Assembly (NCBI GenBank): GCA_022793375.1
Contig: JAAWCS010000015.1
Location: 1-64,000 of the forward strand
Direction: 5' to 3'
Length of the DNA: 64,000 bases
DNA from: Lachnospiraceae bacterium
Lineage (GTDB): Bacteria; Bacillota; Clostridia; Lachnospirales; Lachnospiraceae
The position numbers and the translations under genes were made by a program. Positions 1 through 64,000 of the stretch are shown piece by piece. Each line of letters starts with the position of its first letter. Within the stretch, counting starts at the first letter, position 1. Below the pieces are notes generated by a model. The model saw only the letters and a list, made by a program, of their open reading frames with translations. It was not told where the DNA came from and made no database searches.

Positions 1-117
1 CGATTCCATAGGATTTTTCAAGGCATAGTACCCGCTATGTCCAATGTTTATGTCCATTTTTCTCAAATTTCTTTTCCTGCACGATATTCAGTTGTCAATC
101 TTCGGCTGGAATCTCAT

Positions 118-637
118 TCATTGAGATTCCGAGAAGTTATACGCCAGCGTTCGGCAGATCGCCTTTAACAGACCCTGTGCCAGCTCTTCGCTCTCCCAGT
201 CCCGAAACCGCAGCAAGATAAACTGATCGTCTCTTTGGTATGTATGCGCAATCCAGGAAACCAGGCTCGATTTCCCCATTCCCGGCGCACCGGTAATCAG
301 CATCGCGGACGTACCCGGGCTGTTCGCAAATTTCCGAATCATCTGTTCCAAGGTATCGCCCTGGCGAATGTTTGTCTCCTCCGCCCGCCGGATGATCCCG
401 GTATTCCCGCAAAAGGATCTCCGCTGCTTCGTAGATCCTCTCCGGATCCTTTTCATAGCAATGATACGTAATCGTATGAAGTACCTGGACAAGAATCTTG
501 TAAATCTGTGAATATAGATTTTGATACGATTTATATCTGCCTTCGACAAAATTTTGTATAGCTGTTTTTGATATGTCAACTCCATCACTGATCAATTTTG
601 ATAAAAGGTCGCTTACGATCGCTCCTTCCAGTATCAT
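118..637 (-). pseudogene. STAND/NACHT-like P-loop NTPase fragment, frameshifted
   Basis: N-terminal part (MILEGAIVSDLLSKLISDGVDISK...IYEAAEILLREY) is in one minus frame and the Walker A part (RRAEETNIRQGDTLEQMIRKFANSPGTSAMLITGAPGMGKSSLVSWIAHTYQRDDQ) in another; frames switch near 375-415; stops soon after Walker A. Confidence 0.6.
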
Positions 638-790
638 TCGTAAATCCCTCCCTCTTTTGCAGATCAATCGACGGATTAGTTGCTCTTTTTACTAAATCCA
701 CTTTTATTTTAACAGATTCATATCCGAATAAAAAGAATCCGGCGGCAAAAATCATTTAAATTTTCCCGATCTTTAGCCCGCCCTTCATAC

Positions 791-816
791 AAAAAAAGGC
801 GGGACAGTCTCCCGCC
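791..816 (-). terminator. Rho-independent terminator for the CoA-disulfide reductase operon
   Basis: GGCGGGA-N5-TCCCGCC stem with T7 on the minus strand. Confidence 0.75.
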
Positions 817-862
817 CCGCACAAATACTTTTTTACCGATCCGTATTTTTCTATAAGCCGCC

Positions 863-2557
863 TCACTTCACTTCTGCAGCCCGCAGCATGCTCCCTTCCT
901 CGCTCTCGTTCCAATCCGGCGGCAATATCTCCCCGTACATCCGATATCCCCCGGAAATATTGTAGCAGTCATATCCGTGCCCGGTTAAAATCCGGCAGGC
1001 CACATAGCTGCGCAGTCCGCTGAAGCAGTGCACATATACCGGTTTCTCCTTTGGCAGCTCCCCAATCCGCTCCCGCAGCTCATGCAGCGGAATGTGGACA
1101 AAGCCCGGCACGCTTCCCTGGGCATACTCGTTGTCCGTCCGCACGTCTAGAAGCGTAACCGCCTCCCCGTCCAGCGCCGGAACCTGCTCCCAGTGGAAAT
1201 TTTTCACCTTGCCGGTGACAATGTTTTCAATGGCAAAGCCGGCCATATTCAGCGGGTCCTTGGCCGAATTGTAGGGCGGCGCGTAACACAGTTCCAAATC
1301 CGCCAAATCCATGGCCGTCAAGCCGGCCCGTATAGCCACGGCCAGCACGTCGCACCGCTTATCGGCGCCCTCGGCCCCGACAAACTGCCCGCCCAGCAGC
1401 CGGCCCGTTGCGCGCTCAAAGACAATTTTCAGCGTCAGCGGCTTGGCCCCCGGATAGTAGCCGGCATGCGCGCCGCTGTGCAGATATACCTTGTCGCAAT
1501 CTATGCCTGCCGCCTTTGCCGCTGCTTCCGTAAGCCCTGTGGCCGCCACGGCGATGTCAAATACCTTGATAATCGACGAACCCTGCGTTCCCTTGTAGCG
1601 CGAATCCATGCCGGCAATCTGATTGGCCGCGATCCTCCCCTGGCGGTTCGCCGGACCGGCCAGGGCGATATGGCGCTTCTGTCCGGTGACAAATTCCGTC
1701 ACTTCCACGGCGTCACCCACGGCGTAGATGTCCGGATCGCTGGTCTGCATACGGTCATTGACCGCAATGCACCCCCGAAATCCCAGTTCCAGGCCAGCTT
1801 CTCTGGCCAGGTCGCTGTTTGGCTTGACGCCCACGCTGATTACGGCCAGCCCGGCCTCCAAAGAACCGTCGGTCGTCGTGATGTGCAGACCGTTCTCCTT
1901 TTCTTCGATGGCTGTGATGCCGCAGTTTAACCGCAGGTTTATCCCATGTTTTTCCAATTCCTTCTCCGCAATATGGGCTATCTCTTCATCGATGGAGCCG
2001 ATCACATGGCTGGCCAACTCCACGACCGTGACCTCCAGGCCCCGTTCCCGCAGATTTTCTGCCAATTCAATGCCAATGTAACCGCCGCCCGCGATTACCG
2101 CATGCTTTACCCGGCGCTCTTCGATCCAGCGGTCAATCGCCACTACCTCCGGCACGCTGCGCAGGACAAACACGCCCTGGCTGTTAAGCCCCCGGATCGC
2201 CCCGGGCAGGACAGCGTCGGCTCCGGGAGACAGAATCAGCTTGTCGTACCCTTCTTCATAGATATCTCCCTCTCCGCGGCGCACGCGGACCGTCTTGTGC
2301 TCCCGGTCAATGGCGATGACCTCCTCTTGTGTGCGCACCTCCACACGGAATCGTCCGTAAAAGCTTTCCGGCGTCTGCACCAGCAAGTCGTCTTTTGTGC
2401 CGATCGTGCGGCTGATATAATACGGCAGACCGCAGTTGGCAAAGGAAATGTACGGCCCCCGTTCAAACAGAATAATCTGCGCGTTTTCGTCCATTCGGCG
2501 CATTCTCGCGGCCGCCGAAGCGCCGCCGGCCACGCCGCCTACAATCAATACTTTCAT
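863..2557 (-). CDS. CoA-disulfide reductase-like FAD/NAD(P) oxidoreductase with C-terminal rhodanese domain
   Basis: KVLIVGGVAGGASAAARMRR N-terminus, FANCGLPYYIS active-site region, C-terminal rhodanese (PVYVHCFSGLRSYVACRIL); start set at MKVLIVGG. Confidence 0.9.
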   Translation of the reverse strand: MKVLIVGGVAGGASAAARMRRMDENAQIILFERGPYISFANCGLPYYISRTIGTKDDLLVQTPESFYGRFRVEVRTQEEVIAIDREHKTVRVRRGEGDIYEEGYDKLILSPGADAVLPGAIRGLNSQGVFVLRSVPEVVAIDRWIEERRVKHAVIAGGGYIGIELAENLRERGLEVTVVELASHVIGSIDEEIAHIAEKELEKHGINLRLNCGITAIEEKENGLHITTTDGSLEAGLAVISVGVKPNSDLAREAGLELGFRGCIAVNDRMQTSDPDIYAVGDAVEVTEFVTGQKRHIALAGPANRQGRIAANQIAGMDSRYKGTQGSSIIKVFDIAVAATGLTEAAAKAAGIDCDKVYLHSGAHAGYYPGAKPLTLKIVFERATGRLLGGQFVGAEGADKRCDVLAVAIRAGLTAMDLADLELCYAPPYNSAKDPLNMAGFAIENIVTGKVKNFHWEQVPALDGEAVTLLDVRTDNEYAQGSVPGFVHIPLHELRERIGELPKEKPVYVHCFSGLRSYVACRILTGHGYDCYNISGGYRMYGEILPPDWNESEEGSMLRAAEVK

Positions 2558-2561
2558 CTTG

Positions 2562-2984
2562 TTATCCCTCCCGCGCCGCAATCAGACCATGATCGGCCGC
2601 AAATTTTTCAAACAGGTCGGCCGCCGCTTCCAATAATGGCAGGCATTTTACCTTGTCGTCCTTGCGGTATTTCGGCTTCAGCACCGAACAGTCCCCATGG
2701 CCCAATTTCTCCTGAAACACCTCGGCGTACTCCTTGCACAGCTCTCGAAAGCCAGGCGTTATATGCGCCCGCTCCTTGACGGCCAGACGTCCGAGAGCTG
2801 CCATATCCGCGCACAGCACACCGCAGGTCATGCCGCAGCCTAAGCCCCCGCCAAATCCGCTTACCAGCCGGAAATCCTCTTCCCCCAGTTCCAGCCCATA
2901 TTCGTCGTTCATCATATGCAGTGTGCTCTCGGCACAGTTAAAATCCTTCTCTACAAAATATTTATAGGCATGGTCTCTCAACAT
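2562..2984 (-). CDS. C_GCAxxG_C_C family redox protein
   Basis: FNCAEST...GFGGGLGCGMTCGVLCADMAAL motif pattern. Confidence 0.8.
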   Translation of the reverse strand: MLRDHAYKYFVEKDFNCAESTLHMMNDEYGLELGEEDFRLVSGFGGGLGCGMTCGVLCADMAALGRLAVKERAHITPGFRELCKEYAEVFQEKLGHGDCSVLKPKYRKDDKVKCLPLLEAAADLFEKFAADHGLIAAREG

Positions 2985-3026
2985 ACTGTATCTCTTCCTT
3001 CCTTGCTGATCTGTTTTCCTGCGGAT

Positions 3027-3374
3027 CTATCTCCTTACCACCACGGCCAGATATTCGGCCGGCTTATCGCCGTGCGCCCGCAGGCTGTGGCCCTCTCCTT
3101 CTGCAGAAAAAACCGTATCTCCCGGATACACGACCACCGTATTTCCGTTGTCGTTCACTTCCAGAGCGCCGCTCAGCACATAGAAAAACTCAATCTCATT
3201 TTCATGGGCATGATACCCCATGGAACTGCCCGGCTCTATCACCGCCCGCACCACCATACGGCAGTGATGAAACATCTGCTCTTCGGTCGCCAGGTGATTC
3301 AAAACGACGGTCCCGTCGCCCCCTCTGGCATGCTCCCGCTTTTCCACGGGATGATCGCCCCTGCGAATAACCAT
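3027..3374 (-). CDS. Cupin-domain protein
   Basis: GYHAHENEIEFFYVLSGALEVNDNG...PGDTVFSAEGEGHSL cupin motifs. Confidence 0.85.
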   Translation of the reverse strand: MVIRRGDHPVEKREHARGGDGTVVLNHLATEEQMFHHCRMVVRAVIEPGSSMGYHAHENEIEFFYVLSGALEVNDNGNTVVVYPGDTVFSAEGEGHSLRAHGDKPAEYLAVVVRR

Positions 3375-3529
3375 TTTCTTATTCCTCCTACTAATTTAAT
3401 TCCGCAACTCCCCTCCCAAGCGCCCTGAATCCGGGAAAATTTCCCGCCGCAGACGCGTCAGCAAATCCTCCCGGGGCCTGTCCGGTCCGTTGCCGTTTTT
3501 TTCACAGCTCATTTGATACTGCCATACAA

Positions 3530-3556
3530 CAGGAGGGTGAACCTGCCACCCTCCTG
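3530..3556. other. Strong hairpin downstream of solute-binding protein gene
   Basis: CAGGAGGGTG-N7-CACCCTCCTG perfect inverted repeat; no clear T-tract on minus strand. Confidence 0.6.
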
Positions 3557-3614
3557 CAATCTTACTGCTTTTTAAACCGTTTTGTCAAGTTCTGATCCCT
3601 TTTTGCCGGCAAGA

Positions 3615-4601
3615 TCACTTTTTGCTGACAATGTCAATCCACTCCTGCGCGTTGTTCTGATCCAGATAGATCATGCCCGTATCACAGAACTGCGGGATAT
3701 CGTTGCCCAATGACAGCTGCCACAGCATCAGGACCGCCATGCTGCCCTGCATGTGAGGATCGGTCGAATAACCGCAGGTGATGGTGCCCTTCTTTACATA
3801 CTCCAGCACTTCCAGCATGTTCTCCGCGCCTACCACGGTGATTTCGCCTACTTTGCCGGCTTCCTCGATCGCGGCGGAAATGCCGATCGGAGCGGCGCCG
3901 TCCACGCGCAGATAGCCCTTGAGGTCAGGATTGGCGGCGATTACGGCCGCGGCCTGCTGCTGTGCGGTCTGCACGTCGTCGTTGGAGATGCCGCCGTCCA
4001 CAATTTCAATATTCGGGTATTTGGCCAATGTGTCCATATGGCCGTTGTATCTCTCAATGTGTGTTGCCGAGGTGGTAACACCGTGCATGACGGCTACCTT
4101 ACCCTCGCCGCCCAAAAGCTCTACCAGCTTCTCCGCTTCCAAGGATGCCTGCTCGTAGAAATCGTTGCCGGCCGATGCCAGGCCGGAGCCCTCTACCACG
4201 GCGTCAAACAGCATGACCGGAATGCCCATGGCCTCGATCTCTTCGATAACCGCCTTGCTGCCCTCATAGTCTACCGGGTCGATCGCGATGCCCGTAGGCT
4301 TGGTAGCGGCCGCCTGCTCTAAAATCGTGTTCTGCTCCGTTACGTCGGCGGCAGAAGGAGCACGGTAGTCCACGGTCACCTTCACGCCCAGCTGTTCGCT
4401 CAGCGAAGCCGCCTGGTTCTGTGCGCCTACATTTACCATATCAAACCATTCGTGTACGCATTTGGGAATGATGACAAACGTCAGGTCCCCGCCGCCTCCG
4501 CCTGCGTTTCCGCTTCCGTTGGCGGACGCCGGATTTCCGGAGCAGCCGCACAGCCCCACAATCATCATCAGGGAAAGAAGAACTGCCAGTAATTTTTTCA
4601 T
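3615..4601 (-). CDS. Sugar ABC transporter substrate-binding protein (RbsB-like)
   Basis: Lipoprotein signal (LCGCSG), periplasmic-binding-protein fold motifs (AIDPVDYEGSKAVIEE, AVIAANPDLKGYL). Confidence 0.9.
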   Translation of the reverse strand: MKKLLAVLLSLMMIVGLCGCSGNPASANGSGNAGGGGGDLTFVIIPKCVHEWFDMVNVGAQNQAASLSEQLGVKVTVDYRAPSAADVTEQNTILEQAAATKPTGIAIDPVDYEGSKAVIEEIEAMGIPVMLFDAVVEGSGLASAGNDFYEQASLEAEKLVELLGGEGKVAVMHGVTTSATHIERYNGHMDTLAKYPNIEIVDGGISNDDVQTAQQQAAAVIAANPDLKGYLRVDGAAPIGISAAIEEAGKVGEITVVGAENMLEVLEYVKKGTITCGYSTDPHMQGSMAVLMLWQLSLGNDIPQFCDTGMIYLDQNNAQEWIDIVSKK

Positions 4602-4757
4602 TTCTAAATCCTCCTAGTGTTTTTTTGGTCAATCCCGGGCTGACCGTATCATGTTTTGTATGGATAAAAAGCCAATCTTCTCTGCGCATAATCCAATTGG
4701 CTTGTAAAAAGATAATTACGCACGAAAGGTTTTAACGCGCCTGTTTTGTGCATCGGT

Positions 4758-5738
4758 TTATTGCGACGTCCCTTTCTGCTTTTTGCGTCCCCGCAGGATC
4801 GTAATCAGCGAAGGCAGCGCAATGGCTAACACGACTACAATGCCGCTCACGGCTTCCTGCCAGTAGACGTTTACGCCAAAGAGGACGATGACATTGGAAA
4901 TCAGACAGATGATGGCCGCGCCGATCATGGCCCCGATGGGCGTGCCCACGCCGCCGGTCAGCAGGATACCGCCGATTACACAGGCCGCAATCGAGTTCAT
5001 CGGCCAGTTGTTGCCGATGGCTGCCTGGGCCGTGCCCAGCCTGGCTACGTAGAGAATACCGGCCAGGGCCGAAATAAAGCCGACGATGCCATACAGAAGC
5101 ACCCGGATTGCGTCCACGCGGATGCCGATGATCTCGCTGGCCTCCCGGCTGTTGCCGATCGCATACACATACCGCCCCGTTTTTGTCTTTGTCGCAAACC
5201 ACACGATCCCTGCCAGCACCAGCACGGCAAAGTAGAAGGGAATCGGAATCGAAAACAGGTTTTCTTTTCCCAGGAAATAGATTTCCTCAGGAATGCCCGT
5301 GATCGCCCGGCCTTTGGTAATTACCAGCGTAATGCCGGCGTAAACGGACTGCATACCGATCGTCGCCACCATCGAATTCAGCTTCAGACGCGTAATCAAA
5401 AGGCCGTTGAAGCAGCCGAACAGGGTTCCCACCAGCAGGCCGAGAATCATTGATACGAAGGGGTTAATTTTTACTACCGTCATCATCAGACCGCATAGAA
5501 CGCCGGACAGCGTCGCGATTTTGCCGACCGACAGATCCAGCTCGCCGATCAGCAGCAGCAGCGACTGCGCCACCGCGACCATGCCAATAAACGCAATATC
5601 CCTTAGCAGCGACTGCAGGTTGAAAATATCCAGAAAATACGGTGAAAATACGCTGGCAACAATCAGCATCAGTACCAGGACCAGGGCCGCCAGCGCCGTA
5701 CTGCTCTTGAAAAACGTTTTTACAATTGACTTTTTCAT
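4758..5738 (-). CDS. Sugar ABC transporter permease (RbsC-like)
   Basis: Multi-TM, ELDLSVGKIATLSGVLCG, YAIGNSREASEIIGIRV motifs. Confidence 0.92.
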   Translation of the reverse strand: MKKSIVKTFFKSSTALAALVLVLMLIVASVFSPYFLDIFNLQSLLRDIAFIGMVAVAQSLLLLIGELDLSVGKIATLSGVLCGLMMTVVKINPFVSMILGLLVGTLFGCFNGLLITRLKLNSMVATIGMQSVYAGITLVITKGRAITGIPEEIYFLGKENLFSIPIPFYFAVLVLAGIVWFATKTKTGRYVYAIGNSREASEIIGIRVDAIRVLLYGIVGFISALAGILYVARLGTAQAAIGNNWPMNSIAACVIGGILLTGGVGTPIGAMIGAAIICLISNVIVLFGVNVYWQEAVSGIVVVLAIALPSLITILRGRKKQKGTSQ

Positions 5739-7237
5739 TGCGGTAGTTCCTCCTTTTGTAACGTAAGTCCAAAAATCGACTGCATGATCTCCTCTTTATC
5801 CGCCCCCTGCTCAAATTCGCCGGCAATTCTTCCATTGTACATGGCGATAATCCGATTGGAACATTTCAAAACTTCATCCATCTCCGAAGAAACGAGAATG
5901 ATTCCGGCGCCGGTCTCCTCCGCAATCCGCTTCATCAGGCGATAGATATCCACCTTCGTACCGATATCAATTCCCTTGGTCGGCTCGTCAAAAATCAGCA
6001 GCTTGGGCTTTGCTTTCATACAGCGGCCGATAATGGCTTTTTGCTGGTTGCCGCCGCTTAAAAATTTGATCTTCTGTTCCAGATCCGGCGTCTTTATCTC
6101 ATAAGTGCCGACGATTTCTTCGGCCAGCTTTTTTTCCTTCTCCGTGGAAATGCCCAGAGAGCCGCGGACCTGATCGAGCGCGTTCACCGACGCATTCACC
6201 CGCACGCTCAGCTCCGAGAGAATCCCCTGGCTGCGGCGCTCCTCCGGCAGATAGAACATCCCTTTCTCCACCGAGGAATGCGTGCTGCCCAGCCGCCAGG
6301 GCTTTCCGTCGAATTCCACACTTCCTTCATAGACCGGCAAATATCCGAAAACGGCCTGCATCAGTTCGCTGCGCCCTGCTCCTACCAGGCCGGCGAAGCC
6401 TAAAATCTCTCCTTTACGCAGGGAAAAACTCACCTGCGAAAAATCGTCGCCTGTCAGACCCTTGACATTCAGCAAAACCTCTTCCTGAACAGCCGTGGAG
6501 GAAAACTCTTCTTTCTCATCCAAGGAACGCCCTGTCATCTGGGCGACGACCCAGGATACGTCCACCTCGTCCAGGCGCGCATAGGAAACCTTTTTGCCGT
6601 TGCAGAACACGGAAATGCAATCCCCGATGCGGAACACCTCATCCAGCTTATGCGAAATGAAGATCACCGCTTTTCCTTCTTTTTTCAATTTTTCCACAAT
6701 ACTGAATAAATGCTCCGTATCCTTGTCCGTCAGGCTGGTGGTCGGCTCGTCTAACATCAGCACTTGGTAGTCCTCAAAGGCCGTAGCGCGCGCAATCTGC
6801 AAAAGCTGCTGCTGCGAGACCGGTATGTCTTTTACCAGCGTCTCCGGCTCCACGGTCATGCCCAGCTCTTCCAGCAAAGGAACGGCCTTCTCACAGAGTT
6901 TCTTCTGGCTGATCGGCCCCCGGATCCCTGCCCGCTCAAAAGGAATAAAGAGATTCTCCGCCACGGACATATTTTTAAACAAATCTATTTCCTGCGGAAC
7001 GTAAGCAATTTTCTCAAACAACTTACGATTTTTTTTAACAGACTGCGCCTCGATAAAAATGTCTCCTTCGTCCGCCGTATAAACTCCGGTCAAACATTTG
7101 ATCAGCGTACTCTTTCCCGCGCCGTTCTCGCCGACGATGCAGTGAACCTCGCCCGGCTCAAAAGCAATGTCCACCCGGTCAAGTGCGCAAACCCCTGGAA
7201 AACGTTTCGTTATTTCTTTCGCTTCCAGAATAACCAT
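5735..7237 (-). CDS. Sugar ABC transporter ATP-binding protein, duplicated ABC cassettes (RbsA/MglA-like)
   Basis: Walker A GENGAGKSTLIKCLTG, second cassette LSGGNQQKAIIGR, KGIDIGTK. Confidence 0.93.
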   Translation of the reverse strand: MVILEAKEITKRFPGVCALDRVDIAFEPGEVHCIVGENGAGKSTLIKCLTGVYTADEGDIFIEAQSVKKNRKLFEKIAYVPQEIDLFKNMSVAENLFIPFERAGIRGPISQKKLCEKAVPLLEELGMTVEPETLVKDIPVSQQQLLQIARATAFEDYQVLMLDEPTTSLTDKDTEHLFSIVEKLKKEGKAVIFISHKLDEVFRIGDCISVFCNGKKVSYARLDEVDVSWVVAQMTGRSLDEKEEFSSTAVQEEVLLNVKGLTGDDFSQVSFSLRKGEILGFAGLVGAGRSELMQAVFGYLPVYEGSVEFDGKPWRLGSTHSSVEKGMFYLPEERRSQGILSELSVRVNASVNALDQVRGSLGISTEKEKKLAEEIVGTYEIKTPDLEQKIKFLSGGNQQKAIIGRCMKAKPKLLIFDEPTKGIDIGTKVDIYRLMKRIAEETGAGIILVSSEMDEVLKCSNRIIAMYNGRIAGEFEQGADKEEIMQSIFGLTLQKEELPQ

Positions 7238-7250
7238 CTTTCACTCTCCT

Positions 7251-7509
7251 TTCCTTAGTAACGTCCGTGTTCTCAGGACATAATGGGATACCCTTGCGGT
7301 ATTTCCTTAGTAACGTCCGTGTTCTCAGGACATAATGGGATACCCTTGCGGTATTTCCTTATTTATGTCCGTGTTTCCAGGACATAATGGGATACCCTTG
7401 TGGTATTTCCTTATTTATGTCCGTGTTTCCAGGACATAATGGGATACCCTTGCGGTATTTCTATTGGTGTCCGTGTTCTTAAAACATAGCGGATACCCGT
7501 AGTAATTTC
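7251..7509. repeat. Tandem array of five 52-bp units (fifth degenerate), each containing two hairpins
   Basis: ttccttagtaacGTCCgtgttctcaGGACataatgggATACCcttgcGGTATt repeated with exact 52-bp period starting at 7251, 7303, 7355, 7407, 7459. Confidence 0.95.
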
Positions 7510-7673
7510 TTGGCTTTTACTATTTAATAGATTGCCTGCAATTAGTACTTTACACTTGCAGGCAATCAATGCTTTTGTTTATTATACAGCTAATTATACA
7601 ATTTTGCAAGAGATTTGATTGCTGATTTTTTACTTTTTTTACAAAATAAAGCTGGATTTTTCCCAAAGCAGAT

Positions 7674-7702
7674 TTGACATTTTCTTATTACGATGCTATA
7701 AT
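7674..7702 (+). promoter_or_regulatory. Sigma-A type promoter for FGGY kinase
   Basis: TTGACA - 17 bp - TATAAT. Confidence 0.8.
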
Positions 7703-7783
7703 AATTTTCGGTAAACAACAGACTTCACCCGCCTGTTGACTGGCAAACACAGCCTGGGACATTTCAAAAAGAGGAGGAAAAAA

Positions 7784-9313
7784 ATGGGTACTTATTTTAT
7801 TGGCATCGATTCCGGCACCTCCGGGATCAAAGCGGTGTTGTTTGACCTGGCCGGCAATGAAATTGCCAAGAAGGGCTATCCCCTTACCGGTATCTTTCCC
7901 ACGGAGGATCGCTACGAAGAAGATATGATCGAAATTTGGGACAAGGCAAAAGCCTGCATACGCGAGCTGACCGCCCAATATGCGGATTATCCGGTCGTCG
8001 GGCTCGGCATCACGGCCCAGGGCGACGGTCTGTGGCTGGTGGATGCTAAGGGCAATCCGGTGCGCAACGGCTGCTGCTTCTGCGACGGACGGGCCGGCGG
8101 CATCGTCGATCGATGGGTGGAGGACGGCGCCTGCGAAAAGCTGTTCGCTCTTTCCGGCACCCGTATTTTTTCGGGCAATCAGAACGGCATTGTGAAATGG
8201 ATGGATGAAAACGAACCGCAAAGCCTGCAAAAGGCCGCCTATTTTATGCATCTGAAAGACTATCTCTTCTATAAATTTACCGGGGCTTTCACCACCGACA
8301 CCACAGATCAGTCCCTTGTCTTTGTCAACCCGGTCACCAGGCAGTATGACCGGAGAATGTTTGAGGTCTGCGGCATCGACCAATATTTCGACAAATATCC
8401 GCCGCTGAAAACCCCCGAAGAAAACGCTCTGAAAATCCGCCCGGAACTGGCAAAAGAACTGGGGCTTAGCGCGGATGTGGTCATTACCTCCGGCCCGATG
8501 GATGTTGCCGCCTGCGCCCTTGGCAGCGGCGTTATTGAAAATGAGGAGTGCTGTTCGATCATCGGCACGGCCGCGCTCCATGAGATGGTGTTGGATAAGC
8601 CCTTGCAGGATTCAATCCAGGCCGGCATGACCGTCACCCATATGCCGCAGGACCGCTGGCTGCGCCTGATGGCTTCGCTGGCCGGCACGCCGAATCTGGA
8701 GTGGATGCTCAATACCATCGGCCGGCAGATCCGCATCGATGCCGAGGCGGCCGGGCGCAATGTGTATGATTATATGGAAGAAATGATTCAAAGCGTTCCC
8801 ATCGGTTCCAACGGCATTCTCTATCATCCTTACCTGCTGGCCGGCGGCGAACGGGCGCCCTTTACCGACTCCCGCGCCCGTGCCAGCTATACGGGCATCA
8901 GTGTACGCCATACGCTGGCGGATATCGCCCGCGCCACCTACGAGGGCGTGGCCTTTGCCATGCTCGACTGCTATCAGCATATGCCCCGGACTCCCAAAAA
9001 GATCACGGTCTGCGGCGGCGGCGCCAACAGCGCGGTTTGGTGCCAGATGTTTGCCGATGCCCTGGGCAGCGAAATCGTCACCGTAAAGGGCGAGGAGCTA
9101 GGCGCCAAAGGCGTGATGCTCAACAATGCTGTCGTACAAGGTTTTTATCCCAGCTATCAGGAGGCTGTGAAAGCATGCGTGGAAACCGACAAGGTATATC
9201 AGCCTGACATGGAAAACCATGCCCAGTACATGCGCTACTACGAATTGTTCAAGCTTACATACGAGCAACAGTTTAAGACATGGAAGCTTCGCGGCCAGCT
9301 GATCCGCGAGTAG
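7784..9313 (+). CDS. FGGY-family carbohydrate kinase (xylulokinase-like)
   Basis: YFIGIDSGTSGIKAVLFDLAGNE N-terminus, C-terminal ITVCGGGANSAVWCQMFAD; RBS AGAGGAGG upstream of MGTYFIG. Confidence 0.92.
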   Translation: MGTYFIGIDSGTSGIKAVLFDLAGNEIAKKGYPLTGIFPTEDRYEEDMIEIWDKAKACIRELTAQYADYPVVGLGITAQGDGLWLVDAKGNPVRNGCCFCDGRAGGIVDRWVEDGACEKLFALSGTRIFSGNQNGIVKWMDENEPQSLQKAAYFMHLKDYLFYKFTGAFTTDTTDQSLVFVNPVTRQYDRRMFEVCGIDQYFDKYPPLKTPEENALKIRPELAKELGLSADVVITSGPMDVAACALGSGVIENEECCSIIGTAALHEMVLDKPLQDSIQAGMTVTHMPQDRWLRLMASLAGTPNLEWMLNTIGRQIRIDAEAAGRNVYDYMEEMIQSVPIGSNGILYHPYLLAGGERAPFTDSRARASYTGISVRHTLADIARATYEGVAFAMLDCYQHMPRTPKKITVCGGGANSAVWCQMFADALGSEIVTVKGEELGAKGVMLNNAVVQGFYPSYQEAVKACVETDKVYQPDMENHAQYMRYYELFKLTYEQQFKTWKLRGQLIRE

Positions 9314-9323
9314 AGATAATAAC

Positions 9324-9357
9324 AGGCTGCCGGACAATTCCCGGCAGCCTCTTTTTT
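9324..9357 (+). terminator. Rho-independent terminator
   Basis: AGGCTGCCGG-N6-CCCGGCAGCCT followed by T-rich tract. Confidence 0.9.
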
Positions 9358-9364
9358 GAATCGC

Positions 9365-9538
9365 TTACTGGCCCTCACTAATCAATGGCGGCTTTTGATA
9401 TAGCTTCCGCTCGATCTGCCGCCGCTCAATCGCAATTTGCTTTAGCGCAGCCTCATCTTTTGTAACCGCCTCAATTCGCTCCAAAATCGAAAGCTGGTCG
9501 AACAGATTGCAGTTGATTTCTTTTTCGTATGTCGGCAT
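9365..9538 (-). CDS. Small uncharacterised protein, 57 aa
   Basis: MPTYEKEINCNLFDQLSILERIEAVTKDEAALKQIAIERRQIERKLYQKPPLISEGQ, preceded by GGAGGTGA Shine-Dalgarno; shorter than the ORF-track cutoff. Confidence 0.6.
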   Translation of the reverse strand: MPTYEKEINCNLFDQLSILERIEAVTKDEAALKQIAIERRQIERKLYQKPPLISEGQ

Positions 9539-9688
9539 AACGTTTCACCTCCATTTTTCGTCAGAATCGCCTTCTTGTTATAGCTATTTTACCAAATGGA
9601 AAGCAAAAAATCCATATGCATTTATAATCCTGCTGTATTATTCCCAAAAAGTAAACACATTTTACAAGCTGGCAGAAGGACATTCTCT

Positions 9689-10015
9689 TTATTTCGATGA
9701 AACCGCTCCCGCCCGTTCCTTATCCAGCCTCACATTGCGGAAATACAACGCCATATCGATCGAAATCTCCACAATATTCAGCACGTAGAAGAACCAGCCA
9801 AGATAAAACAGCCAATCCAGGGAATTGCCGGCCGCATTCGCCGCATTCCACAAGATAAACTTGCGGGCAATCCCGAAGATATAGCCGATCCAGATGAAGA
9901 ATTCAAAGAACAGGCTCTTTCCCTGGGCTGTCCGCGAAATCCACGATTTGCGGATCGAGATCGGCCAGGAAAGGCCAAAGCAGAGTATCATCAGCGCTTC
10001 TAATAAGTCAGTCAT
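9689..10015 (-). CDS. Small integral membrane protein
   Basis: Three hydrophobic segments (LMILCFGLSWPISI, FFIWIGYIFGIARKFILW, WLFYLGWFFYVLNIVEI). Confidence 0.7.
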   Translation of the reverse strand: MTDLLEALMILCFGLSWPISIRKSWISRTAQGKSLFFEFFIWIGYIFGIARKFILWNAANAAGNSLDWLFYLGWFFYVLNIVEISIDMALYFRNVRLDKERAGAVSSK

Positions 10016-10119
10016 TTCTCACTCTTCCTTTTCTACCATTTCTTTTTTCGCAGAGGGCATTGCCGTGCGGCGCCGCTTTTCTGCCATGGCGCACGGATTT
10101 TGTTTCGTCGTTTGCCCGC

Positions 10120-10677
10120 TTACTTTCGATGCGTAAGGTACGCCGCCCGCCCTTCTTCGTAGAGGTTGCGGCCTTCGCTGTCAATGATGACCACCAGCGG
10201 CATCTCCTCGACGTAGAGTTTTCTGAGCGCCTCCGCGCCTAAATCTTCATAGGCGATCAGTTCGGCCTTTTTAATGCACTTGGCAAGCAGCGCGCCGGCG
10301 CCGCCGATGGCGCCGAAATAGACGCCGCTGTATTTCTTCATGGCCTCCACGACCTCCGGCAGACGCGCGCCCTTGCCGATCATGCCGCGCGCGCCGACCG
10401 ACATCATCGTCGGGGCATAGGCGTCCATGCGGCCGCTGGTCGTAGGCCCGGCCGAGCCGATGACCTGGCCGGGTTTGGCCGGCGTAGGACCGACATAATA
10501 GATCGTGGCATCCGCAGGGTCAAAGGGGAGCTCCTCCCCTCGGGCCAGTGCTTCGCACATCCTCTTATGCCCGGCATCGCGGGACGTATAAATCGTACCG
10601 GTCAAGTATACCGTATCGCCGGCGTGCAGCGTCTTTGCCAGCTTTTCCGTCAGCGGCAGCGTAATATGCTTCTCCAT
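10120..10677 (-). CDS. Fe-S hydro-lyase (class I fumarase) beta subunit
   Basis: IGSAGPTTSGRMDAYAPTM, MIGKG, YFGAIGGAGALLAK; 3' of alpha subunit. Confidence 0.92.
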   Translation of the reverse strand: MEKHITLPLTEKLAKTLHAGDTVYLTGTIYTSRDAGHKRMCEALARGEELPFDPADATIYYVGPTPAKPGQVIGSAGPTTSGRMDAYAPTMMSVGARGMIGKGARLPEVVEAMKKYSGVYFGAIGGAGALLAKCIKKAELIAYEDLGAEALRKLYVEEMPLVVIIDSEGRNLYEEGRAAYLTHRK

Positions 10678-11529
10678 TCAGATCACCTCCGTTTTATGAC
10701 GGGTCACATGGCAGTTGATATTGACGGCGCAGGGCATACCCGCAATGTGGGTCGGCATTGTCTCGATGTTTAAGCCAATGGCCGTCGTGCGGCCGCCGAA
10801 GCCCTGGGGGCCGATCCCCAGCGCGTTGACTTTTTCCAGCATTTCCTTTTCCAGATCCGCGTAATAGGGATCCGGATTCTCGGAATCGATCGGCCGCATC
10901 AGCGCCTTTTTCGCCAGCAGAGCCGCCTTGTCAAAGGTGCCGCCGATGCCGACGCCCACCACCATCGGCGGGCAGGGGTTGGGGCCGGCCGTCTCCACGA
11001 CCTCGAGGATGAAATCCTTGATGCCCTGCAGACCGGCCGAGGGCTTGAACATACGGATCATGCTCATATTTTCGCTGCCAAAGCCCTTGGGACCGACGGT
11101 GATCTTGATTTCTTCCCCGGCTGTGATCTCCGTATAGATCATGGCCGGCGTATTATCGCCGGTGTTGCCGCGGCGGATCGGGTCTTTTACGACCGATTTG
11201 CGCAGATATCCTTCTGCGTAGCCCTGGCGCACGCCCTCGTTGACCGCGTCTGAAAGCAGGCCGCCGGTGATATGTACGTCCTGGCCGATTTCCAGAAATA
11301 CGCAGGCCATGCCCGTATCCTGGCAGATCGGGACGTTTTCGCGGTCGGCGATCTCAAAGTTTTCAATGATATTGTCGAGGACGCCTTTGGCGATCTCGCC
11401 GTCCTCGCAGGCCCGGCAGCTGCGGATTGCGCACTTTACGTCCTCCGGCAGATGCTCGTTGGCTTCCATACACAGCCGTTTTACCACCTCGGTGATACGG
11501 CTCGCTTCTATTTCACGCATTTTGGTCAC
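10678..11529 (-). CDS. Fe-S hydro-lyase (class I fumarase) alpha subunit
   Basis: PICQDTGMACVFLEIG, NTGDNTPAMIYTEI, GPNPCPPMVVGVGIGGTFDKAA. Confidence 0.92.
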   Translation of the reverse strand: MTKMREIEASRITEVVKRLCMEANEHLPEDVKCAIRSCRACEDGEIAKGVLDNIIENFEIADRENVPICQDTGMACVFLEIGQDVHITGGLLSDAVNEGVRQGYAEGYLRKSVVKDPIRRGNTGDNTPAMIYTEITAGEEIKITVGPKGFGSENMSMIRMFKPSAGLQGIKDFILEVVETAGPNPCPPMVVGVGIGGTFDKAALLAKKALMRPIDSENPDPYYADLEKEMLEKVNALGIGPQGFGGRTTAIGLNIETMPTHIAGMPCAVNINCHVTRHKTEVI

Positions 11530-11614
11530 CTCATCTATTTTCTGATTCCCGGATGCCTGGCAGATACGAAAGCCCAGGCACCCTTCACACCCGTCTTGTT
11601 TTCAGCCGCCGGTC

Positions 11615-13216
11615 TCAGCGCTCATGCCTGGCATATTTCGGCAAAAGCAGCGGGGAGACATCGTCCGAAGCGACGCCGGCCGCGTCAAGCTCTTTCGCAT
11701 AGGCTTTTACGTGGTCTAAGTTGGCCGTGCCAAGCGTCGTCTCCTTGGCCCTGGCTGCCGCCGCTTTCCCGGCGTTGCGGCCAAACACGATGATATCTAG
11801 CAGCGAGTTGCCCATCAGGCGGTTGCGCCCGTGGATACCGCCGACGGCTTCGCCGGCCACCAGCAGGTTGGGGATCGCTTTGGTGAAGCCGTCGCCGCCG
11901 ATTTCCAGGCCGCCGTTTTGGTAGTGCAGCGTCGGATAGACGAGAATCGGCTGTTTTCTCATGTCAATGCCGTAATTCATGTACATCCGCTGCATCGCGG
12001 GAATCCGCTTTTCAATCGTTCCCTCGCCGCCCAGCAGTTCGATCATCGGCGTATCCAGCCAGACGCCGCTTCCCAGGGGCGTATCCACGCCTTTTTGGCG
12101 GTCGCTGCACTCGCGGATGATCGAAGCCGCTGCTACGTCGCGCGTCTCCAGCGGATGCATAAAGGCTTCGCCCTCCGCATTTACGAGCATTGCTCCCAGG
12201 GAACGTACCTTTTCCGTTACCAGCGCACCGAAGATCTGCGCGGGATAGGCTACGCCGGTCGGATGATACTGGATCGTATCCTGGTACAAAAGAGGCGCGC
12301 CGGCGCGGTAGCCAAGGATCAGGCCGTCGGCCGTGGCTCCGTAGTGGTTGGAGGTCGGGAATCCCTGATAGTGCAGACGTCCGGCGCCGCCGGTAGCAAT
12401 GACCACGGTCTTGGCGCGGGCCACCAGGTAATCGTCGGTCTCCAGGTTTAAAAGGACGGCCCCGGCCACCTGGCCCTTTTCGTCCTTTAACAGTTCGACG
12501 GCACAGGTAAATTCGGCCACCGGGATTTTACGGTTTAAGACCTCGTCGCGCAGGGTGCGCATGATCTCGGCCCCGGAGTAATCCTTGCAGGCGTGCATCC
12601 GCTTGCGGGAGGTGCCGCCGCCGTGGGTCGTAATCATCGTCCCTTCGGCATCTTTGTCAAACATCACGCCCAGACGGTTTAACCAATGAATGGCGTCGGG
12701 CGCTTCCATGACCAGACGGCGCAGAAGCTCCGGACGGGCCGCAAAATGGCCGCCGCCAAAGGCGTCCAGATAGTGCTGGACCGGCGAATCGTTTTCTTTA
12801 TCCGCGGCCTGAATGCCGCCTTCGGCCATCATCGTATTAGCGTCGCCGATGCGCAGTTTGGTGGCGATCATTACGTTCGCCCCGGCTTCGTGGGCCTCGA
12901 TGGCCGCCGAAGCGCCCGCGCCGCCGCCGCCGATTACCAGCACGTCAACGTCGTAGTCGATCTTGTTTAAATCCACCTGCGTATGCAGCAGGCGGCTGTT
13001 GGAATGCAGCAGATGCGTAAGCTCCGCCGGCGCTTTCTGCCCTTTGTTGGGGCCGATCTTGATTTCGGCAAAGCCGTCCGCCCGGTAATCGGGGTGATAG
13101 GCTTTTAAGAGGGCGTCTTTTTCGTCGGCCGTCATGCGGCGGGGTTCCATTCCCATGCGCTCGGGCCGCGTCGCTTCCACCTTCTTGATTGATTCCAGCA
13201 TTTCCGGTGTAAACAT
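11615..13216 (-). CDS. Fumarate reductase/succinate dehydrogenase-type flavoprotein (TfrA-like)
   Basis: VDVLVIGGGGAGASAAIEAHEAGA FAD-binding, THGGGTSRKRMHACKDYSGAEIMRTL, YQDTIQYHPTG, GIHGRNRLMGNSLLD. Confidence 0.9.
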   Translation of the reverse strand: MFTPEMLESIKKVEATRPERMGMEPRRMTADEKDALLKAYHPDYRADGFAEIKIGPNKGQKAPAELTHLLHSNSRLLHTQVDLNKIDYDVDVLVIGGGGAGASAAIEAHEAGANVMIATKLRIGDANTMMAEGGIQAADKENDSPVQHYLDAFGGGHFAARPELLRRLVMEAPDAIHWLNRLGVMFDKDAEGTMITTHGGGTSRKRMHACKDYSGAEIMRTLRDEVLNRKIPVAEFTCAVELLKDEKGQVAGAVLLNLETDDYLVARAKTVVIATGGAGRLHYQGFPTSNHYGATADGLILGYRAGAPLLYQDTIQYHPTGVAYPAQIFGALVTEKVRSLGAMLVNAEGEAFMHPLETRDVAAASIIRECSDRQKGVDTPLGSGVWLDTPMIELLGGEGTIEKRIPAMQRMYMNYGIDMRKQPILVYPTLHYQNGGLEIGGDGFTKAIPNLLVAGEAVGGIHGRNRLMGNSLLDIIVFGRNAGKAAAARAKETTLGTANLDHVKAYAKELDAAGVASDDVSPLLLPKYARHER

Positions 13217-13228
13217 GGCTGTCCCTCC

Positions 13229-13903
13229 TTATTTCTCGATCTCTCTGGTGTTGTACAGTTCCTGCATCTCGGTGATGGGCTTCTGCATGATCTGCTCGAT
13301 CAGGCTGTCATACGCCCCCTCATGGATTTCCTCCACGCGCTTGTTCAGATGCGCGCTCTCAGGCGCAATGTATTTGCCGGTTAAGCGGCGGGCCAGCACG
13401 CCGACCATCGGATGTGAAATCCCGGCCGGGCAGCGCACCGAGCAGCAGCCGCAGCCGATGCAGTCGAAGGATTCCTCGGCGCATTTTTCAAACTCGCCGC
13501 GCTGGGCGTAGGCGATGTACTGCATCACGTTCAGATTTTGGGTACAGGCGTTGGTACAGGCGTTGCAGCCGATGCAGCTGTAGATTTCCGGGTACAGTTC
13601 CATCATCACGCGCTGGTCGGCCTTCAAATCCTCGATTTCGTAGGTCCGCTTGTCGGTCGGGAAATAGGGGATGCTGGCTACATACATGCCTTCTTCGACC
13701 TGGGTCTGGCAGGCTAAGCAGGTCTTTAATTCGTTCTTTCCTTTGATCCGGTAAACCGTGGCGCAGGCGCCGCAGAAGCCGTGGCGGCAGCCGCAGCCGC
13801 GCTTGAGCGTATAGCCGGCGTATTCCATGGCCGTCATAATGGTCAAGTCGGCCGGGACGCTGTATTTTTTACCGAAAAAATATACGTTTACCATATTTTC
13901 CAT
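13229..13903 (-). CDS. 2Fe-2S/4Fe-4S protein, fumarate reductase Fe-S subunit-like (TfrB N-terminal part, no CCG domains)
   Basis: CGCRHGFCGACATVY...CLAC plant-type ferredoxin motif plus CIGCNACTNACTQ and CIGCGCCSVRCPAG. Confidence 0.85.
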   Translation of the reverse strand: MENMVNVYFFGKKYSVPADLTIMTAMEYAGYTLKRGCGCRHGFCGACATVYRIKGKNELKTCLACQTQVEEGMYVASIPYFPTDKRTYEIEDLKADQRVMMELYPEIYSCIGCNACTNACTQNLNVMQYIAYAQRGEFEKCAEESFDCIGCGCCSVRCPAGISHPMVGVLARRLTGKYIAPESAHLNKRVEEIHEGAYDSLIEQIMQKPITEMQELYNTREIEK

Positions 13904-13977
13904 CTGGATATCTCCTCATTTATAGTGTCCTTAACGCCAATGGCCGCCCGCGCTTTACGCCCTTGCGGCCCGGGCGT

Positions 13978-14832
13978 CTAATACTCGTCAGGCAGTTCGT
14001 CGATCTCGTCGCAGCGGAATACCGGGCCGTCCTTGCAGACGTATTTGGAGCCGATGTTGCAGCGGCCGCACTTGCCGATCCCGCACTTCATGCGCAGTTC
14101 CAGGGTCGTGTAGACCTGCTCCTTGGAAAAGCCCATCTCCTGCAGGCCGGCAAGCACGAATTTAATCATAATCGGCGGGCCGCAGATCAGAGCCGTCTTG
14201 TCGGTGGCAAAGCCCAGTTCCTTTAAATATGCGGGGACAAAACCGACGTGGCCGTCCCAGCCCTCCTGCTCGCGGTCGATCGTCAGATAGACGTTTACGC
14301 CCTCTGTTTTCATCCAGACTTCCTGAATCTCTTTCAGCTGTACCAGGTCGTCGGCCGAGCGGGAACCGTAGAGGATGTCGACCGTGCCGTAGTCCGCCCG
14401 GTTGTCAAGCACGTAGTTGATTACCGAGCGCAGGGGCGCAAGCCCGATGCCGCCGGCAATGAACAGCAAATTCTGCCCCTTTAAACGGTCCTCCACCGGA
14501 AAATGGTTGCCGTAAGGGCCGCGCACCGTAATCGAATCGCCCACCTGCAGGCTGTGCAGATATTCGGTCAGCATCCCACAGCGTTTGATGCTGAATTCCT
14601 GATATTTCAGGTTGGTCGGCGAGGAGGTGATGGAAAACATGCCCTCGCTGACCCCGGGCGCGCAGAGCATTGCGCACTGGCCGGGCATATGCTCAAAGAG
14701 CTTGCCGCCCTCCGGCGCATTGACGCGGAAGGTCTTGACATCGGGGGTTTCCTCACGGATGTCGGTGATCACGCCGACTTTCGGAATCAGCGTATCCAGT
14801 TGATAATTGGTATGGCATGTGCATTCGGACAT
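13978..14832 (-). CDS. flxA: FAD/NAD(P)-binding oxidoreductase, FlxA/AsrB-like
   Basis: GPYGNHFP, LLFIAGGIGLAPLRS NAD-binding, LICGPPIMIKFV, C-terminal CGIGKCGRCNIG 2Fe-2S; operon position with hdrABC/mvhD. Confidence 0.8.
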   Translation of the reverse strand: MSECTCHTNYQLDTLIPKVGVITDIREETPDVKTFRVNAPEGGKLFEHMPGQCAMLCAPGVSEGMFSITSSPTNLKYQEFSIKRCGMLTEYLHSLQVGDSITVRGPYGNHFPVEDRLKGQNLLFIAGGIGLAPLRSVINYVLDNRADYGTVDILYGSRSADDLVQLKEIQEVWMKTEGVNVYLTIDREQEGWDGHVGFVPAYLKELGFATDKTALICGPPIMIKFVLAGLQEMGFSKEQVYTTLELRMKCGIGKCGRCNIGSKYVCKDGPVFRCDEIDELPDEY

Positions 14833-15908
14833 CAGTTTTCACCTCCCCTTACGGCCTCTGCCTTGGCGGCAAAGGCTTTGATGACTTTGACGATATTTAA
14901 GGACGACGGGCATTTGTCCACGCAGCGGCCGCAGCCCACGCAGGAATACATGCCGTCGTTGTTGGCCGGGAAATACACCAGCTTATGCATAAAGCGCTGG
15001 CGGAACCGCTGCATCTGGCTGGTACGGTTGTTGGCCGCCGCCATCATCGTAAAATCGGAATACATGCAGGAATCCCAGCAACGATAGCGCTGAACCCCGT
15101 GGCCGGTGTCATAGTCTTTGATATCATAGCACTGGCAGGTCGGGCACACAAAGGTGCAGGTGCCGCAGGCCAGGCACGGCTTGTAGAGTTCTTCCCATAA
15201 GGCATCGCCAAATTTTTCGTCCGTGGCGTCGCCGTCCCAGCCGTCTAAAGACAGTTGGCTGTAGGGAAGGCGTTCGACGATCCGGCGGGTAACGGCTTTC
15301 TCGGACTCTACCTGCGTCTCGTCTGCTTCGGATGTCCGCGCAAACGGCCCTTTTTGTTTCAGCTGCCCGGTTAAGGCTTCCCCTTTTTCGGTCAGCGGCT
15401 TCCAGTACAGGAAATCGTCGGTCAGCCAGGCGGCCACGTCGGCGGCCGGCTCGGTGCAGTCGGTTCCGAACACGCTGCAAAAACAGCTGGTTTCCGGTTC
15501 TTTGCAGCCTATGGCGACGATCGTGCCGTGCTCCCTGCGGGCAGCGTAAAAGGTATCTATGGGTTCCGAAAGGAATACTTTGTCAAGGACTTTAAGCCCC
15601 TGCACGTCGCAGGCCCGCATACCGAATACCACAAAGTCCTGCGCTTTGAGGGCCTCCGGCTCAATGGTCAGCTTCCGGCCGTCCTTTTTACAGGTATAGA
15701 GCGTTTCGCTCTGCGGGAAAAATACGTCTTTGGGCGACTTGACGGTTTTTAAAGCCGCCAGGCCGAAAAGCAGGTCCTCCTCGCTAAAGCCCTCGTCCCA
15801 GGCGGCAAAGTTTACCTGGCCGCTTTTTCGCACCGGCAGGTACAATTCCCGCTCCGCCGCCAGCGCACGGTACAGCGCGGGCAGGTTTTCTCTGGCAATC
15901 TTATACAT
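14832..15908 (-). CDS. flxB: 4Fe-4S dicluster protein, FlxB/AsrA-like
   Basis: FGMRACDVQGL, CLACGTCTFVCPTCQCYD, CVGCGRCVDKCPSSLNIV. Confidence 0.8.
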   Translation of the reverse strand: MYKIARENLPALYRALAAERELYLPVRKSGQVNFAAWDEGFSEEDLLFGLAALKTVKSPKDVFFPQSETLYTCKKDGRKLTIEPEALKAQDFVVFGMRACDVQGLKVLDKVFLSEPIDTFYAARREHGTIVAIGCKEPETSCFCSVFGTDCTEPAADVAAWLTDDFLYWKPLTEKGEALTGQLKQKGPFARTSEADETQVESEKAVTRRIVERLPYSQLSLDGWDGDATDEKFGDALWEELYKPCLACGTCTFVCPTCQCYDIKDYDTGHGVQRYRCWDSCMYSDFTMMAAANNRTSQMQRFRQRFMHKLVYFPANNDGMYSCVGCGRCVDKCPSSLNIVKVIKAFAAKAEAVRGGEN

Positions 15909-15913
15909 ATGCG

Positions 15914-17011
15914 TTACCTCCCTTCTGCGATACCGGGTTCGGCGTCGTCAAGGGTAAAGCTGGTGAGCGGCCCCTTTGTCTCCGCATCCTCGCCGGCCTG
16001 GAATTCGCCATAGAAAGTATCGATATCCTTGATAAATTTGCGGTTAAACAAATGCAGTGGAATCCCCTGCGGGCATACGCGGCTGCACTCGCCGCAGTCG
16101 GTACAGCGCCCGGCCACATGGAAGGCGCGGATGATGTGGAACATCTTTTCCTCAAAGGAATCCACGTTGGCTTTCTGCGAGCTGTCAAACTTGTTGCTGT
16201 CAAAAACACATTTGCGGCAGCTGCAGGCCGGGCACACGTTGCGGCAGGCGTTGCAGCGGATGCATTTGGACAGTTCGCTCTGGAAAAAGGCGAAACGCTC
16301 CTGCGGGCTCATCGCCTCGATACGCTCTACTTCGGCAAAGCGGTCGGCGTTTTTCGTCTCGCGGGACTGGCCCAGAAGCTCATCGTATATTTTATGTTCC
16401 TTCCCCTTGCAGACGTGGCAGCGCTCCAGCATGACCTCGTCGTAGGCGCAGGTTTTTTCGCCGTACAGCGTTTGAATCGTTAAAACCGCGTCGGGATCTG
16501 CCGGTGCGACGATTTCCGCGGCAGCTGCCGCCTCCTCTGCCGCTCTCGTCTTGCCGGAAGCGCTCTCCTGCCCTTCGCAGAGCATCCCGTCCTCTGCGCC
16601 TTCGATCGCTTCGACAGCCTTGATGCCCAGGGCATGGATTTTTTCACCGGAAAGCTTGCCGGTGCAGCCGATGCCGACAATGTACGCTTTTTCACGGTCC
16701 ACGCGGTGTTCTTTTATCAGCTGGTTGAAGCTGTACGTATCGCACGGTTTCAAAAATACGAGCGTCTTTCCCTCCAGCCTGGAGGCTTCGATCATATATT
16801 TGCTCAGATTGGCGCCGCAGAAGGCGTCATATGTAAACGAGCTAAGCGCCTCGGCGCTGTCAAAAAAGGCCGGCTCGGGGTTGTACGGCAGATCGCCCTT
16901 TTTCCATCCCAGGACGCGGGCCACCGTCCCGTCCGAAAGCAGTTCACAGGCCCTATGGACCAGAGCCTGTGAAGAGGCCGACGGCTTTGTTTCTCTTATC
17001 AGTTCTTGCAT
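15914..17011 (-). CDS. flxC: 4Fe-4S protein with F420-hydrogenase-beta-like N-terminus, FlxC-like
   Basis: LVFLKPCDTYSFNQLIKE, YIVGIGCTG, CIRCNACRNVCPACSC, CTDCGECSRVCPQGIPL; start set at MQELIRET after GGAGG. Confidence 0.75.
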   Translation of the reverse strand: MQELIRETKPSASSQALVHRACELLSDGTVARVLGWKKGDLPYNPEPAFFDSAEALSSFTYDAFCGANLSKYMIEASRLEGKTLVFLKPCDTYSFNQLIKEHRVDREKAYIVGIGCTGKLSGEKIHALGIKAVEAIEGAEDGMLCEGQESASGKTRAAEEAAAAAEIVAPADPDAVLTIQTLYGEKTCAYDEVMLERCHVCKGKEHKIYDELLGQSRETKNADRFAEVERIEAMSPQERFAFFQSELSKCIRCNACRNVCPACSCRKCVFDSNKFDSSQKANVDSFEEKMFHIIRAFHVAGRCTDCGECSRVCPQGIPLHLFNRKFIKDIDTFYGEFQAGEDAETKGPLTSFTLDDAEPGIAEGR

Positions 17012-17442
17012 CGGAGGTCCTCCAATCTCACGTTCTTGCCGAGGGAGTGAATCTTTGCCACGAATTCGTTCATGGTGGTGGAAAATTTCACGCCTTCCGC
17101 CGCCGATACCCACTCGACGCGGGTACGGCCGTTCTCCACACCGATGTAATCGAGCATGGAGAACAAAAGCTTCATGCGCCGTCTTGTATAGTAGTTGCCG
17201 GTGGAGTAATGGCAGTCGCCGGGATGGCAGCCGCAGAGGATCACACCGTCCGCCCCTTTTTCAAACGCGCGCAGCACAAACATCGGATTGACGCGGCAGG
17301 AGCAGGGCACGCGGATGATTTTTACGTCGGCCGGATAGCCTAAGCGGCTGCTGCCGGCTAAGTCCGCGCCCGCGTAGCTGCACCAGTTGCAGCAAAACGC
17401 CACGATCTTAGGTCTGAACTCTTCTTTTGCTTCTATCGACAT
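16999..17442 (-). CDS. flxD: MvhD/FlxD-like hydrogenase delta subunit
   Basis: IVAFCCNWCSYAGADLAG, RVPCSCRVNPMFVLRAFEKGADGVILCGCHPGDCHY. Confidence 0.93.
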   Translation of the reverse strand: MSIEAKEEFRPKIVAFCCNWCSYAGADLAGSSRLGYPADVKIIRVPCSCRVNPMFVLRAFEKGADGVILCGCHPGDCHYSTGNYYTRRRMKLLFSMLDYIGVENGRTRVEWVSAAEGVKFSTTMNEFVAKIHSLGKNVRLEDLRCKN

Positions 17443-19430
17443 ATCGCATCCACCTCCGCTATAATCTGTCGGTTGGAGAATCCCTTCAGGTCCATTGCGC
17501 CGGACGGGCAGGCTACCGTGCAGGCGCCGCAGCCCTGGCAGAGCGCGCTGTTGACGACCGCCAGGCGGCGCACCTCGCGGATTCCGTGGTCGTTGACCTG
17601 TTTATCTTCATAGGTGATCGCTCCATACGGGCATACGTGCGCACAGGTCGAACAGCCGTTGCACAAAAGTTCGTCGGAGTGAGCCGTGCAGGGGTTGGTC
17701 GTCAGCTTATCCTTCGCCAGCAAGCCGATCGCCTTGACCGCGGCCGCACCGGCCTGTGCGACGGTCTCGGGGATGTCCTTAGGTCCCTGGCAGACGCCGG
17801 ATAAGAACACGCCGGCTGTCGGGCTTTCCACCGGACGAAGCTTGGGATGCGCTTCGGTTAAGAAATTGTTGGTATCGATGCTGGCTGTCAGCATGGTGGC
17901 AATCCCGCGCACGGAGGGGTTGGGTTCGATCGCCGCCGCCAACACCACCATGTCGGCCCGGATCAGCACCTGATGGTTATCGATCAGGTCGGCGCCCTGC
18001 ACTAAAAGGGTTCCGTCGGGCTGCGGCAGGACTTTGCCTACCTGGCCTTTGATGTAATCGACTCCGTACTCCTCCACGGCCCGGCGATAAAATTCGTCAA
18101 AGTTCTTGCCGGGGGTGCGCACGTCGATATAAAAGACCGTCACATGGGTGTCCGGGTATTTGTCACGGATCAGCATCGCGTGCTTGGCCGTGTACATGCA
18201 GCAGATTTTTGAGCAGTAGCTCTTGCCCCGCTCGTCGGCGCAGCGGCTGCCCACGCACTGGACAAAGACGATCTCTTTGGGCGCGCGTCCGTCCGAAAGC
18301 CGCTCCAGGTGTCCTTTCGTAGGACCGGCCGCGTTCATAATCCGCTCCAGCTCCAGCGACGTGATTACGTCCTTGCTCTGGCTGTAGGCGTACTCGTCAT
18401 AGTTGTCAAGTTTGATCACGTCAAAGCCGGTGGCTACTACGATAGCGCCGTATTTTTCGGTGATAATCTCGTCCTGCTGCTCGTAGTCAATGGCCCCCGC
18501 CTGGCAGACCTTTTCGCACAGGCCGCATTTGCCGGTCTTAAATTTGATGCAGGCTTCGCGGTCGATCACCGGCACGTTGGGAATGGCCTGCGCGAACGGC
18601 GTATAGATCGCGCTGCGGTTATTAAGGCCGCGGTTAAATTCGCTGGGCGTCTTTTTGGAAGGGCATTTTTCCTGGCAGACGCCGCAGCCCGTGCATTTGT
18701 CCATATCGACGCTGCGGGCTTTTTTACGGATGTCCACGGTAAAATCGCCGACAAAGCCGCTGACCTTTTCCACTTCGCTGTAGGTATAAATATGTATCTT
18801 CTCATGCGCGTTGGCTTCCACCATTTTCGGCGTCAAAATACAGGCCGAGCAGTCAAGCGTAGGGAAGGTTTTGTCAAGCTGGGACATCCGGCCGCCGATG
18901 CTCGGCGATTGTTCGACGATGTCGACTTCGTAGCCGGCGTCGGCGATGTCAAGCGCGGTCTGGATGCCGGCAATGCCGCCGCCGATAATCAGCGCCCGCT
19001 TGGTGACGCGGCTTTCGCCGGGCTGTAAAGGCGCGTTTAAATTGACCTTGGCGATCGCGGCGCGGGCTAAGATCACGGCCTTTTTGGTAGCTTCCGTCGT
19101 ATCCTTGTGAATCCAGGAGCAGTGCTCGCGGATATTGGCAATCTCCACCATGTAGGGATTTAAGCCGGCGCGCTCAGCCGCCTTGCGAAACGTCGTCTCA
19201 TGCATACGCGGTGAACAGGAGCAGACCACGATCCCGGTCAGCCCCTGCGTTTTGATGGCCTCGAGGATTTTCGCCTGGCCGGCTTCCGAACACATGTACG
19301 GATAGTCCTCCGCATGAACGACGCCCGGCTCCATCAGGGCCATTTCTACTACTTTTTTCACGTCTACCGTCGCGGCAATGTTGCTGCCGCAGTGACAGAC
19401 GAATACTCCGATTCTCTGCACCCGTCTCAC
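17433..19430 (-). CDS. hdrA: Heterodisulfide reductase subunit A-like
   Basis: GVFVCHCGSNIA, ALIIGGGIAGIQTALDIADAGYEVDIVEQSPSIGGRMSQLDKTFPTLDCSACILTPKM, multiple 4Fe-4S motifs. Confidence 0.95.
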   Translation of the reverse strand: MRRVQRIGVFVCHCGSNIAATVDVKKVVEMALMEPGVVHAEDYPYMCSEAGQAKILEAIKTQGLTGIVVCSCSPRMHETTFRKAAERAGLNPYMVEIANIREHCSWIHKDTTEATKKAVILARAAIAKVNLNAPLQPGESRVTKRALIIGGGIAGIQTALDIADAGYEVDIVEQSPSIGGRMSQLDKTFPTLDCSACILTPKMVEANAHEKIHIYTYSEVEKVSGFVGDFTVDIRKKARSVDMDKCTGCGVCQEKCPSKKTPSEFNRGLNNRSAIYTPFAQAIPNVPVIDREACIKFKTGKCGLCEKVCQAGAIDYEQQDEIITEKYGAIVVATGFDVIKLDNYDEYAYSQSKDVITSLELERIMNAAGPTKGHLERLSDGRAPKEIVFVQCVGSRCADERGKSYCSKICCMYTAKHAMLIRDKYPDTHVTVFYIDVRTPGKNFDEFYRRAVEEYGVDYIKGQVGKVLPQPDGTLLVQGADLIDNHQVLIRADMVVLAAAIEPNPSVRGIATMLTASIDTNNFLTEAHPKLRPVESPTAGVFLSGVCQGPKDIPETVAQAGAAAVKAIGLLAKDKLTTNPCTAHSDELLCNGCSTCAHVCPYGAITYEDKQVNDHGIREVRRLAVVNSALCQGCGACTVACPSGAMDLKGFSNRQIIAEVDAICR

Positions 19431-19816
19431 CTCCTGTATCTTCTGAATGCGCTGACTAACAGCTGCTGGGGAATCTCGGGATCCAAAAGTTCCGGCACTT
19501 CATCCGGCGACAGATACTCCTGCCCTCTCTGCCGCAGCACCAGTTGCCTGGCCGCGTCGATCAGCTTGCCGGGCTTTACGTCACGCGGGCAGCGCTCCAC
19601 GCAGGCAAAACAGGACAGGCACTTCCACAGGGACTTAGACTCTGTCAGCGCTTCCACATTTTCGTGCAGTACATAGGAGACAAACTGATGGGGTTTGATA
19701 TCCATCTCATTATAGGAAGGGCAAGATGCCGAGCACTTGCCGCATTTCATGCATTTATAGGGATTTACGCCGCTGATCTCACGGATCTGCTCTGCTTGTT
19801 TGCTGGGCGTATTCAT
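19427..19816 (-). CDS. hdrC: Heterodisulfide reductase subunit C-like
   Basis: CMKCGKCSASCPSYNEMD and CLSCFACVERCPRDVKP. Confidence 0.92.
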   Translation of the reverse strand: MNTPSKQAEQIREISGVNPYKCMKCGKCSASCPSYNEMDIKPHQFVSYVLHENVEALTESKSLWKCLSCFACVERCPRDVKPGKLIDAARQLVLRQRGQEYLSPDEVPELLDPEIPQQLLVSAFRRYRR

Positions 19817-20610
19817 GAAAGCGCCACCTCCTCTTTTACTCCCAAAGCCTCGGCTAAGAGTTCTGTAAAATAGTAGACCGGCAGTCTGCCTGCCGTACTC
19901 TTATTCAGGTTATACAGGCACAGCGGGCAGGCCGTAATCAGCATCTGCGCGCCAAAGCCGGAGGCGCTCTCCATGACCGCGTCGCACATGCGGGCCGATA
20001 AATCTTTTTCTTTCAGCGATATGTAGCCGCCGCAGCACTCGTTGCGATACGGATAGACGACCGGCTCGGCGCCGACGGCCCGGATAAAATCTTCGAGGAT
20101 CTGCGGGTTTTCCGGATTGTCAAATTTAAGGATCTTGCCCGGGCGCAGCAGCAGGCAGCCGTAGTAAGCGCCGATTTTGCGGCCGGTCAGCGGATGCGTC
20201 ACTTTCTTTTTTATTTCGTCAAATCCCACGCGGTCTCTAAGTACTTCCAGAAAATGAAGCACGTTTGTTTCACCGGCGTAGGGCTCGGACAGCTGCAGGT
20301 AATTGTTGGCCCGGGTACGGATATCCTCGACCTGCTTCATGTCGTCGTTGACCCGCTTGATAACGTGATGGCAGGCCGAGCAGAGGGTGACCAGCTCCTG
20401 GCCCTTTTCCCTGGCCGCGTTTAAGGCGCGAACCGAGGACAGTTTGGTAGCGATCTCGTCGTCTCCCAGCGGGTAAACACCGCCGCAGCACTGCCAATCT
20501 TCGATCTCTTCCAGCTCAAACCCCAGCGCCAACGCCGAAGCTCTGGCATACGCATCAAGAGCTTTGGCTTTGGTGGAGAGGGTACAGCCGGGATAATAGC
20601 TATATTTCAT
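19813..20610 (-). CDS. hdrB: Heterodisulfide reductase subunit B-like, two CCG motifs
   Basis: YYPGCTLSTKAKALDAYARAS...WQCCGG...CSACHHVIKRV and YYGCLLLRPG...NECCGGY...ACPLCLYNLN. Confidence 0.94.
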   Translation of the reverse strand: MKYSYYPGCTLSTKAKALDAYARASALALGFELEEIEDWQCCGGVYPLGDDEIATKLSSVRALNAAREKGQELVTLCSACHHVIKRVNDDMKQVEDIRTRANNYLQLSEPYAGETNVLHFLEVLRDRVGFDEIKKKVTHPLTGRKIGAYYGCLLLRPGKILKFDNPENPQILEDFIRAVGAEPVVYPYRNECCGGYISLKEKDLSARMCDAVMESASGFGAQMLITACPLCLYNLNKSTAGRLPVYYFTELLAEALGVKEEVALS

Positions 20611-20623
20611 AGTATCCTCCTGG

Positions 20624-21571
20624 TTACAGTTCAATCTGAGCAATCACGGCCTTCAGCGCATTGGCGCTGGCGCGCAGTTTTTCAATCTCTTCTTCGGTCA
20701 GCTCTACGGGGACTTTGCCCTGCACGCCGTTGGGACCTACCAGGGTCAGCGTACTCAGGCAGACATCCTCGATCCCGTACTCGCCGTGCAGCATGGAGGA
20801 TACGGTAGCAATCGAGTCATACGCCGACAGAAGGATCGCGCACAGCTTGCAGACGGCGACCGATACGGCGTAGAAAGTCGCGCCCTTTCTGGCAATGATC
20901 TGTCCGCCCGATTTGTGCACGTATTCGACCATCGCCTCGCGGTCCAGCTCCTCGCTCAGGCGGCCGCTCTTACGTCTGAGTTCGAGGAATTGATTCAGTT
21001 CCGCACCGGAGACCTCGGCGCAGGACCAGGGCACGAACGAGGTGTCGCCATGCTCGCCGAATACGTAGGCATGGATATTTTTCTGCGCAATATTCAGATA
21101 TTGGGAAAGGCCGAAACGAAGCCGCGCCGTGTCTAACAGCGTCCCGGAACCGATCACCTGATTCTCCGGCAAACCGGAAATACGGGTAAATACATAGGTC
21201 ATTACATCTACGGGATTGCTGACAATGACATAGAGCGCTTTCGGGGCCTCTTTTACGATCTGCGGCGTAATATCCTTCAGGATATTGACGTTGGTCTGGG
21301 TCAGCTCCAGTCTGGTCTGGCCAGGCTTGCGGGCGATGCCGGAAGTGATAATAACAATATCGGAATCCTTTGCGTCGGCATAGTCGCCGGCTACGATCGA
21401 GATCGGATCGCGGAAGCAGGTACCCTGGACAATGTCCATCACTTCCCCGTCTACTTTTTCCTTGTTGATGTCAATCAGGACGATCTCCGATGCGATATCC
21501 TCGTTGGATAAGGTATAGGCGATCGTAGCGCCAACGCTTCCTGCACCGATAATGGTAATTTTGCTTTTCAT
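20624..21571 (-). CDS. LDH/MDH-family NAD-dependent 2-hydroxyacid dehydrogenase; specificity residue suggests malate
   Basis: IIGAGSVGATIAYTL, SGIARKPGQTRLELTQTNVN (Arg at specificity position), VFGEHGDTSFVPWS. Confidence 0.9.
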   Translation of the reverse strand: MKSKITIIGAGSVGATIAYTLSNEDIASEIVLIDINKEKVDGEVMDIVQGTCFRDPISIVAGDYADAKDSDIVIITSGIARKPGQTRLELTQTNVNILKDITPQIVKEAPKALYVIVSNPVDVMTYVFTRISGLPENQVIGSGTLLDTARLRFGLSQYLNIAQKNIHAYVFGEHGDTSFVPWSCAEVSGAELNQFLELRRKSGRLSEELDREAMVEYVHKSGGQIIARKGATFYAVSVAVCKLCAILLSAYDSIATVSSMLHGEYGIEDVCLSTLTLVGPNGVQGKVPVELTEEEIEKLRASANALKAVIAQIEL

Positions 21572-21648
21572 GTCTGTAATCTCCTTTTTCCTGCAGCGTT
21601 TTTTTGCCAGTCATGGTCAGGACAGTATATGCCCAAACCCATTTTTGT

Positions 21649-21677
21649 ATTATAAAACGTTGATAAGGATTTGACAA
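21649..21677 (-). promoter_or_regulatory. Sigma-A type promoter for the dehydrogenase-hdr-flx-frd-fum operon
   Basis: On minus strand TTGTCA - 17 bp - TATAAT. Confidence 0.75.
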
Positions 21678-21828
21678 TAGACTGATTTGACAAAAATTTA
21701 CTTTATATGCGTTTTTATATCAGGGATTTTCACAATGCGATGGCGGGGGGTGGAAAATATGAACAAACCGGAGTAACCCCCAAGGGCTGCTCCTAAAAGG
21801 TTTTTACGGTATTTACCTGCCCTGTTGA

Positions 21829-23112
21829 TTAAAACAATTCGACACGGCCAAGCAGCAAATCTATTAAATTGCAATGGAAAATTCCGTTGTCATCATAGAA
21901 GTGATGAGGAATATCCATACGGACAACAATTTTTTTGAAAAAGTCCTTTGTCAGTATCAAAGATGCAAGTTCAGAAGATTCTTTTTTATCCGTATCCATT
22001 CGGAACGCGGACTGAATGTAGATTTTTTTATCTGCATCATTTACAATAAAGTCAATTTCCTTTTGTGCGTTTGCACCGCCCGTGCGGTCGGTCACAACGC
22101 CAACATCGACAGAATATCCGCGGCAAAGAAGCTCGTTGTAGATCATATTTTCCATAATATGACCGGGGTCAAACTGGCGGTAATTCAGCCTTGCGTTGCG
22201 CAGACCAATATCTGTGTAGTAGTACTTGTTCGGATACTTGAAGTAGGTCTTTCCTTTTACATCGTAGCGTTTTGCCATAGAAATAAGAAACGAATCGATA
22301 CTATGCCGTACATAGTTTGACACCAGTGTGGAATTAACTTTTTCCTTTTTTATGCTGGTCAACGCATTCGCTATATTCGCAGGATTGGTCAGTGAACCAA
22401 TCTGCGAAGCAAGGAAATCCAGAATATCATTCAAAATATCCTCACGCTCGATACCGTTGCGCTCTACAATATCCCTTACATACAACTCGCTGTACAGAGA
22501 AGTCAGGTAATCTTTTTTATCTTTGTCATCCTTCAGTGCCAAAAGACGCGGCATACCGCCGTAAAGCATGTAGACATCCAGCGCCTTGCGCTCGTCGCCG
22601 CCAATGTATGAGTAAAACTCTTTGAAGGATAATGGGAACACATGAATTTGGGTCGCCCGGCCGCGGAATTCCGTAGCGATATCTTTTGACAGGCCCTTTG
22701 AGTTGCTTCCTGTCACATATACATCTAAATTTTTATATGCTTTGAGTTCGTTCAGCATGTCATAGACAGAAACCTCAATTCCAGCGTTCTCTTTATCAAT
22801 AACCTTTATGGTAAGCTGTACCTCGTCAATAAAAAGATAATACTTCTCACTCTTGTGTTCTGCGACAAGAGTTTCGACATATTCGCAAAGGGTTATGGGA
22901 TTTCTGAACTTATAATAACGTCTCTGGTCCAGTTCGATTTTTATGATGTGATCCTCTTCAACTCCCTGTGAAAGAAGATACTCATAAAACAGGTCAAACA
23001 GCAGCACCGATTTTCCGCAGCGGCGAAGGCCGGTGATTACTTTGACCTCTCCGTTCCACATATTTTGAATCATACGGTTCAGATAAGAATCTCGTTTAAT
23101 TATCATGGTCAC
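21829..23112 (-). CDS. AAA ATPase, AAA_14/DUF4143 type
   Basis: KVITGLRRCGKSVLLFDLF Walker A, YYLFIDEVQ, VYVTGSNSKGLS, C-terminal EIDFIV nuclease-like motif. Confidence 0.88.
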   Translation of the reverse strand: MTMIIKRDSYLNRMIQNMWNGEVKVITGLRRCGKSVLLFDLFYEYLLSQGVEEDHIIKIELDQRRYYKFRNPITLCEYVETLVAEHKSEKYYLFIDEVQLTIKVIDKENAGIEVSVYDMLNELKAYKNLDVYVTGSNSKGLSKDIATEFRGRATQIHVFPLSFKEFYSYIGGDERKALDVYMLYGGMPRLLALKDDKDKKDYLTSLYSELYVRDIVERNGIEREDILNDILDFLASQIGSLTNPANIANALTSIKKEKVNSTLVSNYVRHSIDSFLISMAKRYDVKGKTYFKYPNKYYYTDIGLRNARLNYRQFDPGHIMENMIYNELLCRGYSVDVGVVTDRTGGANAQKEIDFIVNDADKKIYIQSAFRMDTDKKESSELASLILTKDFFKKIVVRMDIPHHFYDDNGIFHCNLIDLLLGRVELF

Positions 23113-23195
23113 CTCGTACTTGTGACGGTTGCGTCGCTACTTTCCTGTATAGTATACCATATTTTTCTTAAATCATCCATAAAACATTTCAAAGC

Positions 23196-24401
23196 TCATT
23201 CCCCGCCCGCCTTAAAATTATAGATCGGCTTTATCACCCGAACCACATCCACCGTATCTTTAATATTGCTCAAAATATCGTCCATTCCCTTGTACGCCAT
23301 CGGACATTCATCCAGCGTATCTTTATTTACTGAGGTCGTATAAATACCCTGCATCTGCTTTTTGAATTCCGACACCGTAAAAGATTCCTTGGCCGCCGAA
23401 CGGCTCATCAGGCGTCCCGCGCCGTGCGGCGCCGACCGGTTCCAATCCTCCTCCCCTTTGCCTACGCAAATCAGCGAACCGTCCCGCATATTGATCGGAA
23501 TCAGCAGTTTTTCGCCTTTTTCAGCCGATACGGCGCCTTTTCTTAAAATCATCGCCTCGGTATCAATATAATTATGAATGGTTGTAAACTGCTCCGCCAC
23601 ATGAAGCTTCATCCCTTTTACAATCTCGTCCACCATGGCCTGCCGGTTTAACCGGGCATACGCCTGAACGATTTTCATATCGTGGATATACTGTTCAAAC
23701 AGTTCGCCCGATACATAGGCCAGCTGTTTCGGAATGCTCGTTCTTTTCGTATTTTTCAAAGCGGCAATGCTTTTGGAAATCGTTCGCTCTTTCCCCTGGG
23801 CCTTTAACTCCGTGACCAGCGCGTCAACATCCTTTTTGGCAGAGCCGTTTAGCGCCCGGTACCCCTCCGCCTGATAATAATTCGCCACTTCCAGTCCCAA
23901 ATGGCGGCTGCCGGAATGCACGACCACATATATGTTTCCATCGCCGTCCCGATCGGCTTCAATAAAATGATTTCCGCCGCCTAATGTTCCCATGCTTTTC
24001 TCGGCCCTTCGCGGATCGATCTGCTTGTAGCAAAATAAATCCTCCAGCTTTATTTCATCAAAATACCGGTGCGTTTTCTCCCGCACATTGAAACCGGACG
24101 GTATCCTCTCATAAATCAGTTTATCAAGCTTTTGTAATTCGATATGCGTTTCCCGAATCCGGACGGTCTCCATTCCGCAGCCAATGTCCACGCCTACCAG
24201 GTTCGGGACAATTTTGTCGGCAATGGTCATGGTCGTGCCTACCGTGCAGCCTGCGCCGGCATGGACATCCGGCATCAGCCGTATGCGGCTCCCGGATACG
24301 AATTCTTGATTCAGCAGCAGAAGCACCTGTGAAATCGATGCCTCGTCCACGACATCGGTAAAAATTTTAGCCGTATTATATTTTCCTTTCAGTTCAATCA
24401 T
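23196..24401 (-). CDS. rtcB: RtcB-family RNA ligase
   Basis: RLMPDVHAGAGCTVGTTMTIADKIVPNLVGVDIGCGM, TLGGGNHFIEAD, VVHSGSRHLG, APHGAGRLMSRSAAK. Confidence 0.95.
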   Translation of the reverse strand: MIELKGKYNTAKIFTDVVDEASISQVLLLLNQEFVSGSRIRLMPDVHAGAGCTVGTTMTIADKIVPNLVGVDIGCGMETVRIRETHIELQKLDKLIYERIPSGFNVREKTHRYFDEIKLEDLFCYKQIDPRRAEKSMGTLGGGNHFIEADRDGDGNIYVVVHSGSRHLGLEVANYYQAEGYRALNGSAKKDVDALVTELKAQGKERTISKSIAALKNTKRTSIPKQLAYVSGELFEQYIHDMKIVQAYARLNRQAMVDEIVKGMKLHVAEQFTTIHNYIDTEAMILRKGAVSAEKGEKLLIPINMRDGSLICVGKGEEDWNRSAPHGAGRLMSRSAAKESFTVSEFKKQMQGIYTTSVNKDTLDECPMAYKGMDDILSNIKDTVDVVRVIKPIYNFKAGGE

Positions 24402-24642
24402 ATCACCCTCCGCCAAAACCGCCTCACGGGGCAGGCCGCCTTTCTCTGTCACAAAGTATAGCAGAAAAAAGCGGCTCTCTCAATCCTTTTTCCGCCGATC
24501 CGCACGGTAAATCTTCTTTTCTCATGTTTATGGTTGTGCGTTGATTTTTTCCTTTATAAATAGTATAATCCGCATAGGAGGAAGCGGCTCGCCGCAGGGA
24601 AAGAAATAAAAGAACGGCAGCTCAGAATTTGGAGGTATGCAG

Positions 24643-25170
24643 ATGGATGTTTCAAATTACAAGGTCGGCGATTGTAAAAAGATGTGTGTATCTGAAAAAA
24701 TTGATTTCCTGCACAAAGTTCATACAGAAGAAATTTCATTGTGGGACGACGACGGAAATGACAATGAAATCTGGAATGATTATCACATGGTGCAAGATGA
24801 ATTCCTGCAGCATGCGGAACTGCTTCATTGTGAAGATGTATTGCATATTATGAAAATCTTTGACGATGACTGCTTTGAAATATCCTGGCAATTTCATCTT
24901 GCTGTCATGCTGTATCGTAATTGTGTGCATTACGGAACAAACAGAATCGCCTTTTATTTACAGCATTTGCAGGAAATCCCCTCAAACGGAAGATTTCATG
25001 GCTGGCATTTTCCGATCCAATGGCTTATGGATGAAAAATCTTTTCTGCTTTTAAAAGAAGCCGTACAGGAGCAGACAGCAGAAACCAAAAAACTGGTATC
25101 GCAGATATTAGACGGTATTGAAACACATCCCGAAGAAAAAGAGCAGCTAAGAGCCCTCCTCGATACATAA
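24643..25170 (+). CDS. Uncharacterised acidic protein
   Basis: Intact ORF (MDVSNYKVGDCKK...) with GGAGGT upstream and a terminator downstream; no recognised domain. Confidence 0.65.
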   Translation: MDVSNYKVGDCKKMCVSEKIDFLHKVHTEEISLWDDDGNDNEIWNDYHMVQDEFLQHAELLHCEDVLHIMKIFDDDCFEISWQFHLAVMLYRNCVHYGTNRIAFYLQHLQEIPSNGRFHGWHFPIQWLMDEKSFLLLKEAVQEQTAETKKLVSQILDGIETHPEEKEQLRALLDT

Positions 25171-25173
25171 ATG

Positions 25174-25205
25174 TAAGGACTTCGTTTTCACGAAGTCCTC
25201 GTTTG
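25174..25205 (+). terminator. Terminator hairpin
   Basis: AAGGACTTCG-N5-ACGAAGTCCT inverted repeat then CGTTTGT. Confidence 0.65.
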
Positions 25206-25247
25206 TATGTCTTTCTCTCTGTGAGACGCTCTCCCTGCCGCAAACGC

Positions 25248-25757
25248 TTACAGCGTCAGAGACGGCGCCGAATAAACGCGGGCACCCAGCTCGCTGTTTA
25301 ACATATAAAGGCCCTTGGCATCCGTGCCAAACAACTCCATCTTCGTAATCATATCCGAAGCGTTCTTCTCTTCCTCGCCCTGCTCCTTGACAAACCAGTC
25401 AAGCAGCTGCATCGTGCGGAAATCCTTCACCTCGAAAGCCGCGGCATAGATGTCGTTAATCAGAGAAGTCACATACTGCTCATGCTCCAGGCCAGCCTTT
25501 AAGGGCGCCATATTGTCCTTCAGCTCCTTGTCCGGTTTCGCGATCGCCTCAAACGTCACCTTCTGGCCGTTATTCTGCAGATACTGATAGAACAGCATCG
25601 CATGATCGCGTTCCTCCTGCGCCTGAATCTTATACCAGTTCTCAAAACCGTCCAAGCCGACGGAGGCATAATAATTGGCAAAATCCAGGTACAAATAGGC
25701 CGAATAAAACTCCTTGTTAATCTGCTCGTTCAGCAAGTCAGCCACTTTCTGATCCAT
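25248..25757 (-). CDS. Ferritin-like non-heme iron storage protein
   Basis: LLNEQINKEFYSAYLYLDFANYYASVGLDGFENWYKIQAQEERDHAMLFYQYL; start placed at MDQKVADLL after GAAAGGAG rather than at the ORF-track M inside the upstream repeat. Confidence 0.93.
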   Translation of the reverse strand: MDQKVADLLNEQINKEFYSAYLYLDFANYYASVGLDGFENWYKIQAQEERDHAMLFYQYLQNNGQKVTFEAIAKPDKELKDNMAPLKAGLEHEQYVTSLINDIYAAAFEVKDFRTMQLLDWFVKEQGEEEKNASDMITKMELFGTDAKGLYMLNSELGARVYSAPSLTL

Positions 25758-25773
25758 AGTATGTATAACTCCT

Positions 25774-25860
25774 TTCATCTGTCTGCCCGTGTTCTCAGGG
25801 CATGGTGGTACACCCTTGCGGTGTTTCATCTGTCTGCCCGTGTTCTCAGGGCATGGTAGT
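25774..25860. repeat. About 1.7 tandem copies of a 51-bp two-hairpin repeat in the ferritin 5' leader
   Basis: ttcatctgtctGCCCgtgttctcaGGGCatggtggtACACCcttgcGGTGTt then a second ttcatctgtctGCCCgtgttctcaGGGCatggtagt; same family as 7251-7509. Confidence 0.9.
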
Positions 25861-25953
25861 ACGCTGGGCTTATTGTACTACGATTTTTCTGAGAATGCAA
25901 GACGTTTCCTGCAAGCTGCTTTCAGGCTTCCTGTGGGAATACTCATTTCCATA

Positions 25954-27303
25954 TCAGAATGATTTACTGCTTCTCTGCTCTAATGCCAATCCGATCAGTC
26001 GATCCGCCTGATCTGCCATAAACAGGGGAATATTCAATACATCGTCGTCCCGTTTCAGATTATCCAGTGAGAAACGTACACGGAGTTTGACTTTATCCGG
26101 AAATAACTCTTTAAACTTTTTAAGACTTTTGCTGGCAGTATTGGCTTCGGACTTAACTTCCACGGGGAAAATATCATTTTCCCGCTGGATAAGGAAATCC
26201 ACCTCATAGGGAGGATTGTTCTGCGTCCAGTAGCGGGGAGCTACTTCAAACTGCGTAATCAAGGTCTGCAGCACAAAATTTTCGGTTAGCGCGCCCTTAA
26301 ATTCAGTGAACAAACGATTGCCTTCTCCGAATGCCGTAGGTGCCAGCTGTGCCAAACGGCGAAGCAGGCCTACATCCGCCAGATAAATCTTAAATGCGGA
26401 AAGATCATCATAAGCAGCCACCGGCAGACCGGGTGCGCAGCTGCGGTAAATCTTATGCACAAGCCGGGCCTCTACAAGCCATTGCAGGGCATCCTCGTAT
26501 TCACGGGCTCTGGCCCCCTCCTTGATAACCTTGTAAATAAACTTTTTGTTCTCCCTTGCCAGCTGGGAGGGTATAGACTTCCAGATCATAGAAATCTTTG
26601 GAAACTCACTGACATTGGGATGTTTTGCAAAGTCTCTCTGATACGCATCCAAAATCCCAGACAAAGCTTCCTGCATAGCAGAAACATCCCTTGCTTCCGT
26701 CCACATCAGCACAGGTTCAGGCATGCCGCCCGTAATATAATACATCTTCAATTTTTCATATAGAGGATTAAAGAACGCATCATGAATCGGTTCAATGGTA
26801 TCCACGCTTTTCAGATATCCGGCCAGATTTTCATCGCCATTGGCAAGCAGAAACTCCGTAAAAGTCATCGGATCAATCTGCATAAAGTTGACCTTGCCTA
26901 CAGGGAAAGAAGATGGTTTCGCCAGAGCAATCCCCAGCAAAGAACCGGCGCAGGCAACGTGATACTGCGGGGCATTCTCGCAGAAATATTTCATCGAATT
27001 GACCACCTTAGGGCAGTCCTGTACCTCGTCAAAGATAATAAGCGTCTTTTCCGGCACAATCTTTTGGCCGCTGACCATCATTAGATTCTGCAGGATACGG
27101 TCTACATCCTTGGTGGTCTCAAAAAACTGTTTATATTCCTCATTTTCGTCAAAATTAAAGTAGGCTGCATTTTCATAATAACGCCTGCCGAATTCTTTAA
27201 GGACCCAGGTCTTGCCTACCTGGCGCACACCCTTTAAGATCAGCGGTTTGCGGTACGGCGAGTTCTTCCAATCCAGCAGCTTCTGCAACATGAATCGTTC
27301 CAT
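25954..27303 (-). CDS. AAA ATPase, AAA_14/DUF4143 type
   Basis: PLILKGVRQVGKTWVLKEFG Walker A, TLIIFDEVQDCPKVVNSMKYF, YEVDFLIQ, FPVEVKSEAN. Confidence 0.9.
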   Translation of the reverse strand: MERFMLQKLLDWKNSPYRKPLILKGVRQVGKTWVLKEFGRRYYENAAYFNFDENEEYKQFFETTKDVDRILQNLMMVSGQKIVPEKTLIIFDEVQDCPKVVNSMKYFCENAPQYHVACAGSLLGIALAKPSSFPVGKVNFMQIDPMTFTEFLLANGDENLAGYLKSVDTIEPIHDAFFNPLYEKLKMYYITGGMPEPVLMWTEARDVSAMQEALSGILDAYQRDFAKHPNVSEFPKISMIWKSIPSQLARENKKFIYKVIKEGARAREYEDALQWLVEARLVHKIYRSCAPGLPVAAYDDLSAFKIYLADVGLLRRLAQLAPTAFGEGNRLFTEFKGALTENFVLQTLITQFEVAPRYWTQNNPPYEVDFLIQRENDIFPVEVKSEANTASKSLKKFKELFPDKVKLRVRFSLDNLKRDDDVLNIPLFMADQADRLIGLALEQRSSKSF

Positions 27304-27429
27304 AGATACGCTTCCTCACATTTTTATTATATTTTTCGTGTTTTCAATCACACTTTTATTATATATTATGTGCACGAAAATTACAATCTAAAACAAGGCT
27401 CCCCAGCAAACCGCACCGCGAAATGGCCG

Positions 27430-27733
27430 CTACTCCAACTTTCCGTTTTTCACCTCAAAACGCGCCAGCTCCCTTTCAAACACACGGCCATACTCGTCCG
27501 TAATCCGGCCAACGGCGGTTAAAATATCCCCCTCCTCCAACATTACATCCATCGGCATTTCCGCCCGGTAGACCTGGAACCGGTCTCTGTTCTCTGTTAA
27601 TTTTGCTTCATAGACAGCTGTCGGACTCCCATTTCGAAATTGCCTGCCTGGATACGCCAAACGTCTCGCCGAAAGCTTCCTGCGACAAACCGTGCTCCTT
27701 ACGAATCCATGCAATTCTTTGGCCGATTGTCAT
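27430..27733 (-). pseudogene. XRE-type HTH regulator remnant, frameshifted
   Basis: From 27733: MTIGQRIAWIRKEHGLSQEAFGETFGVSRQAISKWESDSCL*; continues in another frame as AVYEAKLTENRDRFQVYRAEMPMDVMLEEGDILTAVGRITDEYGR. Confidence 0.6.
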
Positions 27734-28019
27734 CCGTTCTTCCCCCTTTCCTCCGATCTTCTGTTTTCAGAATAGCAAAAAACAGCCAAAAAATCTACCA
27801 GTTCAGGATGGCGCGTTGTCAACCGCCGGTTGACGGCCCATGCTGCATAATCCCAATACCTCCTATTTCCACCCGCTCCCCGACTCTCAATCCGGCCGGA
27901 TAATCCGACCCGGGACTCCCGCCGCCAAACATCCAAACAACCCGCAGGCCGGATTTGCAAAACCCTTGCCTGCGGGCCGTTTACGTCCGCCGCTGTCAGC
28001 GGGCCATTCGCCTGCGTCT

Positions 28020-28943
28020 CTACAATTTGAAACAGTCAAGTTCCGCCGCCCGATACTTTTCCCGAAGCGCCCTCAACTCCTTCTTCAATTCCGTAAGTTC
28101 CTCTTCCTTATAATTATAGAACGGCCGCCGGGAATATCCCGACTCCAGTCCGCGCCAATTCATTACATTGTGCAGGATGCTCGGAAAATCGTATTTCAGA
28201 CAGGCAAAGATAAATTGGTCCGCCAGCTTCTGCAGGCGCATCCCCTCACGGATGTCGCTCTCCTTAACCGCCTTTACGATCTTCTGGTACAGATCGGGAA
28301 TCGCATTGTAAAACGAACCGATGATCCCGTCCGCCCCGGCGCACAATCCCGAAAACGCCATCTCGTCACAGCCCGAGTAGATCATAAAATCCGGGCCCAG
28401 CATTTCTTTCAGACAGCCCATCTCGTCGTGGCTGCGCGCCGTATACTTCAGGCCCTTTACACGCGGCAGGCCGGCAATCTTTAAAATCAAATCCATATCC
28501 ATGATCCCGGCCAGGACGATATTGTAGACGACCAGCGGAATCTCCACCGATTCGGACAAATCCCTGTAATACCCGTAGATATCCTCCTTCTTAAACCTCC
28601 AGTAAAAAGGCGGCACCGAAGAAATCGCGTCCGCCCCCGCGGCCTCGGCCTGCTTCGCCAGCTCGATCGACTTTTTGGTCCCGATATCGCCCACATGGAC
28701 AATCACCGGCCTTCTGCCGTTTACATGATCGATCACGGTTTCCACGACATGCATCCGCTCTTTCATCGTCATTGTAAAGCACTCGCCGGTACTGCCGGTC
28801 AAATAAAAGCCGTCCGCCCCGTTTTCCATCATAAAATCGAGCATGGCCCGCATACAGCCGTCGTCCACCTCTTCCTTGGAATCAAAAAAGGTCATCAGGG
28901 CCGGAATCACCCCTTTTATCTCAGTAATGTCATATTTTGCCAT
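28020..28943 (-). CDS. DHDPS/N-acetylneuraminate lyase family protein
   Basis: GVIPALMTFFDSKEEVD, GSTGECFTMTMKER, YNIVLAG, GLKYTARS, GCDEMAFSGLCAGADGIIGSFYN. Confidence 0.88.
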   Translation of the reverse strand: MAKYDITEIKGVIPALMTFFDSKEEVDDGCMRAMLDFMMENGADGFYLTGSTGECFTMTMKERMHVVETVIDHVNGRRPVIVHVGDIGTKKSIELAKQAEAAGADAISSVPPFYWRFKKEDIYGYYRDLSESVEIPLVVYNIVLAGIMDMDLILKIAGLPRVKGLKYTARSHDEMGCLKEMLGPDFMIYSGCDEMAFSGLCAGADGIIGSFYNAIPDLYQKIVKAVKESDIREGMRLQKLADQFIFACLKYDFPSILHNVMNWRGLESGYSRRPFYNYKEEELTELKKELRALREKYRAAELDCFKL

Positions 28944-28959
28944 CGTGTCTCCTCTCTTT

Positions 28960-28978
28960 TGCCCGTGTTCTCAGGGCA
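28960..28978. repeat. Single-hairpin copy of the dispersed repeat, 5' of the DHDPS/NAL gene
   Basis: TGCCC-GTGTTCTCA-GGGCA, identical hairpin to the ferritin-leader copies. Confidence 0.85.
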
Positions 28979-37726: not shown

Positions 37727-38392
37727 TTACTGCAAAAACCCGGGGATCTGCTTAGCCAGACACGCGGCCAGCACCGCGTGCCCTTCCCGGGTCAGATGCA
37801 TAAAGTCGACCGTATTGAACAGGCACCCTAACTCATTGGAATCCAGGAAATGGCATCCGCATTGGCTCGCCACGGCCCGCAGTTTTGCCGGCACGCCGGC
37901 CGATTTTTCCGCAACGCCCCGCCCCATCTCTTCGGCGACGCGCGAGTGAACAATTTCTTCGCGGATGATCGGCGGCGCCACGATCAGAATATTCGCTTTC
38001 CCGCCCGGCCCCCAGCAATCCGTCGTCTGCGCTTTCTGTACCAGGCGGCGCATTCCCAGGCCGACCGCATGCGCGTTGGCCGAAAAACGTTCTTTGACAT
38101 CGTTTGTCCCCAGCATAATAATCAGCAAAGAAACCGGCTCATGGCTCTTTAAGCAGGGCCAGATGTAGTCAAGCGCCGATAAGTGTTCATACAGGGGATC
38201 GTCAAACACCGTCGTGCGGCCGGACAGCCCCTCTTCGATCACCAGGTAGTCCTCGCCCAATGCTTTTTGCAAAAGGCAGGTCCATCGCTCCTCTTCGTTA
38301 AAGCGCGCCAAAACGCGGTCCGCACAGCCGTCGCTTTCGGCACAATAGCCGTGTGTGTTGGAATCTCCCAGACAAACAATATGTTTTTTCAT
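37727..38392 (-). CDS. SGNH/GDSL hydrolase (arylesterase-like)
   Basis: IVCLGDSNTHGY block I, LLIIMLGTNDVKERF block III, DFMHLTREGH block V; no signal peptide. Confidence 0.88.
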   Translation of the reverse strand: MKKHIVCLGDSNTHGYCAESDGCADRVLARFNEEERWTCLLQKALGEDYLVIEEGLSGRTTVFDDPLYEHLSALDYIWPCLKSHEPVSLLIIMLGTNDVKERFSANAHAVGLGMRRLVQKAQTTDCWGPGGKANILIVAPPIIREEIVHSRVAEEMGRGVAEKSAGVPAKLRAVASQCGCHFLDSNELGCLFNTVDFMHLTREGHAVLAACLAKQIPGFLQ

Positions 38393-38611
38393 GCGTCTTT
38401 CCCTTCCGGTCCTTACTCGGACCATCGCTTGTTTTACTGCTTGCGTACTGTCCGGATTATATCTGGCAGCATACGAATGCAGACAGTGCACTCATTACTA
38501 GGCTATCAGTTTTTCAGCGTCTGTCAAGCTTTTTTCTCATTCTTGACTTGACGGAAAAAGGACAAACCGCTATGATTGTAGGAGAAAACCGGCAGAAAGA
38601 AGGGGGACAGC

Positions 38612-39466
38612 ATGTTGAACGACAATGTATTTGCCAGGATCAGCCAGGAGTACTACTACCTGACAAACGCCGAGAAAAAGATCGCCGATTTTATTACGCT
38701 GCGCCAACAGGAGACACAGTTCATGTCGATTTCGGAGATGGCCGAGGAGGTCGGAGTCGCCGAAGCCTCCATCTCCCGCTTCTGCCGAAAGCTCGGCTAT
38801 CGGGGCTACAATGCCTTTAAGCTGGCCGTTGCCAATTCCACGGCCCTGCGAAGCGCCGCCAACCCGCTTTCCGGCGAAGTTCTCCCCGAGGACAGCATCC
38901 CTGTTATGTGCCAGAAAGTTTATGCCGCCGACATTGACGCCATTACCCAGACCCTTGAGCTCACCGATCCGCAAAAGATTGCGGCAGCGGCGGATCTTTT
39001 AATTCAGGCCCGACGGACACTTTGTATGGGCCAGGGCGGTTCCATGCTTTTGGCCGAGGAAGCGGCTCATCTGTTTTCCACGGCGCTGCCCGATTTTTAC
39101 GCCATTCGCGATTCCCACATTCAAATCATGCGCTCCACGATGCTCTGCGCGCAGGATGCCGTCATGTTTTTTTCCTACTCCGGCGCTACCTCCTCCCTGA
39201 TGGACATCCTCAAGATCGCCAAAGAGCGGCAGGCAAAAATCATTTTGATCACCCGTTTCCCCCGGTCGCCCGGCGCCGCCTTTGCCGATGTCGTGCTCGA
39301 ATGCGGTTCCCGGGAAGGTCCGCTTCAGCTTGGCTCGATCGCGGCCCGTATGGCGCAGCTGTATCTGATCGATCTTTTATTCAGCGAAGTATGCCGGCGG
39401 GATATCGAAGGCTGCCGCTCGCGACGCAAAATGGTCGCCGATGCGCTTACCACCCGGCATCTTTAA
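38612..39466 (+). CDS. RpiR/MurR-family transcriptional regulator (HTH + SIS)
   Basis: LTNAEKKIADFI, EEVGVAEASISRFCRKLGYRGYNAFKLAVA, SIS region. Confidence 0.92.
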   Translation: MLNDNVFARISQEYYYLTNAEKKIADFITLRQQETQFMSISEMAEEVGVAEASISRFCRKLGYRGYNAFKLAVANSTALRSAANPLSGEVLPEDSIPVMCQKVYAADIDAITQTLELTDPQKIAAAADLLIQARRTLCMGQGGSMLLAEEAAHLFSTALPDFYAIRDSHIQIMRSTMLCAQDAVMFFSYSGATSSLMDILKIAKERQAKIILITRFPRSPGAAFADVVLECGSREGPLQLGSIAARMAQLYLIDLLFSEVCRRDIEGCRSRRKMVADALTTRHL

Positions 39467-39628
39467 AACCAGTCCCCTCAGGGGCGGTGAAAACGGAAAA
39501 AACCTTCCGTTCTTGCCGCTCCTTTTTCACGCCCGAAAAAGAAATAAATTTTCATTCTAAAAATAATTCTGCAAATTTTTTTATTTTTATATTGACAATG
39601 CAAAAGGGAAATTGTACAATTTATACAA

Positions 39629-39650
39629 GCGCTTGCAAAAACGCAAGCGC
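39629..39650. promoter_or_regulatory. Inverted repeat in leader of sugar SBP gene
   Basis: GCGCTTGC-AAAAAC-GCAAGCGC; an ATTGTACAAT palindrome lies at 39611-39620. Confidence 0.5.
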
Positions 39651-39678
39651 CACACTATCCAAAAAGAGGAGGTTTATA

Positions 39679-41037
39679 ATGAAAATGAAAAAGGTTTTGT
39701 CACTTTTGCTTTCCTTCTGCATGATTTTCGCTCTGGCAGCATGCGGCGGGAACAATGACCAGACCGCCGCTCCTGCAAACGGGACGCAGGCTGCGGACGC
39801 CACGCCTGCCGCCACCCAGTCAGGCGGCGCTTCGCCGGAGGCTTCCGGGGATGAGGTCAGCATCGTGCTGGCGACGTATCCCGTCGGCAAATACGGCGAT
39901 GAATCGACCATGACCGAGCTGATCGCCGCTTTCAATGCCGTGTATCCGAATATTCACGTAGAAGTGCAGTATCTGGATTACACCAACGGCGATGACCAGG
40001 TCAACACCGCGATCAACGGCGGGCAGGCGCCCGACCTGATCTTTGAAGGTCCTGAGCGTCTGGTAGCCAACTGGGGCGACAAAGGATATCTTGTCGATCT
40101 CTCCGACCTGTGGTCCTCTGAGACTTCCGGCCAGATCTACGATTTCATCGAGACGGCCTGCAAGCATCCGAGCGGCGCTTACTACGAATATCCGGTCTGC
40201 ATGACCACCCACTGCATGGCGATCAACTACGACGCTTTTGAAGCAGCCGGCGCCCTGCAGTACATCGACGAGGCAACCCATACCTGGACCACCGAAGGCT
40301 TTATCAACGCGGTAGCGGCTCTGGTTGCAAACGGCCAGCCGAATGCCGGCATCGTGTTCTGCGGCGGACAGGGCGGCGACCAGGGGACACGCGCCCTGAT
40401 TAACAACCTGTACGGCGGCACCTTCACCAACGCGGAGCATACCCAGTACACAGCGGACAGCGCCGAGAATGTCAAGGCTTTGCAGCTTCTGTACGATATG
40501 GAAGGCATTGAGTTTGACGCCGCCAGCGTAGGCAGCGACGAGATCGGCCTCTTCTGCAACGGCACTCTGAATATGGCTTTCTGCTGGAACGTAGCGCAGG
40601 AACTCAGCGAGACGGCCGGCCAGACCGCTCAGTTTGAAATCTTCCCGATGGCGTTCCCGACCGAGAGCGGCGCTCCCAAGTTGCAGGGCGGTATCTGGGG
40701 CTACGGCGTATTTGACAACGGCGATCCTGCCAAGATCGAGGCCGCCAAGACCCTGATCCGCTTCATGACCGAGGACGATGCCCAGTACACGAACGCGGTC
40801 CTGGCTTCCAACTACTGGCCAGTACGCGAGCTCGCCGGCATCTACAGCGACAACGAGGTTATGACCGAGTACGGTATGTTCATGCAGTATATGGGTGACT
40901 ACTATCAGGTTACCTCCGGCTGGGCTGAGGCCCGCACCGCATGGTGGAACATGCTTCAGCAAATCGGCGCCGGCACTGCCGTCGAAGAAGCCGTAGCGGC
41001 TTTCGTCGAGACAGCCAACACTGCTGCCGGGAACTGA
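39679..41037 (+). CDS. Family 1 extracellular solute-binding lipoprotein (carbohydrate)
   Basis: MKMKKVLSLLLSFCMIFALAACGG lipobox; GGQAPDLIFEGPERLVANWGDKGYLVDLSDL; AKTLIRFMTEDDAQ; RBS AGAGGAGG. Confidence 0.93.
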   Translation: MKMKKVLSLLLSFCMIFALAACGGNNDQTAAPANGTQAADATPAATQSGGASPEASGDEVSIVLATYPVGKYGDESTMTELIAAFNAVYPNIHVEVQYLDYTNGDDQVNTAINGGQAPDLIFEGPERLVANWGDKGYLVDLSDLWSSETSGQIYDFIETACKHPSGAYYEYPVCMTTHCMAINYDAFEAAGALQYIDEATHTWTTEGFINAVAALVANGQPNAGIVFCGGQGGDQGTRALINNLYGGTFTNAEHTQYTADSAENVKALQLLYDMEGIEFDAASVGSDEIGLFCNGTLNMAFCWNVAQELSETAGQTAQFEIFPMAFPTESGAPKLQGGIWGYGVFDNGDPAKIEAAKTLIRFMTEDDAQYTNAVLASNYWPVRELAGIYSDNEVMTEYGMFMQYMGDYYQVTSGWAEARTAWWNMLQQIGAGTAVEEAVAAFVETANTAAGN

Positions 41038-41066
41038 TCGTATCCTGATACATAAACCAGAGGTAT

Positions 41067-41101
41067 GCGCCCTCTCTGCGTTCTGCGCAGGGAGGGCGTT
41101 T
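41067..41101 (+). terminator. Intra-operon terminator/attenuator hairpin after SBP gene
   Basis: CGCCCTCTCTGCG-TTCTG-CGCAGGGAGGGCG (one G-T wobble) then TTTTC. Confidence 0.7.
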
Positions 41102-41130
41102 TCTCATATCAGAGAAAAGGGGGAATCATC

Positions 41131-42054
41131 TTGACAGCTAAAATGCCGCAGAGCCAGGTAAAAAAGCCTCTGCGAAGCCGGACGCTCGTACTGCGTGAAA
41201 CCTTTGCCAGCTATATGTTCCTGCTTCCCAGCCTGATCTTTTTCATCGGTTTCGTTATTTATCCCATGGTCATGTGCATCTTCACCAGCTTTTTCGATTC
41301 AACGATGGGCCGGGAGGATATTTTCATCGGCCTGGGCAATTATGTGGAATTATTCCATGACTCGGTGTTCTTAGGCGCGCTCAAAAACACCTTTATCATT
41401 GTAATCGTATCGGTTCCCGTGACCTGCATATTCTCTTTATGGGTCAGTTCCGTCATCTACGATCTCAAGGGATGGGCCTGCTCCTTGTTCCGATGCATCT
41501 TTTATCTGCCCGTCGTCACCGGTTCCGTGGCCGTAACCGTAGTCTGGAAATGGATGTTCAACAATTACTATGGTATCTTCAATTATATCGGCAGAGGGAT
41601 GGGCCTGATCGACAAAAACATCAACTGGCTTGCCGATCCCCGTTTTGCGCTGGCCTGCATTATCCTGATCTTACTCACTACGTCCGTAGGCCAGCCGATT
41701 GTGCTGTATGTCTCCGCGCTCAACAACGTGGACCAGTCCTTAGTCGAGGCGGCCGAAGTAGACGGAGCCAATAAATTCCAGGTGTTCTGGAAAATCAAGT
41801 GGCCGCAGATCATGCCTACCACCCTCTACATCCTGGTCATTACGACCATCAACAGCTTCCAGTGCTTCGCGCTGATCCAGCTGCTGACCTCCGGCGGGCC
41901 CAACCATGCCACGGACACCGTTATGTACTATATCTATTACGAAGCCTTTAAACTCTACCGTTATGGCTACGGCAACGCGATGGGCGTGATCCTGGCGCTT
42001 GTCATCGCCGTGCTCTCCGCGGTCCAGTTTAAATTGGCAAAATCCAATGAATAG
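41131..42054 (+). CDS. Carbohydrate ABC transporter permease (MalF/UgpA-like)
   Basis: EAAEVDGANKFQVFWKIKWPQIMPTTLYI EAA motif; TTG start with AAAGGGGG upstream. Confidence 0.92.
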   Translation: MTAKMPQSQVKKPLRSRTLVLRETFASYMFLLPSLIFFIGFVIYPMVMCIFTSFFDSTMGREDIFIGLGNYVELFHDSVFLGALKNTFIIVIVSVPVTCIFSLWVSSVIYDLKGWACSLFRCIFYLPVVTGSVAVTVVWKWMFNNYYGIFNYIGRGMGLIDKNINWLADPRFALACIILILLTTSVGQPIVLYVSALNNVDQSLVEAAEVDGANKFQVFWKIKWPQIMPTTLYILVITTINSFQCFALIQLLTSGGPNHATDTVMYYIYYEAFKLYRYGYGNAMGVILALVIAVLSAVQFKLAKSNE

Positions 42055-42067
42055 CGGAGGTGTGAAA

Positions 42068-42955
42068 ATGAACCTGACATCCAAGCGAACAAAATCCTAC
42101 CGGATTTTTTCTACTGCCACCATCGTACTGGTTGCGATCCTGTTCGTTTTCCCACTCTACTGGATCATTACCGGTTCTCTGAAACCTGTAGCCTCCATCA
42201 ATTCCGCCACACCGGAATGGTGGCCTTCGGAATTTGTTTTAGATAACTATGAGCGTCTGTTCAACAAACAGTCCGCCCCTCTGTTTTCCATCGGCTCCAT
42301 TGTCACCGGTCCTACGGTCCCGGCGGCAATCCGCTGGCTGGTCAACACCGTCTTTATGGCTGTCATGTCCATGGGGCTTACCTGTTTTACCGCCGCTTTG
42401 GCCGGCTATGCCCTGGCCAAAAAAAGATTCATCGGCCGCTCGGTCGTATTCGGCCTGATCGTGTGCGCTATGGCGCTGCCCAAGCAGGTTATCCTCATTC
42501 CGCTGCTTCGCGAAATGTCCGACCTGAATCTGTACAACACGATCTGGGCCGTGATCCTGCCGATTGTCGGCTGGCCGTTCGGCGTTTTCCTGATCCGGCA
42601 GTTTGCCGAAGGGATTCCCGGAGAAATGCTGGAAGCGGCGCGCGTGGACGGCGCCAGCGAGATCAAGACCTTTACCAACGTCGTCCTGCCGATGATCAAA
42701 CCCGGCATCGGCGCCCTGGCGATTTTTACCTTCATCAATTCCTGGAACGATTATTTTATGCAGCTGATTATGTTAAACAGCACCGATATCCTGACGATCT
42801 CGCTCGGTATCGCCAAGCTGCAGGGAGAAAACGCCACCGACTTCGGCATTATCATGGCCGGCGCGGCCCTGGCTTCTCTCCCGATTATTATCGTATTCCT
42901 GATTTTCCAGAAATACTTTACCAAAGGCATTACCATGGGAGCTGTAAAAGGATAA
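42068..42955 (+). CDS. Carbohydrate ABC transporter permease (MalG/UgpE-like)
   Basis: EAARVDGASEIKTFTNVVLPMIKPGIGALAIFTFINSWNDY; RBS GCGGAGGTG. Confidence 0.93.
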   Translation: MNLTSKRTKSYRIFSTATIVLVAILFVFPLYWIITGSLKPVASINSATPEWWPSEFVLDNYERLFNKQSAPLFSIGSIVTGPTVPAAIRWLVNTVFMAVMSMGLTCFTAALAGYALAKKRFIGRSVVFGLIVCAMALPKQVILIPLLREMSDLNLYNTIWAVILPIVGWPFGVFLIRQFAEGIPGEMLEAARVDGASEIKTFTNVVLPMIKPGIGALAIFTFINSWNDYFMQLIMLNSTDILTISLGIAKLQGENATDFGIIMAGAALASLPIIIVFLIFQKYFTKGITMGAVKG

Positions 42956-42980
42956 AAACAGACATCTAAGGAGTGATTTT

Positions 42981-43892
42981 ATGAAGGATACTACTAAGTA
43001 CCATGGCGTATTTCCTGCTTTTTACGCCTGTTATGGTGAAAACGGCGACGTATCCGCCGAGCGGGTGCGAAGCCTGACGCGCTATCTGTTAGATAAAGGA
43101 GTGCAGGGCCTTTATGTAGGCGGCTCCTCCGGCGAGTGCATTTATCAAAGCGTCGCCGAGCGGAAGCTGGTTCTCGAACAAGTCCTGCTGGAGGCAAAGG
43201 GACGTGCTGTGATTATCGCCCACGTAGCCTGCAATAATACGGCTGACAGCCAGGAACTGGCCGCTCATGCTCAAACACTGGGAGTCGATGCAATCGCCGC
43301 GATTCCACCCATTTATTTCCATTTGCCGGAACACGGGATTGCCGCTTACTGGAACGATATTTCTTCGGCCGCGCCGGAGATGGATTTTATCATCTACAAC
43401 ATCCCCCAGCTGGCCGGAGTGGCCCTAACGCCCTCTCTGCTGCGGGAAATGAAAAAAAATCCCCGCGTCATCGGCGTCAAAAACTCTTCGATGCCGACGC
43501 AGGATATCCAGATGTGGCGCGACGAAGATATGATCGTCTTTAACGGGCCCGACGAACAGTTTATTTCCGGCCTGGCTATGGGCGCCTGCGGCGGAATCGG
43601 CGGTACCTACGGCATCATGCCCGAGTTGTTTTTAAAGGCACGGGAACACTTCCTGGCCGGCCGGCCCGAGCAAGCCAGGCAGATCCAAAACGATATCTGC
43701 CGCATTATCTACACCATGTGCGGCGCCCGCGGCAACTTATACGCGGTCATCAAAGCGATTCTTCAAAAAAACGGGATCGATATCGGCGGAGTAAGGAAAC
43801 CGCTGCCAGGTCTTTCGGAGGGCGATCTTGCTATTGTAGACAAAACCGCCGAACTGGTTGACGCCGCCATCCGGCGTCACTGCCGGGCTTGA
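42981..43892 (+). CDS. nanA: N-acetylneuraminate lyase
   Basis: GVFPAFYACYGENGDV, GSSGECIYQSVAER, IIYNIPQLAGVALT, GVKNSS, FNGPDEQFISGLAMGACGGIGGTYGIMP; followed by nanE and ROK kinase. Confidence 0.85.
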   Translation: MKDTTKYHGVFPAFYACYGENGDVSAERVRSLTRYLLDKGVQGLYVGGSSGECIYQSVAERKLVLEQVLLEAKGRAVIIAHVACNNTADSQELAAHAQTLGVDAIAAIPPIYFHLPEHGIAAYWNDISSAAPEMDFIIYNIPQLAGVALTPSLLREMKKNPRVIGVKNSSMPTQDIQMWRDEDMIVFNGPDEQFISGLAMGACGGIGGTYGIMPELFLKAREHFLAGRPEQARQIQNDICRIIYTMCGARGNLYAVIKAILQKNGIDIGGVRKPLPGLSEGDLAIVDKTAELVDAAIRRHCRA

Positions 43893-43929
43893 TTCTGTAT
43901 ACAGGGCTGGGGTTTTAAAAAACACGTAC

Positions 43930-43976
43930 AAAAAGGGCTGTTGCCAAACAAAGATTCTATGGCAGCAGCCCCTTTT
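43930..43976. terminator. Bidirectional terminator between convergent nanA and nanE
   Basis: AAAAGGGCTGTTGCCA ... TGGCAGCAGCCCCTTTT. Confidence 0.8.
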
Positions 43977-44023
43977 CAACCATCAAAACGGTTTTGCCTT
44001 TAAAGGGGAAGTTTTTTATTTTA

Positions 44024-44725
44024 TCAGCGATTCTCAATCGCCGCGACAAACCGCCCCGCGATTTCTAAGGGCCGCGTAATCGCCCCGCCTACCACCACGG
44101 CATGGGCTCCGCTTTGCAGCGCGTCCACGGCCTGCCGGGGCGTATGAATCCGTCCCTCGCCGATCACCGGAATCTCGACCGCCTGTGAAAGCTCATGCAG
44201 AAGCGAAAGGTTCGGTCCGTTTTTGCTCACGCCTTCTGTCTCAGCCGTATAGCCGTTCATCGTCGTCCCCACGAGATCCGCCCCCGCCTTCCAGGCATTG
44301 ATCCCGTCCTCAAGCGTCGCGATGTCCGCCATCAGAATCACACCGGGGAATTTCTCCCGAATCTGCGCGATAAACTCCTTGACGGTCTTGCCGTCTCCCC
44401 GCGGACGCATCGTACAGTCTAACGCAATGATGTCGGCTCCGGCCTCCACAAGCGCTTCTACTTCCGTCATGGTCGGCGTAATATAGCCCTCGTAGCCGTC
44501 GTACTTTTTCTTAATCAGGCCGATCACCGGCAATCCCGTCTCCTGCCTGATCGCCTTTACGTCGCCGGCTCCGTTGGTACGGATCGCCGCCGCTCCGGCC
44601 TGCTTAGCGGCCCGGGCCATCAAATACATGATCGAATCCTCGCAGTACAGCGGTTCGCCGGGCAGCGCCTGGCAGGAAACAATCAGCCTTCCTTTTATCT
44701 GTTCCAATATCTCCTGTTTTTGCAT
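44024..44725 (-). CDS. nanE: N-acylglucosamine-6-phosphate 2-epimerase
   Basis: RLIVSCQALPGEPLYCEDSIMYLMARAAKQAGAAAIRTNGAGDVKAIR; LPVIGLIKKKYDGYEGYITPTM; DIIALDCTMRPRGDGKT. Confidence 0.94.
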   Translation of the reverse strand: MQKQEILEQIKGRLIVSCQALPGEPLYCEDSIMYLMARAAKQAGAAAIRTNGAGDVKAIRQETGLPVIGLIKKKYDGYEGYITPTMTEVEALVEAGADIIALDCTMRPRGDGKTVKEFIAQIREKFPGVILMADIATLEDGINAWKAGADLVGTTMNGYTAETEGVSKNGPNLSLLHELSQAVEIPVIGEGRIHTPRQAVDALQSGAHAVVVGGAITRPLEIAGRFVAAIENR

Positions 44726-44964
44726 ATCCTTCTCCTCTCTTCCTTGCGCGTTATGCGCCCTCTTGTCGTTGCTTCAATTGCCAACCGGTAGGGACTCTCT
44801 TCCCTGTGCGTTACTCGCCTTCGCACGCCCGGCCCGCCGAATGCTCCGAAAAAGCAGCCGGGCCATGAGCGCTTATCCGTATTATAGGTTTTTCCCTGTG
44901 CAAAAACAAGTTCCCGCGCGCATTGTGTTTCCAGTTTCTTTCAAAGGCCCGCAGATCGCCTTTT

Positions 44965-44980
44965 ATGAAAGTACTTTCAT
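44965..44980. promoter_or_regulatory. 16-bp perfect palindrome upstream of RpiR gene, candidate operator
   Basis: ATGAAAGTACTTTCAT. Confidence 0.55.
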
Positions 44981-45084
44981 TTTAGATGAAATATTGATTT
45001 TTTCTTTCAGACCATGTATGATAGAACCATACAATTTTCCGGGACCTTTCTGCAAGAGGATTTTCACAAAAAGAAGGAGTGCTT

Positions 45085-45966
45085 ATGGCAAATACATCCT
45101 GTTTTTTGCTCCAGGCAATCGCAAACCGCTACGACGAATTTACTCCGGTGGAAAAAAATATCGCCGACTTTTTCTTAAACGACAAGCCGACGCAGGAGCT
45201 TTCAGCCAGGAGCATTGCCCAGCGTCTTTTTGTGTCCGAAGCTTCTCTTTCCCGCTTTGCCCAAAAATGCGGCTACAAGGGGTTCCGGGAATTTATTTAC
45301 AATTACGAGCAGAGCCTGCAGGCCGACCGCCAGACCAGCCTCAATGCCATGACGCGGGAAGTAATGGCAACCTATCAGGGGCTGTTGGACAGTACGCTGC
45401 GCCTGTTGGATGAGGACAAAATCTGCCGCATCCTGCGGCTGTTTACCAGCCACAGCCAGATCTATCTCTATGGAATGGGCAGCTGTGGCATCGCGGCGCA
45501 GGAATTTCGTCTGCGGCTGATGCGCACCGGCCTGGCTGCGGAAGCGGTCGTCGATCCCCATATCATGGCTATGACGGCAGCGCTTGCAGACGAACACACG
45601 CTGATCCTCGCCCTGTCCATGAGCGGCAAAACCCGTGAAGTGCTCTCCGCCGTCAAACTGGCCAAGGAGCACGGCGCCCGTATTGTTTTATTTACCGCCG
45701 CGCACCGTCAGGCGCTGCGGGAACTCTGCGACGAGGTCCTCTTTGTCGCCTCCACACGCAACTTAGAAACCGGCTCCGTCATTTCCCCGCAGTTTCCTCT
45801 GCTGGTGATGATGGATATCTTCTATATGTATATTCTGCACACCGATTACGCCGGTAAATCTTCTCTGCTTACCAAAACGCTCATCGCGCTGGATGAGAAA
45901 ACCCGCTTTGCCGCTAAAACCGAACGCGCCGGTTACGCGGCGCAGCGCCAAAAATCAGAAGAATGA
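45085..45966 (+). CDS. RpiR/MurR-family transcriptional regulator
   Basis: TPVEKNIADFFLNDKPTQELSARSIAQRLFVSEASLSRFAQKCGYKGFREFIY; SIS domain YLYGMGSCGIAAQEF. Confidence 0.92.
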   Translation: MANTSCFLLQAIANRYDEFTPVEKNIADFFLNDKPTQELSARSIAQRLFVSEASLSRFAQKCGYKGFREFIYNYEQSLQADRQTSLNAMTREVMATYQGLLDSTLRLLDEDKICRILRLFTSHSQIYLYGMGSCGIAAQEFRLRLMRTGLAAEAVVDPHIMAMTAALADEHTLILALSMSGKTREVLSAVKLAKEHGARIVLFTAAHRQALRELCDEVLFVASTRNLETGSVISPQFPLLVMMDIFYMYILHTDYAGKSSLLTKTLIALDEKTRFAAKTERAGYAAQRQKSEE

Positions 45967-45977
45967 GGGAACGCGCT

Positions 45978-46907
45978 ATGAATTATCTGGGATTGGATAT
46001 CGGCGGCACCGCCGTCAAGATTGGACTGATTGACCCGCAGGGAACGGTTCTGTGCAAAGACGCCTTTCCGGCCGCCTTTGACGGATACAAAACCCCGCTT
46101 ATGCAGACAGCGCTTCAATCGATGGAACGTTTTCTGAAGCAGCACGCGATCGCCCCCGACGCTTTAGGCGGCATCGGCGTCTCCGCGACCGGACAGATCG
46201 ATTCGCGCACCGGCGTCGTCGTCGGGTCGGCCGGCCATATCGACAACTGGCTCGGAACTCCTGTCAAAGAACTTCTGCAAAAACAATACGGGCTTCCTGT
46301 CTCGGTCATCAACGACGCCAACAGCGTCGCACTGGCCGAACAATGGGTCGGGGCCGCCGCCGGCTTTTCCCATGTGATTGTCATCACGGTCGGCACCGGC
46401 GTAGGCGGCGGCGTGATTACCGACGGCAGGCTTTTGACCGGCTGCGGCGGCCTGGCCGGGGAGCTGGGACATTTCCCCATCCAGGCAGACGGCCATGCCT
46501 GCAGCTGCGGCAACCCCGGCTGCTATGAACGCTATGCCTCTACCACCGCCCTGGTGCGGATGGTGCGGGAAAACTACGCCGCCCTGCAGCTGCCGTTCCC
46601 GGCCGACCAGGTCGACGGCAAAGCCATTTTCGCGTTGGCGGCCGACGGCCATGCCGGTATTTGCCGGCTGTTGGATGCCTGGATCGGCTATGTGGCGGCC
46701 GGTCTCATCGGCTTAACCCATATCTTCAATCCCGAACGGATCTTAGTCGGCGGCGGCGTCTGCCGGCAGAAAACGCTCTTCATCGAGCCGCTTCGCCGGA
46801 AAGTGCTGAAGGGCGTTATGCCCCGCTTCGGCGAATCGCTTGTATTAAAAGCGGCCGCGCTCGGCAACGACGCCGGAATGATCGGCGCGGTGCGCGGACT
46901 GATTTGA
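45978..46907 (+). CDS. nanK: ROK-family kinase, probable N-acetylmannosamine kinase
   Basis: YLGLDIGGTAVKIGLID; TVGTGVGGGVITDGRLLTG; GELGHFPIQADGHACSCGNPGCYERYAST zinc motif; cluster with nanA/nanE. Confidence 0.82.
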   Translation: MNYLGLDIGGTAVKIGLIDPQGTVLCKDAFPAAFDGYKTPLMQTALQSMERFLKQHAIAPDALGGIGVSATGQIDSRTGVVVGSAGHIDNWLGTPVKELLQKQYGLPVSVINDANSVALAEQWVGAAAGFSHVIVITVGTGVGGGVITDGRLLTGCGGLAGELGHFPIQADGHACSCGNPGCYERYASTTALVRMVRENYAALQLPFPADQVDGKAIFALAADGHAGICRLLDAWIGYVAAGLIGLTHIFNPERILVGGGVCRQKTLFIEPLRRKVLKGVMPRFGESLVLKAAALGNDAGMIGAVRGLI

Positions 46908-46908
46908 C

Positions 46909-46936
46909 AAAGAAGGGGCCGCCGCCCCTTCTTTTT
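46909..46936. terminator. Bidirectional terminator
   Basis: AAAGAAGGGGC-CGCC..GCCCCTTCTTTTT. Confidence 0.85.
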
Positions 46937-48209
46937 ATACGCCTGCTACCGGCACGCCCTCCAGGGCGACCGCAAAAGGCCCTTCGTAGCGCCCGTTTTG
47001 ATAGCGCTCCTTGGAAAATATCATCCGCTCCTGTACCTTGAGGATGCTGCCGTTTACGGAACCGCCCGTCACCGGCCGTACTCTCTCACCGTCATATAAA
47101 AAGGCCAGCCGGATCTCGCCGCCGAAATGTCCGCTAAAGGCATCCATCTGAAAATCCGAAAAACTCACGATGTGCAGATACGGCTCCTGTTTCAGTTTTG
47201 CCAGCGGTTTTTCCCCGGTCGATACCACAATCGAATCGTAGTTGCCGGTCGGCTCGATTCCCAGATAGTACGCAAAACGGCTGCCGCCATGAATGGTCCG
47301 CAAAATTCCGTTTTCCAAAAGCGGCCGGTCCTTCATCGGGATTCCCTCCGCGCTGTAGGGCTCCCTCGCTTTCAGTCCGATCGTTAAACGGTCGCCCCGC
47401 ACCGCGTCTCCCTGCACGGCCGTCCCCGTCTGGTAACCGGAGTACTCCTGATAGATCATGCCCGATTCCGCCCGTTTGACATAGTAATTCAAAAATATCC
47501 TCATCTGCTCCCCGGAAAGAAGGATACGGTACTCGCCCCCCGCAGGCGCTTGTGTCGCCTGCGCCCGCGCGCGGGTTGTTTCCAGGGCCTCCTTCACCTC
47601 CCGGCGAAGCGAATCCGTGTCGGCTTCGCGGTAGGAAAAGGAATGATAGGTCTCCACATCCTGCGGCGCGGTGCACTGTACCACATATTCCCCGGCCGCC
47701 TCGCACGTCTCAAAGCTTACATCGATCCCGCGGGCGCTTACGATGCGCCGCAGCATGCGCTTTACAAAAATCTCCGCCGAATTGAGAAATACGTCCTGGT
47801 TCGTATCGCCGGCAAACAGCGCTTCGACCATCGCCTTCATGTTTTCTTCCAGGCTGTGTCCGGCCAGGGTGCTCAAGGAGGGAAGGTGCGGCTGCTGCGT
47901 CCCCGAAGGCAGCTCGTACCAGGGATTTGCCACAAAAGAAGCCGCGTGGCAGGCCGACGCCAGCACCGCCTCCATCTCGGTTTGTGTCATTTCCGGATGA
48001 ATCCGCGCCAGCGAAGAACCGAGCATCCGCTTTCCGTCCTTTTCAAACGGCCAAAATACCGTCACCGCATATTCGCAAAGCTCTGCGCGCCGCTTTAAAT
48101 CCAGTTTCCGGCGGATAAAAAAGCACTCCACCGACTCCGTGCGCGTCTCATTGATTGTATATTCGGCAATTCCTGCCGCCTGCAATGCTTTTTTGATTTG
48201 TTCTATCAA
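46935..48209 (-). CDS. TldE/PmbA-like metallopeptidase-family protein
   Basis: Adjacent to TldD; GEYRILLSGEQMRIFLNYYVKRAES, GGSRFAYYLGIEPTGNYDSIVVSTGE. Confidence 0.8.
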   Translation of the reverse strand: MIEQIKKALQAAGIAEYTINETRTESVECFFIRRKLDLKRRAELCEYAVTVFWPFEKDGKRMLGSSLARIHPEMTQTEMEAVLASACHAASFVANPWYELPSGTQQPHLPSLSTLAGHSLEENMKAMVEALFAGDTNQDVFLNSAEIFVKRMLRRIVSARGIDVSFETCEAAGEYVVQCTAPQDVETYHSFSYREADTDSLRREVKEALETTRARAQATQAPAGGEYRILLSGEQMRIFLNYYVKRAESGMIYQEYSGYQTGTAVQGDAVRGDRLTIGLKAREPYSAEGIPMKDRPLLENGILRTIHGGSRFAYYLGIEPTGNYDSIVVSTGEKPLAKLKQEPYLHIVSFSDFQMDAFSGHFGGEIRLAFLYDGERVRPVTGGSVNGSILKVQERMIFSKERYQNGRYEGPFAVALEGVPVAGV

Positions 48210-48221
48210 ATTTCTGTCCTC

Positions 48222-49658
48222 CTATCCCAGGCGAATCCGCGCTTTGATATACGGGCCGCCGGCAGAGACTTTGACCCACTCCTTGTAGCCTTTGCCGCAG
48301 AATCCGCCGCCGTCCATCGTGACCTCCCCGGACATCATCGTAATCGATTTAAGCAGATCCGGCACATACCCGGTTAAGACAATCGGCGAGAATACCCGCC
48401 CTGTCAGCCGGCCGTCGCGGATTTCCCTGGCAACGTTTACCATGCACTGGATGCCCCAGTTTTTCGGGTCCTCCATGCCGCTGCTGGCGTTTTCCAGCAG
48501 AAATCCGTAGGAAATCGAAGCGATCATCTCCTCTTTTGTGCTGTTTCCGCCCTCAAAAAACGTATTGGTCATGCGGGTATAGGCTTTTCGCTTGTAGCTT
48601 TCCCGGCGTCCGTTGCCGGTCGGCTTTGTCCGCAACGCCTGGGCCGCCTGCAGGTCGCAGAGCCCTTGCTTCAAAATTCCTTTCTCAATCACCACCGTAT
48701 CCCCGGCCCTCGTTCCCTCATCGTCAAAGAACCAGGTCGCCGTCTCCCTCCCGGCCGCCGCGCCGTCGTGCATCGTCACCAGTTCCGACGCCACGTACTC
48801 GCCGACAAACTGCTCGGCCTGGGCGCGTTTTTTGACAAACATGTCCATTTCTACCCCGTGCCCGAAGGCTTCGTGAACAATCATACCGGTCACCTCCGGC
48901 GTGCAGACACAGTCGTACTCTCCCGGAATCATCGGCTGGCTGTCCAGAAGTTCCAGCGTTATGTTGGCGCATTCCTCTACTTCCCCGGCCATCTGCCGCA
49001 GGACCTCCGCCCCGCCCAGGTTGGAATACCCCCGGAAATAATCTTTGATCTCGTCCCCCCTGGCCGCCGCCAGCACCATCGAACCGGTCATCCACAGCAC
49101 ATTTTGGGTCAGTTCTCTTTCTTTTGATAAAAACAGCTTGGAGTATTTCTGATAATTGCAGCGGACGCCGCAGTTTAAGAGTTTGCCGCTCACCGCAAGC
49201 CCCTTGTCCCGCACGGCTCTCAGCTGTTCCAAGATCACATCGTCCCCCAGCGCTTCGGGGTCTGTCTCATACTCGGTACTGCCGTCAAAGACAAGCGGCT
49301 CCTCCGAAAGCAGCGCGTACTCGCTCTCTTCAAATCCATCCGGGAGCACGCCTTCTGACAGCGCGGCCGCCTCGGCCACCCCGTCGCACACCTCGTCCAG
49401 GTTTTCTTCCGAAATCTGGTTAAACGAATATTCCGTGTAATGCTTCCCGTCGGATACCCTTACCACACAGCCCCGGTTTGATAAAATACCGTCCTCACTG
49501 ACCGTCGTGTTTTTGCGCGATACCTCGTACAGCTTGGCGCGCGAATCCTCCGCGAGGATCGACACATACGGATACTGCCCGGACAGCCGGGCCAACAACT
49601 TCTTTAGCGCCGGCTTCTTCTGCCGGATGAACTCACTTTCTTGTACGGATTGCTTCAT
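48222..49658 (-). CDS. tldD: TldD-family metalloprotease
   Basis: MIVHEAFGHGVEMD HExxxH motif; FFDDEGTRAGDTVVIEKGIL; RMTNTFFEGG. Confidence 0.9.
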   Translation of the reverse strand: MKQSVQESEFIRQKKPALKKLLARLSGQYPYVSILAEDSRAKLYEVSRKNTTVSEDGILSNRGCVVRVSDGKHYTEYSFNQISEENLDEVCDGVAEAAALSEGVLPDGFEESEYALLSEEPLVFDGSTEYETDPEALGDDVILEQLRAVRDKGLAVSGKLLNCGVRCNYQKYSKLFLSKERELTQNVLWMTGSMVLAAARGDEIKDYFRGYSNLGGAEVLRQMAGEVEECANITLELLDSQPMIPGEYDCVCTPEVTGMIVHEAFGHGVEMDMFVKKRAQAEQFVGEYVASELVTMHDGAAAGRETATWFFDDEGTRAGDTVVIEKGILKQGLCDLQAAQALRTKPTGNGRRESYKRKAYTRMTNTFFEGGNSTKEEMIASISYGFLLENASSGMEDPKNWGIQCMVNVAREIRDGRLTGRVFSPIVLTGYVPDLLKSITMMSGEVTMDGGGFCGKGYKEWVKVSAGGPYIKARIRLG

Positions 49659-49902
49659 TCACTCCCTCTTTTCTTTCTGGCGGATCTCGTTTTATGTTCC
49701 GGCCGCCAAAGGCCGGCCGGTCGTGCCCTTGAAAGGGGCCTGGTTTTATTGTAGCACGCCGCAATCCGATTCACAAGTTGCAAAAAGATTAAAATCCGCT
49801 TTGAAAACAGCGATTAAGGAAAAATGAAATCCTGCGAAAAAAATGTTGACGTGCGCGCTTTTTCATATTATAATAGCAAAGGTTGCACAAGCGCCATACC
49901 AA

Positions 49903-49991
49903 GGAGGAGTACCCAAGTGGCTGAAGGGTCTGGCTTCGAACACCAGTAGGTCGGTAGCACCGGCGCAAGGGTTCAAATCCCTTCTCCTCCG
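49903..49991 (+). tRNA. tRNA-Ser (anticodon CGA)
   Basis: GGAGGAG/CTCCTCC acceptor, CCC/GGG D-stem, TTCGAAC anticodon loop, GTCGG/CCGGC variable arm, AAGGG-TTCAAAT-CCCTT T-arm. Confidence 0.87.
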
Positions 49992-49995
49992 CTTC

Positions 49996-50048
49996 AAACC
50001 GGACTGATTATGGATCCGATCGATCCATGACCAGTCCGGTTTATTTTT
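49996..50048 (+). terminator. Terminator after tRNA-Ser
   Basis: AAACCGGACTG ... CAGTCCGGTTT with nested ATGGATC/GATCCAT, then TATTTTTG. Confidence 0.85.
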
Positions 50049-50283
50049 GTTCTTCTTTCCTCAATCGCATCCGGCCGGATGCCGGAATAAAAAGGCAGAA
50101 TTTAAAAAAAGTAACATTTTTGTTTTTTTCTCTTGCCAATCTCCGGGTTTTCGTGTTATAATGCTCACTATATGATACCAGATTCAAATCTGCATCTCCT
50201 ATGATCTCTTGTCTGCCTTTTCGAATGCCCTTTTGAACCTTCACCCTCTCCCATCCCCGAATACCATAAAAAGGAGTTTTATT

Positions 50284-50736
50284 ATGAAAAAAAGCCAACC
50301 TCCGTCCCCTGCTTTTGAGCATCCGCTCTATCACGACACCTGGCAGCTGCTGAAAGCATACAGGGACGCGGTCTGGAGTCTCGAGCTGTCGGCCCGGCCG
50401 CCCGGCCGCTCCTCAGCCGCCGGATGCAGCGCGCAGTCGATCCGCCAAAGCCGGCAGATGCTGGACGCGCTGACTGCGGCCGTCGATCTCCTTCGTCTCA
50501 AGCACAAGCACGGCGAGAGCTATTACTGGCTGCTGTACTACTCGTTTCTTTCCCCCCAAAAACCGCTCAATACGGAGGAGATCATCGAAAAACTCCGTGC
50601 GCACCTCCGGGATATCAGTCTCCGCACTTATTACAGAAAACGGCGGGAAGCCATCCGCGCGCTCAGCGCCCTTTTGTGGGGATATGTCTCAACGGATACG
50701 GCCGAGATTTTGGAACAATTTTCTTTTCGTTGCTGA
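50284..50736 (+). CDS. Small regulator-like protein, ArpU/sigma-like C-terminal region
   Basis: SLRTYYRKRREAIRALSALLWGYVSTD resembles ArpU/RinA-type phage transcriptional regulators; RBS AAAAGGAG. Confidence 0.5.
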   Translation: MKKSQPPSPAFEHPLYHDTWQLLKAYRDAVWSLELSARPPGRSSAAGCSAQSIRQSRQMLDALTAAVDLLRLKHKHGESYYWLLYYSFLSPQKPLNTEEIIEKLRAHLRDISLRTYYRKRREAIRALSALLWGYVSTDTAEILEQFSFRC

Positions 50737-50945
50737 GGGATGTTTATTTTCATTTAAGAACACAAAATAAAAGGGCGCATCCGCAATGAGATTTGCCTTT
50801 TGCAACTGTCCTCAAAGAGCCGGACACAAACAACGCAGAGCCGATGAAAGCCTTAAAAACCTGGAATGTCAGCATGCGTTGCTTGTAGCAACGGACGCTT
50901 CCTTATATAATAAGAGCAATCATTAAAAGAAAGAAGGTTATTCTA

Positions 50946-51455
50946 ATGTTAAACGAAAACATGAAAGCAATCAGAAAATCAAAAGGACTTTCACAGGAGG
51001 AGCTGGCTGTCAAGCTTTCCGTGGTGCGGCAAACCGTCTCCAAATGGGAAACCGGATTGTCGGTTCCCGATGCGGATATGTTAATCTCCCTGTCAGAAGT
51101 GCTTGAAACACCTGTAAGCACTCTGCTTGGGGAAACGGTCGTTGAGTCGAGCGCCGATGACTTAAAAGTAATTTCCGAAAAACTGGAGGTTATAAACCTG
51201 CAGCTCGCACGAAGGAACACTACGAGAAGAAAAATAGTCCATTGGCTGCTTATCTCGTTGTGTGCGGTGATCGTAATCGTTTTTGCGGCCTTAATTGTAT
51301 TAAACAGTCCCTACTTAGATTGGAATTATAATGACCCTGAAACTGCCGTTTTTGGAGCAGCTTTTCACGTATTTGAATATCTGTATATTAGATTAGCGCC
51401 GATTGTCCTTATAGTGGCCGTTGTCGGCATTTTCATGACACGAAAGAAAGCATAA
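50946..51455 (+). CDS. XRE-family regulator with C-terminal transmembrane segments
   Basis: MKAIRKSKGLSQEELAVKLSVVRQTVSKWETGLSVPDADMLISLSEVL; two hydrophobic segments. Confidence 0.9.
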   Translation: MLNENMKAIRKSKGLSQEELAVKLSVVRQTVSKWETGLSVPDADMLISLSEVLETPVSTLLGETVVESSADDLKVISEKLEVINLQLARRNTTRRKIVHWLLISLCAVIVIVFAALIVLNSPYLDWNYNDPETAVFGAAFHVFEYLYIRLAPIVLIVAVVGIFMTRKKA

Positions 51456-51895
51456 AATTGTCCTCTTTTTGGCATACTGTTCCTCTTTCATATAAAAATT
51501 TGATCGCGCTCCTGTGTCTTTGGATACGGGAGCGTTTCTTTGAAATGCTCTCCAATGAAATTTAGCAAAAGTATTTTGGCCGCATTACGGCATATAATTG
51601 GCACAGTTCTGCCCTTTCCCGCTTTTGTCAGTCATGCTATACTAAGGATACCAAACGTTTTTACAGATACGTTACCATTCGATCCATACACAAAGCATCC
51701 GGTCTTGATCCAGATCTTCTTTCTTATGTTTCTTCAGATATCTTTCCCCGCTCTGCCCTTTGGCGATTTGCGCCTTTGCCTGCGAAACGGCCTGTCTGAC
51801 AACATACGAAAATTTCATGGGGCTGCTTTGGCAGGTCCATTTTATTATAAAACATTTCCATCATTCATATCCTATCCCTTGAAAGGAGAACATCT

Positions 51896-54800
51896 ATGGC
51901 AAAACACTTCCGGCATGGACTATGCCTGCTGATGGCGGCCGCGCTTCTGCTGTCCTGCCTTGGCCTGCCAACATCCTCTCTCGCATCCGAGGAAACCATT
52001 TCTTCAAATGGCAGTGAAGAACACTCTGAAAGCGCTTACGCGGAGCCGGCCAATAAGCCGTCCAAGCACACCTCGGCCGAAACCAAAAATGAACCGCTAA
52101 AAAGCGGCCCTCCCGAATCGGCAGACGGGCCGGCGAAAAATTCCGCCGCCGAGCCGGCAAACGGCTCGATGTCAGACGAAGCGATATCCGCGGAAGCTTC
52201 GCCGCACGAAACGCCCCCGACGCAGCCGCCGGACGGCGAAGAAGTAGCAGGCAGCGAAGATGCCGCGGCTGGCGAAAGTACCTTGGCCAACAAAGGACCC
52301 GTAACCGATGAAAACTCCTCGGCCAGCGAAGGTTCCGCGACCGACGAAGGCTCCTCGGTCAGCGGAGGTTCCACGACCGACGAAAACGCTTCCGCCGACA
52401 AAAGCTCTGCAGCCAACGAAAACACCTCAACCAGCGAAAATTCTGCGGCCGGCGAAAGCTCTGCAGCCAACGAAAACACCTCAACCAGCGAAAATTCTGC
52501 GGCCGGCGAAAGCTCCCCCGCCAACGAAGGCTCCGCGGCCGACGGCCCAAAGGACTTAAATCTTAACGAACCGCAGGAAGTATTTCGATGGATTGCCGAG
52601 CATCTCCCCGGCTCCCTGGCTGAACTGGAAGCCATGCCCGCCGAGTGGTGGGACTCCCTGCTGCCGGGCGAACGGCTGACCGCCGAGGGCGAACTTCTGT
52701 ACCGCCGCTTTTTCCAGGACGGCTCTTTGCCGCACGACTCCGCGGCTTTATCCCCGGCTATGACAGCCGACGAGCCCCACACATACGCGGCTAATGATTC
52801 CGCCTTTTTGCAGACCTCCTGGGAAACGGTCGGAAACGGCCGCGTAAACCGCAAATACTTAAACGGCCTTGTCGCTTTCTGCTTCAACCAGGAAAGACAC
52901 TTTCCGGACGGAGCCGCTTACAGCTTCAAAACCGCTTCCGAAGCGGCGATCGACGGGCCGCTGGCCTATATTATCCAGGCATACGGAAATTCCGGCGAGG
53001 ACAATGCCCAGTGGTGGAATCAAAACCAGGTATCGCTGTGGGCCATCCAGGCCGGCGCCGACGCAAGAGCCGCCGCCGAAGCGTTTGCGCGCAGTTACTG
53101 CCGCGACCGCGGGATCAGCGATCCCGATACGGTAAACGATTATGTGCAAAACATCGGAGCCATTGTCGAGGGCGCTTGCGGGCAATCCGGCATCGCATAT
53201 CTGTACCAGCCGGACAATCCGGCCAACCAGGAGCTTGCGACCTTTATCGCCGTGTGGCCGGAGGAGACGCCGCCCGCGCCGGTAAAGCCCGAATACGACG
53301 AAGTATCCGCTTCTGAGAGCCGCGCCAGCACCGGCGTCTACCGTATCGCAATCGACAATAAGCATGCGGCCGTCACCGGCGAAGCGCTCGCAGGCGCTGT
53401 GTTCCACATCTTTGAAGGACAAAAGCGCGTCGGCGTGATCACCACCGACCAGGCCGGAACCGGCAGCTGTTCCTGGAATGTGGAGGGGTACGGCTTTGCT
53501 TCCGTCACCAAAACCTATTGCAGCAACTTTGATCTTTTAAGTGCCGACATCCAGGCGGCGGTCCAGGTCTATACAAGCCGCGAGGCCGCCTATGAAGCTG
53601 CGCAGGCCGAGGCTTCTGCTCTGGCCCAGGCACAGGCCGATGAGGCCGCCCGCGCCGAAAAAACCGTACAAATTAAGGAAGTCACCGTTCCTGGCGGTTT
53701 TCGGCTTACGGCCCAGTCCACGCAGAAGGTAACTCTCTTTGGCGGCCAGACCCGGCAAATCCAAGTCGCAAACAATCCCTGGCAGGCAACGTTTTTCTTG
53801 GATAAAGCAGATCGTATAACCGGCCGGCAATTGACTCGCGACGCCGTTTTTGCCCTCTATGAATGGAATGGCTCCGGCTACTCTCCCAGCGCCCATTACC
53901 GGGTCCTGCGCCTGCCGGACGGCACTTATACCGTCCAGGCCAACTATGCGGGCGCGCAGCAGGGAATCCTTTATTATACCCAGGAAAACCAGGGCAGGTT
54001 CTGCTTAAAAGAAATCTCGGCCCCTTCCGGCTATATAAAAGATCCCGCTATTTCCTACTTCCAAATGACCGCGGACGGACAGACCTGGAACGTGACCAAC
54101 CGCGATTCGTTCGACGATGCCGTCGAAGAAAAATTTTACAACGAGCATCAGCACGGCACGGTGACATTGTATAAGTATGACAACGAAGCGGAGGGCAGCC
54201 ATCAGGACGGCTCCCGGATCACCCAGGGCAGCGCTGCGACCTTGAACGGCGCCGTCTACGGGCTTTACGCCGCCGAGGACATTTTCTGTCCCGACCAAAG
54301 CGATACCATACTCCACCGCCGGGATCAGCTTGTCGCCACCGCAGTCATCGGCCGGTCGGCCGCGGCCGACGAACAGGGATATCTGCTTGACGCAGACGGG
54401 CAGCGCTGCCTGGTCTCCGGCAAGGAGCCAAAGCTTCTTGACACCCCCGGCCAAACCAGCTTTCAGCAGATTGAGTTGGGACGCTATTACATCTCGGAAA
54501 TCACGCCGCCTGACGGCTATCTGCCGGATACCACCAGCCACCGCGGCGAAGAGCTCACACGATATCCGGTGACATTTACATCGCAGTCCGACACGGAAGC
54601 GGTTCTTTTACGGCAGGAAACCGCCAAAGACGATGCCAATCTGCTTGTCCTCGACGATCGGATAAATACTCATGACATCTATTCCGGGGATTTTGTCAAG
54701 AAACAGGCCGCTCAGTTTATTAAGCTGGACAATACGGCCGGCGACTCGGAAAAGCTCCCGCTTTGTGCCGGCTTCTCCCTCTATCGGATCGACACGCTGT

Positions 54801-57800
54801 CCGGCGTGCAGGACCATACCATTGTTCCCGACGGCAGTGCCTGGACCAAAGACGACATGGAAAAATTCCTCAACTATGATTTTCACGCCGAATCAACGGC
54901 CCTTTTATACAAGCGAAGCACGGAAGCGTGGACCGAAGCCGACCGGCAATGGCTGGCCGCCACCGGCAGTCGGGAAAACGAATATCGCGTCAAAGAAATG
55001 TTTTCCGATGAGAACGGATATTTCTGCACGCCGGAACTGCCAATCGGGCAGTATATCCTGATCGAAACCACCGTTCCCGAAGGCAAACAGAGAGCCACCC
55101 CGCTTCTCGTTACCATTACCAAGGACTCTGCCGTACCGCAGGCGGTCCGCTACATCGGCAACGATGCCCTTGAAATGTATGTGCGCATCCAAAAAACGAA
55201 TCAAGACAGCTTAAACCCTGATTTTAATGTCGTATTAAAGCCCGGCGTGCAATATCGTCTGCGCCTGCTCAGCCCGCTGTCCGAATTCGATTCCAAGACA
55301 TGGCATGTGGACAAGGACGGCTTTCTTTGGTACTACAATCCTACGCTGAATGTCAAATACGGCACGGCCGAAGCGCCCTTTACCGTCAAATGCCTGTACG
55401 AAAACGGGGCGGTCGTGGACGCCTACATTGAGTTCGATCAGCAGCTTCCGTTCGGCGAATACGAACTCACCGAAGTCACCGCGCCCGAAGGTTTTGTTTT
55501 AAGCGGCCGGGAACAAATCCTTGTAAATGCGGATGCCCGCACAAAAGCCCCTTTCCGGCTCATAGACGACGGCGCCGCCAAAACCACGTTTACCATCGAC
55601 AGCCGTCTGTTTGATACAAGCCAACGCGCCCAGGAGCAGGAGAATGTCTTTTTCGATGAATACGGACGCCTGATCGTCACCGTCGAACAGGCGAACAAGG
55701 AACAGAAAGGTATCGTCACAATTACCAAATACGGAGAACAGCTGTACCAGGCACAACCGGATTTCGACTACCGTCTGGCTCCTGTGGCCGGCGCCGTTTT
55801 TCATATCTATGCGGCCGAGGATATCTATACCCAGCAGTTAGACCGCAATCTGCTGCCGCTTTATGCCGACGACCTCAGCCATTATCTGGTCTGGCGCCAG
55901 GGCGATCTGGTCGGTACGATCACGACCGACGAAACCGGAACCGGCTGGCTTGGCGATCTCTATCTTGGCAAATATACGATTGCCGAGGTAACGGCCGGCG
56001 AGGGATTTGTCTTAAACAGCCGTCAGGATTCGTTTGAAATCACAGCCGCCGACTCTGCGCAAAATTATATCCTATATGATTCTTCCTATGTCAACGAACG
56101 GCAAAAAGTCCAAATATCCGCCGTCAAACTCGACGCGGAGACGCAAAAGCCTCTGGCCGGCGCTGTTTTCGGTCTCTATACGGCCGAAGATATCGTCTGC
56201 CATATCCGTTACGACGAAGCAAACGACTGTTATACCGCGGATCCGCAGGGTCACCGGCTGGTAACCGCCGACACTCTGGTCGCTACTGCTGTCAGCGGTG
56301 AGGACGGGCTGGCCGCATTTGACCAGGACCTTCCTTTAGGAAAATACTATGTCAAAGAACTGGACGCGCCGGACGGATACGTTTCCGGCTCCGCCACGGA
56401 ACGAATCGATATCGACGCCTCCTATTCCGGGCAGGATACCGCCGTTTTGGTATTCGACGATCTGATTTTCCAAAATCAGAGAACCCGCCATCTGTTTGTA
56501 AAGAGCGATTTTACCTCCGGCGCGCCGCTGTCCGGCGCCCTGTTGGAAATCCGCGAAGTCGCCCTTGACGAAAACGGCCGACCGGTACGCGATGCAGAGG
56601 GGAACTATGTCTCCTCCCTGGTCGAACGCTGGATTTCCGACAAAGACGAGACCCACTATTTCTATGAAGAAAGCGGGCTTTTGACCGAGTTAGGCTCTCC
56701 CGACGAACTGCCTGAGGGGTACGAACTGATTGTTATGAACGGGCATCTGGTCGAAAAATTACAGCCGGGCCGCTCCTATCTATTCCGCGAGCAGACAGCC
56801 CCCTGGGGCTATGTCGGATACCGCTGGTCATCGGAGGAGGTCCGCCAGGCAAGCCAGGAGGAAAACACTCTCTCCGAAGAAATACTCTTTACCGTCTCCG
56901 ACGATACCCAAATCTTTGAACACAATATGAAAAATCAGCGCACATGCGGTACCTTGTCCATCACCAAAGAGGGCGAATTTATCGTTGCCGCTGAAAAAAG
57001 CTTTCTTGAAAAAACAGGCGACTTCTTCAAAACCGTCTTTCACTCCCTGTTTGGCCGCATTGAAGAGGTGTGCTTTGAGGTGCGCGTCCGCGACGACATC
57101 TGCACGCCGGATCAGACCGATACGATCGCAACGTATTATAACGGGACGGAGCAGGTATCTCTGGTAAAAGATGCCCTGGTCGCCGTCATTGCCACCGATT
57201 CGGACGGGATTGCCACACTGAAAAACCTTCCTCTGGGCAGTTACTATATCACCGAAGCCAGCGTAGGCAACGATGCGTTTTTGCTGAACCCGACGATCGC
57301 CGAAGTCACGCTTGAATACCCCGGCCAGGAAATTCCGGTCGTCGTGCATGACGGCACAACCTACCAAAACATCCGCCAGCGCGTCTCCCTTTCCGTCACC
57401 AAGCGCGCGGATTTGGAAAAAATCGCCCTTATTGCGGAAAACAGCAAGGATGTAGAAGAAAGCATCGCTGCAACGCAGGCCGATGGAAAGGTGGCAGGAT
57501 GCCTTACCGCAGTGCAGGCCAACGACAATATGGCAAGGAATTTCACCGCCCCTGCGCTGCCGGGAACCGTGTTCGGCCTTTATAATTCGCAGGACATGAC
57601 CGGCTTCTCGGTCAGCGAAGCGACCGGGGATATCACGCAGGCAGACAATTCCCTGCTTCCGGCCGATACGCTGCTTGAAAAAGCCGTCACTCTGGAAGAT
57701 GGGTCCGTTACTTTCCTCTCTGACCTTCCCTGCGGCCAATATTACATCCGGGAACTGCAGGCGCCTAAGGGGTATCTGCTCTCCGAAAAGACCTACGAAT

Positions 57801-64000: not shown

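Follow-up and report, generated by a model that had tools for sequence, protein, structure and literature searches.

REP/RAYT elements are short dispersed hairpins that form tandem clusters between genes. A role in translation has been proposed, though only proposed, for the TAACTGA direct repeats of Beggiatoaceae, Cyanobacteria, and Bacteroidetes (PMC4679880). At the integron attI1 site, the tiny leader ORF-11, which carries its own Shine-Dalgarno sequence (SD), passes ribosomes on to the gene that follows; this depends on the ORF's start codon and SD and hardly at all on the amino acids that it encodes (PMC8876359). Termination-reinitiation, in which a stop codon lies near a downstream SD and start codon and the same ribosome reinitiates, is known from cistron junctions (PMC6728339) and from uORF-dependent production of PPE2 in M. 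tuberculosis (PMC11260477). In this study, we analyzed a 64,000-nucleotide stretch of a Lachnospiraceae genome (the window) and found a structurally constrained leader module at Lachnospiraceae cistron starts. We have strong confidence that this module is real, and it appears to be undescribed. Sequence and topic searches of the open literature returned no description of it, and Rfam 15, the comparison that the initial annotation had called for, matched it to no family: the window gave tRNA only, the leader gave nothing at E values up to 5, and the module gave nothing at ten distant loci.

The ferritin leader and other arrays of the window

The ferritin gene (PF00210; 25251-25757, minus strand, start codon 25757-25755) is preceded by two units spaced 51 bp on the minus strand (~25860-25776), with hairpins in the order A-B-A. 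On that strand the first half of the leader reads ACTACC-ATG-CCC-TGAGAACAC-GGGCA-GACAGATGAA-ACACC-GCAAG-GGTGT, where the final two A's of the unit 1 linker are part of stem B or its flank, and the second half reads ACCACC-ATG-CCC-TGAGAACAC-GGGCA-GACAGATG-AAAGGAG-TTATACATACT-ATG. Unit 1 (25835-25854; covariance model hit 25834-25865) joins an AUG at 25854-25852 to hairpin A, in which the stem TGCCC/GGGCA (25853-25849/25839-25835) encloses the loop TGAGAACAC with a UGA at 25848-25846. Hairpin B, ACACC-GCAAG-GGTGT, follows at 25810-25824 (stem 25824-25820/25814-25810; covariance model hit 25783-25825), and unit 2 (25784-25803) repeats the AUG (25803-25801), the UGA (25797-25795), and the A stem (25802-25798/25788-25784). 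Stem A of this leader is one pair longer than the GCCC/GGGC first reported for it. The terminal linker and the ferritin SD AAAGGAG (25775-25769) occupy 25769-25783, and the last unit adjoins that SD, as had been noted. A single ferritin leader folds weakly (z of -1.65); its minimum-energy fold pairs A unit with A unit, and its centroid is A-B-A. In the fold predicted for this one leader the gene SD is unpaired, and by sequence the hairpins carry no U-run on their 3' side. An in-frame ATG at 25829, in the array linker, opens a longer ferritin ORF (25248-25829, 193 aa). An annotation pipeline may choose this codon as the ferritin start, and the good SD belongs to 25757. The module is relevant to annotation because its start codons can be mistaken for gene starts; the longest ferritin ORF already begins in the array.

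Two other loci in the window, both on the minus strand, carry the module. An array of five units at 7261-7517, its distal unit decayed, precedes an ABC transporter ATPase gene (5738-7237) and, across 7261-7459, has GTCC/GGAC as stem A and ATACC/GGTAT as stem B; its A loop is the ferritin leader's TGAGAACAC on the minus strand, and two units have TGGAAACAC. The third, single-hairpin copy of the initial annotation is present at 28960-28979, before a DHDPS family gene (28023-28943), as a lone AUG and hairpin A without B. All three loci agree in placement and orientation, each lying 5' of a minus-strand gene. Core matches with up to two mismatches number 8 in the window against 1.13 expected, and are therefore not chance.

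Structure, placement, and turnover of the module

The compensatory changes reported between GCCC/GGGC and GTCC/GGAC in stem A and between ACACC/GGTGT and ATACC/GGTAT in stem B held up in larger alignments. Two-sided changes filled 18 cells of alignment A1 against 6.3 in shuffles and 76 cells of alignment A3 against 22.7, and pair covariation also exceeded that of slid controls. These data support a selected structure, for which the RNA level is the simplest given the covarying pairs, the strictly sense orientation, and the contact with the SD. The unit measures 51 to 53 nt with its hairpins. The loop of hairpin B differs among copies (GCAAG, UUCG-like, and others) while pairing is retained, which fits a role as a spacer hairpin. 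Other genera frequently have B as ACC-CUNCG-GGU, and their A stems and loops are very different (for example, TGGCGTG-AGGGA-CACGCCA or TGCTG-AAAAA-CAGCA). Mimicry of 16S helix 12, suggested by a possible resemblance, was abandoned because the same module has unrelated loops in other genera. In distant copies (L199, L206, L211, L222, and others) stem B is mostly ACACC...GGTAT with one C-A mismatch pair, seen in 65 of 112 distinct rows under a search pattern that permitted the mismatch and did not demand it. A strongly diverged array with the B stem GGCCCCC...GGGTTCC lies at ~600-850 (plus strand) of L055, before a gene beginning MVRAIVGANWGD, a putative adenylosuccinate synthase.

Exact cores number 78 in the 3.42-Mb host genome and 0 in the reversed control. 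A covariance model built on B+A was used for genome-scale counts, with 150 candidates scored per genome, so that the high counts are lower bounds. The host gave at least 188 units, the sister genome G004 at least 153, G006 26, and G005 8. Three other congeners gave 0 to 3 units, and the matches read out there look like chance, as do the exact-core matches in G028 and G017. The same model placed 12 loci with E below 0.01 within 145.6 kb of the contig that holds the window, which extrapolates to ~280 loci per host genome. Host arrays fall into 40 with GCCC/GGGC and 11 with GTCC/GGAC as stem A, and none of the 35 multi-unit arrays is mixed. Linker identity is 79% inside arrays and 52% between them. 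Units are thus homogenized inside an array, so the array rather than the unit is the independent event. In the orthologous array L045/L068, one species carries GCCC/GGGC in its two units and the other carries GTCC/GGAC in each of its four, and the paired change has therefore spread across the array. The array L092/L081 differs by one unit (2 versus 3) between G000 and G004 in a region that is 94% identical (83 to 86% elsewhere), a possible recent exchange.

The genome-wide check of orientation and distance supports the placement seen in the window. Enough flank was available for 51 host arrays, of which 44 lie in sense 8 to 45 nt before a gene start, defined as an ORF of at least 100 codons with an SD. 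No array has such a start on the other strand, and randomly chosen positions satisfy this criterion in 6% of cases. These statistics come from loci centered on exact copies and from 145.6 kb of one contig. For about half of the arrays an upstream ORF of the same strand is no more than 60 nt away, and about half lie in longer gaps, the module occurring inside operons as well as in long leaders. In L253 (Mediterraneibacter; 2738-3170, minus strand), two leader devices are stacked, a T-box followed directly by a three-unit array and then by pheS (named from its N terminus). The operon-internal, long-leader, and behind-T-box sites together indicate that the module is independent of transcription control. 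The downstream genes are mixed and encode ferritin, DHDPS, ABC and MatE transporters, leucyl-tRNA synthetase, ThiC, acetate kinase, thioredoxin, cyclophilin, and others; no regulon or functional theme was seen among ~45 of them. In L160 and L181, from two genera, the module AUG is in frame with the downstream gene (MDNKFIRVDEVAQELS), presumably excisionase-like, and could give it an N-terminal extension.

The distribution of the module is patchy. A host-trained model matched 19 of 299 Lachnospiraceae genomes at E values of 1e-4 or better, and an order-level sample gave matches in Lachnospiraceae only. The exact pattern occurs in at least 111 stretches of GTDB genomes; titles among the listed matches name Lacrimispora, Diplocloster, Enterocloster, Mediterraneibacter, Butyrivibrio, and uncultured Lachnospiraceae, and others read just Clostridia or Clostridiaceae. 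The phages, plasmids, and viral contigs searched contained no module match. Between species that are 83 to 86% identical, about seven compared sites are common and six differ, empty sites included; occupancy differs in the pairs L115/L081, L106/L086, and L126/59.6 kb of the window. In G006 the ferritin ortholog shows no more than a decayed hairpin, and none is present at the more distantly related ferritins of G001 and G003. The REP/RAYT Y1 transposase (PF01797) was found in 0 of 7 congeners, with matches in control genomes; its absence from the genus and the strictly sense placement argue against a REP-type element. A target-site duplication was also considered, as linkers repeat in arrays and flank single units. 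Because the repeated AAGGAAA belongs to the conserved sequence of the module itself, these repeats do not make a clean case for duplication. The suggestion of a mobile RBS-associated repeat retains some plausibility: occupancy turns over between sister species, but neither a mobility enzyme nor a clean insertion signature was found.

A constrained start codon and frame closure at hairpin A

Each unit has an AUG directly 5' of hairpin A, a new feature that the initial annotation missed. With a search pattern that ended at ACC, before the triplet, 37 non-self copies were collected from 13 genomes. The triplet three bases past ACC is ATG in 35 of them, GTG in one, and ATA in one, and the three intervening bases vary. 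Pairs 3 and 5 of stem A take all four types (CG, UA, GC, and AU). Pairs 1 and 2, to which the AUG contributes its U and G, are constant except for A to G opposite the U, and the host keeps the T of the ATG even opposite a C or T in the stem. The AUG is thus constant where pairing does not require it, demonstrating that something besides pairing holds it. In most units, purines (AAGGAAA or AGGAGG) lie 5' of B, inconsistently before the 5'-most unit; from the sequence, these SD-like purines come to ~8 nt from the AUG once B is folded. The AUG lies partly within hairpin A, which could hinder initiation.

The frame opened by this AUG is closed before the gene in all 42 host and sister leaders; for the other frames the counts are 5 and 9 of 42. 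Closure is by UGA at codon 3 in 38 leaders and by another stop in four, the minimal frame being mostly AUG-CCC-UGA or AUG-UCC-UGA. Conservation of the loop sequence alone could account for the UGA in the host. In other genera the AUG frame is closed in 38 of 59 leaders (15 and 22 in the other frames) and runs into the gene in 21; leaders there without a codon-3 stop show a small excess (16 of 37 versus 11 and 11). The UGA is frequently absent in those genera, and the stop is poorly conserved.

Upstream genes also use the UGA. Six host ORFs that enter an array stop exactly at the loop UGA, namely those at L049 (phosphoribosyl-pyrophosphate synthetase-like), L053 (ABC ATPase), L068 (TetR regulator), L074 (PTS-domain regulator), and L056 and L062 (no Pfam match), and at L109, in another species (G006), the upstream ORF likewise terminates there. 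At L049, L062, and L074 the AUG and 5' stem are replaced by coding sequence and the module resumes from the UGA; at L049 and L062 it is also shortened 3' of the loop. Termination-reinitiation would predict such upstream ORFs, which are few, some of them unconfirmed as genes. Three features that the initial annotation missed, the AUG, the loop UGA, and the SD-like linker 5' of B, favor translation over a riboswitch, and we have moderate confidence that translation is the level of action. Among the options first offered, selected structure is retained and the riboswitch is disfavored; the downstream functions are mixed, rather than related as expected for a metabolite riboswitch.

Proposed translational role, rival explanations, and known systems

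We propose, with a probability of roughly 0.4, that the sequence patterns reflect a cis-acting mRNA leader module at which a start-stop cistron would hand ribosomes to the next SD. Each unit runs from an SD-like linker (..AAGGAAA) through hairpin B, ACCNNN, and the AUG to hairpin A and the next linker, and the U and G of the AUG form part of the first two pairs of A. Folded B would bring the SD-like purines to initiation distance, and a ribosome may start at the AUG and stop immediately in the A loop (AUG-NCC-UGA in the host genus), ~40 nt before the gene start codon. The linker after A would supply an SD to the gene or to the following unit, and reinitiation would occur at the strong SD of the gene; ribosomes from an upstream gene that reaches the module would terminate at the same UGA. 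Counting against a start-stop cistron are the ferritin linker GACAGATGAAA, which lacks a good SD, and the A-only sites, which have no B hairpin. Since units multiply in tandem and are homogenized, unit number may tune output. The fuller proposal is tentative and, in our estimate, somewhat doubtful: that portable, tandemly multiplying minimal cistrons (SD, bridging hairpin, and AUG-NCC-UGA), placed ahead of a sizeable share of genes in some Lachnospiraceae, capture ribosomes and hand them on through termination-reinitiation, and that expression can evolve through changes in the number of units.

Several other explanations have to be weighed against this reading. A protein or small RNA acting in trans could bind hairpin A at its foot and loop and place the genes under joint translational control, with tandem units as multiple sites. 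The A loops shared among host sites whose stems differ with compensation, the lineage-specific tendency of the loop, and the position next to the SD all suit such a factor. We nevertheless hold it to be unlikely, as ~45 downstream genes without a theme speak against joint control, and a trans-acting factor alone leaves unexplained both the frame closure and the constant AUG, for which GTG is among the two substitutes. Hairpins might instead stabilize the 5' leader, protecting mRNA or marking processing sites between cistrons. Stable capped hairpins directly 5' of genes, operon-internal sites included, are consistent with this role, but the fixed AUG, the frame closure, and the fixed SD distance have no place in it, and we consider it highly improbable.

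The module could also be a selfish dispersed repeat, tolerated or preferentially inserted before SDs, its structure serving the spreading rather than the host. High copy number in two species with few or no copies in congeners, orthologous sites filled in one species and empty in another, a lineage-specific consensus, and tandem growth of arrays would all be expected of such an element. Placement that is never antisense or at 3' ends, a genus without the Y1 transposase, the absence of copies from the phages, plasmids, and viral contigs searched, and several sites retained in orthologs across species argue against it, and we judge selfish spread to be quite unlikely. If the proposed start-stop cistron is correct, leaders of a major gut family contain an uncatalogued, reusable translation module, and two ideas become testable: that dipeptide start-stop cistrons serve as ribosome loaders, and that bacteria tune many genes by varying how many copies of a leader repeat precede them.

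The module resembles REP/RAYT elements in being made of short dispersed hairpins in tandem clusters and differs in the lack of a Y1 transposase in the genus, its strictly sense orientation, and its abutment on the SD. The nearest described case is that of the TAACTGA repeats, which likewise lie at start codons and provide stops for upstream genes (PMC4679880). Those repeats are 7 nt, unstructured, and mostly replace the SD, whereas the module, whose unit is not that heptamer, has 51 to 53 nt, two covarying hairpins, and a conserved AUG and keeps the SD. In the termination-reinitiation systems, stop and start overlap and coupling is experimental (PMC6728339 and PMC11260477); in the module they are ~40 nt apart, and coupling is inferred. 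The nearest demonstrated mechanism is that of integron ORF-11, a single, site-bound ORF of 11 codons (PMC8876359), to which the module would add dispersed, tandem, putative two-codon ORFs set between hairpins.
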